NCBI RefSeq assembly: GCF_017814435.1
Contig: NZ_JAGJCB010000005.1
Span: 124,001-188,000 of the forward strand
DNA: 64,000 nucleotides
Source of the DNA: Mariniflexile gromovii
GTDB lineage: Bacteria > Bacteroidota > Bacteroidia > Flavobacteriales > Flavobacteriaceae
Direction: 5' to 3'
In this document: positions 1-64,000 of the stretch, in pieces
Position numbering within the stretch: the first letter of the stretch is position 1
How the letters are laid out: each line of letters starts with the position of its first letter
Notes under the pieces: generated by a model
The model's database searches: none
What the model was told of the DNA's origin: nothing
Seen by the model: only the letters and a program-made list of their open reading frames with translations
Position numbers and translations under genes: made by a program

Positions 1-591
1 CGCATTGGAACGAACCATAGCATATATTTCTTCTCCCAATGTTTTAATATTTTCCTTACTAATGGGAATATATTCAATTAACGATTCTCGAAGTTTTCTT
101 CGGTTAGTAAGCATATAAAAAAGTAAAAAATACATAACAGATATGGCAATAAATGTACTAAACGTACCCCCAAGAATATTCGTCACGTTTTTTGTTATAC
201 CGCTTGAAATGGAAGATGCATCAATTTGATCCGTTATATTATAGCCTAACGCCTGTTCCCATGTTTGCAGTTTTGTTTTAACCGCTTTTATTACTTTTTC
301 TGAATTTTGTGCAGCTTTACCTATTTTGTTACCTAACATAAGTACAGCTCCAGCAATTGGGAGTAGAATAGATATAAAAGATAAGAACATAAGAAATCCT
401 GCTGCCAAATTAGCATTCCACCCTTTTTTTACTAATTTAACCATGATACCTTTTAACAAAACGTATAATGTAATAGCTCCCAGTACGCCCGAAAAATAAG
501 GTATCATTTCCCTAAAAATCAAACCTCCCATTAAGAGTATTATTAAAAGTGTAAATATTTGACGTATTTTTTTTGGATTTATAATGTTCAT
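1..591 (-). CDS. AI-2E family transporter (PerM/YdiK-like), N-terminal part, cut by window edge
   Basis: Reading the minus strand from the ATG at 589-591 gives 197 open codons that run off the left edge, so the C-terminal part is missing. The product is an inner-membrane protein. Two hydrophobic segments sit near residues 10-45, one around residues 65-85, then a polar stretch, and another segment around residues 140-165 with FIAISVMYFLLFYML. This pattern, with the early GVLGAITLYVLLKG stretch, fits the N-terminal half of AI-2E/PerM family permeases. Members have been linked to efflux of signals, ions or other solutes, but the substrate cannot be told from sequence. The family call is fairly sure and the function is not. 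Confidence 0.8.
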   Translation of the reverse strand, partial: MNIINPKKIRQIFTLLIILLMGGLIFREMIPYFSGVLGAITLYVLLKGIMVKLVKKGWNANLAAGFLMFLSFISILLPIAGAVLMLGNKIGKAAQNSEKVIKAVKTKLQTWEQALGYNITDQIDASSISSGITKNVTNILGGTFSTFIAISVMYFLLFYMLTNRRKLRESLIEYIPISKENIKTLGEEIYAMVRSNA

Positions 592-629
592 TGTTCAGAA
601 TTATATTTAATACAGTTACTATTAAGTGT

Positions 630-869
630 TTAATTATTTCTTAGGGCATGAATAAGTTCGGGTTTATTCATTTTAGAACGTCCTTTAATACCAACGTTTT
701 TTGCCTGTTCATATAATTCGTCTTTGGTCCACTTTTCATAAGGTTTAGCTTTTCCTCCTTTTTTCCCAGCATCTGGCGTATTGGCAATACGAGCTGCTTT
801 TTGTTTACTATACCCTTTCTCACGAAGGGCTTCGTACTGTTCTTCGTTTTTTATACTTGGAATGTCCAT
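630..869 (-). CDS. Small DUF7218/Rho_N domain protein
   Basis: A short basic protein of about 79 residues from the ATG at 867-869. A TTG at 888-890 would add seven residues but is less likely, because the family normally begins close to the DIPSIKNEEQYEALR stretch. The first half, with KGYSKQKAARIAN and GKKGGKA, matches the small DUF7218-type proteins. The second half, WTKDELYEQAKNVGIKGRSKM followed by KPELIHALR, looks like the Rho termination factor N-terminal (SAP-like) helix-extended-loop-helix fold. Such proteins are often found beside stress genes, and CsbD lies just beyond. Binding to nucleic acid is inferred from the fold. There is no direct evidence for a role. Confidence 0.7.
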   Translation of the reverse strand: MDIPSIKNEEQYEALREKGYSKQKAARIANTPDAGKKGGKAKPYEKWTKDELYEQAKNVGIKGRSKMNKPELIHALRNN

Positions 870-1067
870 AACTTTAATTTTTATATTCAAATTTTAGTAA
901 AAAATATTAATCAACTTAACCTTATCGCATTAAATATTGACTTAAAACAAACAAATGACTTGCTGTTTATTGCATCAATAAATTATGCTTTTGAGTTAAT
1001 GAGTGCGTGTTTGCTTCAGTAATTTTATTTCATAGTAAAATAAATTATTAATTAAAAATTAAAAATC

Positions 1068-1253
1068 ATGAATAAAGATCAAATAGAAGGAAAATGGAAA
1101 CAGATTAAAGGTAAGTTCAAACAAAAATATGCAGATCTTACCGATGACGATTTAACCTACTCTGAAGGGAAATTCGACGAAATGATGGGTAAACTTCAAG
1201 AGAAAACAGGTAAAACGAAAGAAGATTTAAAAAGAGAAATTGAATCTTGGTAA
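1068..1253 (+). CDS. CsbD family stress-response protein
   Basis: Sixty-one residues, hydrophilic and predicted helical. It starts MNKDQIEGKWKQIKGKFKQ and ends with GKLQEKTGKTKEDLKREIE, the typical CsbD pattern of an N-terminal W-K-x-I-K-G and a C-terminal second repeat. CsbD proteins are small cytoplasmic proteins induced by general stress in many bacteria, and their biochemical role is unknown. The gene stands alone, followed by its own hairpin at 1275-1308. The length is normal for the family. Confidence 0.9.
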   Translation: MNKDQIEGKWKQIKGKFKQKYADLTDDDLTYSEGKFDEMMGKLQEKTGKTKEDLKREIESW

Positions 1254-1274
1254 AATTACCGATTAATAGCAATG

Positions 1275-1308
1275 TCCTCCTAATTAAATTTAGGGGGATA
1301 TTTTTTTT
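1275..1308 (+). terminator. Rho-independent terminator of csbD-like gene
   Basis: TCCTCCTAA at 1275-1283 pairs with TTAGGGGGA at 1290-1298, with one G-T wobble and a six-base loop, and an eight-T run follows. It begins 22 bases after the stop of the CsbD gene. Confidence 0.75.
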
Positions 1309-1345
1309 GAACTAAATAAACCCTGTTTGTTTTAATTACAAAAAA

Positions 1346-1376
1346 AAGGTTAGCCAAATTTGGCTAACCTTTTTCT
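1346..1376. terminator. Bidirectional terminator between convergent genes
   Basis: A perfect inverted repeat, AAAGGTTAGCC ... GGCTAACCTTT with AAATTT in the centre, flanked by A-runs on the left and T-runs on the right. It lies between the CsbD gene (plus) and the SYLF gene (minus), so it can stop transcripts from both sides. It is a strong terminator for the minus-strand gene ending at 1396. Confidence 0.85.
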
Positions 1377-1395
1377 AAATTAGACTAGTGTCTAA

Positions 1396-1929
1396 TTATT
1401 TAAATGAGTGGTATTCAAATTTTTGTCCACCTACCGAAGCATCGGCCATAAGACCTGCTTTTGGCAATGCAAAAACCATAACACCATCAGAATAACCAAC
1501 ATGTTCAGATTTTCCTTCTTCCGCTATTACTGCAGATGCTTCAGCGGAAAATTCATAATTACCTTGTTTAAATTTTTCCAATGCCGCATCAGTTTCAAAG
1601 AAGATGACTTCAATTACAGCTTGCCCACCAGCTTGCAATCCAATATTTATTTTCTTCAACGAAGTCATTCCTATAGCTGTACCATTTTCATACACAACAC
1701 CATTACCACTGGCACCACCTACAATTAAACCACCTTTACCCACATTAGGAAAAATAGCATAACCAGAAGCATTCTTGAAAAATTTTTCCAATCCAGCATC
1801 TTTGGCAATTAACGTGCTTTTGGCTTTCTGAGCATCGGCCATTATTTCTTTGTCTTTGTTCGTTTGCGCGACAGCAGTGACTGTAATTAGTGTGACACAA
1901 GCTATCATGAGTTTTTTTAGAGTTTTCAT
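1396..1929 (-). CDS. Secreted lipid-binding SYLF domain protein
   Basis: A 177-residue protein with a clear Sec signal peptide: MKTLKKLMIACVTLITV and likely cleavage after AVAQ around residue 22. The mature part carries the SYLF/Ysc84 pattern: KFFKNASGYAIFPNVGKGGLI, then GGASGNGVVYENG, and later AFALPKAGLM-like and GGQKFEYH stretches. SYLF domains bind phosphoinositides or other lipids in eukaryotes. Bacterial members are usually periplasmic and of unknown role. The gene stands alone, and a -7-like box lies upstream at 1959-1966. Confidence 0.85.
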   Translation of the reverse strand: MKTLKKLMIACVTLITVTAVAQTNKDKEIMADAQKAKSTLIAKDAGLEKFFKNASGYAIFPNVGKGGLIVGGASGNGVVYENGTAIGMTSLKKINIGLQAGGQAVIEVIFFETDAALEKFKQGNYEFSAEASAVIAEEGKSEHVGYSDGVMVFALPKAGLMADASVGGQKFEYHSFK

Positions 1930-1958
1930 AATTTGATTTTTTTTATTGTTAATATGTT

Positions 1959-1966
1959 CAAATTTA
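1959..1966 (-). promoter_or_regulatory. Candidate -7 box for the SYLF gene
   Basis: On the minus strand this reads TAAATTTG, matching the Bacteroidota TAnnTTTG box, 30 bases before the ATG at 1929. No TTG was found at the usual 17-23 base distance upstream, so support is partial. Confidence 0.4.
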
Positions 1967-2037
1967 GAATATTAAGCTATTTTAGAATATCTCTAACAAA
2001 TTCATTATTAACTCAAAAAAAAAGATCTTGTATGTTA

Positions 2038-2886
2038 TTAATTTTTCTCAACTTGTTCAATAGAAACGGTTGTAGTGGGTAAGTTAAACTCACGCGATTT
2101 TAAAGTAGCATATATTTTTAATTGTAAATCCGTTTTCAGTTTTCCTCCAGGGGCTCTTACTTCATCTGTTCTGTACCAAAAATGCACTAAAATATTAACT
2201 AAATCATTTTCAATACTATCAACCAAAATATCGTACATAGGATTTTTCAAAACAAATTCATTCTCATTTAAAATAGACTCAATAAGTTCTAAAACCTTAT
2301 GTATATTATCATCATGCACCACACTTACAATGAATTCGTTACGCATTAATTCATCTATAGTGTAATTTTTTAGATTATTCTTTAAAATAGAACCGTTTGG
2401 AATGTAGGCATCAATACCATCTACTGTTTTTATGGTTGTAGAGCGTAATCGCATTTCTATCACCCTACCTTTTATGCCTTCAATTTCTATCAAATCTCCT
2501 ATTCTAAAAGGTCTTTGAAATGCCATTAATATGCCTGCTATAAAATTTTCGCCAATATCTTTTAACGCAAAACCAATTATAAAAGTAGTTAAGCCTGCAC
2601 CTGCCAAAATTTTATTTGTTACATCGTCAAAACCTATAATACCTAGAGCTATTACAAACAGTACAACCGTTAAAATCAATGAAATAACGCTTAAAATAAA
2701 GTCTGCTATTAAGGGATCGTTGGATTTTGAAATAATCATTTTTTTGGCAGATCTATTTATAAATTTAATAATGAATAACCCAACTACAAATACTACTAAG
2801 GATAATAATATTTTTGGTAAATGAGCTACCAAATTTATCCATGATTGGTGAATAGAATCCTTAATTACATTTATTTCAGTATCCAT
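2038..2886 (-). CDS. MscS family mechanosensitive ion channel
   Basis: A 282-residue inner-membrane protein. Three hydrophobic segments lie at about residues 20-45, 62-85 and 90-115. The third contains the glycine/alanine-rich pore helix (KILAGAGLTTFIIGFALKD). It is followed by the MscS beta domain (GDLIEIEGIKGRVIEMRLRSTTIKT, with IPNG) and an alpha/beta C-terminal domain. The length equals that of a minimal E. coli MscS. Such channels open under membrane tension and release solutes during osmotic downshock. The gene follows mlaD by four bases and is probably the last gene of the mlaEFD transcript, an envelope-related pairing. Confidence 0.92.
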   Translation of the reverse strand: MDTEINVIKDSIHQSWINLVAHLPKILLSLVVFVVGLFIIKFINRSAKKMIISKSNDPLIADFILSVISLILTVVLFVIALGIIGFDDVTNKILAGAGLTTFIIGFALKDIGENFIAGILMAFQRPFRIGDLIEIEGIKGRVIEMRLRSTTIKTVDGIDAYIPNGSILKNNLKNYTIDELMRNEFIVSVVHDDNIHKVLELIESILNENEFVLKNPMYDILVDSIENDLVNILVHFWYRTDEVRAPGGKLKTDLQLKIYATLKSREFNLPTTTVSIEQVEKN

Positions 2887-2890
2887 ATTT

Positions 2891-3613
2891 TTATTTATCT
2901 TTTTCTGCTTGTTTCTCTGCTTCTTCTCTAGCTTTTTCCCTTTCCTTTTCTTTCTTTCTAAAATAACCTCTTAGCAGGAAATTATGTTTAGCCGCTTCCA
3001 TGTTTTGTTCTAAACCTTTGGATCCCTTTCTTAAATTTTCCATGGTTTTTTCCATATCCTCAGCAACGCCTTCATCGTTCAACAATCTTCCTAAAGTTCC
3101 CTGCCCTTCATTAATATCTATTAACATAGTTGCTAATTCGTCCGTAATAACTTCGGCATTTTCTGCAGTTATTTTAACGGATGCCAAAATATCATCGAAT
3201 TCAACTGGCTCAACCGATTTTATTGATGCACCATCTTTAACTTCTGGAGAATTTGTACTGCCTTGTGAAATCATTAAAAGTTTATCTCCAATAACACCTT
3301 CCGAAGTTATGGATGCTCTACTATCCTTCTTAATGAACTTTTTCACATTTTTGTCCATCATAGCTACCACATTTACGGTAGAATCGTTAGTAATTGATAT
3401 GCTTTCTATAGTACCTACTGCAATTCCTGAAAAGCGTACCTGACCACCAACTTGGAGCCCACTCACATTTCGGAAATTGGTACTGATTTTAAACTTTGAA
3501 CTAAATAAATTTTGGTTACTTCCTATAAAAAAAATAATTACAAAAAGTATCAAAAGTCCTAAGGAAACAAATATTCCCAGTTTTATTTTATATGCGTTTT
3601 TATTCGTCTTCAT
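2891..3613 (-). CDS. mlaD: MlaD-like MCE domain protein
   Basis: A 240-residue protein with one N-terminal membrane anchor (about residues 12-30). An MCE/MlaD domain follows at about residues 38-115, containing FRNVSGLQVGGQVRFSGIAVG and GVIGDKLLMISQG. The C-terminal third is rich in Lys and Glu and predicted to form a coiled coil. MlaD proteins form a hexameric ring in the periplasm that binds phospholipid and works with the MlaE permease and MlaF ATPase. The gene lies between mlaF (six-base gap) and mscS. The direction of lipid movement cannot be read from sequence. Confidence 0.9.
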   Translation of the reverse strand: MKTNKNAYKIKLGIFVSLGLLILFVIIFFIGSNQNLFSSKFKISTNFRNVSGLQVGGQVRFSGIAVGTIESISITNDSTVNVVAMMDKNVKKFIKKDSRASITSEGVIGDKLLMISQGSTNSPEVKDGASIKSVEPVEFDDILASVKITAENAEVITDELATMLIDINEGQGTLGRLLNDEGVAEDMEKTMENLRKGSKGLEQNMEAAKHNFLLRGYFRKKEKEREKAREEAEKQAEKDK

Positions 3614-3619
3614 AATTTT

Positions 3620-4363
3620 CTATTTAAAAAATGATTGTATGTATGAATCGTCGTCATTAATAAATGCTTCCAAACTGCCTACTTTGTAAACTTTCCCATC
3701 TTTTATCATGGCAATTCGATCGGCAACCGTTTTTACGCAGTTAATGTCATGCGTGATGATAATGGATGAATTTTTGAATTTTCCCTTAGTATCATTTATC
3801 AAATTACTTATTTCGTGAGACGTTACAGGATCTAAACCCGTGGTAGGCTCATCGTATAAAATGATATCGGGATTTACTACCAGTGTTCTTGCTAAACCAA
3901 TCCTTTTCTTCATCCCACCTGATAATTCTGAGGGCATTTTATCAATGGAATCTGGCATGCCTACATTTTCTAAAGCTTCAACAATTTTATTGTTCATTTC
4001 TTCTTCAGAAAACCCTTCCTTTAATCTTGAAAGCGCAAAAGTTAAATTTTCCCTAACCGTCATAGAATCATATAAAGCCGCACTTTGAAAAAGGAATCCT
4101 ATTTTTTTTCGGACTTCAATTAAATCTTCTTCGTTAATGTCGGTTAGCTCATACTCTCCCACTTTAATACTACCTTCATCATGCTTTAAAAGGCTGACAA
4201 TACATTTGATTAAAACCGACTTTCCTGAACCTGACTTTCCTAACACCACTAAATTTTCATTATCATGTAGTTCTAAATTTATGCCATCTAAAACCTTTTG
4301 ATCTCCAAAACTTTTTTTGAGATCATTTATTCCTATAAGAACGTTATTTGCTTTTTTTTCCAT
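3620..4363 (-). CDS. mlaF: MlaF-like ABC transporter ATPase
   Basis: A 247-residue ABC ATPase. Walker A GKSGSGKS lies at residues 42-49, followed by a Q-loop (FLFQSAALYDSMTV), signature LSGGMKKR near residue 145, Walker B IILYDEP, and a switch His in ITHDI. AALYDSMTV followed by EN is characteristic of the Mla lipid-transport ATPases. The start codon overlaps the mlaE stop by one base (TAATG), so translation is probably coupled. It powers phospholipid movement between the membranes together with MlaE and MlaD. Confidence 0.93.
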   Translation of the reverse strand: MEKKANNVLIGINDLKKSFGDQKVLDGINLELHDNENLVVLGKSGSGKSVLIKCIVSLLKHDEGSIKVGEYELTDINEEDLIEVRKKIGFLFQSAALYDSMTVRENLTFALSRLKEGFSEEEMNNKIVEALENVGMPDSIDKMPSELSGGMKKRIGLARTLVVNPDIILYDEPTTGLDPVTSHEISNLINDTKGKFKNSSIIITHDINCVKTVADRIAMIKDGKVYKVGSLEAFINDDDSYIQSFFK

Positions 4364-5181
4364 TAGAATAAATCGGTTATTTGTACAGCAATTAAGTCTA
4401 CAATAATTAATAATAACGATGCGGTAACTACGGCCGAATTTGCAGCAATACCAACACTTTCGGTACCTCTGCCTGCATTGTATCCTTTGTAACAGCCCAC
4501 TAACCCAATAACAGCTCCAAAAAAGAAGGTTTTTATAACCGCAGGAAATACATCAATAAACTCTACTTGGGCAAATGCTTGGTTTATAAACAAATCCAAA
4601 CTTACATTGTCTTTAAGGTTAATACCTAACCAACTTCCGAAAATCCCAATAGCATCGGCATATAAAGTAAGTATGGGAATCATTACAGTAGCCGCTAAAA
4701 CCCTGGGGATAATTAGAAAATTTATGGGGTTTGTGTTTGAAACCTCCATGGCATCAATTTGCTCGGTAACCCGCATAGAGCCTAATTCAGCTCCCATACT
4801 AGAGCCTATTTTACCTGCACAAATTAAAGCTGTGATTACGGGTCCCATTTCCCTTATTATAGAAATAGCCACCATACCTGGCAACATGGCAACAGCCCCA
4901 AACTCTACCAACGCCGGTCTGGATTGAATGGTTAAAACCAAACCTACAATAATACCTGTAATGGAAATTAACCCCACCGATTTATTCCCGATTTGATAAC
5001 ATTGTTTTAAAAATTCCTGAAATTCAAATGTTTTGGTAAACAAGTTTCTTAATACTGTTTGTAAATATTCAATAACATTCGCAACATCGATAAAAAATGA
5101 GTTGCTTTTATCTTTTATTAAAGTAAGAAACGAATTGAGATTTAAAGAGGATTCTTCTTGATTATGTAATTTATCAGGCAT
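4363..5181 (-). CDS. mlaE: MlaE-like ABC transporter permease
   Basis: A 272-residue membrane protein of the MlaE/DUF140 family. The core carries GLVLTIQSRPALVEFGA, the conserved REMGPVITALICAGKIGSSMGAELG region (read as two stretches) and the EQIDAM motif that contacts the ATPase. The N-terminal 40 residues are a hydrophilic extension. About five hydrophobic segments follow. It is first in the mlaE-mlaF-mlaD-mscS operon. mlaB, mlaC and mlaA are not present here; Bacteroidota often have a reduced Mla set. Confidence 0.92.
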   Translation of the reverse strand: MPDKLHNQEESSLNLNSFLTLIKDKSNSFFIDVANVIEYLQTVLRNLFTKTFEFQEFLKQCYQIGNKSVGLISITGIIVGLVLTIQSRPALVEFGAVAMLPGMVAISIIREMGPVITALICAGKIGSSMGAELGSMRVTEQIDAMEVSNTNPINFLIIPRVLAATVMIPILTLYADAIGIFGSWLGINLKDNVSLDLFINQAFAQVEFIDVFPAVIKTFFFGAVIGLVGCYKGYNAGRGTESVGIAANSAVVTASLLLIIVDLIAVQITDLF

Positions 5182-5632
5182 AGTTATTGTCTTTAAATAT
5201 GCCTATAAAGTTACATGCTTTCAAATGTTTAAAATTTATAAGATTTTAATGTTTTATTATAGAATATCAATGAATTTAAAATAGTCAAATTGAATATTAA
5301 TTTTTTATCTTTTCTAGTTTCATTACTTTAATTAATTGCCACAGATTTTACAATTTTTGAATCTTTATTAAAATAATTCGACTATCGTCCAGCCAGTGCC
5401 TCCACAAATTTTAAAACGCAAAATTTCATGAGTTTTAAAATTTGAATATATTTTTACATTCATATAATTTTAACGTTTTTTTGACCTTTATATAATTTTA
5501 CAGATACTTTTTTTTCAATTTTTCAATAAAAACAAAAATACCCCTAAAACATAAAACATTCACCCAAAAACAATCATCTAAAACACCTCACTTACCCTAC
5601 CATTACTGTGTTATGGCTCACTTTAATAAACA
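5182..5632. other. AT-rich intergenic stretch, first half
   Basis: Divergent spacer between mlaE and the first NRPS gene. I see no open frame of note, no terminator and no promoter box I would defend. The right-hand part (from 5633) holds the shared leader element described separately. Confidence 0.5.
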
Positions 5633-5663
5633 GTAATTCAACGAATATAATTGCTATATATAG
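5633..5663 (+). promoter_or_regulatory. Shared upstream element part 1, copy A (before NRPS 1)
   Basis: GTAATTCAACGAATATAATT followed by GCTATATATAG. It aligns without gaps to copy B at 12641-12671 and to copy C on the minus strand at 46715-46685. The part shared by all three is roughly GTAmTTCAwCGAwTATAATTGCT. It lies 419 bases before the ATG of the synthetase. It may be a promoter (TATAATTG is one base off TAnnTTTG), an operator, or a recruitment site for an antiterminator. Confidence 0.75.
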
Positions 5664-5746
5664 GATTGTTGACCAATCTTAATTTATAACGTAATATTTT
5701 TAAGCCAGAAATCAATTTAGTCCCTATATATAAGTATTGGTTTTCG

Positions 5747-5756
5747 ATTAATAGCA
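5747..5756 (+). promoter_or_regulatory. Shared upstream element part 2, copy A
   Basis: ATTAATAGCA, 114 bases after the start of part 1. The same ten bases occur 113 bases after part 1 in copy B and 122 bases after in copy C. The ten-mer alone is not specific (it also occurs at 1262-1271), so the support is the constant spacing. Confidence 0.6.
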
Positions 5757-6051
5757 CATAATAATTTTAAACAACAAATCATTCTAGCAATATTTTGCTA
5801 GTACAACATGTTAAAATAAAATTTATAGACTATTAGGCTTCATTTCCCTCATTGAAGTCATTATGAGAATAACCTATATTTTCACTTTTTACATGAATAA
5901 TAAATATTAAACCAAGTTTTTTTATGATTCATAAGTTTAAAAAACTTAATGATTCTAATTGAACTACAAATTAAAATTTAGTGCAAACAAAAAGTATAAA
6001 CTCAAAATAAAAACCCCCAATACAATATTTAATATAAATCCTACGTAAAAA

Positions 6052-9000
6052 ATGAAAGTTCAATCTCACAATCAAAACAAAACTCAATTGGATCCACTTT
6101 TACACAACATTGAAAGTGTTATCAATACCACAAATACACAATTAGAAATATGGACAGATTGTATAATAGGAGGTGATGATGCCAATAAGTCTTATAATCT
6201 TTCTTATTCCATTACATTCAAAGGTGATTTAGTTTTAGAAGCATTACAACAAGCCGTGAACATTTTAGTTGAGCGTCATGAATGTTTGAGAACTTCGTTC
6301 AGTTCTGATGGTATTTATATGAATCTCTTCAAGGATCTTAAAACCGAAATAAGCGTTGATGATATCTCTCAAATTCCTGAAGATGAAAAGGAAAGCGCTA
6401 AAAAAAATATAATAGATAGCGAAGTTAATTATCTTTTTAATCTCGTTGAAGGCCCTTTATTCAAAGTTAAATTAATTAAACTCGATGATTTAGAAAACAT
6501 TTTAGTACTTACACACCATCATATTATTGGAGATGGATTAAGTATTAACATAATAGTAGAAGAGCTTAGTATTATTTATTCTGCCCATATTGAAAATACA
6601 ATACCAAAACTAAAAACTCCAGAACGTTTTAGTGAATATGCAAAAAAAGTAAATGCTTTAAAAGAAAACAACGAATACAAACAGATAGAAGATTTTTGGC
6701 TTGATATCTATAAAGATTCTGTTCCAACCATGGAATTACCTATAGATGAAACCCGACCTCCATTACGCACATACAATAGCACACGCGTTGATTTTCCTAT
6801 TGATATTAAACTAATAAATTCATTAAGACAGTTAGCAAACAGTGCCGATTGTAGTTTAACAACCAGTTTGCTTGCGGCGTACGAAATTTTTATATGCAAA
6901 ATCACTGGTCAAAAAGACATTGTAGTTGGGTTTCCTGTTTCAGGAAATAGGCAATACAACATGAAACATTTAATTGGAGATTGTGCAAACCTGCTCCCGT
7001 TACGAACTAAAATAAATACCAATATTAGCTTTGTAGACTACCTAAAACAAAGAAATCCAGCAATAATTGAATCTTATTTACATCAACAAGTTAGTTTCGG
7101 GCATCTTTTGCAAAAGTTAGCTATTGCTAGAGACCCTTCCAGAGTACCCATGGTACCTATTACTTTAACGGTCGATTTAAATAGGGATATAGAAACTGAG
7201 TATTCCTTTATGGGGCTCACCTATGAGTTTGAAATTAACCCAAGAGCTTATGCTTCTTTTGAAATGCAAATTCATGCTTGCATGTCCAAAAATGTACCTA
7301 CCCTTCAATGTTATTATAATACGTCACTTTTTAAGGAAGAAACCATACATAAAATGATGACTTCATTTGAAGACACCATAAGCAAACTCATTTCAGAACA
7401 AAACAGCCCATTAGCAGATATTATAAAAGGTGATTATCTAGCCGATTATACGAAGCTAAATGATACTGAAACGCCCTACCCCAAAGTTTCATTATCTGAA
7501 ATACTAAACAAACGATCTGAAATTTCCCCTAACAATATTGCTATTGAATATAAAAATACTCAAATAACCTATAAAGATTTACACATTAAGGTAAATCAAT
7601 TTGCACATTATTTAGAAGCCCAAGGTGTTCAATCTGGTGATTATATCGCGGTTTCTTATCCAAGAAGTCCAGAATTAGTATATGCCATTTTAGCAATTAT
7701 TCAATGTGGTGCTGCCTATCTTCCTTTAGATCATGAATACCCCGCTAAGCGTGTAGAATATATGATGGAAGATTCTGAAGCTAAATACTTATTAACCAGT
7801 AAGGCATTGTCATTATCATTACCAAAATGTTCTAATACCATTTTGATAGATGATGCGATGGAATCATTAAGTCAATACCCTGAAACAAAGCTTGAAAGGT
7901 TTGTAGACCCAGAAAACGTATTGTACCTTTTATATACTTCTGGTTCTACCGGAAAACCCAAAGGAGCAAAAATAACGAATAGAAATGTAGTTAATTTATT
8001 TTATTCCCTAGAGGTTGAACCAGGTATAACGGAAACCGATAGAGTTCCTTTTATTTCTACCATATCTTTTGATATTGCTAGTTTTGAGTTGTTTTTCCCT
8101 TTATTCAAAGGTGCTGTTTTAGTGATACCAGACCATGAAACACCAAGCGATGGTAGATTATTTTTAGAAATGCTAGATAAGGAAAAAATATCCTTAGTTG
8201 TAGCAACACCAACCACCTATCAAATGCTTTTAGATTCAGGATGGAATAAAAAATTACCAATAAAAATATGGTGTTGTGGCGAACCTTTACCCGCTAAACT
8301 GGCCAAAGAACTTATAGATAGGAGTGATGAACTTTGGACCTTGTATGGCCCTACTGAAGTAACTATTTTTTCTTCTTGTAAACACATAAAAAACGAAGAA
8401 ACCATCATTTCTGTTGGTGCTCCTATTGCCAATATGCAATATTACATTGTTGATGAGCATTTAAACCTATTGCCTCCAAACGCTATTGGCGAGATTGCCA
8501 TTGGAGGGGACGGTGTTGGAAAAGGATATTTAGGAAAACCTGAATTAACAGCTGCAAAATATATTCCTAATAAGTTTTCAGATAAAAAGGATGCTATCAT
8601 GTACCTTTCTGGTGATATAGGCAAATTACTTCCTAGCAATGAAGTGATGTGTTTGGGACGTATTGACCATCAAGTTAAAGTAAGAGGGCACCGCATTGAA
8701 ATTGGAGAAATAGAACATGCATTAACTTCCATAAAAGGCATAAAGTCGGCCATTGTATTGGCTAAAAAAGATATTCTTGTTGCTTTTGTTGTAGTTGATT
8801 ATGAATTTACTACAGAACTTGATGAAATTAGATCATGGAGAAATGAATTGGCATCACAACTACCAACTTTTATGGTACCGCATGTTTTTCATATTCTTGA
8901 TAAAATGCCTAGAACTTTAAACGATAAAGTAGACCGTACGGCATTGCTGGAGTATAAATCAACTTCTGAAAATGAAGATGCCTGCACAGAGCCGAGAACA

Positions 9001-10050
9001 AAAGAAGAAAAGTTAGTCGCAAGCATTTGGCAAGACATATTAAAAAAAGAGAAAATAGATATTTTTAGTAACTTTTTTGAGATGGGCGGGCATTCTATTA
9101 TGGCGGTAAACGTTATGGTAGCTATAGAAAACAAAACAGGGATACGCATTCCTCTTTCTGCATTGTTCCAACATTCCACCATTGAAAAATTTGCCAAATT
9201 ATTAACTGTTGAAAATGAAATTTCTTCAGATTATTTAGTACCGCTCAAGCCAAATGGAACAAAAACACCTCTTTTCATCGTTCATGGGAAAGGACTGAAC
9301 ATTTTAAATTTTGCACACGTCATAAATCATTTTGATGAAGACCAACCCGTTTATGGGCTGCAAGGTGTTGGACCTAATGGTTATGATAACTGGTTTGAAT
9401 CTGTTGAAGCTATGGCGGCACGCTACATTGAATCTATTATGGAAGTTCATCCTCAAGGACCTTATGCTGTAGCAGGGTTTTCTTTTGGTGGCGTAGTTGC
9501 TTTTGAAATGGCTCGCCAATTAAAAGAACAGGGTAAAACAGTGAGCCTCATTGCTGCATTAGACTCAAATGTAGATTCCTCTTATTATTGTGCCTCACTT
9601 TTACAAAAAAGATTGGTTAGATATTATGATCGTACGTATAGACGTGTAGATTATTTATGGCAAATGCTAACAAGTTGGGAAGCCTTAAAATTAAGGGCTA
9701 ATACAAAAAAAGTGTATCTACAGAAAAAATACTTTGGTTTAAAGGATGATATGACAGAACAGGAAGTTGTAGCACATGAACTTTACGTAGAAGCTGATGC
9801 CATGGTTTCAAAAATTGTGGATAAATTTCAACTTAAGCCACAAGATTTTGAAGTGGAGTTATTTCGAGCAAAAGATGATGATAGTTACAAATTAGACCCA
9901 GAACACTTAGGATGGAAAAGAGCTGCTTTAAAAGGCGTTAATATTCATAATATTTCTGGGAATCATCTAAATATAGTGGCACCTCCAAATGATAAAAAGT
10001 TAGCGAGAATGTTACAGGATATTTTAGATAAAAAACATGCCAACATCTAA
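6052..10050 (+). CDS. Single-module nonribosomal peptide synthetase, C-A-T-TE
   Basis: 1332 residues in four domains. The condensation domain (about 30-460) has the active-site motif HHIIGDG at 156-162. The adenylation domain (about 480-985) has YTSGSTGKPKG at 628-638, Asp674 in the amine-binding position, LYGPTE and a C-terminal NDKVDR keeping the catalytic Lys. The carrier domain has Ser1015 in GGHS. The type I thioesterase (about 1070-1330) has Ser1144 in GFSFGG and His1305 in GNH. All catalytic residues are intact. By eye the specificity residues read roughly D-I-F-V-W-C-L-I-F-K, which I cannot assign. It should load one amino acid, condense it with an acyl or aminoacyl donor, and release or transfer the product. 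The next gene overlaps its end and supplies the carrier-activating enzyme. Confidence 0.93.
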   Translation: MKVQSHNQNKTQLDPLLHNIESVINTTNTQLEIWTDCIIGGDDANKSYNLSYSITFKGDLVLEALQQAVNILVERHECLRTSFSSDGIYMNLFKDLKTEISVDDISQIPEDEKESAKKNIIDSEVNYLFNLVEGPLFKVKLIKLDDLENILVLTHHHIIGDGLSINIIVEELSIIYSAHIENTIPKLKTPERFSEYAKKVNALKENNEYKQIEDFWLDIYKDSVPTMELPIDETRPPLRTYNSTRVDFPIDIKLINSLRQLANSADCSLTTSLLAAYEIFICKITGQKDIVVGFPVSGNRQYNMKHLIGDCANLLPLRTKINTNISFVDYLKQRNPAIIESYLHQQVSFGHLLQKLAIARDPSRVPMVPITLTVDLNRDIETEYSFMGLTYEFEINPRAYASFEMQIHACMSKNVPTLQCYYNTSLFKEETIHKMMTSFEDTISKLISEQNSPLADIIKGDYLADYTKLNDTETPYPKVSLSEILNKRSEISPNNIAIEYKNTQITYKDLHIKVNQFAHYLEAQGVQSGDYIAVSYPRSPELVYAILAIIQCGAAYLPLDHEYPAKRVEYMMEDSEAKYLLTSKALSLSLPKCSNTILIDDAMESLSQYPETKLERFVDPENVLYLLYTSGSTGKPKGAKITNRNVVNLFYSLEVEPGITETDRVPFISTISFDIASFELFFPLFKGAVLVIPDHETPSDGRLFLEMLDKEKISLVVATPTTYQMLLDSGWNKKLPIKIWCCGEPLPAKLAKELIDRSDELWTLYGPTEVTIFSSCKHIKNEETIISVGAPIANMQYYIVDEHLNLLPPNAIGEIAIGGDGVGKGYLGKPELTAAKYIPNKFSDKKDAIMYLSGDIGKLLPSNEVMCLGRIDHQVKVRGHRIEIGEIEHALTSIKGIKSAIVLAKKDILVAFVVVDYEFTTELDEIRSWRNELASQLPTFMVPHVFHILDKMPRTLNDKVDRTALLEYKSTSENEDACTEPRTKEEKLVASIWQDILKKEKIDIFSNFFEMGGHSIMAVNVMVAIENKTGIRIPLSALFQHSTIEKFAKLLTVENEISSDYLVPLKPNGTKTPLFIVHGKGLNILNFAHVINHFDEDQPVYGLQGVGPNGYDNWFESVEAMAARYIESIMEVHPQGPYAVAGFSFGGVVAFEMARQLKEQGKTVSLIAALDSNVDSSYYCASLLQKRLVRYYDRTYRRVDYLWQMLTSWEALKLRANTKKVYLQKKYFGLKDDMTEQEVVAHELYVEADAMVSKIVDKFQLKPQDFEVELFRAKDDDSYKLDPEHLGWKRAALKGVNIHNISGNHLNIVAPPNDKKLARMLQDILDKKHANI

Positions 10051-10831
10051 AATCCTTATTTCATTTTCAAATGTAAAGAGTGTTAAATCAATACCTAATA
10101 AAGAAACTTCTTTCATTGCCAATGATAGCATCATTTATAGTATTTATTTACCCGATTTCCTCAACTTAGAAAGCGATTTAAAAAGATATCTAAATTTAAA
10201 TGAGATTGGCAGAGCCGAACGTTTTCACAGGGATATAGACCGACATCGATTCATCATTTATAGAGCTATCTTAAAATTTATTTTAGCAGCCTATACCAAG
10301 TTAGATGTACGAACTATTGCGTTTGATTATCATTCAAATAAAAAACCATATTTGGCCTCTCATCCATGGCTTCAATTTAACAGTTCACATGCTGAAGACT
10401 ATGCGCTTATTGCCATTTCTCGAAAAAAAATAGGCATTGATATTGAACATATGTCTGATGATTTTAATTTCAACAACCTCATCCAAAATGTTTTTGGGAA
10501 GGAAGAAACCTCAATAATCCAAAATGCTGTAAATAAAAAACAAACGTTCTACACCTTGTGGACACGAAAAGAGGCTTTTGTTAAGGGTATTGGAAAAGGT
10601 ATTGATGATGATTTTAGATATATCCCTTGTTTAGATGGGCAACATGAGATCCCTTCTGGCCTAATACAAAACACTGAAGACTGGCAGGTATGTAGTTTTA
10701 ATGTTGGAAATCATTATTTGGCTGCGGTAGCAATGGAAGGTTCATCAACATATTTAATAGAACCCGTATTGTTTACGGTGCCTAATACTATGAAGGGTTT
10801 ACTTAAAATGGCTCAACTAAGTATCGATTGA
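10037..10831 (+). CDS. Sfp-type 4'-phosphopantetheinyl transferase
   Basis: A 264-residue protein with the two signatures of the Sfp/AcpT superfamily: GIDIE at 133-137, whose acidic residues bind magnesium, and WTRKEAFVKGIGKG at 175-188. FNSSHAEDYALIA before them is the usual FN-x-SH region. It moves phosphopantetheine from CoA onto the carrier-domain Ser of the synthetases. The start codon lies 14 bases inside the end of the upstream synthetase in another frame, so the two are co-translated. This strongly suggests it activates Ser1015 of that enzyme and the carrier Ser of the second synthetase. The length is typical. Confidence 0.93.
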   Translation: MPTSKILISFSNVKSVKSIPNKETSFIANDSIIYSIYLPDFLNLESDLKRYLNLNEIGRAERFHRDIDRHRFIIYRAILKFILAAYTKLDVRTIAFDYHSNKKPYLASHPWLQFNSSHAEDYALIAISRKKIGIDIEHMSDDFNFNNLIQNVFGKEETSIIQNAVNKKQTFYTLWTRKEAFVKGIGKGIDDDFRYIPCLDGQHEIPSGLIQNTEDWQVCSFNVGNHYLAAVAMEGSSTYLIEPVLFTVPNTMKGLLKMAQLSID

Positions 10832-11305
10832 CCCAATCAATTTAGATACTTTTAAAAACGCCTTCCCCTTCTTAAGTTTCTCTTACTCCATCATATGCAA
10901 TTCTATGCCCAAGCAACCACTTATTAAATTTCTCAACTTTCTTGTTTCATAATATCTAAATAAACTTTAGCCCTTTTATAAAAAAATTCGACCATTGATA
11001 TGGTTTCTACTTAGGTGGTTTCAATTATAATGGAAAACTTACGGTTTAAAATATCAAAAAAAAAATCCTGTTAATTATCAAAAACGTAATATTTCCAATC
11101 TATTTGGGCAAAATCGAAAAAATAGCAACAGATTGCAAATTGTTTTTTTTATTGCAATAAAAAACTTTAATATTGCCAATCCCTAATGCTATATAGCAGC
11201 AATTTTTTTTGTTGTTAATTATCTAATAGTTTTTATTTTTTACAAGTTTGTTTCCAAAGTCCCCAGGTTTTAGAAGCTTAACCCAAAATTATATAAGTAC
11301 TATTT
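10832..11305 (+). other. 474-base intergenic region before the acyltransferase gene
   Basis: AT-rich. It holds a 12-base palindrome TGCTATATAGCA at 11187-11198 and several homopolymer runs. No convincing terminator after the transferase gene, no TAnnTTTG box and no copy of the shared leader element were found. Confidence 0.4.
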
Positions 11306-12430
11306 ATGATACAAAATAAAAAACGAATTAAAATTTTTGATGTAGCAAAGGGCATTAGTATCATACTAATGACCATGAGTCGCTACCCTTTTTTGGAAAC
11401 TTATCCTACCTTAATATCTTTTCAAAATGTTGCAATTATTTTTAAAATGCCTACATTCATTTTTATATCGGGATATCTTCTAAGCGATCGATTGGATTTC
11501 AAAAGTTTTTTTTATCATAAAGTTGATGGTCTCATAAAACCTTTAATAGGGTTTTTATTTAGCTTAACATTGTTAAATATAATACTTTATTTGGTGACCT
11601 CTGACAGGATAATTCTGCATGATATTTTACAATACATTCTAAATTTGCCGCGATCATTTTTCCACGGAAGTTTTGATGTTGTAAACGTGTCATTTTGGTT
11701 TATAACAGCTTTATTTTTAGGGCAGATATGCTTAAAAGGATTTTTAGTAATTTCAAATTTAAAGAAACCTTTTAATTACCTGCTTTTAAGCATTTTTTTT
11801 ATAGTATTATTAATTTTGAATGCCATTAAAACAAAATTTTATTGGTCTGAATATATACCTTCATTTTTTACTTATTTATTTTTAGGTTATGGTTTCAAAA
11901 AAATAAGCCTAAGATTTTTTAATGGGACTTCATTTTTTTATAATAAAAAAATGATTTTATTTCCAATTTTATTTTTAATATCGTACGTTACCCTTTACGA
12001 ATTAAACTTTGATGTTGATTTAAATTTAGCTGGACTTCATTTTAATTATCATTATCTTTTAATCCTATCGCTATTCGGTGTATTTACCATTATTTATTTA
12101 TGTAGTTTTATTGAAAAAATACCCATCCTAAATTCTGTTTTAGTCTATTGTTCCAAAGCTAGCTTTTTTATTTTGGCCTATCACATATTTATTAAAGATG
12201 TATTTTCCACCATGTTTGATCTAGAAACTTACAACCCTTTATTGCATACATTTTTATTTTTCTTAAACATAGTACTTTGTTGTCTAATTTATATGCTATT
12301 AAAGCGAGTAACTATTGTTCGTCTTTTGTTTTACCCCTTAAAAACGATTGAATTAAAGGATATAGAAATTAAGTTATTAAAATCTAAATATATTAGCAGA
12401 ATTATTCCAAAAGAAATATCATTGGCCTAA
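11306..12430 (+). CDS. Acyltransferase 3 family membrane protein
   Basis: A 374-residue integral membrane protein with about ten hydrophobic segments. It begins KKRIKIFDVAKGISIILMTM, the family start in which D-x-x-K/R-G marks the first membrane helix. MPTFIFISGYLL follows, matching the conserved MP-x-F-F-x-x-S-G-F/Y loop. The usual first-helix His is replaced: the sequence reads MTMSRYPF where many members have H-x-x-R/F, which may alter or weaken activity. Members O-acylate sugars or lipids at the membrane. Its place between two NRPS genes suggests it decorates the peptide product, a lipid or the exopolysaccharide. The role is inferred. Confidence 0.8.
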   Translation: MIQNKKRIKIFDVAKGISIILMTMSRYPFLETYPTLISFQNVAIIFKMPTFIFISGYLLSDRLDFKSFFYHKVDGLIKPLIGFLFSLTLLNIILYLVTSDRIILHDILQYILNLPRSFFHGSFDVVNVSFWFITALFLGQICLKGFLVISNLKKPFNYLLLSIFFIVLLILNAIKTKFYWSEYIPSFFTYLFLGYGFKKISLRFFNGTSFFYNKKMILFPILFLISYVTLYELNFDVDLNLAGLHFNYHYLLILSLFGVFTIIYLCSFIEKIPILNSVLVYCSKASFFILAYHIFIKDVFSTMFDLETYNPLLHTFLFFLNIVLCCLIYMLLKRVTIVRLLFYPLKTIELKDIEIKLLKSKYISRIIPKEISLA

Positions 12431-12640
12431 CTTCAAAAGAAACATCATTAATAAAAGCAAAATGCAATGCTTGTTTTCTTGTATTTCGTTAGAAATGATT
12501 ACTTAACGTGTGTGAAATTCAGTTTTTAACATCCTTTGCGTCTTATTACAATAAAACACTAAAAACCAACCACTTAAGATAAAATTTATGTAAATGATTT
12601 TATTTAATTTACAGCTAACTAATAATATTTTTCAAATAAT

Positions 12641-12671
12641 GTAATTCATCGATTATAATTGCTGTGTATAG
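12641..12671 (+). promoter_or_regulatory. Shared upstream element part 1, copy B (before NRPS 2)
   Basis: GTAATTCATCGATTATAATT followed by GCTGTGTATAG. It shares an unbroken run of 23 bases (TTCATC through GCTGTGT) with copy C of the exopolysaccharide operon. It is also close to copy A, where homology continues for a further 200 bases or so. It lies 310 bases before the ATG of the second synthetase. Confidence 0.8.
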
Positions 12672-12753
12672 AAAAATACAATATTATAATTATTAACATG
12701 ATATTTTTGCCTTAGAAATAACTGTTATTTTTCTTAATAAACATTGAATTTCA

Positions 12754-12763
12754 ATTAATAGCA
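12754..12763 (+). promoter_or_regulatory. Shared upstream element part 2, copy B
   Basis: ATTAATAGCA, 113 bases after the start of part 1. The flanks (TTTC before and AATAATTTTAAA after) also match copy A, as expected if leader and gene were duplicated together. Confidence 0.6.
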
Positions 12764-12950
12764 CTAAATAATTTTAAAACACAAACTTTATGGCAGAATT
12801 GTATTAAAACAATCTGTTAAATTAAAATTTATAGTCTATTGAGTACAATCTATCCCACATGTATTTTATCATTAAGCTTATTTGATGATTTTGTTAGTTT
12901 TAATTAGAACGTATTACAAATTACATTTAATAATATAGCTGTATAAAAAA

Positions 12951-15584
12951 ATGAATAGCAATAAAACTTATTTATCTTATTATAATGAACTAAACAATAC
13001 GGAAGCTGTTTACCCAACAGAACCGTTGCACGTATTGTTACATAACCAAGCTAAACTATTTTCTAACAAAACAGCTATAGAATTTAAAGGCTCCTGTGTT
13101 TCCTATGAAGCATTGCAAAAAAGAGCGAATCAATTATCGCATTATTTAGTAAATCAAGGGGTATGTGCTGGAGCCTTAGTAGGCGTATCTTTAAATCGGG
13201 ATCCAGAATTATTGGCTACACTAATGGCTATTTTACAATGTGGTGCCGCCTATGTTCCGTTAGATCCTAATTACCCAAAGTCTAGATTAGAATTTATACT
13301 AATAGATTCTCAAGCAAAACACCTTATTACAAATAAAGATAATACATTACATATTGATGATTCTATTAAACAGTTATATATTGAAGATGCATTATCTCAA
13401 GAAAAAACGCTTCTCAACACTCCTTTAAATATTGTTGTTAACCAAAATGATCTTGCTTATATTCTTTACACATCAGGTTCTACGGGGAAACCAAAAGGTG
13501 TTCCCATATCGCATAAAAACCTAGTGAATTTTTTATTTAGTATCTCTAAGGAACCTGGTATTACTGAAAACGATAAGCTTTTAGCAATCACAACTATTTC
13601 ATTTGATATTGCAGGTCTTGAACTCTTTTTACCACTTTTAAATGGCGCATGTATTATAATGGTAGATGCTGAAACAGCTCGTAATGGAGAGTTATTACAT
13701 GATATACTAAAAACTAAAAAGATAAGTATTGTACAAGCAACGCCTACTACTTGGAAAATGTTATTAGAATCAAAATGGGAACAACCACTACCTATTACAG
13801 CTTTGTGTGGGGGTGAAGCTTTAACTTCAGAACTTGCACAAAAAATATTATCTAAATGTAAAAAACTGTGGAATATGTATGGCCCTACAGAAACCACTAT
13901 ATGGTCCACTATAAAAGAAATAAAACCTGATGACGAATTAATTACCATAGGCAAACCCATTGCCAATACACAAGTTTTTTTATTAAATGCATCAGGTCTG
14001 CTAGCAAAACCAGGAACTATTGGAGAGATAACCATTGCTGGAGATGGTGTTGCAGAAGGTTATTGGAAACGCCCAGAATTAACTGCAGAGAAATTTATAA
14101 AAAATACATTCAACTCAAATACGAATACATTACTTTATAAAACAGGCGATTTAGGGATATTATTACCTTCAAACAATATACAATGCTTAGGTAGAACAGA
14201 TCATCAAATAAAAATACGTGGCTACCGTATTGAACCAGAAGAGATTGAAAAAAACCTCATCCTTTTAAACCACATACAAGAAGCAGTTGTACTTGTCCAT
14301 AATGATATACTAATCGCTTTTGTAAAACCTATAGTTTTTGAAAAATTCACTAGTGAGCATATTAACGAATGGAAATCAAATTTAACAGATAAATTACCTT
14401 CGTATTTTGTTCCAAACCAAATTAAAGTTGTTAAAGAATTTCCAACTACTCCTAATGGAAAATTAGACAGACAAGCGCTTTTATATTCAGAAACAATAAA
14501 AATTGAATCAAGCTCTATTTCAGAGCCAAAAACAGATACCGAAAAACTCATTGCTGGCATCTGGGAAAAATACCTACATATTGATTATGTAGACATTCGA
14601 AATAATTTTTTTGAATTAGGAGGCAATTCACTCATAGCCATTCAAGTTATGAATGACATTGAAAAAGAAACAGGAAAAACCCTTCCATTATCTTCTTTAT
14701 TTGAATATTCTACTATTGAAAAATTCTCTCAACTATTAAATTCTGAAAATATAGATACATGGGGCTCTTTAGTTCCTATAAAACCCCAAGGAAACAAAAC
14801 ACCGGTTTATATAGTGCACGGTGCTGGTCTGGAAGTTTTAATTTTTAAAGAATTATCAGATAACTTAGATGCAAACCAACCTGTTTATGGGCTCCAAGCA
14901 AAAGACCTTTTCAATTCTACAACCACATATGACACTATTGAGAAAATAGCAGCTCATTATGTAGACACCATTATAGACGCGAACCCTGAAGGAACTTTTG
15001 CTTTAGCTGGCTATTCTTTTGGTGGTATTATAGCCTACGAAATGGCAAGAAAACTTACAGAGCAAGGTAAAAAGGTAACCATGGTTGGGTTATTAGATAC
15101 TGCTATAGAGCCACACTTTTACCACGCATCTCCTTTACTTAAAAAAGCAGCTATGTTAGCTTATAAAAATAAAAGAAGATTGAATTTTTTAAAAGAAATG
15201 ACTCAAAGTTGGGGTCATGTTAAATTGCATTTGAATCGTAAAAAGGAGTTTTTATCTCAAAGATATTTACATCCTAAAAATTTCGAAACAGATCAAGAGC
15301 AAATAAAGCATGAAGAATTCATTAAAACTGAAAGCATCATTCATCCTATAAAAAATCGTTATTATATGACCTCTCAGCATGTCATTGTCGATTTATTTAA
15401 AGCAGAGGAGCATATCGCCTATGTTGATGATACAACATTTACAGGATGGCAGAATTTTGCATTAAATGGTGTAAACGTTCATAGAACCCCTGGAAATCAT
15501 GATACCCTTCTAAGTTCTGAAAATGCAAAAGAATTGGCTCGTATTTTTCAAAGTGTATTGGATTTAAGAAACAACAATCAATAA
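12951..15584 (+). CDS. Nonribosomal peptide synthetase lacking a condensation domain, A-T-TE
   Basis: 877 residues. The adenylation domain (about 20-520) has YTSGSTGKPKG at 173-183, FDIAGLELF with the amine-binding Asp, MYGPTETT, YKTGDLG, GRTDHQIKIRGYRIE and NGKLDR. The carrier domain has Ser560 in GGNS. The type I thioesterase has Ser689 in GYSFGG, an Asp in GLLDT and His850 in GNH. The specificity residues read by eye as about D-I-L-Q-L-G-M-I-W-K, close to a published glycine code (DILQLGLIWK). It lacks a condensation domain yet has its own release domain, so it may load an amino acid and hand it directly to an acceptor. The A-T-TE part is clearly related to the first synthetase. The two-part leader lies upstream. 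Confidence 0.92.
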   Translation: MNSNKTYLSYYNELNNTEAVYPTEPLHVLLHNQAKLFSNKTAIEFKGSCVSYEALQKRANQLSHYLVNQGVCAGALVGVSLNRDPELLATLMAILQCGAAYVPLDPNYPKSRLEFILIDSQAKHLITNKDNTLHIDDSIKQLYIEDALSQEKTLLNTPLNIVVNQNDLAYILYTSGSTGKPKGVPISHKNLVNFLFSISKEPGITENDKLLAITTISFDIAGLELFLPLLNGACIIMVDAETARNGELLHDILKTKKISIVQATPTTWKMLLESKWEQPLPITALCGGEALTSELAQKILSKCKKLWNMYGPTETTIWSTIKEIKPDDELITIGKPIANTQVFLLNASGLLAKPGTIGEITIAGDGVAEGYWKRPELTAEKFIKNTFNSNTNTLLYKTGDLGILLPSNNIQCLGRTDHQIKIRGYRIEPEEIEKNLILLNHIQEAVVLVHNDILIAFVKPIVFEKFTSEHINEWKSNLTDKLPSYFVPNQIKVVKEFPTTPNGKLDRQALLYSETIKIESSSISEPKTDTEKLIAGIWEKYLHIDYVDIRNNFFELGGNSLIAIQVMNDIEKETGKTLPLSSLFEYSTIEKFSQLLNSENIDTWGSLVPIKPQGNKTPVYIVHGAGLEVLIFKELSDNLDANQPVYGLQAKDLFNSTTTYDTIEKIAAHYVDTIIDANPEGTFALAGYSFGGIIAYEMARKLTEQGKKVTMVGLLDTAIEPHFYHASPLLKKAAMLAYKNKRRLNFLKEMTQSWGHVKLHLNRKKEFLSQRYLHPKNFETDQEQIKHEEFIKTESIIHPIKNRYYMTSQHVIVDLFKAEEHIAYVDDTTFTGWQNFALNGVNVHRTPGNHDTLLSSENAKELARIFQSVLDLRNNNQ

Positions 15585-15838
15585 AAATTTTCTAGAACCT
15601 AAACACCAAACTCTTTTGAAGAAATCATAAAACATTAAGAAAACCCCCGTTCTTACCTATCCCATGTAATTTATAATTAGGAAAAACTTAATCAATTAAC
15701 GGTCACAAATTGTTGAAACCATAAGAATTAGCTCCTAATTTTTAGAAATCCCCATTTATTAAGAAATTCTCTTATTTCATATAGAAAAAAACAAATATTA
15801 TCTTAATTTCGAGCTTAATATTTCAATTCAAATAATAT

Positions 15839-16951
15839 ATGAAAGTAGCATTTATTACTGGCGTAACCGGACAAGATGGTGCCTATCTTAGTGAATTTTT
15901 ATTAAAAAAAGGCTATCAAGTACATGGTTTAAAAAGACGGTCTTCATTGTTTAACACCGATCGTATTGACCACTTGTATCAAGACCCGCATGTAGATAAT
16001 CGAAATTTTTTCTTGCATTACGGCGATATGACGGATAGCACGAATTTAATCAGGCTTATCAAAGAAATCCAACCAGACGAAATTTATAACCTAGCCGCCA
16101 TGAGTCATGTACACGTGTCGTTTGAAATTCCAGAATACACAGGTAATGCCGATGGTTTAGGAACCTTAAGGATTTTAGATGCGGTTCGTTTATTAGGTCT
16201 TGAAAAAAAGACCCGTATTTACCAAGCCTCAACTTCCGAACTATACGGAAAAGTTCAAGAAGTGCCCCAATCTGAAACCACACCTTTTTACCCTAGAAGT
16301 CCGTATGCAGTAGCTAAAATGTATGCTTTTTGGATTACGGTAAACTACCGTGAAGCTTATGGCATGTATGCTTGTAATGGTATTTTATTCAATCACGAAT
16401 CACCCATTCGTGGGGAAACTTTCGTAACGCGTAAAATTACCCGAGCTACCGCTAGAATAGCACTTGGTTTGCAAGACAAAGTATATCTTGGAAATTTAGA
16501 TGCTAAAAGAGACTGGGGGCATGCCAAAGATTATGTAAGAATGATGTGGATGATTCTTCAAGCTGAAGAAGCCGAAGACTGGGTTATTGCTACAGGAAAA
16601 ACAACCACTGTGCGCGATTTTGTTAAAATGGCTTTCGGTGAAGTGGGTATCGAATTAGAGTTTAAAGGAGAGGGCGTTGATGAGAAAGGTTATGTAAAAT
16701 CTTGCTCAAACCCTAAATTCAATTTAGAAATAGGTAAAGAAGTATTAGCCGTAGACCCTAAGTATTTTAGACCAACAGAAGTTGAATTACTTATAGGTGA
16801 TGCTACCAAAGCAAATACCAAATTAGGATGGATTCCTGAATATGAATTGAAAGATTTGGTTAAAGATATGATGGCCAGTGATGTGAAGGTGATGCAAAAA
16901 GACCAACACATTAAAGAAGGTGGTTATCAAACTTTTAATTATTATGAATAA
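15839..16951 (+). CDS. gmd: GDP-mannose 4,6-dehydratase
   Basis: A 370-residue short-chain dehydrogenase of the extended type. It has an NADP-binding [10 protein letters not shown] at the N terminus, GLKRRSS, the catalytic TSELYGK stretch with YAVAK (Tyr-x-x-x-Lys), [20 protein letters not shown], and [10 protein letters not shown]. These are diagnostic for Gmd. It turns GDP-mannose into GDP-4-keto-6-deoxymannose, the precursor of GDP-fucose and of other 6-deoxy sugars. It is followed by fcl with an 84-base gap, so both are probably one transcript. No mannose-1-phosphate guanylyltransferase is in the window, so GDP-mannose must come from elsewhere. Confidence 0.97.
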
Positions 16952-16952
16952 T

Positions 16953-17000
16953 GTTTTAATTGTTTAACTGTTGAATCGTTTAATTGTTTAACTGTCAAAC
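16953..17000. repeat. Two-copy tandem repeat between gmd and fcl
   Basis: The unit TTTAATTGTTTAACTG occurs twice, 25 bases apart, with diverged copies of GTTTAAC-like text after it. It lies fully in the gmd-fcl spacer. It is probably a short simple duplication with no known role. Confidence 0.55.
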
Positions 17001-17035
17001 TTTTCAACTTTCAATTTTGCAACTTAATAAAGAAC

Positions 17036-18127
17036 ATGGAAAAAAATTCCAAAATTTATATTGCTGGTCACCGGGGTTTAGTTGGCAGTGCCATATTAAA
17101 AAACCTGAAAGCCAAAGGTTATACAGATTTTGTTACACGTACCCATAGTGAACTAGATCTTAAAGATAGTACGGCAGTGGCTCATTTTTTTGCCAGTGAA
17201 AAACCCGATTATGTGTTTTTAGCTGCGGCTAAAGTGGGTGGTATTGTTGCCAATAATACCTATCGTGCCGATTTTATTTATGAAAATCTCATGATTCAAA
17301 ACAATGTATTGCACCAAAGTTATCTGCATGGCGTAAAAAAATTGATGTTTTTGGGAAGTACCTGTATTTACCCAAAAAACTGTCCTCAACCCATGAAAGA
17401 GGATTATTTACTTACAGATGTTTTGGAATACACCAATGAACCTTATGCTATAGCTAAAATAGCAGGAATTAAAATGTGCGAGAGCTATAACATACAGTAT
17501 GGTACAAATTTCATATCTGTTATGCCTACCAATTTATATGGGCCTCATGACAATTTTGATTTGGAAAAATCGCATGTGCTACCTGCCCTTATTAGAAAAA
17601 TGCATTTAGGTAAAGCTTTAGAACTTCAAAATTGGGATTTAATTCGTAAAGACTTAAACCACATGCCTATAGAAAACATCAATGGCAGTGCCTCTGAAAA
17701 AAGTATCCTTCAGGTACTCACTAAATATGGTATTAGCAAGCAGGGAGACAGCATTCAATTAGAAGTTTGGGGTACCGGAAAACCCATGCGTGAATTTTTA
17801 TGTAGCGAAGATATGGCCGATGCCTGTGTGTTTTTAATGGAAAACCGCAACTTTAACGACTGTTTTGCCAAAAATACCAAAGAAGTACGTAATACCCATA
17901 TCAATATTGGTACAGGTATCGATATTTCCATAAAAGATTTGGCTTACTTGATTAAAGATATCATAGGTTTTGAAGGCACTCTTTATTTTAATGATACCAA
18001 ACCGGATGGCACCATGAAAAAGCTAACCGACCCATCAAAATTACATGGGTTAGGTTGGAAACATACAATAGATTTACAAACAGGCATAAAAAAAGTATAT
18101 GATTGGTACTGCTCTGAGGGTGCTTGA
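17036..18127 (+). CDS. fcl: GDP-L-fucose synthase
   Basis: A 363-residue epimerase/reductase with GHRGLVGSAIL at the N terminus, AAAKVGGIVANN, GSTCIYPK, the catalytic EPYAIAKIAG (Tyr-x-x-x-Lys) and PTNLYGPHDNFD. It makes GDP-L-fucose from the Gmd product by 3,5-epimerization and 4-reduction. An insertion of about 35 residues around KDLNHMPIENING makes it longer than the E. coli enzyme. Similar insertions are common in Bacteroidota. Together with gmd it supplies fucose, probably to the exopolysaccharide cluster nearby. Confidence 0.96.
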   Translation: MEKNSKIYIAGHRGLVGSAILKNLKAKGYTDFVTRTHSELDLKDSTAVAHFFASEKPDYVFLAAAKVGGIVANNTYRADFIYENLMIQNNVLHQSYLHGVKKLMFLGSTCIYPKNCPQPMKEDYLLTDVLEYTNEPYAIAKIAGIKMCESYNIQYGTNFISVMPTNLYGPHDNFDLEKSHVLPALIRKMHLGKALELQNWDLIRKDLNHMPIENINGSASEKSILQVLTKYGISKQGDSIQLEVWGTGKPMREFLCSEDMADACVFLMENRNFNDCFAKNTKEVRNTHINIGTGIDISIKDLAYLIKDIIGFEGTLYFNDTKPDGTMKKLTDPSKLHGLGWKHTIDLQTGIKKVYDWYCSEGA

Positions 18128-18159
18128 TTTTGCAGGCGATTCAAATTTAAAGTTTAATA

Positions 18160-18202
18160 AAGGTCTAACGAGATATTTCTATTTCGTTAGACCTTCGTTT
18201 TT
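18160..18202 (+). terminator. Terminator after fcl
   Basis: AGGTCTAACGA at 18161-18171 pairs with TCGTTAGACCT at 18184-18194, with a 12-base loop and a T-rich tail (TCGTTTTTG). It ends the gmd-fcl transcript. Confidence 0.8.
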
Positions 18203-18387
18203 GAAATAATCGATGAAATCACCAAAATAACGTTAAAATTAAAAAAAATATAGCTTATAATAATCCAAAAAGTCATCAAAAGCGTATATCACACTAATGA
18301 ATTCAATTTTTTACAATTTTAAGTTCAGCATTAACACTTTATCGAAAAGACACTTGTGTTTTATCGAAAATAAAAGACTTTAATCGT

Positions 18388-18414
18388 TTGTTTTTAAGTA
18401 TTATGCTATTTTTG
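18388..18414 (+). promoter_or_regulatory. Candidate Bacteroidota promoter for the secreted-protein operon
   Basis: TATTTTTG at 18407-18414 fits the TAnnTTTG -7 box, with a TTG at 18388-18390. The 16-base spacing is slightly shorter than the usual 17-23. It lies 36 bases before the GTG start of the first secreted protein. Confidence 0.5.
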
Positions 18415-18449
18415 ATAAGAAAAAACAACAAAAAACTAACCAATATTCT

Positions 18450-19010
18450 GTGAAGTCTATATTTTTTATAATTAGAAATTTACTGCTGTTTTCAATATTA
18501 TTTTTTTCATTTGAAGGAATGGGTCAAACCACCCCGCTTATGGCATCAATTAACAGTTCAGGTGGTACAGCAACGGGCAATTCTGGTTCGGTAAGTTATT
18601 CCATAGGACAAGTTGTTTATACCTATGTAAACGATACAGGTTATAGTATAGAACAAGGCATACAACATGCTGAAATTCCACAAGACGACACTGAGGAAGA
18701 AAATAATTTACCCGAAGATATTGATGGTGAAGGAGAAGCGGACATCATACCGGAAACACCCGAGGTTCATGTGTTGATTTATCCTAACCCTACAACCGAC
18801 TATGTTAACGTTGCTACCGAAGGGCTTTTATTTGAAAATCAAAATAACTTTTACCGACTTTTCAATTATCAAGGTCAACTTTTAATGGAAAAAAACATCA
18901 GTGAAGATACTACAAAGATCCATTTAGACCATTTAAGTGCATCCATGTACATCTTGCGTGTATTTGTTAACAATAGCCTTTACAAAACATTTAAAATATT
19001 AAAAAAATAA
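18450..19010 (+). CDS. Secreted protein with Por (type IX) secretion C-terminal sorting domain
   Basis: 186 residues from a GTG start, the only in-frame start before the signal peptide. The signal peptide is followed by a region with SGGTATGNSGSVSYSIGQVVY, a motif often found in Bacteroidota surface proteins before an acidic linker (about residues 76-105). From about residue 110 there is a type A sorting domain: VLIYPNPTTDYVNV, then FNYQGQLL and SMYILRVFVNNSLYKTFKILKK. It should cross the outer membrane by the type IX system and be held at the surface or released. It has no catalytic domain, so it is probably structural or adhesive. The next gene starts five bases later. Confidence 0.88.
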   Translation: MKSIFFIIRNLLLFSILFFSFEGMGQTTPLMASINSSGGTATGNSGSVSYSIGQVVYTYVNDTGYSIEQGIQHAEIPQDDTEEENNLPEDIDGEGEADIIPETPEVHVLIYPNPTTDYVNVATEGLLFENQNNFYRLFNYQGQLLMEKNISEDTTKIHLDHLSASMYILRVFVNNSLYKTFKILKK

Positions 19011-19014
19011 AATA

Positions 19015-19743
19015 ATGAAATATATAGTTACTTTCATACTTTTTTTAGCCGTAACGGTTAGCATATCTGCTCAAACACCAGAAAAAATAAGCTATCAAGC
19101 CATTATTCGAGGAAACAATAATAGTTTGGTGGCAAACTCTAATATAAGTATCAAAATTCTTATCCGTCAAGGTACCATCACTGGTACTACGGTTTATGAA
19201 GAAACCCATACTGGCACCACCAATGCTAGTGGACTTGTAAGTTTGGTTATAGGTAATGGTACCCCGTCAACGGGTAGTTTTAGTGCCATAAATTGGTCTC
19301 AAGCTTCTTATTTTATAGAAACACAAGTAGATCTTACAGGAGGTTCCAATTACAGCGTTATTGGAGCTAGCCAACTGTTAAGTGTCCCTTATGCACTACA
19401 TGCTAAAACCGCTACCAGCATCACGGGACCAAACCCTTATAAAGCAGCTATCATTCCTTTCACTGCTTCTAGAACTATTGCGAGTTCGGATGTAAACAAT
19501 ACGATTGCATGTACTGCCAATGCCACTTTAACATTATCCTCCAATTTTTCTTCCATGGCTATAGGAGATACTATAAACTTTGAAGCCCATAATGGTGCTA
19601 CACTAACCATTAATGCAGGTTCTGGTGTATCTCTCAATTATACCGCAGGTGGATCGGGGCAATATGTAAGTACCTCGGGCAATGTACGGTTTGGTATGCT
19701 TAGAAAAACAGGAACGAATGCGTATATAATTTCAGGACAATGA
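19015..19743 (+). CDS. Secreted protein of unknown function, Bacteroidota tail-like repeat type
   Basis: A 242-residue protein with a signal peptide (MKYIVTFILFLAVTVSISA). The pattern ISYQAIIRGNNNSLV, GTTVYEETHTGTTNASGLVSL and SQLLSVPYALHA is common to many secreted Bacteroidota proteins of unknown role. The C-terminal 100 residues are rich in Thr, Ser and Ala and probably form beta strands. No sorting domain is seen. It lies five bases after the sorting-domain gene and overlaps the next start by four bases, so the three genes are one operon. A surface or matrix role is inferred. Confidence 0.75.
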   Translation: MKYIVTFILFLAVTVSISAQTPEKISYQAIIRGNNNSLVANSNISIKILIRQGTITGTTVYEETHTGTTNASGLVSLVIGNGTPSTGSFSAINWSQASYFIETQVDLTGGSNYSVIGASQLLSVPYALHAKTATSITGPNPYKAAIIPFTASRTIASSDVNNTIACTANATLTLSSNFSSMAIGDTINFEAHNGATLTINAGSGVSLNYTAGGSGQYVSTSGNVRFGMLRKTGTNAYIISGQ

Positions 19744-22700
19744 GGTTTATAATTTTATTTTTACTTTTTTCCACAGCGGCGGTCTCGCAGAATTACCATT
19801 ATAGCCTAGACCAACAGGAAGCAGATGTTATAGCTCCTACGGCACCCACCAATGTAGTGGTTAGTAATATAGCAATTTCTGCGGTTGACATTACTTGGAC
19901 AGCATCTACAGATAATGTAGCGGTTACCAATTATAATATTTACAACAACAATACCTTAATAAAGGCATCTATTGGCAATGTAACGTCTTTTACCCTTACG
20001 GGATTAGCTCCTTCCAATAACTATAATATAACTGTTAGAGCTTTAGATGCTGCTGGAAATATTTCCAGCAATAGTAATGCACAATCCTTTAGCACTATCG
20101 GTACTCCTGATACAACGCCACCTTCAAATCCTACCGGTTTGATAGTGAGCAACATTACTGAAACCACCGCAGACCTTTCATGGACCGCTTCCACCGATAA
20201 TATTGGTGTTGTAGATTACCAAGTTTACAATAATGGAATACTTTTAATACCGTCTATTGGCAATAATGGTACTTCTGTTAATTTAACTGGCCTTACACCT
20301 GATACCAACCACAGCTTAACGCTTCGTGCAATAGATGTTGCTGGAAATATATCCGAAGACAGTAATACAATAAATTTCACAACCCTGTTTGTAGATACTG
20401 TTGCACCATCAATTCCAACAAATTTAGTGGCTAGCGATATCACGCAATCTAGCGCCACTTTAACTTGGACGGCATCTACAGATAATGTGGCTGTGACCGA
20501 TTATAAAATTTACAATAATGGTGTTTTATTAGTGGAATCAACCGGTAATGTAACTACTTATTCTATAACTGGGCTTAATGCTAATACAGTTTACAGTTTA
20601 ACTGTTAGCGCTATTGATGATGCTGGTAATAAGTCTGAGGTTAGCACTACTACAGAGTTCACTACACTTGCTGTTCTTTTAGCGGAAAACATGCGTGAAG
20701 AAATACCATACTTCAAGGCCTATTTACTCCCTTTAGCTGAAAAAGCGAATTTACAAAATGCTTTAGATACTTATGGTGCTGTTAGATTAGAAAAAGGCGA
20801 TTATGGTTTTAATAACAAAACAGTCATTACAATGTCAAGTAATCAAAAATTATATGGACACCCATCATTAACACAAACACCCAAAATAGCTATAACTTCC
20901 GGAAGTTCAAATGTTGAAATTCAATGTATTTGGAATGAAGAAATTGAATTTTTATCAGGTGCACCAATTAAAAACTGTTTACTAAAATCTATCAAGTGGT
21001 CAAATATAGTTACTACGGGCGGAATGTTAGAGGACAATTTATTCATTGATGTTAAATCCAGTATTTTATTTGATATGAGTAGATCGGGCTATTATCGTAA
21101 CAATAGAGTATATAGGCATCAAGTGCATATACCACTTGCATTAAAGATTTTAGGAAATAGTGCGACTCCTAGCTACGGTAATGTTCATGTATGGTCTAAT
21201 TGGTTAACACCGAGGGCTGAAGGAGTCATATTAGATAATATAGAAAGTATTACCTTTTTAGGCGGGGATTCTGAAGGATGGAATGGTAGTAATTTAACAA
21301 CCAAAGCTATGTTTACCGCAACTAATATGGGAACTTTAAAAATAACAGACTTGGGAGGGGGAAATGGTTATTGCCCGGGATGCGAAACACCAGCTTGGGA
21401 TATTCAAGCAGAAAACCTTTATTTTTATAATAAATATATAAGTAACGTAAGTCCTTATAAAAGCGTTGCAAGAGCAGGCACAAATGTATTTAGTGTAAAA
21501 ACTTTAAGCGGAACGGAATTATACGATGTAGAAACTGGAGGTATACATTTTAAAGCACATCCTAGTAATAGTGATGGTTCTCAATATAATTCTGTGTATT
21601 TAAATGGGGTTGAGCAAACTGCTGTCACTATTACTGACCCTACATTACAAGAAAAATTAACAAGTATGATTTTAGGTCCCCAATATACCCCCATTGAAAG
21701 ATACAACTGGGAAACACTTCCAGACCCTTTAGGAACGAATTGGGAAAGTGAAAGAATAGGGAAACCTGATAGTAAACAATACATTCAAAACTTGATAGAT
21801 ACTAATACCATAGCGGAATTGCCCGAAGGAGTTTATTACATAGGATCATCATTAACTTTAAAAGCAAATGAATTTATCAACCAAGGTATCATTGGATCGG
21901 GGACAGGTAAAACTGTAATATGTGGTATAACAGATGATTTTCCTTTAATAACTATAAATTCAGATCCAAACTTACAAATGAGTATTCATTTAGCACATTT
22001 AACTCTTCAAGGGGGTAGTAAAGGAATTTATTTTCCGAAAGAAACCCGTCTAATAGCTTACAATATATGGAAATATATCATTTTTAGAAATCAATCAATA
22101 GGTATACATTTCCATGAGATGTTTGGTTTTGATAATAATTATTTAGAATATGTAAATTTTGTGAATTGTGGAACTGCTATTTTTAATGATGGTCTTGAAA
22201 ATACTGGTCAAGATAATTGGTATGAAAGTGAATTAGGTTATATGGATAAAACATTTTATTATAGATGTCAATTCATTAATTGCGATAATGCATTGGAGTT
22301 GCAATCATACCGTGCCAGTGGCGGAAATACTTGGATGGAATGTAAATTTGATGGTAATAAAAAAATTGGAGATTTTTCCGGAAATAATTACCCCATTTTT
22401 GTTAATAGCGATTTTACTAATAACACAGGTGGAAATTTAACTGGTAGTTTCTTATTTGAAGGTGAACCAGGAGTTTTTTGCAACTCAAATTTTAGTGGAA
22501 ACTCTTCCAACTATATTTTTAACACTAAAGGCTTCATATCATATGGTTCTAACTTCCTAGATACTGTAACACTGTGTTCTCCCGATGTTCACTGGGACCA
22601 AAGTTTTTATGTATTTAATAGCACCTTGAATGGTCTGTTAGGTGGCGGACGACGATGGAATCAAGGCTGTTTCGTAAACAGTAATTTTGCCTTGCAACCA

Positions 22701-22799
22701 GAATTGAGCAAGTTGTTTGTAAATATAAGCGACAGTGTAAACAAAACAATTATAGATGGCACACCAAACCCCTATCCTCAATTATTTGTAAAACATTAA
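19740..22799 (+). CDS. Secreted FN3-repeat protein with beta-helix-like C-terminal part
   Basis: A 1019-residue protein with a signal peptide (MRFIILFLLFSTAAVSQ). It has three fibronectin type III repeats at about residues 30-120, 125-215 and 220-310, each with TWTASTDN or a close variant near its start and GLT/GLN-type strands. From about residue 320 the sequence has features of right-handed beta-helix or pectate-lyase-like proteins: a glycan-site-like GSGTGKTVICG and many Asn/Gly-rich short strands (NSDFTNNTGGN, NSNFSGNSSN). The family is known among polysaccharide lyases, hydrolases and phage tailspikes. No catalytic residues can be assigned and no sorting domain is present. It overlaps the previous gene by four bases. 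Binding or cleavage of the nearby exopolysaccharide is a reasonable guess. Confidence 0.8.
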   Translation: MRFIILFLLFSTAAVSQNYHYSLDQQEADVIAPTAPTNVVVSNIAISAVDITWTASTDNVAVTNYNIYNNNTLIKASIGNVTSFTLTGLAPSNNYNITVRALDAAGNISSNSNAQSFSTIGTPDTTPPSNPTGLIVSNITETTADLSWTASTDNIGVVDYQVYNNGILLIPSIGNNGTSVNLTGLTPDTNHSLTLRAIDVAGNISEDSNTINFTTLFVDTVAPSIPTNLVASDITQSSATLTWTASTDNVAVTDYKIYNNGVLLVESTGNVTTYSITGLNANTVYSLTVSAIDDAGNKSEVSTTTEFTTLAVLLAENMREEIPYFKAYLLPLAEKANLQNALDTYGAVRLEKGDYGFNNKTVITMSSNQKLYGHPSLTQTPKIAITSGSSNVEIQCIWNEEIEFLSGAPIKNCLLKSIKWSNIVTTGGMLEDNLFIDVKSSILFDMSRSGYYRNNRVYRHQVHIPLALKILGNSATPSYGNVHVWSNWLTPRAEGVILDNIESITFLGGDSEGWNGSNLTTKAMFTATNMGTLKITDLGGGNGYCPGCETPAWDIQAENLYFYNKYISNVSPYKSVARAGTNVFSVKTLSGTELYDVETGGIHFKAHPSNSDGSQYNSVYLNGVEQTAVTITDPTLQEKLTSMILGPQYTPIERYNWETLPDPLGTNWESERIGKPDSKQYIQNLIDTNTIAELPEGVYYIGSSLTLKANEFINQGIIGSGTGKTVICGITDDFPLITINSDPNLQMSIHLAHLTLQGGSKGIYFPKETRLIAYNIWKYIIFRNQSIGIHFHEMFGFDNNYLEYVNFVNCGTAIFNDGLENTGQDNWYESELGYMDKTFYYRCQFINCDNALELQSYRASGGNTWMECKFDGNKKIGDFSGNNYPIFVNSDFTNNTGGNLTGSFLFEGEPGVFCNSNFSGNSSNYIFNTKGFISYGSNFLDTVTLCSPDVHWDQSFYVFNSTLNGLLGGGRRWNQGCFVNSNFALQPELSKLFVNISDSVNKTIIDGTPNPYPQLFVKH

Positions 22800-23148
22800 G
22801 CATAATAATTTCTCTTTAATCAAATATGATAATCTTATAAACATTTAAAAATTATATCATTGTCGTATTTATTTATTAAAACTTCAAATTCATTATTGGC
22901 GATTCTTCTAAAAGTTTGTCCAAAAATAATATATTGATATGTCAGATACATTTATTTAAATGAGATTAAAATCTATAATTATCAACTCCAAAACATCTAC
23001 CACCAAATCAGAATCTAAATAAAGTACATAATCAATTTTATTTTAAGATTGAATCAAAACCTTCTATATAATTTTTATTATTATCTAAAAGTTACAAACA
23101 TACCCGAAAGCCAGCCTCAATATACATAAGTATGCGTGTTTTATTATA
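22800..23148. other. Intergenic region between two convergent transcripts
   Basis: 349 bases, AT-rich, between the end of the beta-helix gene (plus) and the last gene of the exopolysaccharide operon (minus). No open frame of note and no clear hairpin with a T-run was found. Confidence 0.5.
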
Positions 23149-24393
23149 TTAGTTTAATATTGAACTTACAAACGCTGTCATCACGTTATTAATATCTAAA
23201 TAATTTTCAGCATATTTACGGGCATTTTTCATAATCGTTAACCGCTCACTTGTTGATAAAGCTTCTTCAATTCCTGAGTTTAAAGCTTCTTGATTTTCGG
23301 CAGCAACTAGCACCCCCATGTTATATTTTTGGGTTAAAGCATATAAACCAGAATCTTGATTGGCGGTAATTAAAGCCAAACCACCTACCGATAAAATGGT
23401 GGTTAATTTGGAAGGCATCACTAAATCGCTGGCCTTGGCTTTTTGTATCACTAAATGCACATCGGCCATATTCAAGAATTTGTTAAACTTATCCATAGGT
23501 TGCAATGGAAAAAACAAAACACTGTCTAGCTTAAAAGAAGATGCCATGGTCTGTAATTTTTCCTTATAAGGTCCAGAACCACATATCACAAATTTAATGT
23601 TTGGTTGCGCTTTAAAATTATCCGCCGCTTTTATAATACTTTCAAGTCCTTGCTTTTCGCCTATCGCCCCAGAATATAACACTATTTTATCGGTAGCTAA
23701 AAAACCAAACTCTGTTTTTAAAATTTCTTTATTTTCTAAAGGCTTAAAAAATGTCGTATCAGACCAATTAGGAAATAAAAGCACCTTTTTGTTTGTTTTC
23801 TCTTCTATTTTTGAAATCATTTTTTCGGAAATACTACTTATAACATCAGTGTTTTTGAAAATAAATTGTTCTACTTTATACAAAAGATTAATCACTTTTG
23901 GAGAACTAATCATATTCAAGTCTTGTGCTGCCTCTATTTGCATATCTTGAATATGATATACCGTTTTAGATTTTTTAAATACTTTATAGAAATAGCCCAA
24001 TAAGCCAAACTGAAATGAGGGCACTACGGTGATGACGGTATCATACTTCTTTTTAAACAGCAATACCACTAATTGAAAAAAGGCAGATACCATAAATGAA
24101 ACATCCAAAAGCATCCGCTTTTTACCAGATGGTTGAGATGGCACATACATAGGGCAGCGATACACCGTCATTTTTCCACCAGAAGCAAATTTTTCAACTT
24201 CCTTTATATACCAAAATTTATTTTTTTTATAAGGTTCTTGTACACTCCAATAAGGATAATAAGGATAAGTGGTTACCACTGTGCAATCATACCCTTTATT
24301 TACAAGCCAATACATCATTTCGCCACTATACTTCCCAATTCCTGTAGGTTCAGGAGTAAAATTATAACCTATAAGTAGTATGCGTTTTTTCAT
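23149..24393 (-). CDS. WcaI-like glycosyltransferase (GT4)
   Basis: A 414-residue GT-B enzyme. The N-terminal half has ILLIGYNFTPEPTGIGKYSGEM and TTYPYYPYWSVQEPYK, both typical of colanic-acid WcaI proteins. The C-terminal half has VLYSGAIGEKQG, FVICGSGPYKE and VMPSKLTTILSVGG in place of the usual E-x7-E. It probably transfers a sugar (fucose in WcaI) onto the lipid-linked repeat unit at the inner membrane. It is the last gene of the operon and overlaps the VanZ-like gene by four bases. The sugar donor is not known. Confidence 0.85.
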   Translation of the reverse strand: MKKRILLIGYNFTPEPTGIGKYSGEMMYWLVNKGYDCTVVTTYPYYPYWSVQEPYKKNKFWYIKEVEKFASGGKMTVYRCPMYVPSQPSGKKRMLLDVSFMVSAFFQLVVLLFKKKYDTVITVVPSFQFGLLGYFYKVFKKSKTVYHIQDMQIEAAQDLNMISSPKVINLLYKVEQFIFKNTDVISSISEKMISKIEEKTNKKVLLFPNWSDTTFFKPLENKEILKTEFGFLATDKIVLYSGAIGEKQGLESIIKAADNFKAQPNIKFVICGSGPYKEKLQTMASSFKLDSVLFFPLQPMDKFNKFLNMADVHLVIQKAKASDLVMPSKLTTILSVGGLALITANQDSGLYALTQKYNMGVLVAAENQEALNSGIEEALSTSERLTIMKNARKYAENYLDINNVMTAFVSSILN

Positions 24394-24839
24394 AATTTAT
24401 TTTTGTTTTTAAACCAGTGCCACATTCGTGCACCAATACATATAAAACCTAATCCCAGGGCAGAACCTACTGAACCCCAAACCATATCGAGGAAGTCTAC
24501 GGAACGCATGGGTCTAAAATACTGGCCTAATTCGGCAAGAATAACTAGGATCGTTAAAAGCATCCAACTATAAATCCACCTAACTAAGGGTTGTTTTCTA
24601 TAATTTAGGTAAATACCTAGTAACATTCCTAAAAGCACGAGTGGAACTGCGGTTCTAATCGCCATAAATTCGTAGCTATCTACCCAATTTTTTATCCAAG
24701 GAGGCATAAAACGCATCTCCCCTATTATGGGGCTGCTTACCCAACTTAAGTACAATACCAATATGGCACCCACTATAACAGACATCCAGATAGTAACTGA
24801 AAATAATTTCATTCTAAATATTGATGTTGTGCATTTCAT
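24390..24839 (-). CDS. VanZ-like small membrane protein
   Basis: A 149-residue protein with four hydrophobic segments. The C-terminal region has AELGQYFRPMRSVDFLDMVWGSVGSALG, matching the E-x2-Q-x4-R-x3-D-x2-D-x6-G pattern of the VanZ family. VanZ members contribute low-level teicoplanin resistance in Gram-positives; in Bacteroidota polysaccharide loci their job is not known. It overlaps wcaI-like by four bases. Confidence 0.8.
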   Translation of the reverse strand: MKCTTSIFRMKLFSVTIWMSVIVGAILVLYLSWVSSPIIGEMRFMPPWIKNWVDSYEFMAIRTAVPLVLLGMLLGIYLNYRKQPLVRWIYSWMLLTILVILAELGQYFRPMRSVDFLDMVWGSVGSALGLGFICIGARMWHWFKNKNKL

Positions 24840-24880
24840 ATAAATTAAAACTGCTTATCCGTAAACGATCATAAACAACT

Positions 24881-25015
24881 GTCTCATTGAGCATTGTCGA
24901 AAGCAAAACGTGTTTTGGTTGCAGGTAGCTCATAAAGCGAATCGAGAGGTTATTTAAACTTATTAACTTTAAAATGAGGTCTTGATTTTAGTTTATCTTG
25001 AGCACAGTCGAATGG
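24881..25015. repeat. Two degraded copies of the GAGC-x-GTCGA palindromic repeat family
   Basis: GTCTCATTGAGCATTGTCGA at about 24881-24900 and TATCTTGAGCACAGTCGAAT at about 24994-25013 resemble the short palindromic intergenic repeats of Flavobacteriaceae, which run like TGAGC-x3-GTCGA. They lie in the 262-base spacer between the VanZ-like gene and the glycosyltransferase. A third and fourth relative lie inside trpF. Confidence 0.5.
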
Positions 25016-25101
25016 CTCGACCTGCCATGGTGAGTATAATTGTGATTGATTATGACATTCAAAAAATTAAATGTTCAAATTTTATAAACACTTCATGCAA
25101 A

Positions 25102-25950
25102 CTAAACTTCTTTATTAGCTAAAGGATCAGACAGTTCCTTGATTCTACAATAAATTTGCGTAAAATAAGACATCTTTAATATGGCAAAAGCAAAACCTTT
25201 AGAGCCATCTTTCCAACCACCATAAAAGAAAAAACTTCCAAAAAAGTAAACAGACCCTATTAATGGACTTTTGATTAGTTTATATTTTATTTTTTGTTTC
25301 CAAGTCAACTTTTCTATTTCACTCTCGTTTTTAAACGTTTTTAAAAATCGATAAGCTTCCCATGAAGCATATTCATTATGCTTGGTCATGTAATGTGAAA
25401 CACCTCTAAAATCGCGATGGTCTATTTTGCTTTTTATATGCCCTATATTACCATCTAGTATAGGGTGTTCATGAATTTCCATATCTAAATTACTCCACTT
25501 ATCTTCATCTATTTTCTCATACTCTCCTGCTCCTACTTGAAATAATGCTAATTTATTGAGTGGATACCCCCCTTTTAGTTTTTTCCCCATAAAATATATA
25601 GTGTAGTTAAGCCAAAATCCTATATAATTTTGTGTGTCGATTTTCTGTCTTAATTCACTTTTAAAAGCATCTGTTAAATATTCATCAGCATCTAAAAACA
25701 ACACCCATTTCGTTTCTAAATCATAGTTACGCAAAAACCAATTTCTCTTTTTAGGAAATTTACCATCCCAAACAAAATTCACTACCGATGCGCCTTGTGA
25801 CTTTGCAATTTCAATGGTATTATCTGTGCTACCAGAATCAATGATAACGATATGTTTTGCAAAATCAGTACCAATAGCTTGTAAACAACCTAGTAAGTTT
25901 TTTTCTTCATTTTTAACTGGTATTGCAATGGTTAAATCGAGTGTGTTCAT
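25102..25950 (-). CDS. Family 2 glycosyltransferase (WaaE/KdtX-like)
   Basis: A 282-residue GT-A enzyme. It begins LTIAIPVKNEEKNLLGCL, has VIIDSGSTDNT, KKRNWFL, and the DxD-like FLDADEYLTD that binds the metal and the nucleotide sugar. HRDFRGVSHYMTKHNEYASW is the conserved second half of the WaaE/KdtX group. It is cytoplasmic but acts at the inner membrane on the growing repeat unit. Donor and linkage cannot be told from sequence. Confidence 0.88.
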   Translation of the reverse strand: MNTLDLTIAIPVKNEEKNLLGCLQAIGTDFAKHIVIIDSGSTDNTIEIAKSQGASVVNFVWDGKFPKKRNWFLRNYDLETKWVLFLDADEYLTDAFKSELRQKIDTQNYIGFWLNYTIYFMGKKLKGGYPLNKLALFQVGAGEYEKIDEDKWSNLDMEIHEHPILDGNIGHIKSKIDHRDFRGVSHYMTKHNEYASWEAYRFLKTFKNESEIEKLTWKQKIKYKLIKSPLIGSVYFFGSFFFYGGWKDGSKGFAFAILKMSYFTQIYCRIKELSDPLANKEV

Positions 25951-25978
25951 AAATTCTTATTATAATTGATTTAAATAT

Positions 25979-26539
25979 TTAATTAACTTCATGAATGCCT
26001 TCCAAAAAACGTTCTTTTATTGGTTTACAGGGGTGTCCCGAACACACCATCCAAGGTGGTTGGTTTTTAGTAACAACAGAACGCGCTCCAATAACAGCAC
26101 CCTCACCTACCGTTATACCTGGATGGATAAATGTTTCGGCGGCTATCCATACATAATCTCCTATTTCAATAGGTTTTGTATAGAGTGGAAAACCCATTTT
26201 CGTATAGTCGTGGGTACCAGCTACCAAATGTGCTCCTTGTGAAATAACGGAGCGCTTCCCTATGCTTATTTTACCTTGACAATATAAGGTAACTCCATTG
26301 GCGATACCACACTCATCTTTTAAAACTAAATTCCAAGGAGCCCATATAGTTACCTTTGGATACACATGAACGCCCTTTCCAACCGAAGCACCAAAAAGTT
26401 TTAATATAAAGTTTCTCCATGCGTGGAAAGGTTTTGGAGAGTAACGAAAGAACAAAGTAGCTATAACATTCCATAACAATCGCGCCAATCGATTTTTTAA
26501 ACTAAAAGAAGGTCCAGAATGTGTATCTGTGTTGGTCAT
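25979..26539 (-). CDS. WcaF-like hexapeptide-repeat O-acetyltransferase
   Basis: A 186-residue left-handed beta-helix acetyltransferase. It has NRLARLLWNVIATLFFRYSPKPFHAWRN (two stretches), WAPWNLVLKDECGIANGVTLYC, the catalytic His region GAHLVAGTHDYTK, and GAVIGARSVVTK. These are the marks of colanic-acid WcaF proteins. It uses acetyl-CoA to O-acetylate a sugar of the repeat unit. It is part of the exopolysaccharide operon, between two glycosyltransferase genes. Confidence 0.9.
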   Translation of the reverse strand: MTNTDTHSGPSFSLKNRLARLLWNVIATLFFRYSPKPFHAWRNFILKLFGASVGKGVHVYPKVTIWAPWNLVLKDECGIANGVTLYCQGKISIGKRSVISQGAHLVAGTHDYTKMGFPLYTKPIEIGDYVWIAAETFIHPGITVGEGAVIGARSVVTKNQPPWMVCSGHPCKPIKERFLEGIHEVN

Positions 26540-26583
26540 GTTTTATTTTAATTATTGATTAAGTTTAAAAAAAACAGATATGT

Positions 26584-27843
26584 CTATGAATCCAGTACTT
26601 TAGTTTTCCAGCTATGTACCAGAGCTTCTATAGAAAAACATGTTTTAAAACAAACCTCTGCATGATTCCCCATTATTTTTTTGTTTTCCTCTGATAAATT
26701 TATCCAATCTGCCAAAAGTTTTGTTGTTCCCAAAAGGGTATCATTTTCAATAAAACCACCTTCTTTATTTTGTATTTCTTTACAAATATTGATTTGGTTT
26801 GATATTAAAACGGGTTTTTTACAAGCTAGCGACTCTACCACAGCTATTCCAAAATTTTCTTGGTGACTAGGCAACACAAAGGCTTCACTGTTATAAAAAG
26901 CGCCCCATTTAGCAGCACCAGATAACATGCCTGGAAAAAAAATTCTATTTTTAAGTACAGGATTATCATTTATTTTTTTCAATAATGCTTGTCCGTACTC
27001 GGTTTCTATCCCTGGGCCAACAATAACTAATGCAGGAATCTCAAAATCGCCCTTATTGGCATCTTTATTTATCTGTTCCCCATTTTCCTGAAAGTTTGCA
27101 GTTAAATAAGCAGATGGATTTAATATGATCTTTTTATAAGCTTCTATTAATAAGTCTACCCCCTTTTTTTCATTAATCCTGCTTAAAAACAACAAATATG
27201 GTCTCTTTTCTAGCCCTTTACAGCTCTCAAAAAAAGCTTGATCCATTTTTGGATTGTATTGCGGAGGAGCTTCCACACCAAGACCTACTATAAATTCGTT
27301 TTTTGGATGATAAGGCATGAATGGTTCTTTGGCGAGTTTACTTTCTTCTTCGCAAGTAAATAACAAACCATGGGATGCGTTAACCACTTTATTTTCAATA
27401 AATTTCCAATACAGCCAATTGCGAATGGCTTTTAAACGTCTGCCTGATGCTTTTTGAAAATAGGGATCCAACATACCATGTGGCATTACCAAATATTTAG
27501 TACCAGTATTTAAACCTTTATTATCTTTTCTGTTTTTGAATGCTTTATATACCGCATATGAATTATATAACCATAAACCATGTACTACAACATAATCAAA
27601 ACGGTCGACATTAGTAGCTAACCAAGATTGTAAATCTGGGTTATAACCCCAAGGATTGGTACTTTTGCCTAAAGCATGCCATTTAAATGATTGGTTTATT
27701 ACAAATCCATCTTCTGGGTTGTCTAAACTTACTACCTCATTTATAACCCCTTCTAATGCGAGACTCGATGCGATGATAGTAACTGCTTTACTAACACCTC
27801 CCAACACAGGATCCATACTATTTACTACATGTAAAACCTTCAT
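26584..27843 (-). CDS. Family 4 glycosyltransferase
   Basis: A 419-residue GT-B enzyme. It begins MKVLHVVNSMDPVLGGVSKAV, with a donor-domain ENFGIAVVESLACKKPVL motif (the E-x7-E that binds the nucleotide sugar) and LFLSRINEKKGVDLLIEAY. Its start codon overlaps the stop of the previous gene by one base (TAATG), so translation is coupled. Sugar specificity is not readable. Confidence 0.88.
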   Translation of the reverse strand: MKVLHVVNSMDPVLGGVSKAVTIIASSLALEGVINEVVSLDNPEDGFVINQSFKWHALGKSTNPWGYNPDLQSWLATNVDRFDYVVVHGLWLYNSYAVYKAFKNRKDNKGLNTGTKYLVMPHGMLDPYFQKASGRRLKAIRNWLYWKFIENKVVNASHGLLFTCEEESKLAKEPFMPYHPKNEFIVGLGVEAPPQYNPKMDQAFFESCKGLEKRPYLLFLSRINEKKGVDLLIEAYKKIILNPSAYLTANFQENGEQINKDANKGDFEIPALVIVGPGIETEYGQALLKKINDNPVLKNRIFFPGMLSGAAKWGAFYNSEAFVLPSHQENFGIAVVESLACKKPVLISNQINICKEIQNKEGGFIENDTLLGTTKLLADWINLSEENKKIMGNHAEVCFKTCFSIEALVHSWKTKVLDS

Positions 27844-29024
27844 TACTCAATTTTTTGCTCCAAAATTAATTCGTAATGCTTTTCTATTTTATCCAATGCC
27901 AAACATTGATTAAATCTTTCTGCATTATTTATCCCCTTATCAATACAGTCATGGCGCTCATGCTCTGACAAATTGATTACTTTATTTAAAACTTCTGACG
28001 CTTTTTTTAACCAAATTTCCATCTTAGTTTCACTATCAATCGGCATTACAGGCATATAAAACGCTGCATCAGCCCCCACTTCATCCATAGGCGATTCATT
28101 GGTGGTTATTACCAAACAACCCGATGCCATCGCTTCTGCTATGGGCCAACCAAACCCCTCTGCTAAAGATGGGAATAGAAAAACCGATGCTCCATTATAA
28201 AATTTATTAATAAAAGCATCACTCACTCCTGATAAGAAAATAATATCTTTCTTGAATATAGAATCTTGAAATATACTCAATAAGGCGTCATCAGGATTTT
28301 CACCAATTAAAATTAGTGGAATTTTATTTTGGAAATGAGTGCGCCAATAATCATATATTTTAATTATTCCTTTTCTATTTTTATACCATTGATTGCCTCC
28401 TATATGTAAAATATAACCCTGATGGCAATCAATATTAAAACTTTCACTAAGTTCTTTCCTAATGATATCTATACTTTTAGTTTGAGGAGAAAATTCTCTA
28501 TTCAAACCATTATATACTACTTCGGAAAGTAAAGGTTCTTTTTTCAAAAATGATGCTAAATCTATTTTAGTTTTATTTGAAACTGATATGAAATTCTGCC
28601 CTTGAGAATATCCATTTCGAATTAATTTTTGATACCATTTACCAGAGAAACCCACATTGTTAAATGGTATTTGTCCTAAAGCGGATTGTTGTGCTAAAAA
28701 ATCATGACAATGTATAACGTGATGCCTTTTCTTAACATATGGAACCCAAGGCCCTAAAGCATGATCACAAAAAACAAATAATACATTCTGATCGATACGT
28801 TTTATTCGTTTTTTGATTGAAATTGGAAAAATAATATATTGGTCTATATACCCAAGCCACTTCTTTAATTGGTTTATTTTTGAAAATTTAACAAAGATAG
28901 GACTGGGTGTCCATACCTGCACATCGTGTCCTTTATTTTTCATCCCTTCAAACAACATATTTGAAAAACGAGGCATACTTTGGTGATGTGTAAAGCTAGG
29001 ATGTGTAAAAAATATAATTTTCAT
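27843..29024 (-). CDS. Family 1/4 glycosyltransferase
   Basis: A 393-residue GT-B enzyme with MKIIFFTHPSFTHHQSMPRF at the start, ILHIGGNQWYKNRKG, and EGFGWPIAEAMASGCLVI near the C terminus as the E-x7-E donor site. It is one of five or six GT-B genes in the operon that build the repeat unit. It ends by overlapping the next glycosyltransferase start by one base. Confidence 0.88.
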   Translation of the reverse strand: MKIIFFTHPSFTHHQSMPRFSNMLFEGMKNKGHDVQVWTPSPIFVKFSKINQLKKWLGYIDQYIIFPISIKKRIKRIDQNVLFVFCDHALGPWVPYVKKRHHVIHCHDFLAQQSALGQIPFNNVGFSGKWYQKLIRNGYSQGQNFISVSNKTKIDLASFLKKEPLLSEVVYNGLNREFSPQTKSIDIIRKELSESFNIDCHQGYILHIGGNQWYKNRKGIIKIYDYWRTHFQNKIPLILIGENPDDALLSIFQDSIFKKDIIFLSGVSDAFINKFYNGASVFLFPSLAEGFGWPIAEAMASGCLVITTNESPMDEVGADAAFYMPVMPIDSETKMEIWLKKASEVLNKVINLSEHERHDCIDKGINNAERFNQCLALDKIEKHYELILEQKIE

Positions 29025-29041
29025 ATCAGGCTTTAAGTTTT

Positions 29042-30358
29042 TTAATTAGTGATTTTTGATGATGCCAAAATTAATCCCCCTATTAACGTACTAAAGCCCA
29101 GTACAGTGGGTTGTGCCCATTGACCTTGCATTATAACCATCAATCCAACACTTAGAAGTAACCATGGTAAAATATTATCAAACTTTAAACTTTGGTAACT
29201 TTTTATAGTAATATCAGCGCAAAAAGCAACTCTTAATAACAATAGTAGAATACCTAAAACAAAACCCATCTCGCCAACAATCCTTAACCATTCTTGTTCG
29301 GCGATTAAAAAAGTAATCTCTTCTCCTTTAGTTGTTAGAAGAGCTGCTCCAACATTGGTACCCATACCTAGACCGTAACCGAAAAATGGCAAATTACTTT
29401 CGGTAATAGCTTCTATCATTCCACCAAAAAAGCGATCCAATAAAGAAGTAGAAACCCCTCCTTCTACTTCACTCGCCACCTCAAAACGGTTTGTAAAAGC
29501 TTCTGTTGCTGTAGCAAAAAAGGGGGTATTACCTAAAATAACTAAAGCTATTGCCATCAATACTACAAAAACAAGCATTCTTACGAGAAACTTTGGCTTG
29601 CTAGCCACAGAAATGATTGTAAAAATAAAAGTAACCGCAATAGAAAACATTAAGGTTCTGCTTATGGATAAAGGAATGGCTGCCAATAAGGCCACCGTAG
29701 CTGCTATTAAAATAATTTTATTGACCTTTACTTTAGCTAACCAAAAGTAAAAAATATAACACGCCGAAAAACTAAAAAACAACACATTGCCTGTAGTAAA
29801 TGAAAATGTACCCGATGGCCTGAAATACCCCATGGCTCCACTAAAGCCAGCGCCTTCGGTATCACCACCGATACCTCGGTTTACCCAAGCCGATTGGGGG
29901 CTGTAGAACTGTAAACCTATAAGTACTGCCATCACTACAGTCATTACTAAAAGTACCTTTCCTATTTTAATAACATCGTCCAAATCAAATACCTTACCTA
30001 TTATAAACATAACAGGAAAATGTATAATTAAAATACGTGCACCAAAAAAGGTTACCATAATATTACCATGCCCAAAAACCAATGCTGTACTAACAGCTAT
30101 AATTGTGATTAAAGACATGGCCAATACATAAAAATTGGCTTTTATGACATTGTGTTTCCAAGCTGTATAAATTATCCAAATGGCTAACGGATCTCGTACA
30201 ATTAATAAAGGTGTTGCTAAAAAAGACAAAAACCATTTACGTAAGGCGCCTTCAAAAACCAAAAGCAGAAAATAAATCCAAATACCATTTTTTATAGTAT
30301 TAATAATGGCTGCTTCTTTTGTTAGAATTTCCGTATGCCCCTTTAAAACTTTATCCAT
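29042..30358 (-). CDS. O-antigen polymerase/ligase-like protein, Wzy candidate
   Basis: 438 residues from the ATG at 30356-30358, chosen because it overlaps the upstream stop by one base (TAATG). A longer frame up to 30406 exists but would overlap the previous gene more. About eleven to twelve hydrophobic segments are seen, with a large loop (about residues 310-350) containing GYGLGMGTNVGA-type text and a VNRGIGGDTEG loop earlier. This layout fits the Wzy_C/O-antigen ligase family. It is the only such protein in the operon, so it probably polymerizes the repeat unit in the periplasm. Confidence 0.8.
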   Translation of the reverse strand: MDKVLKGHTEILTKEAAIINTIKNGIWIYFLLLVFEGALRKWFLSFLATPLLIVRDPLAIWIIYTAWKHNVIKANFYVLAMSLITIIAVSTALVFGHGNIMVTFFGARILIIHFPVMFIIGKVFDLDDVIKIGKVLLVMTVVMAVLIGLQFYSPQSAWVNRGIGGDTEGAGFSGAMGYFRPSGTFSFTTGNVLFFSFSACYIFYFWLAKVKVNKIILIAATVALLAAIPLSISRTLMFSIAVTFIFTIISVASKPKFLVRMLVFVVLMAIALVILGNTPFFATATEAFTNRFEVASEVEGGVSTSLLDRFFGGMIEAITESNLPFFGYGLGMGTNVGAALLTTKGEEITFLIAEQEWLRIVGEMGFVLGILLLLLRVAFCADITIKSYQSLKFDNILPWLLLSVGLMVIMQGQWAQPTVLGFSTLIGGLILASSKITN

Positions 30359-31590
30359 TATCCTTTTGATATCGCTTCGGCCAACTCGTCGCCATATTTG
30401 TGCCATGGGCGTTGCTTAGCCGTTTCCAAGGCTGCATTACCTACTTCTTCTATTTTTTTTGGATTTTTAATTAATGCCGCGATACATTCTTGCAAATCTT
30501 CGGTAGAACCTGCTTCCACAAGCCAACCATTAACATCGTGCGTAATAAGATCTGGCCCTACCGTTCTATCGGTGGTAATCACAGGAGTCCCCTGAGACAT
30601 GGCTTCTGTAATAACCATACCAAAGCCTTCAAACAGCGATGGAAATAACAACACATCATGTGCCTGCATTTGTTCTAAAACGGCATCATGGGATAAACTA
30701 GGAATCCAGTGGTGTTTTTCAAGGGCTTTGTTAAGCGGTATGCAGTCTTCGGTACTTTTTCTACCAATTACTGTTAATTCAACATCTGGTAATAAATTAT
30801 CAACAGCGGCAAACATGTTTGCAATGCCTTTACGCTGCGATAAGCCCCCTACAAATAATAATTTTAAAGGCCTGTTCCCCATGGTATAGGTTCTAGACTT
30901 AATGGCTTTTGGAAAACCGTAAGGAATTACCTTAATGGGTGCTAAGGTATCTGGATAATCTTTTAAACTCTTGGCTGTAAAACTACTTGCCACAAAAATG
31001 GTATCTGCTAAGGCGAGTTCTTTATCTTTGCGCTGAAGCTTAGATTCCGAATCCATAAAACCTGTTAGGGTTGATGCCCACTCTGGCCACATATGTATCT
31101 CATTTTCAAGAAGCCTTCTAGCCGCTCGCCAATACCCAATGGGCAAATCGTATAAACAACGGATATGCTGTTTTTTAGCTTCTTTAAATGAGTAGTAAGC
31201 ACCATCTTCATAGGCATAAACAGCATCTAAACCATTTTGTGATGATTTTTTTAAACTTTTAGCTACTTTTTTATCTAAATTTTGATACACCGAATCAACA
31301 GAAAACAAACCTGTTTCGTGCTTAACCAAAGATTCAATACCAAATTTGGAAGCTGCCAAACGCCCCAATTCCATAACAGGGGCTGTTTTTGTAAATGGTT
31401 TTAGTTCCAATTCAAAATGCCGTCTGCACAATTCTTTAAAAGGTCCTACCGAACTTAACTTATTAAAAAAGTCGCCTTGAAATGTAGCGACACCCGTATG
31501 AAATTCATAAAGCATTTGAGCATTCAAGATGCCATTAACAACGGCACGACTATTTTGGTTACTTGTTGGGTGTGATATAATTATCTTCAT
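30358..31590 (-). CDS. Family 4 glycosyltransferase
   Basis: A 410-residue GT-B enzyme. The first half has NSRAVVNGILNAQMLYEFHT and an ERRF-like basic stretch. The second has LLFVGGLSQRKGIANMF, LFPSLFEGFGMVITEAMSQG (the E-x7-E) and VITTDRTVGPDLI. It precedes the polymerase with a one-base overlap. Confidence 0.88.
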   Translation of the reverse strand: MKIIISHPTSNQNSRAVVNGILNAQMLYEFHTGVATFQGDFFNKLSSVGPFKELCRRHFELELKPFTKTAPVMELGRLAASKFGIESLVKHETGLFSVDSVYQNLDKKVAKSLKKSSQNGLDAVYAYEDGAYYSFKEAKKQHIRCLYDLPIGYWRAARRLLENEIHMWPEWASTLTGFMDSESKLQRKDKELALADTIFVASSFTAKSLKDYPDTLAPIKVIPYGFPKAIKSRTYTMGNRPLKLLFVGGLSQRKGIANMFAAVDNLLPDVELTVIGRKSTEDCIPLNKALEKHHWIPSLSHDAVLEQMQAHDVLLFPSLFEGFGMVITEAMSQGTPVITTDRTVGPDLITHDVNGWLVEAGSTEDLQECIAALIKNPKKIEEVGNAALETAKQRPWHKYGDELAEAISKG

Positions 31591-32652
31591 CTAATAGCTG
31601 TTGTTTAAAACATTATTTATGCTTTCTATATATTTTTCGCCAATAAGATTGGAATGATGATTCTTTAAATGATTATTGGCAGCATTTTTTAGTTTTTTTT
31701 GTAAAACAGTACTATATAAAAGTTCTACAATATTTTCAACCATGTCATTTAAATCACCTCGTTTAAATATAACTCCAGCTTCACCTATTGCTTCAGGTAA
31801 ACCGCCACCATCTGAAACTATTGGAATGCATCCACAGGCCATTCCTTCCAATGCTACCAATCCAAATGGTTCTTCCCAAACAGATGGAACTAAAATATAT
31901 CTATGTTGATTTAAAACTCTTACTAACTCTGTGCCTTTGAGGGTGCCTGTGAAATTTACAAATTCATTTAATTGAAACTGGGAAGTTAATTTCAACAAGT
32001 TATCTTTTTCCTCGCCATCACCAATAATTGTTAAATTCAATTTATACCCTAGTCTAGATAACTCATGAAGTGCTTTAATTGCCATATCTGCCCCCTTATC
32101 GGACACCAACCTTCCTAAAAAGACAAAGTCCATGCTCTTCTCAACATCCTTTAGGACTTTAAAATCTTCTGCTCTATAAGGATTCATAATAACATCGGCT
32201 TTTTTAAAGCTTTTAATTCGCAATGCATTACTAACTGCAATAACTTTATTTGCTCTTTTGAGCCATAAGAGTTTTAACTTATCTTGCCATGCTAATTCAT
32301 TATCGAGTCTACATATCCAAGTATGAAGTACTGTAACTAATGGCTTTTTCAAAAATAACAAAGGCCATGATGCACGCAACACTGGATTGTTTTCTATTAC
32401 AAGATCAGCCCATTTAAATTCATTTATTATTCTTGCCAAACTAGGATTTCTAATTACTTCAAAAGGTAATACCCCTTCATGGTTTTCTTGAGTCCATGTT
32501 ATAACTTTAACCGAATATTTTGCTTCAGCAAGGGTATTTGCAAGAAACATAGACATCACTTCTATTCCTCCAACAAAAGGAAAAAATTTATGAGACAAAA
32601 TTAATATCCTATGAGATTTTTTTGAATTTTTATAATTTTCTATTGAATCCAT
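31591..32652 (-). CDS. Family 4 glycosyltransferase
   Basis: A 353-residue GT-B enzyme with ILILSHKFFPFVGGIEVM at the start, FVFLGRLVSDKGADMAI, and EPFGLVALEGMACGCIPI as the E-x7-E. It abuts the next gene with no spacer. It probably adds a hexose to the repeat unit; the donor is unknown. Confidence 0.9.
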   Translation of the reverse strand: MDSIENYKNSKKSHRILILSHKFFPFVGGIEVMSMFLANTLAEAKYSVKVITWTQENHEGVLPFEVIRNPSLARIINEFKWADLVIENNPVLRASWPLLFLKKPLVTVLHTWICRLDNELAWQDKLKLLWLKRANKVIAVSNALRIKSFKKADVIMNPYRAEDFKVLKDVEKSMDFVFLGRLVSDKGADMAIKALHELSRLGYKLNLTIIGDGEEKDNLLKLTSQFQLNEFVNFTGTLKGTELVRVLNQHRYILVPSVWEEPFGLVALEGMACGCIPIVSDGGGLPEAIGEAGVIFKRGDLNDMVENIVELLYSTVLQKKLKNAANNHLKNHHSNLIGEKYIESINNVLNNSY

Positions 32653-32716
32653 AGTTCTTTCTATCTTCCCTCATTTAAATAAAACACTCGATTTAAACAC
32701 ATACTTAAAATACAAA

Positions 32717-33823
32717 TCAATCCTTTAAAGACTCTATAAAATTGTTTGTTATTGTTTTTAAACTATTTCTACCTGAATTGTCTGGCTTAAGATGAATATA
32801 ATTTTTAAAATTCCCTTTTTGATATTCCAAAATATCATTGGGTATCGCAACTTTTATATTTTTATTGCTGCGCCATGGTTTAGAAACACTTATAACAGGT
32901 AAACCATGTTGCCTCATAGCTATGGTCGTTCCACTTTTCTCAACCAAGTATGCTGGTGTAGTCGTGATACCTATGGTTGCTATTTGTAAAGCTTTTGAAA
33001 TATTCTCTGCACTTTGCTCTCCCAAATCATTTACTTTAATCCCATTAGATGAAAATACACCAATCCATTTTTGTTTTTCTATTCCAGATCGACCCACAAA
33101 AGTAACACTTATGCTCGCTTTTTCTTTAAAATATAAAACTACCTCATTAACGAATTCATCAACTGGCGCTTCTGGATGAATAGATCCGAACAATAAAAAT
33201 TTAATCTTATTATTTTCGTTGGTATGTTCTACAAAAGGCTGATTTAACTTTTCAATATTAGAAAACAAAGGAAGAAGTTCGGTTTTAAAACCAAGCGTTT
33301 TTAATACCTCTTGATATAATATTGTTTGTGTATTAATAGTTTTGGGTTGCAAGTTATTAATTAAGCCTTTAATAATTTTTTTTTGAATTAAACCAATTAA
33401 GTAAGTTTTTTTTGTAACCCCTACTTCCATTCCAATCCATAACTCATGGAACATGATATGCCATTTAGAATCACCTCCAATTTTCTTTAATTGATTTCCT
33501 AAACCAAACGGCAATCCTTTTTTATTAAAAGAATAGGGTACAAACTGCAAGCTTAACCACTCAGGGTTATGAAGCTGTTTCCATTCTTTTGACTGTTTAG
33601 TTTGTTTAACCCGAGACCATGTACTAGGAATTCTAAGTACTGGAATACTAATTTCTTCAAATGTTTGATAACCATTTTCTTCATGAGTAATGTAATGATC
33701 ATTCAAAGCTAAAATACCAACAGACACGCCTTGGCCAATTAACGCAGCGCTTAAACGCCGGGTGTAATCACCCACCCCATCCTTTCCAGGCTCTAAGCAT
33801 CCACAAATGAAAATAATTTTCAT
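32717..33823 (-). CDS. Glycosyltransferase-like protein (GT-B fold), atypical donor site
   Basis: A 368-residue protein with an N terminus of MKIIFICGCLEPGKDGVGDYT, as in GT4 enzymes, and LFGSIHPEAPVDEF in the second half. The usual E-x7-E is not recognisable; the region reads VEKSGTTIAMRQHGLPVISV. A divergent glycosyltransferase is likely, but the donor or even activity is uncertain. Confidence 0.7.
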   Translation of the reverse strand: MKIIFICGCLEPGKDGVGDYTRRLSAALIGQGVSVGILALNDHYITHEENGYQTFEEISIPVLRIPSTWSRVKQTKQSKEWKQLHNPEWLSLQFVPYSFNKKGLPFGLGNQLKKIGGDSKWHIMFHELWIGMEVGVTKKTYLIGLIQKKIIKGLINNLQPKTINTQTILYQEVLKTLGFKTELLPLFSNIEKLNQPFVEHTNENNKIKFLLFGSIHPEAPVDEFVNEVVLYFKEKASISVTFVGRSGIEKQKWIGVFSSNGIKVNDLGEQSAENISKALQIATIGITTTPAYLVEKSGTTIAMRQHGLPVISVSKPWRSNKNIKVAIPNDILEYQKGNFKNYIHLKPDNSGRNSLKTITNNFIESLKD

Positions 33824-33876
33824 GAAAAATTAACTTATATTTCTAAAACTTAGATTAATATTACTTGTTAACTATA

Positions 33877-35211
33877 TTAAACGGCTTTTTTCCCTATTTG
33901 GAAATATTCAAAACCATTCTCCCGCATCATTTTATCATTGTATTGGTTACGACCGTCAAAAACTATAGGGTTTTTTAATTGCGTTTTTAGTTCTTCAAAA
34001 TCTGGTATTCTAAATTCCTTCCAATCTGTTAACAGCACCATAGCATCGGCATCAATAACTGCTTCATATTTTGAATTGCAATACGTAATCCCTTCAATGC
34101 CTTTTAAATAAAACTCTTGAGCTTCGTGCATGGCCTTGGGGTCGTATGCTTTTATTTTGGCTCCTCTTTCAATCAATTCTTTAATAACATAAATGGCAGG
34201 AGCTTCTCGCATATCGTCGGTATCCGGTTTAAAGGATAAACCCCAAACAGCAAAAGTTTTTCCTGTTAGGTCTTCGCCAAAACGCTTTGTCACTTTTTTA
34301 GCAATCACTAACTTTTGAGTATCGTTTACAGCCTCTACAGCCGCTACTAAACGGGCTTCATAACCATGTTCTGCCGCGGTACGATGTAATGCTTTTACAT
34401 CTTTTGGAAAACAAGACCCCCCATAGCCACTACCTGGGTAAATAAAACTGTACCCAATACGACTGTCTGACCCAATACCAATACGTACATCATTAACATC
34501 AGCCCCAACTAATTCGCAAATGTTGGCAACCTCGTTCATAAAGGAGATTTTGGTGGCTAACATGGCGTTTGCTACATATTTAGTCATTTCTGCAGATCGT
34601 ACATCCATAGTAATTAGTCTTGCAGAACCACTTCTGAAAAATGGCGCATATAAATCTCTCATCTTTTCAGTAGTTGGTACATCATCTGACCCTATGACTA
34701 CGCGGTCTGGTTTCATAAAATCTTTAATAGCGTCGCCTTCTTTTAAAAATTCGGGATTAGAAACAACTTCGAAAGCTATATCTAATTGTCTTTTATTTAA
34801 AGCCTCTTTTATGGTAGCCCTTACCTTATCTGCTGTACCAACAGGCACTGTCGATTTATCAACCACAATAATAGGGTGTGACATGTTTTCACCTATTTCT
34901 TTAGCTACTTGGAGTACATATTTCAAATCTGCAGAACCATCATCTCCCATAGGAGTACCCACTGCTATAAAGGCAATATCACACTTCTCCAAATGTTCAG
35001 ATAATTGTGTACTAAACCTCAATGTTTTGTTCTCGTAATTTCGTTTTACCATAGCTTCCAGCCCTGGTTCAAAAATAGGGATGATACCTTGTTTTAACTT
35101 TTCTATTTTGTTGGCATCAACATCAATACATGTTACTTTATTACCCATTTCGGCAAAACAGGTACCACTTACAAGACCTACATAGCCTGTTCCAATTACT
35201 GTAATATTCAT
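33877..35211 (-). CDS. ugd: UDP-glucose 6-dehydrogenase
   Basis: A 444-residue enzyme with the NAD-binding GTGYVGLVSGTCFAE at the N terminus, AVGTPMGDDGSADL, EFLKEGDAI, KYVANAMLATKISFMNE and the catalytic Cys in GSGYGGSCFPKD. It oxidises UDP-glucose to UDP-glucuronate in two NAD-dependent steps. It is in the exopolysaccharide operon, so the polymer is likely to contain uronic acid and thus be acidic. Confidence 0.97.
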   Translation of the reverse strand: MNITVIGTGYVGLVSGTCFAEMGNKVTCIDVDANKIEKLKQGIIPIFEPGLEAMVKRNYENKTLRFSTQLSEHLEKCDIAFIAVGTPMGDDGSADLKYVLQVAKEIGENMSHPIIVVDKSTVPVGTADKVRATIKEALNKRQLDIAFEVVSNPEFLKEGDAIKDFMKPDRVVIGSDDVPTTEKMRDLYAPFFRSGSARLITMDVRSAEMTKYVANAMLATKISFMNEVANICELVGADVNDVRIGIGSDSRIGYSFIYPGSGYGGSCFPKDVKALHRTAAEHGYEARLVAAVEAVNDTQKLVIAKKVTKRFGEDLTGKTFAVWGLSFKPDTDDMREAPAIYVIKELIERGAKIKAYDPKAMHEAQEFYLKGIEGITYCNSKYEAVIDADAMVLLTDWKEFRIPDFEELKTQLKNPIVFDGRNQYNDKMMRENGFEYFQIGKKAV

Positions 35212-35255
35212 AAATTTAAATTTTAATTAGAGTATATATATCCATTTATAACATT

Positions 35256-36104
35256 TTATAATTTAATTAAACACTCTCTAAGACTGTCTCTCCAATAAGG
35301 TATTTCAATATTTAAAGCATTTTTAATTTTAGATTTATCCATAACGCTAAATGCTGGACGTTGTGCTGGTGTTGGATATGCCTTTGAATTTATTGGGCAT
35401 AATTTGACATTTGTTTTAGTTTCATCAAAAATTGCTTTTGCAAAATCATACCAACTTGCTATACCTTCATTGCTATAGTGATATACACCATACTCATCAA
35501 ATTGGGTTGTAATCATCTTTACAATAGTCATTGCAAGATCACCAGCATAAGTTGGTGAGCCAATTTGATCACATACAACACTTAATATTTCCTTTTCTTT
35601 TCCTAATCGCAACATGGTTTTAAGAAAATTATGACCATATTCTGAATATAACCAGGCCGTTCTTATTATTATATGTGCTTCTAGAGAAGCTACAGCTTTT
35701 TCTCCATTTAGCTTAGAGACACCATAAAAATTTACTGGATGAGTAGAATGTTCTTCTGTATATAAATTGGATTGATCACCAGCAAAAACAAAATCAGTAG
35801 ATATTTGAATTAGCTTAGCTTTATATTTGTTACAAGCATCCGCTAAATTTCTAGGACCTAATTCATTTATTTTTTTTGCAATTTCTTTTTCTGATTCTGC
35901 TTTATCAACTGCTGTATATGCAGCACAATTTATACAATAAATAATATCATTACTTTTAAAAAAAGAATCAACATCCTCTAATTTGGTAATATCAAGTTCC
36001 TCTAGATCCGTAAAAATGAATTTATAACCTTCTAGATATTTAGACGCATCTTTTAAGCAAGATGCCAATTGGCCATTTCCACCGGTTACAAGAATGTGAT
36101 TCAT
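35256..36104 (-). CDS. rfbD: dTDP-4-dehydrorhamnose reductase
   Basis: A 282-residue extended short-chain dehydrogenase with VTGGNGQLASCL at the N terminus, ISTDFVFAGD, the catalytic YGVSKLNGE (Tyr-x-x-x-Lys) and IIRTAWLYSE. It carries out the last step of dTDP-L-rhamnose synthesis. Its start overlaps the end of rfbC by four bases. Confidence 0.95.
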   Translation of the reverse strand: MNHILVTGGNGQLASCLKDASKYLEGYKFIFTDLEELDITKLEDVDSFFKSNDIIYCINCAAYTAVDKAESEKEIAKKINELGPRNLADACNKYKAKLIQISTDFVFAGDQSNLYTEEHSTHPVNFYGVSKLNGEKAVASLEAHIIIRTAWLYSEYGHNFLKTMLRLGKEKEILSVVCDQIGSPTYAGDLAMTIVKMITTQFDEYGVYHYSNEGIASWYDFAKAIFDETKTNVKLCPINSKAYPTPAQRPAFSVMDKSKIKNALNIEIPYWRDSLRECLIKL

Positions 36105-36646
36105 AAATTTGCATCTTTAAATTTTGGTAAAACTGAATCTTTTTCTGAAATTAAGTGTTCTGACAGCGGCAATTCCCAATTGATATTCAAGGTACTATCA
36201 TTATATAAAATGCCTCCTTCTGATTCCTTATTGTAATAATTATCGCATTTATAAAAAAACTCAGCTGTTTCACTTAAAACGGCAAAGCCATGAGCAAATC
36301 CTCTAGGAATATATAGTTGTTTTTTATTTTGTCCACTCAATTCTACTGCGACATATTCACCAAAAGAAGGAGAGCCTTTTCTTAAATCGACTGCAACATC
36401 CAAAACACGACCACTTAATACTCGTACCAATTTAGCTTGGGCGTGATTACCTATTTGATAGTGTAGCCCGCGAATAACACCCCTCGAAGAAAATGATTGG
36501 TTATCCTGTACAAAATTTACTGGTTCTCCTATGCCAGAATCAAAGATTTCCTTATTATAAGACTCCATAAAATAACCTCTATTATCAGAGAATACTTTAG
36601 GTTCTATAATAAAACAGCCCTTTAGCTTAGTTTCTTTAAAAATCAT
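36101..36646 (-). CDS. rfbC: dTDP-4-dehydrorhamnose 3,5-epimerase
   Basis: A 181-residue cupin-fold enzyme with [47 protein letters not shown] and [10 protein letters not shown]. The catalytic His in RGLHYQ and the Tyr/Asp pair are kept. It follows rfbA with a four-base overlap and precedes rfbD. Confidence 0.96.
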
Positions 36647-37512
36647 AAATGTTTATTTAATATACCTAATAGATTTTTACCATAACCACTTTTCATTAAA
36701 GGTTCTGCAAGCATTTTCAATTCATTTAATGTAATAAATCCCATTTCATAGGCTGCAGCCTCAATAGCACCTATTTTTAAACCTTGACGCTCTTCGATAA
36801 CCTCAACAAATTGAGAAGCTTGCATTAAAGATTGAAAGGTTCCTGTATCTAACCAAGCAGTACCTCTATCTAGAATACTAACACTTAATTTTTGTTTATC
36901 CAGATATACTCTATTAACATCGGTAATTTCTAATTCTCCTCTATGGCTGGGTGCAATATTTTTCGCAATTTCAACAACATCATTGTCATAAAAATAAATT
37001 CCTGGCACTGCATAATTCGATTTCGGATTTTTAGGTTTTTCTTCTATACTTACCACTTTCCCTTCTGTATCAAACTCTACAACCCCATAGCGTTCAGGAT
37101 CCTGTACACGATAGGCATAAACAATGCCTCCATCAGGATTATTATTCGATTGTAACAGTTTTGCAAGCCCCGTTCCGTAAAAAATATTATCCCCTAAAAT
37201 TAAAGCTACTTTATCTTTACCAATAAAATCCGCCCCTATTATAAAAGCTTCTGCCAATCCATTTGGTGCTTCTTGCACTGCATATGAAAAAGAACAACCA
37301 TACTTTTTCCCATCCCCAAGTAAATCTTTAAAAAGTGGTAAATCTTTCGGTGTGGATATAATTAAAATCTCTCTTATACCCGCATACATTAGTGTTGATA
37401 ATGGGTAATATATCATTGGTTTATCGTAAATAGGCATTAATTGCTTACTTACCGTCAATGTTAATGGATGTAACCTTGTTCCTGAACCTCCTGCTAAAAT
37501 TATTCCCTTCAT
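36643..37512 (-). CDS. rfbA: Glucose-1-phosphate thymidylyltransferase
   Basis: A 289-residue nucleotidyltransferase with [16 protein letters not shown] at the start, [46 protein letters not shown] and DTGTFQSLM. It makes dTDP-glucose, the first step of dTDP-rhamnose synthesis. The length is standard. Confidence 0.97.
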
Positions 37513-37523
37513 AATTGTGTGTT

Positions 37524-38567
37524 TTATTTGTATTGGTTCTTATAATAAGTTTGATATACCCCTGAAGTTACGTTGTCTAACCACTCCTTATTTCTTAAAA
37601 ACCAATCGATTGTTTTTTCAAGCCCTTCTTCAAACGTAACAGAAGGCTCCCAACCTAGTTCTTTATTAATTTTCGAAGCATCAATGGCATATCTTAAATC
37701 GTGTCCAGGTCTATCCCTTACGTATGTGATTAATGCTTCACTATGTCCAATGTTCCTACCCAATTTAACATCCATTATCTTGCATAGTAATTTTACCAAA
37801 TCAATATTCTTCCATTCATTAAACCCTCCAATATTATATGTTTCGGCATTTTCACCTTTATGAAAAACAAGATCAATAGCTCTAGCATGATCTTCTACAA
37901 ATAACCAATCGCGGGTATAATTACCATCTCCATAAACAGGCAATGGTTTTTCTTGAATAATATTATTAATAAATAAAGGTATTAGTTTCTCAGGAAAATG
38001 ATTCGGTCCATAGTTGTTTGAACAGTTGGTAATAACGTATGGCAAGCCATAAGTTTCACCATACGCTCTAACAAAATGATCGGAGCTTGCCTTTGATGCA
38101 GAGTATGGTGAATTAGGATCATAAGGGGTTGATTCAGTAAACAATCCTGTTTGCCCCAAAGAACCATAAACTTCATCAGTACTCACATGATAAAATCGCT
38201 TTTCATTTAAATTCTTTTTCCATAAGGCGTTTGCTGCATTAAGCAAATTTACCGTTCCAATAATATTCGTTTTCACAAAAGCTAAAGGATCTGTTATGGA
38301 ACGATCTACATGCGATTCAGCAGCTAAATGAATAACACCATCAAATTGATATTTAAAAAATAACGAATTAATAAAATCCATATCGTTAATATCTCCTTTT
38401 ATAAAAGAATAATTGGAAGCAGATTCAATATCTCGTAAATTCTCTAAATTCCCTGCATAAGTTAAAGCATCTAAATTATAAATTTCATACTTAGGATAAT
38501 TATTAACGAGTCTACGAACAACATGCGAACCAATAAATCCAGCGCCTCCTGTAACTAATATTTTCAT
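37524..38567 (-). CDS. rfbB: dTDP-glucose 4,6-dehydratase
   Basis: 347 residues from the ATG at 38565-38567; a TTG three codons upstream is possible but less likely. It has [14 protein letters not shown] at the N terminus, [23 protein letters not shown], the catalytic YSASKASSD, and [14 protein letters not shown]. It turns dTDP-glucose into the 4-keto-6-deoxy sugar. The gene order rfbB-rfbA-rfbC-rfbD along the transcript gives a complete dTDP-L-rhamnose pathway inside the operon. Confidence 0.97.
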
Positions 38568-38640
38568 GATTTTCAATTTTAATATTTATTATAACATGTT
38601 TTCTATGATTCAGAAAAGTATCTTCTAAATCTTAAAGAAT

Positions 38641-39582
38641 TTATTTTTTATTAGAACGATCCAAAAAAGAAGCAGCTACACTTCCATAGAAATCATTTAA
38701 GGTTAAATTATATTTTTTCCTTAGATTAAAACATCTTAAAAGTCCGCTAAATATATTTTTACTACCTATTTCAGATCGGATTATATTTAGTTTTTCAGAT
38801 TTATAGGCTTTATTTGTTGTAATCCTTAACATCTTATGCTTTAATAAAAGCATTTCATCTTGAGGTTTTTCGGATAAAAATTTTTCTATCCAATCAAAAA
38901 ACATTACAAAAGCTTCCCGTTTCTTTTCTAAATTTCCTGTTGAAGTTATATTTACTGAATGGGATCTGTAGTTAAATACGGGTTTATTAGTATGGGCTAT
39001 TCCTTTGTTGACACTTAAAATAAATGAAGTAAGATAGTCTGAAGCCCAACCTAAAGGCAACTTGTAATACCCTCCATTATTCACTAAAGCACTAGTTCTG
39101 TATACGAAATCCGATACAAACTGTTCCCTTCTTCCTTCTAGACAGTTTATTATATAATCATATTCATCTTCATAACATGGGTTAATTGGTGTTAGTCTTA
39201 AAGGTTTTGTGAATTGATCAATAATAGTGGAGCGGCAATGCCAAACATCTAACGATGCATAGGTTTTTATGAGATTAACAAACTCCTCTAAATAGTCAGG
39301 TTCCATTTTATCATCATCGCCCATGAGTATAAAATACTCTCCTTTAGCAAAACTTAAACATTTATTCCAATTATCAACAACATGTAATGCCCCAAAATTT
39401 TTCTCATTTTTATGATATTGAATCCTTGCATCGTCATATTTTGCAACAATATCATCTATAGGGTCGGGTGAACAATCATTAACAATAATCAATTCGAAAT
39501 CATTATAAGTTTGAATTAAAATACTATCAATACATTCTTTTAAATCTTTAGCTTTATAGGCAGGTATTCCAATACTGAACAT
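38641..39582 (-). CDS. Family 2 glycosyltransferase
   Basis: A 313-residue GT-A enzyme with FSIGIPAYKAKDLKECIDS at the start, IIVNDCSPDPIDD, and MGDDDKMEPDYLEEFV as the metal-binding DxD. It lies between the acetyltransferase and rfbB. It probably adds one sugar to the lipid-linked intermediate. Confidence 0.9.
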   Translation of the reverse strand: MFSIGIPAYKAKDLKECIDSILIQTYNDFELIIVNDCSPDPIDDIVAKYDDARIQYHKNEKNFGALHVVDNWNKCLSFAKGEYFILMGDDDKMEPDYLEEFVNLIKTYASLDVWHCRSTIIDQFTKPLRLTPINPCYEDEYDYIINCLEGRREQFVSDFVYRTSALVNNGGYYKLPLGWASDYLTSFILSVNKGIAHTNKPVFNYRSHSVNITSTGNLEKKREAFVMFFDWIEKFLSEKPQDEMLLLKHKMLRITTNKAYKSEKLNIIRSEIGSKNIFSGLLRCFNLRKKYNLTLNDFYGSVAASFLDRSNKK

Positions 39583-39604
39583 ATATATATATTATTTATT
39601 TAAT

Positions 39605-40354
39605 TTATATTATAGGTGAAGAGGAAAAATCTTCCTGAAAAAGATGCACGTTTTTTTTCAACCATTCTAAGTCTTTATCCCACCAATTTAGTTTTTGTAT
39701 CTCTTTTATCTTATCGTTTACAAATCTATATTTTATTATTTTAGCAGGAACGCCACCTACAATGGCATAGTCTGGCACATCTTTAGTAACAACTGCACCC
39801 GCTGCTATAATTGACCCGTTACCTATAGTAACACCATCTATTAAAAAAACATTGGCCCCTATCCAGACATCATTTCCTATAGTGGTTTTTCCATTTTGTT
39901 TATATTTTTCTTCTTTTGTTAAGGCAATCCCAAACATAGGTTTTGAACTATAAAATATGGGGCTTGTACTTAAAAAATTAACCGGATGCGTACCATAACC
40001 AACTTTTACGCTTGGCCCGATGGAACAGAATTTACCTATCTCTGCATTATTTATAGCCGAAAAATCATTTATATATGAAAACTTACCAAGGGTAGAATTT
40101 GAAAAAGCACAGTTAACCCCTAGAAACGTATATTTACTTAAAGTTCCATTAATAACTATACTGTTTGAATTAACAGTTGTATTCCCTTCAAATTTAGATG
40201 CTAAAACAAAAGTATTAGAGTTAAATATATTATTATTTCCATCAATTTGAGATTGTTTTATTATTACACCTGTTCCTTTAACCGATTTGTAATAACGCAC
40301 ATAACTTATTATAATTAATATAAATCTTTTCAATACTTTCAAAAAAATACTCAT
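39605..40354 (-). CDS. Hexapeptide-repeat acyltransferase (CatB-like)
   Basis: A 249-residue protein with left-handed beta-helix repeats in two blocks (about residues 30-110 and 150-200). [18 protein letters not shown] contains the conserved catalytic His of the xenobiotic/CatB-like group, and [27 protein letters not shown] (two stretches) and [12 protein letters not shown] follow. It probably O-acetylates the exopolysaccharide. It is the second acetyltransferase in the operon besides the WcaF-like one. Confidence 0.88.
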
Positions 40355-40373
40355 AATTCTATAATAAATTAAA

Positions 40374-41618
40374 TTAAACTTTAATACTCTTTATTTTTAT
40401 CAAACTATATAACAAATTCATCAAACATAAAATTGAAGCTACGTATATATTAAACTGGAGAACTCCTTTTAAATTAGATATTGGAAATATAAAAACACCT
40501 GAAACTACCGCACTCAAATCTACTAAAATAACAATTATAGGGTGTATTATCCAGCCTCTTGTAGAATAAAAACTAAAGGATACACCTGCTAATGCTGAAA
40601 CACAAAAACCTACAATGCTCAAAATTAATTCATACTCTAAACCCGAATACTTTTCTCCTAAAATCCACAGTATTTCTTTTGATAAAAGTGAAATGGTTAA
40701 TGCTAAACCAGTATAAAAAACAAACACCAACAATATTGTTTGCAAATATTTTTTTAAAAGTATATGCTTTTCATTAGGTAATCTAGCTAAACGTGGAACA
40801 ATTAAAAACCCAAATAATGCACTAAATAGGTTAAATATAAGAGAAATACGCCCCAAAGCCCCAACTTGGGCCAAGGCCATGGTAGTTCCAAATAAAGAAA
40901 TAAACCAGATAGATATTTGTCCGGAAAAGGTAAAATATACTGAAGACGGTAATACTCTTTTTACTATAGCCATTAAATCCTTACGGATAATACTATCAGG
41001 TTTTTGAGATTCATCTGCAAAATTATATGCAATTTTTTTTAATTTAATATTACCCAAAACTCTTGGAATTCCACTCGCCAATATTGCAACAAAAGTCCAC
41101 GGAAATATAAAAACCAATATAGCAGAAAGCACTAATCGTCCAATACTGACAGAAATTTGATTTTTTTGAAGAGAATAAATATCTTGGTGCAATTTTGGCA
41201 CAATCTCAAGTAGGTTATCAGAAAGTGATGCGTAGAAAGCTGGAATTATTGATAATACAATTAAAAAAGAAGTAAGCCAACCAGCTCCATTGTGCAATAA
41301 TAAATAGAATAATATTGGTGTCGTTACTATAAGACTCCAAAAAGCTAACTTACGCCTTAAATGCAATCCTGTCATTAAAACTGCTCCAAGTTTCTCTCTA
41401 CTCTGCCAAACTTTCCCACCTTGTGCCATAACTCCATTAGAAACACCTACATCTGCAAGCATAGTCATTGCTCCTAACATGGTATTTGCTAATGTATATA
41501 ATGCATATTCTTCTAGCGGTAATAAACGTATAATTAAAATACCACAGAGAAATCCCAACCCTTGCACTACCATTTGAGATAAGGCTGTAATAGAAATCGT
41601 TTTTCCCCAATAAAGCAA
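40374..41618 (-). CDS. Polysaccharide flippase-like protein (Wzx candidate)
   Basis: A 414-residue membrane protein with about twelve hydrophobic segments. It begins [19 protein letters not shown] and has [17 protein letters not shown] and [13 protein letters not shown], matching the N terminus of oligosaccharide flippases of the MOP superfamily. It moves the lipid-linked repeat unit to the periplasm. It lies next to the chain-length/kinase gene, as expected. Confidence 0.85.
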
Positions 41619-41732
41619 TTTATTGTATGATGGATGGGATTTTAAAATTCTTATTTGATTTTTGATTTGGTCTAGTTTTAGTTATTAAATATTAAATTAC
41701 CTTTTTAGGAATTATTAAGTTCAATTTAATCA

Positions 41733-44048
41733 CTATGCTTTCCCTCCGTAAGCATACCCATATCCGGATGATTTATCCAATTTTACATCGTTTAAAACCA
41801 CCATAACGGATTGTAACTTATTACTTTCAACAATATCACCAAACACTTCAAGTTCTGCTTTTTCAGTATAGTTGCTACGTACTACATACAGTGTTGAATT
41901 TACATAAGGAGCTAAAGAAAAAGCATCGGATACTTTACCAATAGGCGCGGTATCTATAATAATATAATCAAACGTTTCTTTAAGAGTGTCTATTAAAGCT
42001 TTAATACGATGGCTCAGCATCAACTCACCTGGATTAGGAGGAAGTGTACCAGAACCTATAAAGAACAAATTATTGGCTTCCGGATAAGTTACTATGATAT
42101 CATTTACAGATAGTGTAGGGTTTATAATAAAATCTGTTATTCCTAAAGTATTTGTTAACCCAACATTAGCCATTAATTTTGGAGCGCGTAAATCGAACCC
42201 GAGAACTACTACTTTTTTCCCAGTAACAGCTAAACTTGCAGCTAAATTAATAGATATAAAGGTTTTTCCTTCACCTTGGTTTCCAGAAGTAACCATGATT
42301 ACTTGTTCCGATTTCCCTTGAGAACTGAATTTTAAGTTATGGCGCAGTAAACGGAACAACTCTGCTATAGGACTCACATTGTTTTCGGTAACTACTACCG
42401 TGTTTTTTTCGGTATTTGAAGCAATAGATCCTAAAATAAAACAATCGGTAATTTCTTCAATATCTTCTTTGGTTTGAACTTTACTATTCAACATGTTTTT
42501 TGAAAAAATCCATACAAATGGCACAAACATTCCAAAAAGGATAGCACCTAAATAAATGGGCATTTTACTTTTATTTGCTGGATATGCTCTGGGAGCTTCA
42601 ATAATTCGAGTTTCGGAAAAGGGTACCGAGATCGACAAGGCTTCTTCTTCTCTTTTTTGTAATAAATACAGATATAAATTTTGTTTTAAACCTTGATCTC
42701 TATTGATTTCCAAAAGGGCTCTTTCAGCCGTTGGAACTGTAGATATTTTAGATTTATAACTTACTGCGTTATTTAAAATATTTTGTTTAGAGCTAAGTAA
42801 ACTAGATTTAATACTTTGTACATTCCCTGTTATAGCATTTTTTAGATCTAATAATTGTTTACTAATCTCTATAACTACAGGATTCCCAACTCCTGCGGTT
42901 CTTAACATACTTTTTCGGGTTTGCACCAATTCATTGTACCTAGAAATCAACCCTGTTAAAGATGCATTTTGATACCCTACAGCAGTAATTAATGCGTAAG
43001 AGTCTCCACTGGATTGTGCTAAATTATTTTCTAAAGCATTGATGCCGTCTATTTGCGATTTTATAAGTTCAAGTTCTCTGTCCGATTCGCCCGCAAGCTG
43101 AATAAAACGTGCCGCATCTGAACTGACATCGGTTAAATCATTTGATTTTTTATAGCTTTCTACATTTTTTTCAACGCTGCTAAGTTCCCCTGAAAGCAAT
43201 TCCAAACGCCCATCAATTAAACTTAGGGTGGTATTTGCCAATATATTTTTATGCTCGGTAGATTTACGCTCATAAATCTCTATCAGTTTCTTGACTACAT
43301 CAATGCCCCTTTCAGGAATCACATCATTCATCGATATCTGTAACAGTCCACCACCATCTTTTTCAACAGTTCCAACCGACAGTTTGTTGTTATAACCCTT
43401 GGCCAATTCCTCTGTATTGTTGAAACTTACCAAAATGGGTTTTTGAGATTTAAAATTGATGTTTTTATCATCTAAAAAAACTGTAAATGTTGCAGAAGAT
43501 GTTTTAATTTCTTCACCAAAGTTATAGGTTGTTTTTTTGGAGTTCCCTTCAGCATCGTTAACTTCTATTTGGAATGTTTTAGAATCTAAAAGAGTAAAAC
43601 TACCAAAATCTCCATATTGCGATATGGGAACACTGTCATTTAAAATAATGTGAAAAGGAATTTGTGTTTTATAAACTTCCATTTCATTCAATCGGCCTTC
43701 ATAATAATACCCTACAGCCATTCCCAATTCATCTAATGTGATTTTCATCAAATCGTAAGACTGTAACACCCCTATCTCATCTTGGATATTCTTAGACACT
43801 TTAAGTAATCCGAAATTACTCATGGTTTCTAAATTTGAAGACTGATCGCTTCCTTTTTTATCATTTAAAAGGATTTTTGCGTAAATGTTATACTCAGGTA
43901 CAACCCGGTAGCGTAAATGTAAAAAGGCTAGCACAAAACAAATACCTGCTCCTATTACAAACAAATACCAATACTTTGAATAATTGGCTATTATTTTAAT
44001 AATATCCTTTTCCATGTTCTTTTTGGAAATTGAACTAACTTCTGGCAT
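41733..44048 (-). CDS. Polysaccharide co-polymerase with tyrosine autokinase domain (Wzc-like)
   Basis: A 771-residue protein. The N-terminal Wzz domain has one membrane segment at about residues 30-50 and a long periplasmic coiled coil; a second segment lies near residue 505. The C-terminal BY-kinase has Walker A GNQGEGKT around residue 590, VVVLGFDLRAP (Walker A') and YIIIDTAPIG (Walker B). The C-terminal tail SSGYGYAYGGKA holds a short tyrosine cluster that could be phosphorylated. It controls chain length and export. An outer-membrane partner (Wza) usually lies just upstream but none is present in the preceding 513 bases. Confidence 0.93.
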   Translation of the reverse strand: MPEVSSISKKNMEKDIIKIIANYSKYWYLFVIGAGICFVLAFLHLRYRVVPEYNIYAKILLNDKKGSDQSSNLETMSNFGLLKVSKNIQDEIGVLQSYDLMKITLDELGMAVGYYYEGRLNEMEVYKTQIPFHIILNDSVPISQYGDFGSFTLLDSKTFQIEVNDAEGNSKKTTYNFGEEIKTSSATFTVFLDDKNINFKSQKPILVSFNNTEELAKGYNNKLSVGTVEKDGGGLLQISMNDVIPERGIDVVKKLIEIYERKSTEHKNILANTTLSLIDGRLELLSGELSSVEKNVESYKKSNDLTDVSSDAARFIQLAGESDRELELIKSQIDGINALENNLAQSSGDSYALITAVGYQNASLTGLISRYNELVQTRKSMLRTAGVGNPVVIEISKQLLDLKNAITGNVQSIKSSLLSSKQNILNNAVSYKSKISTVPTAERALLEINRDQGLKQNLYLYLLQKREEEALSISVPFSETRIIEAPRAYPANKSKMPIYLGAILFGMFVPFVWIFSKNMLNSKVQTKEDIEEITDCFILGSIASNTEKNTVVVTENNVSPIAELFRLLRHNLKFSSQGKSEQVIMVTSGNQGEGKTFISINLAASLAVTGKKVVVLGFDLRAPKLMANVGLTNTLGITDFIINPTLSVNDIIVTYPEANNLFFIGSGTLPPNPGELMLSHRIKALIDTLKETFDYIIIDTAPIGKVSDAFSLAPYVNSTLYVVRSNYTEKAELEVFGDIVESNKLQSVMVVLNDVKLDKSSGYGYAYGGKA

Positions 44049-44178
44049 ATAGTGGGAAATAAATTTATTTAATAGTTATGAAACTTAAAGCAATTATGGT
44101 TAACTATAAATGTTTATAATGTAACGGTAAAAGCACGTTTGAGTTAGTTTTTGTTAACGCAAATGATACGTTCTTTCC

Positions 44179-44191
44179 ACGGCTCCGCCGT
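44179..44191. repeat. GC-rich palindrome in the upxY-wzc spacer
   Basis: ACGGCTCCGCCGT forms a five-base stem with a three-base loop. It stands out as the only GC-rich spot in a very AT-rich region and may be a remnant of a palindromic repeat. No role can be given. Confidence 0.35.
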
Positions 44192-44452
44192 ACGAGTCCC
44201 ATTTTTAAGACCATATAAAAACATTTTAATTTTAAATTGAGATATATAATATACCTCTGTAATGTACATTTAAACTATTGACAAAACGAATCAATAGTTC
44301 TTTTTGTACTAAAATAAACCTAGTTTTTTTATTAGATTTTCACCAAAGAAACATTTTTTTTCATACTTAACAAAGTAATCTGGCGAATTGAAAAGTGTAT
44401 CTGTAAAGATTTATAGAATATATATTTACAAAAGCTTTTAATAAAGAAACCA

Positions 44453-44460
44453 TAATTTTG
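44453..44460 (+). promoter_or_regulatory. Possible -7 box pointing against the operon
   Basis: TAATTTTG fits the TAnnTTTG box on the plus strand; a TTG at -33 is missing. If active, the transcript would include the hairpin at 44472-44534 and run antisense into upxY. Confidence 0.3.
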
Positions 44461-44471
44461 CAGTGGAAAAA

Positions 44472-44534
44472 TTACACATGGTTAATACTTAATATTAACA
44501 TTTATGTTGCTGTTTTTGTGTTAACCATGTGTAA
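44472..44534. repeat. Inverted repeat with 14-base arms between upxY and the wzc-like gene
   Basis: TTACACATGGTTAA (44472-44485) and TTAACCATGTGTAA (44521-44534) are perfect reverse complements with a 35-base spacer. On the operon transcript this would fold into a stable hairpin between the regulator gene and the rest of the operon. It has no T-run on the minus strand, so it is not a standard terminator. It may be an RNA processing or pausing site, or a pair of operator half-sites. Confidence 0.7.
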
Positions 44535-44561
44535 CTATTGTAAAATTGGGGTGTTAAATAT

Positions 44562-45035
44562 TTATACTACGTCCCTTAATTTTACTTGAGCCACAACGCC
44601 CATTTCTTTCAATAAAAAGGCTACGTTATTTTTATTAATCCAATACACAACGCCTTTATGATCTTTAAGCAGTCCGTTTTGAACAACAATTTCACTACCT
44701 GGAATTAATTGAGAAAGCTTATCAAGGTCTTTACCATCATCTGCAATCCATTTCTTTATGTTCCAAATTTCTTCATCACGAACTACAGCAGGCTTACCTA
44801 AGTAAAACAAATAGCGTATAACCCCTGGAGCACCGAAAACAATGCCTCTATATTTCTCTTCTAACTTAACAAATACGTAAGATTTAAATAAAGGTGTTTC
44901 TACTACTTTCTTACGGTCGCTCCACACTTTAGTTTCCTGTATCATTGGACAGTAAACTTCTACATTCATTTTTCTTAAAACATCTGCAACTTTTTTTTCC
45001 TGTTGTGCTTTAACACATAATACAAACCAACTCAT
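44562..45035 (-). CDS. UpxY-type NusG-like transcription antiterminator
   Basis: A 157-residue protein. The N-terminal NGN domain runs to about residue 95: SWFVLCVKAQQEKKVADVL, EVYCPMIQETKVWSDRKK, PLFKSYVFVKL and GVIRYLFYLGKPAVV. A KOW-like C-terminal domain starts around residue 105 (PGSEIVVQNGLLKDHKGVV). This is the specialised NusG group (UpxY/RfaH-like) that in Bacteroidota lets RNA polymerase read through long polysaccharide operons after recruitment at the leader. It is the second gene of the exopolysaccharide operon. Two other loci here share the leader element of this operon. Confidence 0.9.
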   Translation of the reverse strand: MSWFVLCVKAQQEKKVADVLRKMNVEVYCPMIQETKVWSDRKKVVETPLFKSYVFVKLEEKYRGIVFGAPGVIRYLFYLGKPAVVRDEEIWNIKKWIADDGKDLDKLSQLIPGSEIVVQNGLLKDHKGVVYWINKNNVAFLLKEMGVVAQVKLRDVV

Positions 45036-45088
45036 ATATTTATCTATTTATGTTAATTATCACTTATTTACAAATAAAACATTACGTT

Positions 45089-46444
45089 TTAGTATGCTTT
45101 TTCTTCGCCCCTTATGGCATTTAATACTGTTTTGAATATAATTTTTAGGTCCAACCACAAAGACCATTTTTCAACATAAAGAATATCCAAACGGATTCTA
45201 TTCAGAATATCGGCAGGCGTATTAATTTCACCTCGAAATCCTTGTACTTGTGCCAAACCTGTAATGCCTGGTTTTACAAAATGCCTTACTAAATATTTAT
45301 CCACAGATATTTCATAATCTGAGGTATGTTTTTCCATATGCGGGCGAGGACCTACCACACTCATATCGCCCATAAATACGTTTAAGAACTGAGGAAGTTC
45401 ATCAATACTGGTTTTACGTATTATTCTACCAATTTTAGTAACACGCATATCATTTTTTGTTGCCATTTTGGTATCAGAGTCTGTGCTAGGTGCCATCGAT
45501 CTAAACTTTATACACCAAAAAGCACCTCGATTCAACCCATGTCTCCTTTGTTTAAAAAACAGAGGGCCTGGTGATTCCAGTTTGATAAGAACATACATTA
45601 AAGGAATTAACCATGATAATAGGGTAACAATGGCAATAGTTGAAAAAACAAGATCAAAAGCACGCTTTGCTACAAAAGCAACTTCTGTTTCCAAAGGCAC
45701 CGTTCTTAATTTCAACACTGGAATATTGTCGTACTGTTCTATAGACATAGATCGCGTAAATATTTCCTTGTTGTCTGGAATTATTTTGAGTTTAATTAAA
45801 TTATTATCTGCAAAATTGATAAGGTTTTGAAGTTGCTCTTTTGAAAGTTTTGCTGCTGTGCAATACACTTCATCAATTCTATTATCTATGATATATCTAA
45901 AACAGCCCATAACAGGACCATGGTAAGTTGGACTATTAGAGGGTCCATCATCAAAAAAACCACAGTACCTATAACCAAATTGAGGATGATCAAAAATGCG
46001 TCGTATTTTTTTAAGGTTTTTATCCCTTCCTATTACTACCACCTTAACAAAGTTACCCCCCTTTAATCTGTAATGACGAACAAATTCATAGAAAACAATT
46101 CTATACAAGGTAAGACAAGCACAAATTAATAAATAAACAAAAATGTAATAATATACGGAGGTCACTTTTATACCCGCTAATCCAAACCAAGAAAAATAAG
46201 CAAGACCATAAATTGCGTACAAATAACACAATTTCCTGATATTGGTCATAAACACTTCTCTACGGCCGGTGGGGTAAAATTTTAATTGATGAGCAATAAT
46301 TAGCCAAGAGCAATTATAGTATACAAAAGCCCAAATATTCAAATAAAGTTCTGGAGTAAAAAGCCATAAAATACCATTTATAATAATTAAATGAACAATT
46401 ATAGTGAGAGGTATAATTAAATTTGAATAGCTTTTTGTTCTCAT
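45089..46444 (-). CDS. Undecaprenyl-phosphate sugar-1-phosphate transferase (WcaJ-like)
   Basis: A 451-residue membrane enzyme. The first 125 residues hold four hydrophobic segments. The middle part has a nucleotide-binding-like VKVVVIGRDKNLKKIRRIF. After a fifth membrane segment comes the bacterial sugar transferase domain with KLESPGPLFFKQRRHG, FWCIKFRSM, TSIDELPQFLNVF, MSVVGPRPH and VKPGITGLAQVQGFRGE. It starts synthesis by moving a sugar phosphate (glucose in WcaJ) to undecaprenyl phosphate. It is the first gene of the operon, 140 bases after part 2 of the shared leader element. Confidence 0.94.
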   Translation of the reverse strand: MRTKSYSNLIIPLTIIVHLIIINGILWLFTPELYLNIWAFVYYNCSWLIIAHQLKFYPTGRREVFMTNIRKLCYLYAIYGLAYFSWFGLAGIKVTSVYYYIFVYLLICACLTLYRIVFYEFVRHYRLKGGNFVKVVVIGRDKNLKKIRRIFDHPQFGYRYCGFFDDGPSNSPTYHGPVMGCFRYIIDNRIDEVYCTAAKLSKEQLQNLINFADNNLIKLKIIPDNKEIFTRSMSIEQYDNIPVLKLRTVPLETEVAFVAKRAFDLVFSTIAIVTLLSWLIPLMYVLIKLESPGPLFFKQRRHGLNRGAFWCIKFRSMAPSTDSDTKMATKNDMRVTKIGRIIRKTSIDELPQFLNVFMGDMSVVGPRPHMEKHTSDYEISVDKYLVRHFVKPGITGLAQVQGFRGEINTPADILNRIRLDILYVEKWSLWLDLKIIFKTVLNAIRGEEKAY

Positions 46445-46583
46445 ATAGTATTTTAAAAATATTCATACTGCATTTTAATAAATAGAGCAAAAGCTTAAAC
46501 ATATTAAGCACAGTACTTAACTTATTAACCTAATACTTTAAATATTTTGACACACTTTTTTAATATGCCGGTAATCTTAAAAA

Positions 46584-46593
46584 TGCTATTAAT
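46584..46593 (-). promoter_or_regulatory. Shared upstream element part 2, copy C
   Basis: On the minus strand ATTAATAGCA, 122 bases after the start of part 1 and 140 bases before the wcaJ-like ATG. Preceded by TTTAG, similar to TTTC(A/G) in copies A and B. Confidence 0.6.
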
Positions 46594-46630
46594 CTAAACT
46601 TAAAAAAAACTACTTATGGGCTGTAACTTT

Positions 46631-46645
46631 CGCTAAATATTAGCG
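46631..46645. repeat. Small hairpin inside the exopolysaccharide leader
   Basis: CGCTAA-ATA-TTAGCG: six-base arms around a three-base loop, between parts 1 and 2 of the leader element in copy C. It has no counterpart in copies A or B. Confidence 0.45.
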
Positions 46646-46684
46646 CAAAAAAAACAAGAAATTAACAAATAAATGGTATAAATT

Positions 46685-46715
46685 CTTCACACAGCAATTA
46701 TAATCGATGAAGTAC
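46685..46715 (-). promoter_or_regulatory. Shared upstream element part 1, copy C (before the exopolysaccharide operon)
   Basis: On the minus strand this reads GTACTTCATCGATTATAATT followed by GCTGTGTGAAG. From TTCATC to GCTGTGT it is identical to copy B before the second synthetase. Unlike copies A and B, the flanking sequence is unrelated, so the shared core is not explained by a recent block duplication. Confidence 0.8.
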
Positions 46716-46740
46716 ATTATCCGTTATATGGTTAAAAATC

Positions 46741-46867
46741 TCAATCTTTTAGCCTCTTTTTTTTAGGAGTTAATATACCATATAACCCTATTAAAATACC
46801 ACACACATGGCCTGTAATTATGGGTGTATAATCAACATACACTCTTTTTGATATTCCAAAAATCTTT
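46741..46867 (-). pseudogene. Remnant of a rhomboid-like protease gene (C-terminal piece)
   Basis: A short minus-strand open stretch of about 42 codons with no start codon of note, ending in TGA at 46741-46743. It reads VYVDYTPIITGHVCGILIGL then YGILTPKKKRLKD. The H-x2-G-x3-G pattern within a hydrophobic segment matches the last catalytic membrane helix of rhomboid proteases, followed by a basic tail. A further stretch at about 46966-47044 (ERFGHSFVASLVFNL) may be another piece. It lies directly upstream of the exopolysaccharide leader. The rhomboid identity is tentative. Confidence 0.4.
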
Positions 46868-47066
46868 TTATTTTTAATGCTACTAAATTAAAGACAAAAC
46901 TATTCGAATTCGTTCAATGTTAGGTTAATAAAAAAACACTTTTTAATCATCAAAAAGTTACTACCACTTGAATTCATAAATTAAACACCAATGAGGCAAC
47001 AAAAGAGTGCCCAAAACGTTCTTCATTAAATAAACTTGTACTACCATATAAGCTTACTTAATTTTT

Positions 47067-49493
47067 ATGAAGTTACCCAAACATAGAATCACCTTTAAGA
47101 TATTAATGGGCTATTTTATACTCGGTATATTAGCCACTATTTCTGGTGTTTTAGTGCTTTCGGAAATAAAAACGTTTACCCAACTGCAACGCGAAGACAT
47201 AACAGACCGAGGTAAAATTGTTAAAGTAGGAAGTTTAATAGCGAATATTTATGAAAACGAAAGTTTGGCTAGAGCAGCTATTCAATTAAATTCCACAGAC
47301 AAATTCAACGAATATGTTTATGAAAACCAACAGTTATTATTAAAAATTGATTCGCTAAATTTTATAGCCAATAATGGTTCGCAAGAATTTATTTTAGACA
47401 GTATTAAACTGGTTATTGACAAAAAACTTAAGAATATAACCGATTTAAAAAACCTGAAACTTAATGACAATTCCGACGCATCTTTAAACACAGCCATTAA
47501 TAAATTAAGTTCCATCGATCCGCTATTAGGAAAAATATCCATTACAGATTTTGTAAAAAACCCACAATCGTTAGATATTAAAACCCGTAAAAACCTAGAA
47601 GAATATGTTAGCATACTTAACAAATACAACCCTAAGGATTCCATAAATAGTATTGACCAAAAACAAATAGATTCCCTACTGTCTATTTCCAAAAACTTAT
47701 TAAAAGATGCCCAAACGGAATCTAACAAACAGCGCATCTCATTACAAAAAAAAGAACGGGAATTAATTGAAAACGACTTAACCATTTCTAGAAAATTACA
47801 GGAATTGTTAAGCAACTTAGAAAAAGGCATCCTTTTATATTCCAACAACATCAACAAACAAAGGGAAAAAACACTTAATCGCAGTACCAATATCATCCTT
47901 TTTGCAGCAGGAATCAGTTTCATCATCATCATCATCTTTTCCATAATCTTTTTAAATGATTTTTGGAAAAGTCAACGGTATCGTATGAAACTGGAACAAG
48001 CCAACAAAACCACCTCTTTACTTTTAAAAAGCAGAGAACAATTAATATCTATGGTGAGCCATGATTTGAGAACTCCTTTAAGCACCATTACGGGTTACAG
48101 TGAACTGCTTCAAAAATCGACTAACACCATCAAGGATAAAAATTATGTAGAGCACATTCAAAACGCTTCAACTTATATGGGGCAATTGGTTGATGATCTT
48201 TTGGAATTTTCAAAATTGGAAAACAACACTGTTTCAATGGAATCCATTCCTTTCAATTTAGAGAATCTCATCAATGAAGTGGCTGAAACCGGAAAAAACT
48301 TAGTGCAAAACAAACCCATTAACGTCATTGTAAAGCACGACGAAACTATTAAAAACCAAATAGTTAGCGACCCTTTTAGAATGAAACAAATTTTATACAA
48401 CTTGGTTACAAACGCCTGTAAATTCACCAACCAAGGTACCATAACCATTGAAAGTGTTTTACTTCCAAACAGCCAAGAACCTATATTACAAATTTTAGTA
48501 AGCGATACCGGAATTGGAATTAACAAAGATGAACAAAAAAACATTTTTAAAGCGTTTACACAAGCCAATAACACCCAAGAAAGCAAACAAAGTGGTTTTG
48601 GTTTAGGACTGGCCATTTCAAAAAAACTGACTGAATTGTTAGGGGGCAGCTTAACTTTAAAAAGTGAATTAGGAAAAGGAAGTACCTTTAATTTGAAAAT
48701 TCCTATCACCTTCTCCAAGCAACCTCTACATGATAAAAAATGGAGTGAATCGGAAAAAAACTATCATTTAAAAGCTGTGGTTGTTGAAGATGATGCCTCT
48801 ATGCGACAGCTTATTAAAGAACTTTTAAACCAATACGGTATTGAAGCCCACATTTTTGAAAATGCCCAAAGTGCTTTACAAACCATTGATAAAATTTCTT
48901 TTGATTTGGTGCTTACCGATATCCAGCTTCCTAAAATGAATGGCATCCATTTTATGGAAACGCTTAAAAACCACGATTCTTATAAAAACCAACCCATTAT
49001 TGCTATGACGGGAAGATCAAATTTATCTGTAAAAGACTATATGAACAGTGGTTTTTCCGAAGTACTCATCAAACCATTTAACAGTAACAAACTGGATAGC
49101 ATATTGCAGCGTTTTTTTGAGGCTGATTTGTATAACGGCACCAATAAAACCATAACCAAAGAAGCAACAAAACTGAACGAATTTAGTGTTAACACCCTGA
49201 GTTCCTTTTTAAATGACGACCCCGTTGCCATAAAAAAGACGTTGCAAATTTTTTTAGAAGACACCAAAAAGAACCTTTTGGAATTAAAGCAAGCCAAAAA
49301 AAATAATGACATTAATGCTTTTAACCATATTAGCCACAGAATGCTGAGCATGTTCAAGCAATTGGAAGTTACCAAAATTGTTCCTTTTCTAGAAATGTTT
49401 GAAATAAGTATAAGAATTGATGATTGGCTTTTTATGCATTTTGAAAACAAATTAAGCCACTTTTTAGAAACGTTGGAAACCCATCTTAATTAA
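47067..49493 (+). CDS. Hybrid sensor histidine kinase with receiver and Hpt domains
   Basis: An 808-residue protein. Membrane segments lie at about residues 10-28 and 272-297, enclosing an extracytoplasmic helical sensor rich in Lys and Asn. HisKA follows with His332 in MVSHDLRTPLS, then HATPase (NLVTNACKF, DTGIGI, GFGLGLAI), a receiver domain with Asp618 in LTDIQLP and KPFN, and a C-terminal Hpt-like domain with His757 in HISHRML. It can autophosphorylate and relay phosphate through its own receiver and Hpt domains to a separate regulator. The convergent NtrC-type gene overlaps its end by eight bases and is the likely partner. The signal is unknown. Confidence 0.93.
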   Translation: MKLPKHRITFKILMGYFILGILATISGVLVLSEIKTFTQLQREDITDRGKIVKVGSLIANIYENESLARAAIQLNSTDKFNEYVYENQQLLLKIDSLNFIANNGSQEFILDSIKLVIDKKLKNITDLKNLKLNDNSDASLNTAINKLSSIDPLLGKISITDFVKNPQSLDIKTRKNLEEYVSILNKYNPKDSINSIDQKQIDSLLSISKNLLKDAQTESNKQRISLQKKERELIENDLTISRKLQELLSNLEKGILLYSNNINKQREKTLNRSTNIILFAAGISFIIIIIFSIIFLNDFWKSQRYRMKLEQANKTTSLLLKSREQLISMVSHDLRTPLSTITGYSELLQKSTNTIKDKNYVEHIQNASTYMGQLVDDLLEFSKLENNTVSMESIPFNLENLINEVAETGKNLVQNKPINVIVKHDETIKNQIVSDPFRMKQILYNLVTNACKFTNQGTITIESVLLPNSQEPILQILVSDTGIGINKDEQKNIFKAFTQANNTQESKQSGFGLGLAISKKLTELLGGSLTLKSELGKGSTFNLKIPITFSKQPLHDKKWSESEKNYHLKAVVVEDDASMRQLIKELLNQYGIEAHIFENAQSALQTIDKISFDLVLTDIQLPKMNGIHFMETLKNHDSYKNQPIIAMTGRSNLSVKDYMNSGFSEVLIKPFNSNKLDSILQRFFEADLYNGTNKTITKEATKLNEFSVNTLSSFLNDDPVAIKKTLQIFLEDTKKNLLELKQAKKNNDINAFNHISHRMLSMFKQLEVTKIVPFLEMFEISIRIDDWLFMHFENKLSHFLETLETHLN

Positions 49494-50826
49494 GACTGTA
49501 TTCCTTCATTTTATTGTAAAGTGTTTTTCTAGTGATGTTCAACAATTTAGCAGCTTGCGTTTTATTATTATCAACTTTTTGTAAAACCGTTATAATAAGT
49601 TCCTTTTCATTCTCTTTAGTGGAAAATTTGTTGGATGGTATGTTGCTTTTCTTGGAATGTACCAATTCATCCGGCAACACATGAACTTCAATAACATCAG
49701 AAGGCGTTAGCAAAGTGGCCCTTTTAATAACATTGGACAGTTCCCTTAAATTCCCTGGCCATTGGTAGTTTTGAAAAAGGGTTAAAACTTCTTTTGAAAA
49801 TCCAGCAACAGCTTTATTTAATTGCTCATTCGCCTTATTTAAAAAGAAATCGGCATACAGAATCAAATCATCATGTCGGTCTTTTAAATTGGGGACTTTA
49901 ATGGAGAACTCATTCAATCGATGGTATAAATCTTCTCTAAAATCGCCTTTTTCAACCGCTTTTAATAAATCTTCATTGGTAGCGGTAATCAATCGGATAT
50001 CTACTGAAATTTCATCACTACTTCCAATGGGTTTTACTTTCCGTTCTTGCAATGCGCGCAGTAACTGAATTTGATTTTCATACGATAAGTTACCTACTTC
50101 ATCTAAAAAAAGAGTTCCACCATTTGCCGATTCAAAATGTCCAATTTTATCATCGGTAGCCCCAGTGAACGATCCTTTTTTATGCCCAAAAAATTCGCTG
50201 GAAGCAATTTCCTTGGGAATAGCACCACAATCTACCGCCACAAATGGTTTATTGCTTCGGGAACTTTTTAAATGAATGTTTTTTGCAACAACTTCTTTAC
50301 CTGTACCGCTTTCGCCCGTTATTAAAACCGACATATTGGTAGGTGCTACCAAATGGATATACTCGTTTAAAGTTTTTGAAGCAGCACTAATACCTGTAAC
50401 AAAATCTGAACTGGCTTTAGTACTGGTTTTTATATTTTCAACTTCAGGAATAACATGGTCCGTTTTTTTTACTTCCAAAGCATTGCCAATAACCTCCAAA
50501 ACTTCGCTGGGGTTAAAAGGTTTTGAAATATAATCGAACGCTCCTTGTTTCATAGCTTGTACAGCGTTAGAAACTTCGGCATAACTAGTCATTAATACCA
50601 CAGGGATTAGGCTATTGGTTTTCTTTATTTGTTTTAAAAATTCGATACCATCACCATCGGGAAGCCTTAAATCTGTAAAAACCAAATCATAATTTTTCTT
50701 TTTTAATAAAGTAGAAGCATTGTTTATGGTATAACTAACGTCAACTGCATAGTCATGGCGTTCCAAAAAATGTTTTAACATTTCAGAAAACGCAACGTCA
50801 TCTTCTATCAGTAGGATATGTTTCAT
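49486..50826 (-). CDS. Sigma-54-dependent response regulator (NtrC family)
   Basis: 446 residues from the ATG at 50824-50826, where the receiver domain begins (MKHILLIEDDVAFSEML). The open frame extends 60 codons further upstream but without family sequence. Receiver: phosphoacceptor in FTDLRLPDGDG and KPFNPSEV. AAA+ domain: GESGTGKE (Walker A), KKGSFTGA (the sigma-54 loop with Ser in place of Ala in GAFTGA), GGTLFLDEVG (Walker B) and WPGNLREL. C-terminal Fis-type helix-turn-helix: TQAAKLLNITRKTLYNKMKEY. It activates sigma-54 promoters when phosphorylated, probably by the neighbouring kinase. Confidence 0.95.
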   Translation of the reverse strand: MKHILLIEDDVAFSEMLKHFLERHDYAVDVSYTINNASTLLKKKNYDLVFTDLRLPDGDGIEFLKQIKKTNSLIPVVLMTSYAEVSNAVQAMKQGAFDYISKPFNPSEVLEVIGNALEVKKTDHVIPEVENIKTSTKASSDFVTGISAASKTLNEYIHLVAPTNMSVLITGESGTGKEVVAKNIHLKSSRSNKPFVAVDCGAIPKEIASSEFFGHKKGSFTGATDDKIGHFESANGGTLFLDEVGNLSYENQIQLLRALQERKVKPIGSSDEISVDIRLITATNEDLLKAVEKGDFREDLYHRLNEFSIKVPNLKDRHDDLILYADFFLNKANEQLNKAVAGFSKEVLTLFQNYQWPGNLRELSNVIKRATLLTPSDVIEVHVLPDELVHSKKSNIPSNKFSTKENEKELIITVLQKVDNNKTQAAKLLNITRKTLYNKMKEYSLN

Positions 50827-50885
50827 AATTGAATAGATTCTTACAAAAATATTAAGATAAGCGGAGATATGTATTAAAAAAAAAC

Positions 50886-50925
50886 ATAAAAAAAGGGACG
50901 TTTTAATAAAAAAACGTCCCTTTTC
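50886..50925 (-). terminator. Rho-independent terminator after the PepSY-like pair
   Basis: On the minus strand, GGGACGTTTT (50920-50911) pairs with AAAACGTCCC (50904-50895) around a six-base loop and is followed by a T-run. It lies 41 bases beyond the stop of the downstream PepSY-like gene. Confidence 0.85.
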
Positions 50926-50960
50926 CAAAAAAATTGAGTTTGGATATATGATTTTATCTG

Positions 50961-51287
50961 TTACTCCATTTCTTTTTTCGTGCCTATTGCACTTTCCTCT
51001 AACCAATTCCCTTCTTTATCGGCATAAACTGTACTTGTACTTTCTTCGATAGTAATTTCTAGTTTATATTGCTCTTTGCTATTTACATAAGCCTTACTTA
51101 TGGTAGCAGATGCAAAATCTTTCTCTACGGCACTTTTTACTGCTGCTGGTAATTTGTCAACTGCTATTTCCTTGAATTCCTCATTCATTACAACACTAAT
51201 ACCCTCAGTTGGTAAAATGTTATTTGATAATGCAAACGTTGAAATTCCACTTGCTAAAATTGCTACGGTTAAAATTAATTTTTTCAT
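50961..51287 (-). CDS. Small secreted PepSY-like protein, copy 2 of a tandem pair
   Basis: 108 residues with a signal peptide ([19 protein letters not shown]). The mature part has DKLPAAVKSAVEKDFASATI, SKAYVNSKEQYKLEI, TSTVYADKEGNWLE, resembling the PepSY-like/BLIP-like small periplasmic domain (DUF2874 type) of Bacteroidota. It is a close paralogue of the next gene upstream, 36 bases away. The function is unknown; PepSY-like domains are thought to inhibit peptidases or bind ligands in the periplasm. Confidence 0.8.
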   Translation of the reverse strand: MKKLILTVAILASGISTFALSNNILPTEGISVVMNEEFKEIAVDKLPAAVKSAVEKDFASATISKAYVNSKEQYKLEITIEESTSTVYADKEGNWLEESAIGTKKEME

Positions 51288-51323
51288 GTTTTTTAGGGTT
51301 TTTAATTAATATTTATGTGTTTA

Positions 51324-51653
51324 TTATTCGCTTTTTGGTGTCTCATTAGTTGAAGAAACTTCCTCTAACCAATTTCCATCCTTATCTGCATAAACGGTAC
51401 TTGTAGCCCCATCAATAGTAAGCTCTAATTTGTATTGCTCGCTACTGTTCACATAAGCTTTGCTAATGGTGGCTGAAGGGAAATCTTTCTCAACAGCTGT
51501 TGGAATGGCTGCTGGCAATTTATCTAATGTAATTTCTTTGAACTCATCGTTCAATACATTTTCGATACCATTTGTTGGTGAAATAGGGTTAGACATTGCA
51601 AATGTTGACATTCCTCCTGCTAAAATTGCTACTGTTAAAATTAACTTTTTCAT
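51324..51653 (-). CDS. Small secreted PepSY-like protein, copy 1 of a tandem pair
   Basis: 109 residues with signal peptide MKKLILTVAILAGGMSTFA, nearly identical to that of its paralogue. The mature region (DKLPAAIPTAVEKDFPSAT, SKAYVNSSEQYKLEL, STVYADKDGNWLEE) matches at most positions. The two genes arose by tandem duplication. A perfect 8-base inverted repeat lies about 60 bases upstream, probably an operator for the pair. Confidence 0.82.
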   Translation of the reverse strand: MKKLILTVAILAGGMSTFAMSNPISPTNGIENVLNDEFKEITLDKLPAAIPTAVEKDFPSATISKAYVNSSEQYKLELTIDGATSTVYADKDGNWLEEVSSTNETPKSE

Positions 51654-51711
51654 AATTTTGATTTTATTTATTATTATTAATATTCAATTACGATTAGTAT
51701 AAAGAAATAAA

Positions 51712-51732
51712 TATGCCATGGATAATGGCATA
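51712..51732. promoter_or_regulatory. Palindromic operator candidate upstream of the PepSY-like pair
   Basis: TATGCCAT-N5-ATGGCATA, a perfect dyad with eight-base arms. It lies 59-79 bases upstream of the ATG at 51653. The half-site spacing of one helical turn fits a dimeric regulator; which one is unknown. Confidence 0.55.
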
Positions 51733-51879
51733 CTTTAAAAAACACATAACAACCTGTTTTTTAAATAATTACTTAAATTGAAGTTTTAAAACAATAAACT
51801 TTAGATGGGTAAATAGTGGGTAATTGAGAAGTAAGTTGGGTAAAAATTACACCATTGGGTTTAATAAAAAGGTTACTTA

Positions 51880-52851
51880 TTAAATTCCTTTACTGTACTT
51901 GTTTCTATATTCAATAGGTGTTAAACCTGTTAATTTTTTAAAAACATTTCGAAAAGCTTTGGTATCGGTATAGCCAACATCAAACATCACCTCGGTAATA
52001 TTCTTTCGGGAACTTTCAAAACTTCGTTTAGCAGCTTCTACTTTTACACGTTGGTGATATTCTATAATAGTGTTATCGGTAGCTTTTTTAAAACGGCGCT
52101 CAAAACTTCTGCGGCTCACACCTACCAACTGTGTCATATCTTCAACAGTAATCTTGTCTTGATAATGTTCTTCAATGTATTCCTGTACTTTTTTCACCTC
52201 TAAGTCATTATGGTCTTTTTGCCCGGTGAACATCATAAATGCTGCTTGACTTTCCCTATCTATATCAATGGCAAAATATTTTGAGGCTAATATGGCCGTA
52301 TCTCTATTGGTGTACTTTTCTAATAAATATAGCAACAAATTCCAATAGGAGTTTGCGCCACCACTGGAATAAACGCCATTTTCTTCTGTTAAAATACTTC
52401 CATCCATCACTTCAACTTCGGGGAATGTTTCCTTAAATTCGTTGTAAAACGCCCAATGGGTAGAGCATTTTTTTCCATTTAAAATACCCGTAGAAGCTAA
52501 TAAAAAAGCACCAACACATAAGGAAGCAACCTCTGCCCCATTTTTGTAATGTTTTAAAATCCAAGGAATGGCATTTTTATTTAAATCAACTGCTTTTTTC
52601 ATATCTCCAAAAAGCGCAGGAATTATAATAAGGTCCGTTTCTTCAACATCATCCAATAATAAATTGGTATGCACCGAAAACATCCCGTTATTAAATTTTA
52701 CTTCTTTATGTTGCCCAACAAGGTTCACTTCAAATAGAGCCGATTGCCCATTTGCTTGCAAAAACTGGTTCGCAGTCGAAAACATGTATTGAGGGTCTGC
52801 TACAGCTTCAATTACAGCAGATTCTGGCACTAAGATGCATACTTTTTTCAT
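51880..52851 (-). CDS. GlxA family AraC-type transcription regulator
   Basis: A 323-residue protein. The first 190 residues form a DJ-1/PfpI-like domain: KVCILVPESAVIEAV, DLIIIPALFGDM, VASLCVGAFLLAS (Cys at the nucleophile elbow) and CSTHW. The C-terminal 100 residues are an AraC helix-turn-helix: YIEEHYQDKITVEDMTQLVG, SRRSFERRFKKATD, and GYTDTKAFRNVFKKLTGLTP. It is a DNA-binding regulator that may sense a small ligand through the first domain. The gene stands alone, divergent to the SRPBCC genes, which are possible targets. Confidence 0.92.
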   Translation of the reverse strand: MKKVCILVPESAVIEAVADPQYMFSTANQFLQANGQSALFEVNLVGQHKEVKFNNGMFSVHTNLLLDDVEETDLIIIPALFGDMKKAVDLNKNAIPWILKHYKNGAEVASLCVGAFLLASTGILNGKKCSTHWAFYNEFKETFPEVEVMDGSILTEENGVYSSGGANSYWNLLLYLLEKYTNRDTAILASKYFAIDIDRESQAAFMMFTGQKDHNDLEVKKVQEYIEEHYQDKITVEDMTQLVGVSRRSFERRFKKATDNTIIEYHQRVKVEAAKRSFESSRKNITEVMFDVGYTDTKAFRNVFKKLTGLTPIEYRNKYSKGI

Positions 52852-53066
52852 GTGTTTATATTTATCCCTTTTTTATGGCCATCCCCTAACTATCAAAAAG
52901 TCATTCCGGTTATTATTCCTTTGGGTAGAAACTTGATTATGGATGTTTTATAATTCAAATATAATTAAATAATGCGTCGTATTCAACCCCTTCAATAGCC
53001 GTTATTACACCACTTGCATTCAATTTATTTTTTTGAAATTTGTAATATAACTTTAAAGCAAAAATC

Positions 53067-53477
53067 ATGGAACAGATTAAGGTACAAGCCACTGTAAAAG
53101 CATCTGCAAAAAAAGTATGGGATGTATGGACCAACCCCAAACACATTATAAAATGGAATACCGCTTCAGATGATTGGCATACCACAAAAGCAGAAAACGA
53201 TTTAAGGGTTGGCGGAAAGTTTCTTTCTAGAATGGAGGCAAAAGATGGGAGTTTTGGTTTTGATTTTACTGGAACTTATGATGAAATAATTCCACAAAAC
53301 AGAATTGCCTACACTATGGATGATGGACGAAAAGCCACAACTAACTTCAAGGAAAACAATGGAAATGTAGAAATTATTACCGTTTTTGATGCTGAAAGCC
53401 AAAACCCAATTGAAATGCAACGAGATGGTTGGCAAGCTATTATGAATAATTTTAAAAATTATACGGAAACCAATTAA
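53067..53477 (+). CDS. SRPBCC (AHSA1-type) protein
   Basis: A 136-residue protein of the START-like SRPBCC fold: IKVQATVKASAKKVWDVWTN at the start, WHTTKAENDLRVGGKFLSRM, FDFTGTYDEIIP, and a C-terminal helix GWQAIMNNFKNY. It binds a hydrophobic ligand in a cavity or acts as a co-chaperone-like protein. It is the first of four small genes in a row. Confidence 0.88.
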   Translation: MEQIKVQATVKASAKKVWDVWTNPKHIIKWNTASDDWHTTKAENDLRVGGKFLSRMEAKDGSFGFDFTGTYDEIIPQNRIAYTMDDGRKATTNFKENNGNVEIITVFDAESQNPIEMQRDGWQAIMNNFKNYTETN

Positions 53478-53495
53478 TTTCAAAAAACAAAAATC

Positions 53496-53945
53496 ATGGA
53501 AAATAACAGTGTATCCCTTCATAGGGTATTGAAAGTTTCACCTGAAAAAGTTTTTCGGGCATTCTCTAATCCTACAGCTTATGCAAGTTGGATTCCTCCT
53601 TATGGTTTTTTAGCCACCATTCACGAAATGGATTTTAAAATTGGAGGCTATTACAAAATGTCGTTTACAAATTTCACCACTGGAAACGGGCATTCCTTCG
53701 GTGGAAAATTTCTAGACATCAAACCCAACAAGTTTATTAAGCTTACTGATAAATTTGACGATCCTAATTTTCCCGGAGAAATGACAACAACCATATGGTT
53801 TGAAAAAGTTTCTTGCGGAACAGATCTTAAAATTTTGCAAGAGAACATCCCTTCTGTAATACCTGCTGAAATGTGTTATTTAGGTTGGCAAGAATCATTG
53901 GAAAAACTGATGAAATTGGTTGAACCTGAAATTCCGGATGCCTAA
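53496..53945 (+). CDS. SRPBCC family protein (polyketide cyclase-like)
   Basis: A 149-residue protein with VSLHRVLKVSPEKVFRAFSN, SWIPPYGFLATIHEM, DFKIGGYYKMSF, GGKFLDIKPNKFIKL, and GWQESLEKLMKLVE, the SRPBCC fold. It lies 18 bases after the previous SRPBCC gene and is probably co-transcribed. The ligand is unknown. Confidence 0.88.
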   Translation: MENNSVSLHRVLKVSPEKVFRAFSNPTAYASWIPPYGFLATIHEMDFKIGGYYKMSFTNFTTGNGHSFGGKFLDIKPNKFIKLTDKFDDPNFPGEMTTTIWFEKVSCGTDLKILQENIPSVIPAEMCYLGWQESLEKLMKLVEPEIPDA

Positions 53946-54028
53946 TTATTTCATAACAAACCTTAATATCACCATTTCAAAATTAGATGCTTAGCGACTG
54001 AAAATTTAAATTTTAAGGCAGAAAGCGA

Positions 54029-54448
54029 ATGAGGACACAAATCAACTCCTATTTAACCTTTAATGGTAACTGTAAAGAAGCCATGACATTTTACAAAGAA
54101 TGCCTTGGTGGAAAACTTGTTTTACAAACAGTGGGAGATTCTCCGCTATCTGAAAAAATGCCTAAACAAATGAAAAATTCTATACTGCATGCAACACTTA
54201 CAAAGCATTCGCTTGTGTTAATGGGTACCGACATGGCACCATCAAAAGGTTTAATTAAAGGCAATACCATCTCACTTTCAATACAATGCAATAGTTTGGA
54301 ACAGATAGAAACTTATTTTGAAAAACTTTCGCAAGGAGGAAAAGTAGAACATCCTTTAGAGCACAATTTTTGGGGTACTTTGGTTGGAAACTTAACCGAT
54401 AAATTTGGAAACCAATGGTTGCTCAGTTATAATAAAAACACATTTTAA
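54029..54448 (+). CDS. VOC superfamily protein (PhnB/glyoxalase-like)
   Basis: A 139-residue protein. It begins RTQINSYLTFNGNCKEAMTFY, has ILHATLTKHSLVLMGTDM, and ends with EHNFWGTLVGNLTDKFG then NQWLLSY, matching PhnB-like proteins (PF06983-type). Such proteins often sit next to SRPBCC and DoxX genes in Bacteroidota and may bind metabolites or antibiotics. A catalytic role is not shown. Confidence 0.88.
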   Translation: MRTQINSYLTFNGNCKEAMTFYKECLGGKLVLQTVGDSPLSEKMPKQMKNSILHATLTKHSLVLMGTDMAPSKGLIKGNTISLSIQCNSLEQIETYFEKLSQGGKVEHPLEHNFWGTLVGNLTDKFGNQWLLSYNKNTF

Positions 54449-54486
54449 GCATCAATATTCATTAATATTTTTAAAAATTACAAAAC

Positions 54487-54876
54487 ATGAAAACGACTAA
54501 AAAAAACAAAATCATTTTTTGGATCGCTACCATCATTATTTTTTTATTTGAAGGTGTTATGCCTGCTTTAACTTCACAAACCGAACTAGCAAAAGAAGGC
54601 ATAAACCACTTGGGCTACCCGCAATATTTTGGTCATGTTTTGGTCATATTTAAAGTTTTAGGCGTGTTGGTGTTGGTTATACCACAAATACCTAAACGTT
54701 TAAAAGAATGGGCTTATGCTGGCTTTGTATTCGATTTTTTATTTGCTTGTATAAGCCATTGGGCTGTTGATGGATTTGGGTTTCAAACTATTTTCCCGTT
54801 AATCATATTGGCAATTTTAATGGTTTCTTATGTTTACTACCATAAATTAAATTCCGTAAACCTTATGAACAGTTAA
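54487..54876 (+). CDS. DoxX-like membrane protein
   Basis: A 129-residue membrane protein with four hydrophobic segments. NHLGYPQYFGHVLVIFKVLG and GVLVLVIPQIPKRLKEWAYAGF are typical for the DoxX-like family. It is probably the last gene of the SRPBCC-SRPBCC-VOC-DoxX run. The function is not known. Confidence 0.85.
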   Translation: MKTTKKNKIIFWIATIIIFLFEGVMPALTSQTELAKEGINHLGYPQYFGHVLVIFKVLGVLVLVIPQIPKRLKEWAYAGFVFDFLFACISHWAVDGFGFQTIFPLIILAILMVSYVYYHKLNSVNLMNS

Positions 54877-54957
54877 TTGCACGAAGTATAATCAATTTCT
54901 ATCTTGAAAATTGGAAGCATAATTTTACGGTAATTAGCTGAATATAAACATTTTATT

Positions 54958-55920
54958 TTAACCTAAAATTTTAGATTCAGCAGTTTTCAAGATATCTATA
55001 ACCCGATGTTTTAAACTTTCGGGTTCTATAATTTTTGCATAATCGCAAAACATAAGGTACCATCTAGAAAACCCGTTTTCTATGTCGGTTGTCATAAAAG
55101 TCATTTCTACATATTTGCCTTTTGTTGTTTCAGAGATAAAACCGTAATGTTTTCTTCCGCTATTTATGTAACGAGCCACACTTTTATCAACTAAAATTAC
55201 CACTTTTGTTTTTTGGATAGCTTCATTTTTTTGTCGGTGTTCATCTATAGTTCCGTGTTTTAAAGTAAAAGGAAGCTGCGTTTTATTTATAAGCATCATT
55301 CTATCAGTTCTAAATTGTCTATAATCATTTCTTATATGGCAATATCCCAAAACATACCAAAATCCATTTTCATGAAACACACCAACAGGTTCTATATTCC
55401 TTTCTGAAGGTATTTCATTATTTAAAGCATGGTATTTTAAAAATACTTGCTTCTTTTCAGCAATACTTTCAAAAAGAATCTGCAAAGCATTTGGTAAATT
55501 TTTATTGAAAAGTTCTTGTGAAGGATCTACCATTATTTGCGATTCCAATGCCGAAATCCAATCTTTTTCACGTCCTCGCAACACCGATTTAATCTTAAAC
55601 ATCGCAGATTCATGATAACTCCCCAAAGATTTATCAACAAATTTTTGCATAAACTTTTCAGCAGCTACAAAACTTCCTGCTTCTTCGCGTGTAAACATTA
55701 CAGGCGGCAATCTGTAGCCCTCCATAATAGAATACCCAACGCCCGCTTCACTAATTATGGGTATACCCGATGCTTCTAAGGTTCTTACATCTCTATATAT
55801 GGTTCTTAAACTTACCTGAAATCTATCAGCTAATTCCTGTGCTTTAACAATGCGCTTAGATTGTAATTGCACAAAAATGGCAACAATGCGGTCAAAACGT
55901 TTTACAGAATCCAAACTCAT
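54958..55920 (-). CDS. YafY-type transcription regulator with WYL domain
   Basis: 320 residues from the ATG at 55918-55920, where the family normally begins (SVKRFDRIVAIFVQLQS). An ATG at 55995 would add 25 residues that do not look like the family. N-terminal HTH_11: KAQELADRFQVSLRTIYRD and RTLEASGIPI. The WYL domain in the middle has GVFHENGFWYVLGYCHIR and FRTDRM. The C-terminal part is a WCX-like domain. WYL domains are thought to bind nucleic acid or small ligands. Two similar TGACA-N6-TGTCA sites lie between this gene and the divergent DinB gene, suggesting it controls both. Confidence 0.9.
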   Translation of the reverse strand: MSLDSVKRFDRIVAIFVQLQSKRIVKAQELADRFQVSLRTIYRDVRTLEASGIPIISEAGVGYSIMEGYRLPPVMFTREEAGSFVAAEKFMQKFVDKSLGSYHESAMFKIKSVLRGREKDWISALESQIMVDPSQELFNKNLPNALQILFESIAEKKQVFLKYHALNNEIPSERNIEPVGVFHENGFWYVLGYCHIRNDYRQFRTDRMMLINKTQLPFTLKHGTIDEHRQKNEAIQKTKVVILVDKSVARYINSGRKHYGFISETTKGKYVEMTFMTTDIENGFSRWYLMFCDYAKIIEPESLKHRVIDILKTAESKILG

Positions 55921-56045
55921 AATGGCATAACATATTTCCCAAAGATAGGACTTCAAATGAAAGTATAAACCAAAAGGAGACTTCATTTTATCCATAACAA
56001 TTCAATATTCATATTATAATCTTATGCAAAGTAATGCATGGATTG

Positions 56046-56061
56046 TGACAACCCTTTGTCA
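56046..56061. promoter_or_regulatory. Operator-like site 1 upstream of the WYL regulator
   Basis: TGACA-ACCCTT-TGTCA. The reverse complement of the extended 17-base site differs from site 2 at only two positions. It lies just upstream of a near -7 box (TTACTTTG on the minus strand, 56030-56037). Confidence 0.65.
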
Positions 56062-56170
56062 ACAACAAATGTGTTTTTAAACAAATTGATTTATTTACAA
56101 AAACAAACTAAATTATATGTAACTGATATTCAAATATTTAATATTAAAATTGAAAATTATTTTTTACTAC

Positions 56171-56186
56171 TGACAAAAGGCTGTCA
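56171..56186. promoter_or_regulatory. Operator-like site 2 upstream of the DinB gene
   Basis: TGACA-AAAGGC-TGTCA, inverted relative to site 1. It covers the place where the -33 element of the DinB promoter should be (11 bases before the -7 box). Confidence 0.65.
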
Positions 56187-56197
56187 CACCTGGTTAC

Positions 56198-56205
56198 TAA
56201 TTTTG
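56198..56205 (+). promoter_or_regulatory. -7 box of the DinB gene
   Basis: TAATTTTG matches TAnnTTTG, 36 bases before the ATG at 56242. The upstream -33 region is covered by operator-like site 2. Confidence 0.55.
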
Positions 56206-56241
56206 GTTTAGAAATATAAATTAATTTAAAATCAAACAATT

Positions 56242-56739
56242 ATGGAAACTACAATGAAAGAAAACGTAAAATTACACGAGGTTATCACCCCAACAGATTT
56301 AATAAACCATTGGCAAGGGCACCGAGGTTTAACCCGCCGAACCATTGAAGCTTTTCCTGATGATGCTTTTTTTAATCATACCATTGGTGGCATGCGTCCT
56401 TTCTCTGAAATGGTGATGGAACTTTTAGGTATTGCAGGACCTGGCATTAAAGAAATAGCTACAGGAATATCAGCGCCTCTAAACGAGCATTTTGAACATG
56501 GCAACAAAAAAGAAAAAATTCTTGAGCTATGGGATGAAGCAACGAATGAAATAAACACTTATTGGGTTCAAATTAAACCAGAGCAATTTCAAAAAAATAT
56601 TAAAATTTTTGGTCAATACGAGGGTACAGTATATTCATCTATATTCTATTTTATTGATAATGAAATTCACCACCGCGCACAAGGCTATGTGTATTTACGC
56701 TCGTTAGGTATTGAACCACCTGCATTTTATGAACGCTAA
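56242..56739 (+). CDS. DinB family protein
   Basis: A 165-residue four-helix-bundle protein of the DinB/YfiT type. LINHWQGHRGLTRRTIEAFP with His at the metal site, and EIHHRAQGYVYLRSLGIEPP with the two further His, give a likely three-His metal site. Members are metal-binding proteins, some of which are thiol transferases; no substrate can be named. It is divergent from the WYL regulator and probably controlled by it. Confidence 0.9.
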   Translation: METTMKENVKLHEVITPTDLINHWQGHRGLTRRTIEAFPDDAFFNHTIGGMRPFSEMVMELLGIAGPGIKEIATGISAPLNEHFEHGNKKEKILELWDEATNEINTYWVQIKPEQFQKNIKIFGQYEGTVYSSIFYFIDNEIHHRAQGYVYLRSLGIEPPAFYER

Positions 56740-56755
56740 TTAAAAACAAACCATA

Positions 56756-56974
56756 ATGAAAACGGTTTTAGTATTTAAAACTTCCATTTCTAAAAAAAGC
56801 CACATTAAAACGATACGACCTTTTTTAAATAATTTGATTAGTAAAAATGGTTACTGGAATTTTGATTTGGAGGATTGTGACAACATCCTCCGAATTGAAA
56901 CCCAAACAATAAAAAGTGATTCTGTTTGTAATATTTTAAATAATCAGGGCTTTTTATGTGAAGAGATATATTGA
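56756..56974 (+). CDS. Small hypothetical protein, heavy-metal-domain-like fold
   Basis: A 72-residue protein not recognised with certainty. The order VLVFKTSISKKSHI, FNLNNLISKNG-type text and DNILRIETQT suggests a beta-alpha-beta-beta ferredoxin-like fold as in heavy-metal-associated domains, but the C-x2-C metal site is missing. It lies 16 bases after the DinB gene and shares its transcript. Confidence 0.65.
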   Translation: MKTVLVFKTSISKKSHIKTIRPFLNNLISKNGYWNFDLEDCDNILRIETQTIKSDSVCNILNNQGFLCEEIY

Positions 56975-56994
56975 TTTAATCACATTGAAAAACA

Positions 56995-57034
56995 AAAAAG
57001 TCCATGTAAACAAATATTTACATGGACTTTTTTT
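56995..57034. terminator. Bidirectional terminator
   Basis: AAAGTCCATGTAAA (56997-57010) and TTTACATGGACTTT (57017-57030) are perfect inverted arms around a six-base loop, flanked by A- and T-runs. It serves both the DinB transcript and the minus-strand gene ending at 57049. Confidence 0.88.
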
Positions 57035-57048
57035 ATACAAAATTTAGT

Positions 57049-57318
57049 TTAGCTCACTTGTTGTCTATTCTTCATTTTATCTAAAAGCATCAACTCACGT
57101 TGAATTTCTTCCTTTCGCTCATTAAATTTCCTAACGCGCTCATCAATAAGTTCTTGATTTTTTCTGCGGTTTTCAAGTCTAATTGCTTCTTTTTCAACAT
57201 CAGCCTCTTTATTTTTTCTAGCTTTTATTTTTTCCATAAAAACAGAAAAATAAGCATAACCATACATGCTTAAAAAAAGTAAAGCTATAATTCCTAATAT
57301 GATATAACCGTTTTGCAT
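57049..57318 (-). CDS. Small membrane-anchored coiled-coil protein
   Basis: An 89-residue protein. One membrane segment lies at about residues 5-25 (IILGIIALLFLSMYGYAYF). The rest is very rich in Lys, Glu and Arg with heptad character and should form a cytoplasmic coiled coil. Not recognised further. Confidence 0.65.
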   Translation of the reverse strand: MQNGYIILGIIALLFLSMYGYAYFSVFMEKIKARKNKEADVEKEAIRLENRRKNQELIDERVRKFNERKEEIQRELMLLDKMKNRQQVS

Positions 57319-57502
57319 AATAAATTTGGATTAATTAATTCTTGCAGTCTTAAAATTAAGGTAAGGGCCTTAACTTTCCATAAAGTTATAAAAAACAGTT
57401 TGATACTTAAAATAAAAAAGATGAAGTACCCAAAAATAAGATAAAAACGTAAATTATAACAATACGGATATTAATTAAACACTAAAACGGTTTCTTTAGA
57501 TA

Positions 57503-57817
57503 TTATAAATCTACCAAATCGCCTTCCCACTCCAAAATGCCGCCTTCTAAGTTATAAGCGTTTGCAAAACCTAATTGATCCATAATAGCACAAGCTTGAC
57601 CGCTTCTATTCCCGGAACGACAGTACACATAGTAGTTTTTATCTTTGTCTAAAGCTTCAATTTCATCTATAAATCCTTGACCTTTAAATATATCTATATG
57701 GATGGCGTTTGGTATAATGCCATCAGCTACCTCAGCATCTGTTCTTACATCCAAAACTACTGCGTTTGCATCCTCAGCTAGTTGAGATGCCCATTCTTCT
57801 TGTGATAAATCTTCCAT
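57503..57817 (-). CDS. Single-domain rhodanese-like protein
   Basis: A 104-residue protein with VVLDVRTDAEVADGIIPNAIHI and the active-site loop YVYCRSGNRSGQA, whose Cys can carry a persulfide. LEGGILEWEG ends the domain. It is cytoplasmic and probably moves sulfur or reacts with sulfite/cyanide. It lies 109 bases from the thioredoxin-like gene on the same strand. Confidence 0.92.
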   Translation of the reverse strand: MEDLSQEEWASQLAEDANAVVLDVRTDAEVADGIIPNAIHIDIFKGQGFIDEIEALDKDKNYYVYCRSGNRSGQACAIMDQLGFANAYNLEGGILEWEGDLVDL

Positions 57818-57840
57818 TTGTTTAATCTATTTGTGTTCTA

Positions 57841-57848
57841 CAAAATTA
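57841..57848 (-). promoter_or_regulatory. Candidate -7 box for the rhodanese gene
   Basis: On the minus strand TAATTTTG, 24 bases before the ATG at 57817. No clear -33 TTG. Confidence 0.4.
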
Positions 57849-57925
57849 ATGATCTAAACTTTATAGACGAAAAAAAATCTAAAGTATTACACTTTAGATT
57901 TTTTAATGTTTTATTTAATTCCTAA

Positions 57926-58546
57926 TTAAACTTTAATGCTACAACCTATTGCTTTTGTTTCAGTTTGTTCCACTTCTTTACCTTGTAATAAGGCATCAAC
58001 TGCTTTTTCAACATATTTTGTTGTTACAGATTCTGCGCTTTTATAATTATCATCAATAGCACCTATATACTTAACCACATTGCCTTTTTTGGTTTTTTGA
58101 AGTACAAACATGTGAGGTGTTTTAGTGGCTCCAAACTTTGGAAATACGGTTTGCTCTTTATCTATTAAATAAGGAAACGTAAAGCCTTTTTCAGTGGCAC
58201 GTTTTTTCATGGCATCTAAATTATCATCTGGTTTTATAGATACATTATTTGGCATAATGGCAATTACAGGATACCCTTTTGCTGCATATTTTTTATCTAA
58301 GGCTATAATTCTGTCTTCATAAGCTACCGCATAGGGGCACGTATTACAAGTGAATGTTACTATAAATCCTTTTGCATTTTTGTAATCGGCCAAGGACACC
58401 ATTTTACCGTCTATATTTTTAAGCGAAAAATCTTCAGCCACATCGCCTATTTTATAACCATCTATTATATTGGTTTTAGTTAGGGTAAATGCACTTAACC
58501 ACAATACTATAACAGCAGCCGAAATTAATTTGATTGTTTTGTTCAT
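57926..58546 (-). CDS. Thioredoxin-family (AhpC/TSA-like) exported protein
   Basis: A 206-residue protein with an N-terminal signal or anchor (LISAAVIVLWLSAFT). The redoxin domain starts IGDVAEDFSLKNIDGKMVSLADY and has the active site FTCNTCPYAVAYEDR with two Cys (C-x2-C). PHMFVLQ and VVKYIGAIDDNY follow. It probably reduces or oxidises thiols in the periplasm. It follows the TlpA-like gene by 12 bases, so both form one operon. Confidence 0.88.
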   Translation of the reverse strand: MNKTIKLISAAVIVLWLSAFTLTKTNIIDGYKIGDVAEDFSLKNIDGKMVSLADYKNAKGFIVTFTCNTCPYAVAYEDRIIALDKKYAAKGYPVIAIMPNNVSIKPDDNLDAMKKRATEKGFTFPYLIDKEQTVFPKFGATKTPHMFVLQKTKKGNVVKYIGAIDDNYKSAESVTTKYVEKAVDALLQGKEVEQTETKAIGCSIKV

Positions 58547-58558
58547 AATGATTTATTT

Positions 58559-59089
58559 TTAAAATTGATTTAGTTCGTTTTCAAGTTCTTGGTATGTAAA
58601 TGATTTTTCAAAAAATTTACGTTCGTTATTTTTATAAATTACAGTGGCCGGTAAAGATCCAGACCATGTTTCATCTACTTTAGGTATCCAGGTATTCATA
58701 TCAACATCATCTAAAGCAATGACCTTTGATTTTAGCTTTTTATCTTTTATGAAAGGTTTCAACTTCGATTCATATAAATGCGGAAAATCTAAACTTACCA
58801 GCAACACGTCTACATTTTTATCAGCATACTCCAAATTCAATTTTTCAAAATAGGGCAATTCCTTCACACAAGGAGCGCACCAAGTTGCCCAAAAATTTAT
58901 AACATGTATTTTATCATCTTTCTTATTTAAAAACTTTTCAAAACCTGCAAAATCATAAATTTCTAAATCTGTATTAACTATATTTTGTTTTCCAACAACA
59001 TTATCTTTGGTTGCTATATCTGTTTTTTTTTCTTTATTGTTACAGCTTCCAAAAACAAGTAATATTATAAGTAAGGCTTTAAATTTCAT
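58559..59089 (-). CDS. TlpA-like thioredoxin-fold lipoprotein
   Basis: A 176-residue protein with a lipoprotein signal (LLIILLVFGSC, Cys as the lipid site). The thioredoxin domain has FWATWCAPCVKELPYFEKL with the C-x2-C pair, LLVSLDFPHLYE, and the cis-Pro region SLPATVIY. It is probably a membrane-anchored disulfide reductase or oxidase. It is divergent from the trp operon. Confidence 0.92.
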   Translation of the reverse strand: MKFKALLIILLVFGSCNNKEKKTDIATKDNVVGKQNIVNTDLEIYDFAGFEKFLNKKDDKIHVINFWATWCAPCVKELPYFEKLNLEYADKNVDVLLVSLDFPHLYESKLKPFIKDKKLKSKVIALDDVDMNTWIPKVDETWSGSLPATVIYKNNERKFFEKSFTYQELENELNQF

Positions 59090-59215
59090 ATCTATTTTTA
59101 GACTAAAAAATGTTGGATTGGTTTAATAAAATATCATTTTAGTTATAAAAATAATTAATACTTCAAGATTATTACTTCGTTTAACATTATTTTATGCAAA
59201 AATTAACTTGAAGTG

Positions 59216-59245
59216 TTGTGTAATTCTATTTTGATTTCTATATTT
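59216..59245 (+). promoter_or_regulatory. trp operon promoter
   Basis: TTG at 59216-59218, 19-base spacer, then TATATTTG at 59238-59245. This is a full match to the Bacteroidota TTG-N19-TAnnTTTG promoter. Transcription should start about 59252, twelve bases before the leader-peptide ATG. Confidence 0.8.
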
Positions 59246-59263
59246 GAACCAATTAAAAACAAC

Positions 59264-59327
59264 TATGAATACAATTTTAAATAATACTTGGTGGTGGAGC
59301 TTACAAAACTTACGTTTCGTGAAGTAA
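59264..59327 (+). pseudogene. trp leader peptide reading frame, ATG one base out of frame with the Trp codons
   Basis: The ATG at 59264 opens AAT ACA ATT TTA AAA and then stops at TAA (59282-59284). Three Trp codons in a row lie at 59289-59297 in another frame, which runs on to TAA at 59325-59327. Removing one A from the AAAA run at 59278-59281 would join both into a 20-residue leader peptide (MNTILNNT-WWW-SLQNL and so on). Thus either the leader is broken by one base, or the run is miscalled, or the ribosome shifts frame there. Confidence 0.65.
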
Positions 59328-59391
59328 ACCCTAGTATATTTAAAACTTAAAATATCCAAAAGGCTTGTCGTTCACGACAAGCCTTTTTTTT
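59308..59391 (+). terminator. trp attenuator
   Basis: The terminator stem is AAGGCTTGTCG (59360-59370) with CGACAAGCCTT (59375-59385), loop TTCA, then a run of T. The competing antiterminator pairs TCGTGAA (59317-59323) with TTCACGA (59371-59377). A further small stem, ACTTACG with CGTGAAGT (59308-59325), can occupy the antiterminator strand. This is the arrangement of a Trp-codon attenuator: a ribosome stalled at the Trp codons favours read-through into trpE. Confidence 0.8.
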
Positions 59392-59412
59392 AAATCTATT
59401 TTGATAATTATA

Positions 59413-60816
59413 ATGAACAAATTCAATCTATACACCCACTACAAAAAAATTCTGGCAGATACCATCACACCTGTTAGTATTTACCTAAAAATAAGAGACA
59501 AATACCCCAACAGTATTTTGTTGGAAAGTAGTGATTACCATGCCAACGATAACAGTTTTTCATACATCTGTTTTAACCCTATTGCAACTATTAAGGTTGA
59601 AAACGAAACCATCTTCCAAACGTTTCCAGATGGCAGTGAAACCGTAAATCCTATAACAAAAACTACCGATGTTTCGGAAGAAATCAATCAATTCACAAAA
59701 CGTTTTAAAGTAAATTCTGATGAAGAATTCAAATTTATAAACAACGGTATTTTTGGCTATATAGCTTATGATGCGGTTAAATATTTTGAAGATGTTGACA
59801 TTTCCAAAAAAGAAAACTCCATAACCATTCCTGAAGTTAATTATGCGGTTTATCAAAACATCATCGCTATTAACCATCAAAAAAATGAAGCTTATATTTT
59901 TGCACATTGTTTTGATAATGAACCGAATATTGAAGAAATAGACCATTTAATTAAAGTTAAAAACTTTGCTTCTTATAACTTTGCATCTCATGGGGAAATC
60001 TCATCCAATTTATCTGACGATGAATATAAGCACCATGTAGAATTGGCAAAAAAACATTGTGGTCGTGGTGATGTTTTTCAACTGGTTTTATCAAAAAGTT
60101 TTACACAAGAATTTAAAGGTGATGAATTTAATGTGTATCGTGCGTTACGAAGCATCAACCCATCTCCATACTTGTTTTATTTTGATTATGGCAACTTTAA
60201 AATATTTGGAAGTTCGCCCGAAGCCCAACTTATTGTAAGCGATGGAAAAGCCGAAATCCACCCCATTGCCGGTACTTTCAAACGTACAGGAAATGATATT
60301 CAAGACGCTGAATTAGCACAACAATTAAAGGTAGACGACAAAGAAAACGCCGAACACGTGATGCTTGTGGATTTGGCAAGAAATGATTTAAGCAGACATG
60401 GCAGCCATGTTTCGGTAGACACCTACCGCGAAGTTCAGTTTTTCTCGCACGTTATTCATTTGGTAAGCAAGGTAACGGGGCAAAAACACAAAGAAACCTC
60501 AACCATACAAGTTGTTGCCGATACCTTTCCTGCTGGGACATTAAGTGGCGCACCAAAACATCGTGCCATGCAACTTATTGAGCAATATGAAAAAACAAAC
60601 CGCTCGTTTTACGGTGGCGCTATCGGTTTTATGGATTTTGAAGGCAACTTCAATCATGCCATCATGATTAGAACCTTCCTTAGTAAAAACCACGAATTAC
60701 ATTGGCGAGCAGGTGCGGGTATTGTATCAAAATCAATTCCTGAAAACGAGTTACAGGAAGTGTATAATAAATTAGGAGCCCTAACAAAAGCTATTGAATT
60801 AGCAGAAACAATTTGA
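59413..60816 (+). CDS. trpE: Anthranilate synthase component I
   Basis: 467 residues from the ATG at 59413; an earlier TTG at 59365 lies inside the attenuator stem and is not credible. It has an N-terminal domain with SILLESSDYHA (Trp-feedback region LLES). The catalytic chorismate-binding part has RGDVFQLVLSKSF, INPSPYLFYFDYG, GSSPEAQL, IHPIAGTFKRTG, DLARNDLSRHG and FPAGTLSGAPKHRAM. It makes anthranilate from chorismate with glutamine or ammonia. The LLES motif suggests it is inhibited by tryptophan. Confidence 0.97.
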   Translation: MNKFNLYTHYKKILADTITPVSIYLKIRDKYPNSILLESSDYHANDNSFSYICFNPIATIKVENETIFQTFPDGSETVNPITKTTDVSEEINQFTKRFKVNSDEEFKFINNGIFGYIAYDAVKYFEDVDISKKENSITIPEVNYAVYQNIIAINHQKNEAYIFAHCFDNEPNIEEIDHLIKVKNFASYNFASHGEISSNLSDDEYKHHVELAKKHCGRGDVFQLVLSKSFTQEFKGDEFNVYRALRSINPSPYLFYFDYGNFKIFGSSPEAQLIVSDGKAEIHPIAGTFKRTGNDIQDAELAQQLKVDDKENAEHVMLVDLARNDLSRHGSHVSVDTYREVQFFSHVIHLVSKVTGQKHKETSTIQVVADTFPAGTLSGAPKHRAMQLIEQYEKTNRSFYGGAIGFMDFEGNFNHAIMIRTFLSKNHELHWRAGAGIVSKSIPENELQEVYNKLGALTKAIELAETI

Positions 60817-60944
60817 TTCCTGTGAAAACAGGAATCTCATGAAGTGAAATTAAAAACATAAATTTTGAACGTTTTCATCCCTACAAAAAAGGGGATATTA
60901 CCAAAAAAGATTAATTAAATACAGATTCCTGCCTTTGCAGGAAT
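60815..60944. repeat. Pair of palindromic GATTCCTG repeats between trpE and trpG
   Basis: GATTCCTGTGAAAACAGGAA (then TC) at 60815-60836 overlaps the trpE stop, and GATTCCTGCCTTTGCAGGAA (then T) at 60924-60944 lies 8 bases before the trpG ATG. Both are short hairpins of a kind common between genes in Flavobacteriaceae. They may act as mRNA processing or stability elements. Confidence 0.7.
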
Positions 60945-60951
60945 AAAAACT

Positions 60952-61533
60952 ATGAAAGTATTAGTTATAGATAATTACGACAGTTTCACATACAATCTGG
61001 TGCATTATTTAGAAGATTTAAACTGTGATGTTACGGTTGTGAGAAACGACAAATTAACCTTGGATGATGTGGAACCTTTTGATAAAATAGTTTTATCACC
61101 GGGTCCAGGCATCCCCGATGAAGCCGGTTTATTAAAACCCATTATAGAACGTTTTGCACCAACAAAAAGCATTTTGGGTGTTTGCTTAGGGCAACAAGCC
61201 ATTGGCGAAGTTTTTGGAGGCTCGCTTATTAATTTAGACGACGTTTACCATGGTGTGGCAACAAAAGTGAACATTACGGTTGATGATGAATCTTTGTTTG
61301 CAGGTATGGATAAAGAAATTGAAGTAGGGCGCTACCATTCATGGGTTGTGAATGCAAACCTTCCTGATTGCTTAGAAGCTACCTCTATAGATGCCAATGG
61401 CCAAATCATGTCACTACGCCATAAAGTTTATGATGTTAAAGGTGTACAATATCACCCAGAATCGGTTTTAACTCCAAACGGTAAGCAAATACTTAAAAAC
61501 TGGATAAATTCCCCAAACCCCAAAGGGGCTTAA
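60952..61533 (+). CDS. trpG: Anthranilate synthase component II (glutamine amidotransferase)
   Basis: 193 residues with VLVIDNYDSFTYNLVHYLE at the start, LSPGPGIPDEAG, GVCLGQQAIGE with the catalytic Cys, and GVQYHPESVLTP with the His-x-Glu pair. It provides ammonia for TrpE. The last residues SPNPKGA and the stop come from a palindromic repeat (CCCCAAAGGGG at 61518-61528) that has inserted at the end of the gene. Confidence 0.96.
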   Translation: MKVLVIDNYDSFTYNLVHYLEDLNCDVTVVRNDKLTLDDVEPFDKIVLSPGPGIPDEAGLLKPIIERFAPTKSILGVCLGQQAIGEVFGGSLINLDDVYHGVATKVNITVDDESLFAGMDKEIEVGRYHSWVVNANLPDCLEATSIDANGQIMSLRHKVYDVKGVQYHPESVLTPNGKQILKNWINSPNPKGA

Positions 61534-61556
61534 AAAGAATATAATTAATAAAAATC

Positions 61557-61587
61557 CCCTCTCTTTAGGAGAGGGTTAGGGAGAGGA
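61557..61587. repeat. CCCTCTC...GAGAGGG palindromic repeat before trpD
   Basis: CCCTCTC-TTTAG-GAGAGGG then TTAGGGAGAGG, directly followed by A and the trpD ATG at 61588. The GGGAGAGGA end is purine-rich and could pair with the 16S rRNA tail. Related text occurs at 63449-63482. Confidence 0.7.
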
Positions 61588-62580
61588 ATGAAAAACATAT
61601 TAAACAGACTTATAAACCACGAAAACATCTCTAGTGAAGAAGCTAAAAGGGTTTTGGTAAATATCTCCAAAGGAGAATACAACCAAAGTCAAATTGCAGC
61701 TTTTTTAACTGTTTACATGATGCGTAGTATAACACTTAACGAGTTACAAGGGTTTCGTGATGCCCTTTTAGAACTATGCATCCCTATTGATTTGAAAGAT
61801 TTTAATGCCATTGATTTATGTGGAACGGGTGGTGATGGTAAAGACACTTTTAACATTTCCACATTGGCATCGTTCGTAACTGCAGGAGCTGGTGTTAACG
61901 TTGCTAAACATGGAAACTACGGAGTTTCTTCAGCATGCGGTTCTTCAAACGTTATGGAATATTTAGGCATTAAATTTTCTAATGATGAAGATTTTTTAAA
62001 ACGTTCTATTGATAAAGCAGGCATTTGTGTGTTACACGCCCCATTGTTTCATCCCGCTATGAAGAACGTGGCGCCTATTCGACGGGAGTTAGGGGTCAAA
62101 ACATTTTTCAACATGTTAGGTCCTATGGTAAATCCGTCGTTTCCTAAAAATCAAATGGTTGGAGTTTTTAATTTAGAATTGCTTCGTCTATACGGATATT
62201 TATATCAAAATACGGACAAAAATTATTCCATAGTACATGCGTTGGATGGTTATGATGAAATATCTTTGACAGGAAAAACAAAAGTGATTTCAAACCATGC
62301 TGAAAGGATGTTTTCTCCAGAAGATTTAGGTGTTTCAGAAATAACACAAGAATCTATTTTTGGTGGAAATACTGTTGAATCATCTGCCAAAATTTTCATG
62401 GATGTCATCCAAGGAAAAGGAACAGATGCCCAGAATAATGTAGTATGTGCCAATGCAGGTTTAGCCATTGCTACCACAAACAACATAGAACACAAACTAG
62501 GGTTTGAATTAGCTAAAGAATCATTACTTTCTGGCAAAGGATTAAAAGCATTGCAAACCATTCAAGAATTGAGTAAATGA
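61588..62580 (+). CDS. trpD: Anthranilate phosphoribosyltransferase
   Basis: 330 residues with DLCGTGGDGKDTFNISTLASF (two stretches), NVAKHGNYGVSSACGS, FHPAMKNVAPIRRELGVKTF, and GYDEISLTGKTKV. It joins anthranilate to phosphoribosyl pyrophosphate. It overlaps the trpC start by four bases. Its ATG follows directly on the end of a palindromic repeat. Confidence 0.96.
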   Translation: MKNILNRLINHENISSEEAKRVLVNISKGEYNQSQIAAFLTVYMMRSITLNELQGFRDALLELCIPIDLKDFNAIDLCGTGGDGKDTFNISTLASFVTAGAGVNVAKHGNYGVSSACGSSNVMEYLGIKFSNDEDFLKRSIDKAGICVLHAPLFHPAMKNVAPIRRELGVKTFFNMLGPMVNPSFPKNQMVGVFNLELLRLYGYLYQNTDKNYSIVHALDGYDEISLTGKTKVISNHAERMFSPEDLGVSEITQESIFGGNTVESSAKIFMDVIQGKGTDAQNNVVCANAGLAIATTNNIEHKLGFELAKESLLSGKGLKALQTIQELSK

Positions 62581-63359
62581 ACATTTTAGATAAAATTGTA
62601 GCCGATAAACGCATTGAAGTCGATTTAAGAAAATCGCTTATTCCTGTTAAACAATTGGAGCAATCGGTTTTGTTTGAAAGACAAACCATTTCATTAGCAA
62701 CCAAATTAAAAAATAGCCAAACAGGCATCATTGCAGAACATAAACGAAGATCCCCTTCTAAATCGGTCATAAATCAAAACTTAAATGTGTTTGATGTGGC
62801 AAAAGGCTATGAAGATGCTGGCGTTTGCGGGATGTCCGTTTTAACCGACGGTAAATATTTTGGTGGTTCTTTAGACGATTTGTTAACCGCTCGAGCCAGT
62901 TGCAACCTACCACTTTTACGTAAAGAATTCATCATAGACGAATACCAGTTATTAGAAGCCAAAGCCTATGGTGCCGACGTTATTTTACTTATTGCGGCTA
63001 TTTTGAGCAAAGATGAAATTAAGCAGTTTTCAGAATTTGCAAAAAGCTTAAATTTGGATGTGTTGTTGGAAGTTCATAACGAAGAAGAATTGCATAAATC
63101 CATCATGCCAAGTTTAGATATGTTGGGTGTAAATAACCGAAATTTGAAAACCTTCGACGTTAGTTTAGAAACCAGTAAACGTTTAAGTACACTGATACCA
63201 AATGATTTTGTTAAAGTATCCGAAAGTGGCATTAGTAACGTGGAGGCCATTAAAGAATTGCAACCTTATGGATACAAAGGTTTTTTAATTGGTGAAAACT
63301 TCATGAAGACAGATAATGCTGGTGAAAGTGCTAAAGAATTTATTAAAGGCCTCCTCTAA
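62577..63359 (+). CDS. trpC: Indole-3-glycerol-phosphate synthase
   Basis: 260 residues of TIM-barrel type: ILDKIVADKRIEVDLRK at the start, IIAEHKRRSPSKSVI with the catalytic Glu and Lys, VLTDGKYFGGSLDDL, LLRKEFIIDEYQLLEA, LLEVHNEEEL, LGVNNRNLKTF and SESGISN. It closes the indole ring. TrpF is a separate gene here, not fused to trpC. Confidence 0.96.
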   Translation: MNILDKIVADKRIEVDLRKSLIPVKQLEQSVLFERQTISLATKLKNSQTGIIAEHKRRSPSKSVINQNLNVFDVAKGYEDAGVCGMSVLTDGKYFGGSLDDLLTARASCNLPLLRKEFIIDEYQLLEAKAYGADVILLIAAILSKDEIKQFSEFAKSLNLDVLLEVHNEEELHKSIMPSLDMLGVNNRNLKTFDVSLETSKRLSTLIPNDFVKVSESGISNVEAIKELQPYGYKGFLIGENFMKTDNAGESAKEFIKGLL

Positions 63360-63412
63360 CTCCTCCGAAGGAGGAGAACACTCAAATGGCAAACAGTACG
63401 AATAAAAAATAA

Positions 63413-64000
63413 ATGAACAAAGATAAACGAAATACTCCGCAATCCATTCCCTCCCCTTTGGGGAGGGTTAGGGTGGGGCTTCTTAAAGTCTGCGGTATGA
63501 AATACCAAGAAAACATAGAACAAGTTGCAGCTTTGCAACCTGACTATCTTGGATTTATATTTTATGAAAAATCTGCACGACATTTTGATTCAAAAAACAT
63601 TCCTGAAATACCAAAATCCATAAAAAAAACAGGTGTGTTTGTTAATGAGGAATTGGACATTGTTATAGACAAAATAAAATCTCATAATTTACAAGCAGTT
63701 CAACTTCATGGTGAAGAATCACCGGAATATTGTAACGCTATAAAATGTCATTTCGAACAGCGTGAGAAATCACATAATGAGAATCTGAAACAAGTTCAGA
63801 TTGACAAAAAATTAAACTCTGTCATATCGAACGCAGTCGAGATAATCAAAGTATTTTCCATAAAAGACGAATTCAATTTTGATGTATTAAAACCTTATGA
63901 AAACGTGTGCAATTATTTTCTTTTTGACACCAAAGGAAAATTACCCGGAGGCAACGGTTATACATTCGATTGGAATGTACTAAACAACTACCCATCAACC
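63413..64000 (+). CDS. trpF: Phosphoribosylanthranilate isomerase with in-frame repeat insertions, cut by window edge
   Basis: 196 open codons from the ATG at 63413 to the right edge. The catalytic Cys sits in KVCGMKY at about residue 25-31. YLGFIFYEKSARHF, GVFVNEEL, VQLHGEESPEYC, VFSIKDEF, FLFDTKG and GGNGYTFDW are family motifs. The family start (MKLK-ICGM-like) lacks an ATG of its own at the usual place; the coding starts upstream and passes through a GGGGAGGG-type repeat, adding about 22 residues (SPLGRVRVGL included). An ATG at 63497 would lose the catalytic Cys. A second insertion of about 90-100 bases at 63747-63847 adds about 30 residues (CHFEQREKSHNENLKQVQI and on). Both keep the frame. 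Confidence 0.88.
   Translation, partial: MNKDKRNTPQSIPSPLGRVRVGLLKVCGMKYQENIEQVAALQPDYLGFIFYEKSARHFDSKNIPEIPKSIKKTGVFVNEELDIVIDKIKSHNLQAVQLHGEESPEYCNAIKCHFEQREKSHNENLKQVQIDKKLNSVISNAVEIIKVFSIKDEFNFDVLKPYENVCNYFLFDTKGKLPGGNGYTFDWNVLNNYPST
63449..63482. repeat. CCCTCCCC...GGGGAGGG palindromic repeat inside the 5' part of trpF
   Basis: CCCTCCCC-TTT-GGGGAGGG then TTAGGGTGGGGCTT. It resembles the repeat before trpD. It is translated as SPLGRVRVGL in the trpF frame. Confidence 0.75.
63747..63847. repeat. Composite palindromic repeat inserted in trpF
   Basis: Three repeat units in a row: GTCATTTCGAACAGCGTG (to GAGAAATC, 63747-63771), AATCTGAA-ACAAG-TTCAGATT (63782-63802), and GTCATATCGAACGCAGTCGA (to TAATC, 63821-63847). 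The first and third are related. All are of the kind normally found between genes. Confidence 0.75.

Follow-up and report, generated by a model that had tools for sequence, protein, structure and literature searches.

The best-known in-frame palindromic insertions are those of Rickettsia, whose palindromic elements were reportedly described by Ogata in 2000 and 2002. As described in PMC10969869, these elements are short palindromes that lie in frame in unrelated genes and give rise to extra peptides. According to PMC3733652, Bacteroidetes is one of the phyla with CGTC repeats; most copies lie between genes, and some are intragenic and translated, many of these N-terminal. The same paper also describes recB of two Xanthomonas species, where different REPs occupy roughly the same position, and ties GTAG repeats to RAYT transposases. 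The repeats that we describe here in trpF resemble the Rickettsia elements in that they insert in frame into an intact gene. This likeness is one of mode of action, set beside the published description. They differ from the Rickettsia elements in belonging to another phylum and in that one loop of one enzyme has been hit repeatedly, by several repeat families, across a bacterial family. Unlike the CGTC and GTAG repeats as PMC3733652 describes them, the TrpF loop displays family-wide turnover at a single site, in Flavobacteriaceae. In-frame palindromic insertion is therefore a known class of mechanism, and its extent here is new, with several repeat families repeatedly occupying one loop across a bacterial family. 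In the open-licence literature, searched by titles and abstract openings, we found neither translated repeats in flavobacterial TrpF nor palindrome-flanked DUF559 domains in LeuRS or RecG. An initial annotation of this DNA had called translated mobile-type repeats inside a core metabolic gene unusual; in-frame repeat insertion as such was already described from Rickettsia and other bacteria.

The window, a stretch of 64,000 nucleotides of the Mariniflexile gromovii genome, ends within trpF, the gene for phosphoribosylanthranilate isomerase (63413..64000, + strand). As the initial annotation noted, the frame from the ATG at 63413 is still open at the window edge (64000). On the whole contig the gene (L003:1114-1881) encodes 255 aa and ends in a normal TAG stop beyond 64000, with trpB next. 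Its product scores above the cut-off of the Pfam PRAI profile, in a match split into two stretches, and carries the active-site motifs, and a modelled relative provides the TIM barrel fold; active-site Cys and Asp motifs were found, using loose patterns, in 101/101 TrpF. Compared with a congener (G001), the trpF core has a dN of 0.088 and a dS of 0.793 and is under purifying selection. A pseudogene with a stop just beyond 64000, or an assembly error, had been named as outcomes that would overturn the finding; both are ruled out by the complete ORF and by the inserts that congeners carry.

Two in-frame repeat insertions had been proposed for this gene. Both are there, and the phenomenon is wider than claimed, with the loop serving as a landing site across the family. 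The larger insertion, in the alpha4-beta5 loop, is a composite of three palindromic units that is read in frame (63746..63844, + strand; CHFEQREKSHNENLKQVQIDKKLNSVISNAVEI). It spans 99 nt and 33 in-frame codons between SPEYC and VFSI, matching the composite of about 100 bases first reported there. Unit 1 (63746..63774; TGTCATTTCGAACAGCGTGAGAAATCACA), named type C here, has three separate genomic matches (query positions 10-38/42), unit 2 (63775..63808; TAATGAGAATCTGAAACAAGTTCAGATTGACAAA) is the right half of type A with 25 matches, 11 of them in a 117-bp MITE, and unit 3 (63820..63844; TGTCATATCGAACGCAGTCGAGATA), likewise named type C here, has one separate match (query positions 82-106). The three units thus match separate genomic copies, and parts of the 108-nt loop query give at least 29 other matches in the genome (25 for the middle unit, 3 for the first, 1 for the third), a lower bound since 40 of 78 candidates were scored. 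Two of these 29 copies fall at contig ends. Among the remaining 27, 26 are not contained whole in any ORF of 100 aa or more; the sole exception, L021, lies in a frame of 505 aa that has no Pfam match. With many copies, mostly intergenic and palindromic, the repeats belong to the REP/MITE type of dispersed repeats. The 505-aa frame (L021:648-2162) apparently holds two in-frame repeat units. Within the 64-kb window, no other copies of the N-terminal or loop repeat were found.

A repeat of ~117 bp with terminal inverted repeats GTCTGAAAAGT..ACTTTTCAGAC occurs at eleven loci of this genome (L025-L033, L037, L038) and includes the CTGAAACAAGTTCAG core. This element is MITE-like in its terminal inverted repeats and carries the same core palindrome as trpF; the MITE likeness of the trpF inserts lies in that shared palindrome core. 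A RAYT was considered as mobiliser and rejected: the genome has two Y1_Tnp matches, one with three stops and one in a 525-aa frame, and their 3.3-kb loci contain no core repeat motif. A Y1 gene flanked by the same repeat, as in a RAYT-mobilised REP (REPtron), is absent from these two matches, so that the TrpF repeats, unlike GTAG REPs, show no RAYT link at the two Y1 loci of this genome.

The second insertion lies at the 5' end of trpF, ahead of the catalytic KVCGM, where the initial annotation had placed it. The first codons of the gene hold a GGGGAGGG palindrome and form the right palindromic module (63447..63481; TTCCCTCCCCTTTGGGGAGGGTTAGGGTGGGGCTT), which reads in protein as ..PSPLGRVRVGL. 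A left module (63350..63385; CCTCCTCTAACTCCTCCGAAGGAGGAG...) includes the trpC stop codon (63357-63359), and the ATG of the 23-residue N-terminal extension (63413..63481, + strand; MNKDKRNTPQSIPSPLGRVRVGL) sits between both modules. Both modules are dispersed in genomes, and the middle part of the junction gave two weak partial matches, nothing more. In this genome the N-terminal repeat has five other matches (60-nt query), one of which overlaps the start of hemW (L053). The net gain at the N-terminus is ~22 residues; the loop of this TrpF, measured from VQLHG to FSI, is 55 aa long against a commonest length of 28, a net gain of 27, so the estimate of about 50 added residues in all was correct. 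The N-terminal repeat also contains a GTG and a TTG, either of which could replace the ATG as start, so that translation of this repeat is likely, but not proven, in this genome. Among 101 TrpF rows, 17 have an extension of 21-27 aa ahead of the LKVCGM core, and a simple palindrome pattern matched in nine of these. In six of the 17 the interval from the upstream ATG to the core contains no further ATG, GTG or TTG, and the extension should therefore be translated there; the palindrome was matched in two of the six.

Comparison with the trpF of relatives, which had been proposed as a check, bears out the loop insertion and reveals that its identity changes. All of the 6/6 genus genomes searched have a PRAI match in two stretches and a loop insert, with families differing among them: the composite in this genome (G000), type A (RHAELVSESHHENLKQVQID) in G004, type B (RHYEERNDAVIPSKETDCFDFEKKSRND and variants) in G001, G002 and G003, and a shortened type B in G005. 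Together with the intact gene and the purifying selection on its core, these inserts support, as a reading of sequence, the proposal that translated mobile-type repeats lie in a working core gene. In a family sample, TrpF was found in 138/149 genomes, and among the matches listed, the match was split near the loop site in at least 15 (in G008 in a second copy). In a phylum sample, 105/118 genomes matched, and 0/94 matched genomes outside the family were split at the loop.

We assembled 222 loops (212 distinct DNAs), 142 of them from 143 TrpF loci (L191 gave none) and 80 from named records. Insert frequencies are inflated among the 80 named loci because these are the best 80 of 583 matches to an insert-bearing query. 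From VQLHG to FSI, the commonest loop length is 28 aa (53/222) and the longest is 85 aa. At the same 80 named loci, TrpC and the N-terminal 226 aa of TrpB contain no insertion of five or more columns; TrpC, insert-free there, is also a TIM barrel. A second recurrent TrpF repeat, VLSFLRRQES (TTGTCATTCCTGCG.AGGCAGGAATC-like), takes the place of residues near the C-terminal part in five genomes (L229/L342, L344, L256, L266, L269), with one residue varying in L269 and no evident change in length.

To identify the loop DNAs, we compared them with a library of 76 repeat copies from outside trpF loops, with 12 copies inside trpF excluded, against a null of 4,440 dinucleotide shuffles. The library includes trp-spacer copies. 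Because the inserts of G000, G001 and G004 served as queries in assembling it, these rows are not independent of it; it is poor in type C, and L232, L244, L250, L258 and L265 are type C-like by eye but uncalled. Scores above all 4,440 shuffles were reached by 44/222 loops, and scores above the 99.9th percentile by 49/222 (42/212 and 46/212 of the distinct DNAs, respectively). By loop length, the 99.9% threshold was passed by 29/36 loops of >45 aa, 17/42 of 36-45 aa and 3/64 of 31-35 aa, and by 0/80 of 30 aa or less. As element queries, type A matches 25/32 genomes and type B 12/32. Judged by these matches, the TrpF alpha4-beta5 loop is an insertion hotspot in the family, and the repeat family found there differs between species.

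The operon itself carries further copies. Nineteen of 72 loops of at least 35 aa have a similar repeat copy in their own locus, in a set where three genomes were entered twice and one counts twice among the 19. Judged by offset, most of these copies lie at gene junctions, namely before trpC, before trpF, after trpF and after trpB, a placement shown for L307, L316, L319 and L322. Since the trp gene junctions carry the same repeats, the loop behaves like one more intergenic spacer. Translated repeats are also found in ValRS (L359) and LeuRS (L364, L366), which were reached via the N-terminal repeat. Across 12 genomes, the LeuRS stretch from NWIG to FTTRPDT is short and without a repeat match in two (G120, G090) and holds short repeats in five (G000, G002, G005, G138, G054), each scoring above its own 50 shuffles.

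To follow the inserts through time, we mapped repeat presence on a tree of TrpC, the TrpF core and TrpB (101 rows, 98 counted after three duplicates were dropped). Presence changes at least 28 times by equal-weight parsimony (28 for either root state). Over 300 label shuffles the mean was 32.4 changes (range 25-39), with 24/300 at 28 or fewer, and repeat presence is thus near-random on the tree, slightly more clustered than random, with some inheritance mixed in. Two close sisters with a support of 100 differ in repeat family, L352 carrying type A by the library and L265 being type C-like by eye only and uncalled by the library. Inserts of one type are also less diverged than their surroundings. 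In hand-picked sets, all 44 alignable pairs (of 45) among 10 type B rows and all 48 alignable pairs (of 55) among 11 type A rows are less diverged than the 4-fold sites of trpC+trpB, with means of 19% vs 64% and 23% vs 62%, respectively; these values come from local alignments, which favour conserved stretches, and the low divergence could partly reflect constraint on the palindrome. Between G001 and G138, which belong to different genera, dS is 0.03 in the loop and 1.0 in the core, and the G001 insert resembles the G138 insert more closely than it does the inserts of its congeners G003 and G002. For seven same-type pairs, one of them (L258-L264) type C-like by eye only, the dN/dS of the insert is 0.75, 0.94, 0.43, 0.79, 0.52, 1.1 and 4.9 (5-19 changes each) and that of the core 0.07-0.17. 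Same-type TrpF inserts are under weak protein-level constraint, and their divergence and dN/dS would fit nearly neutral, recently arrived DNA. Types A and B offer only two stop-free frames out of six, which accounts for the recurrence of the same reading of a repeat.

Modelling of the TIM barrel had been proposed as a way to see whether both inserts fall in loops. We modelled a relative that has both inserts, L194 of an uncultured Flaviramulus, using an 80-row alignment (mean pLDDT 87.8), and its closest PDB matches are the PRAI enzymes 1pii, 1v5x and 1nsj. The model places the loop insert between alpha4 and beta5 and gives the N-terminal extension low confidence (65 and 51). The repeat peptide covers approximately residues 112-134, with the start of helix H104-121 on one side and strand E136-143 on the other. 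Its first half is predicted with good confidence to prolong helix alpha4 (90 for block 111-120), and its second half is modelled poorly (61 for block 121-130), so that, in this model, the repeat peptide is not simply disordered. In TIM barrels the catalytic strand ends lie on the face opposite the alpha4-beta5 loop side, and we infer that the enzyme tolerates the insert because of this placement.

We explain these observations, at a probability of roughly 0.87, by the recurrent landing of small palindromic mobile repeats in the TrpF loop and at the 5' end of the gene, with the peptide as a passenger. Several unrelated REP/MITE-like palindromic families, common in trp spacers and elsewhere and, we infer, mobile, would keep landing in the alpha4-beta5 loop and at the trpF 5' end. 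Insertions that preserve the frame without a stop would survive. Later insertions, deletions or conversions would overwrite the loop, so that sister species could differ in the repeat they carry there. The peptide that a repeat encodes would then be carried along and would not be a functional part.

An unlikely competitor, though the best placed of three, holds that the repeats are retained as RNA or DNA elements, be it an mRNA hairpin, a gyrase site or trpC-trpF translational coupling, with the peptide as the price. Several loop inserts do fold into hairpins, and the left module, as noted above, contains the trpC stop codon. The trpC-trpF junction (63350-63481, 132 nt) is moreover 99% identical between G000 and G001, and 60-nt windows of the adjoining trpC and trpF core are 78 to 97% identical, with gapped windows set aside. 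However, the 80 of 222 loops of 30 aa or less match no repeat, and because filled loops hold unrelated repeats, no one structure has been kept. Much less probable still is that the inserts are functional protein parts, providing an interface, regulation or dimer control of TrpF: the frame is preserved, loops of 40-85 aa exist in several lineages and part of the insert is modelled as a helix, but protein-level constraint is weak within the same insert type, the second half of the insert has low model confidence and sequences differ between types. A single ancient loop insertion that diverged in each lineage, with no recurrent invasion, is the least credible account, for although parsimony permits losses as well as gains and type B is common to G001, G002, G003 and G005, it sits poorly with the close sisters that differ in family, with insert silent sites less diverged than the core, and with a G001 insert closest to that of another genus.

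The recurrent landing of palindromic repeats may involve a nuclease. The LeuRS stretch from NWIG to FTTRPDT, which belongs to the editing region, holds an in-frame DUF559 domain in five of the 12 genomes (G001, G003, G004, G130 and G118, the last 46% identical). Palindromes lie on both sides of it in the DNA of G003 and G004, the G001 and G130 peptides are similar, and no bordering palindromes were seen in G118. At the loci themselves, translated border palindromes were observed in L403, L404, L405 and L406 (in DNA, L403 and L404), the exception being L407. The RecG of G001 and G130 also contains a DUF559 domain, detected on L415 by Pfam and NCBIfam (Pfam also on the LeuRS L403). It is bordered by a CTCC..GGAG-type palindrome and by CCTCCCTTCTGGGGAGGTTGGTGGGGCTT in G001 (a similar sequence in G130), and CCTCCCTTCTGGGGAGGTTGGTGGGGCTT resembles the right module of trpF; both RecG loci (L415, L416) have translated palindromes at the borders, seen in the DNA of both. 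Unlike the TrpF inserts, the embedded domains have dN/dS values of 0.09-0.18 in LeuRS (host 0.10-0.14) and 0.11 in RecG (host 0.06). In carrying a nuclease-like domain in frame, the LeuRS and RecG proteins of relatives recall homing endonuclease elements, such as inteins and free-standing nucleases. Unlike in inteins, Pfam finds no splicing (Hint) domain in L403 or L415, and as far as can be told from the sequence, DUF559 stays in the host protein.

Some stand-alone DUF559 genes are palindrome-flanked as well. One in this genome (L392:1378-2007; G000, C7) and another in G001 (L395:1367-2006) each lie between 38-nt inverted repeats that are 97% complementary, with GC-rich palindromes in the former. 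At L395, a similar hsdR-like 5' end is apparently present on both sides of the gene. In G004, three DUF559 genes are flanked on either side by CTCCTCC..GGAGGAG palindromes or ones like them, and just upstream of a G004 DUF559 gene lies a stretch that shares 97% identity over 36 nt with the left module of trpF. Counting against a role for DUF559, the stand-alone genes L386, L391 and L394 showed no GC-rich palindromic flanks in a scan limited to hairpin loops of 3-8 nt, a scan that overlooked the flanks of L392 and L395, which were evident by other comparison. G002 and G005, two of eight genomes, likewise count against it, having no DUF559 match. DUF559 is a candidate mobiliser of the palindromic repeats. 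In a fuller and more speculative version, which we consider possible but doubtful, the palindromes would be the ends and the internally deleted derivatives of a new DUF559 (Vsr-like) nuclease element living in frame in core genes. The nuclease would cut LeuRS, RecG, TrpF and other genes at permissive loops, and in the course of repair the full element or a short palindrome would be copied in, so that proteins would be rewritten without splicing; the trpF 5' element, with its left end, ATG spacer and right end, would be a DUF559 element minus the nuclease.

Flavobacteriaceae have been widely sequenced and are mainly free-living. The repeats may explain odd flavobacterial peptides such as HAELVSAS..NLKQVQ and RHYEERND.., and they point to DUF559 as a candidate mobilising nuclease. 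For the family, parallel insertions in one structurally understood enzyme would constitute a natural experiment on how mobile DNA becomes tolerated protein, how rapid its turnover is and in which loops it is accepted.
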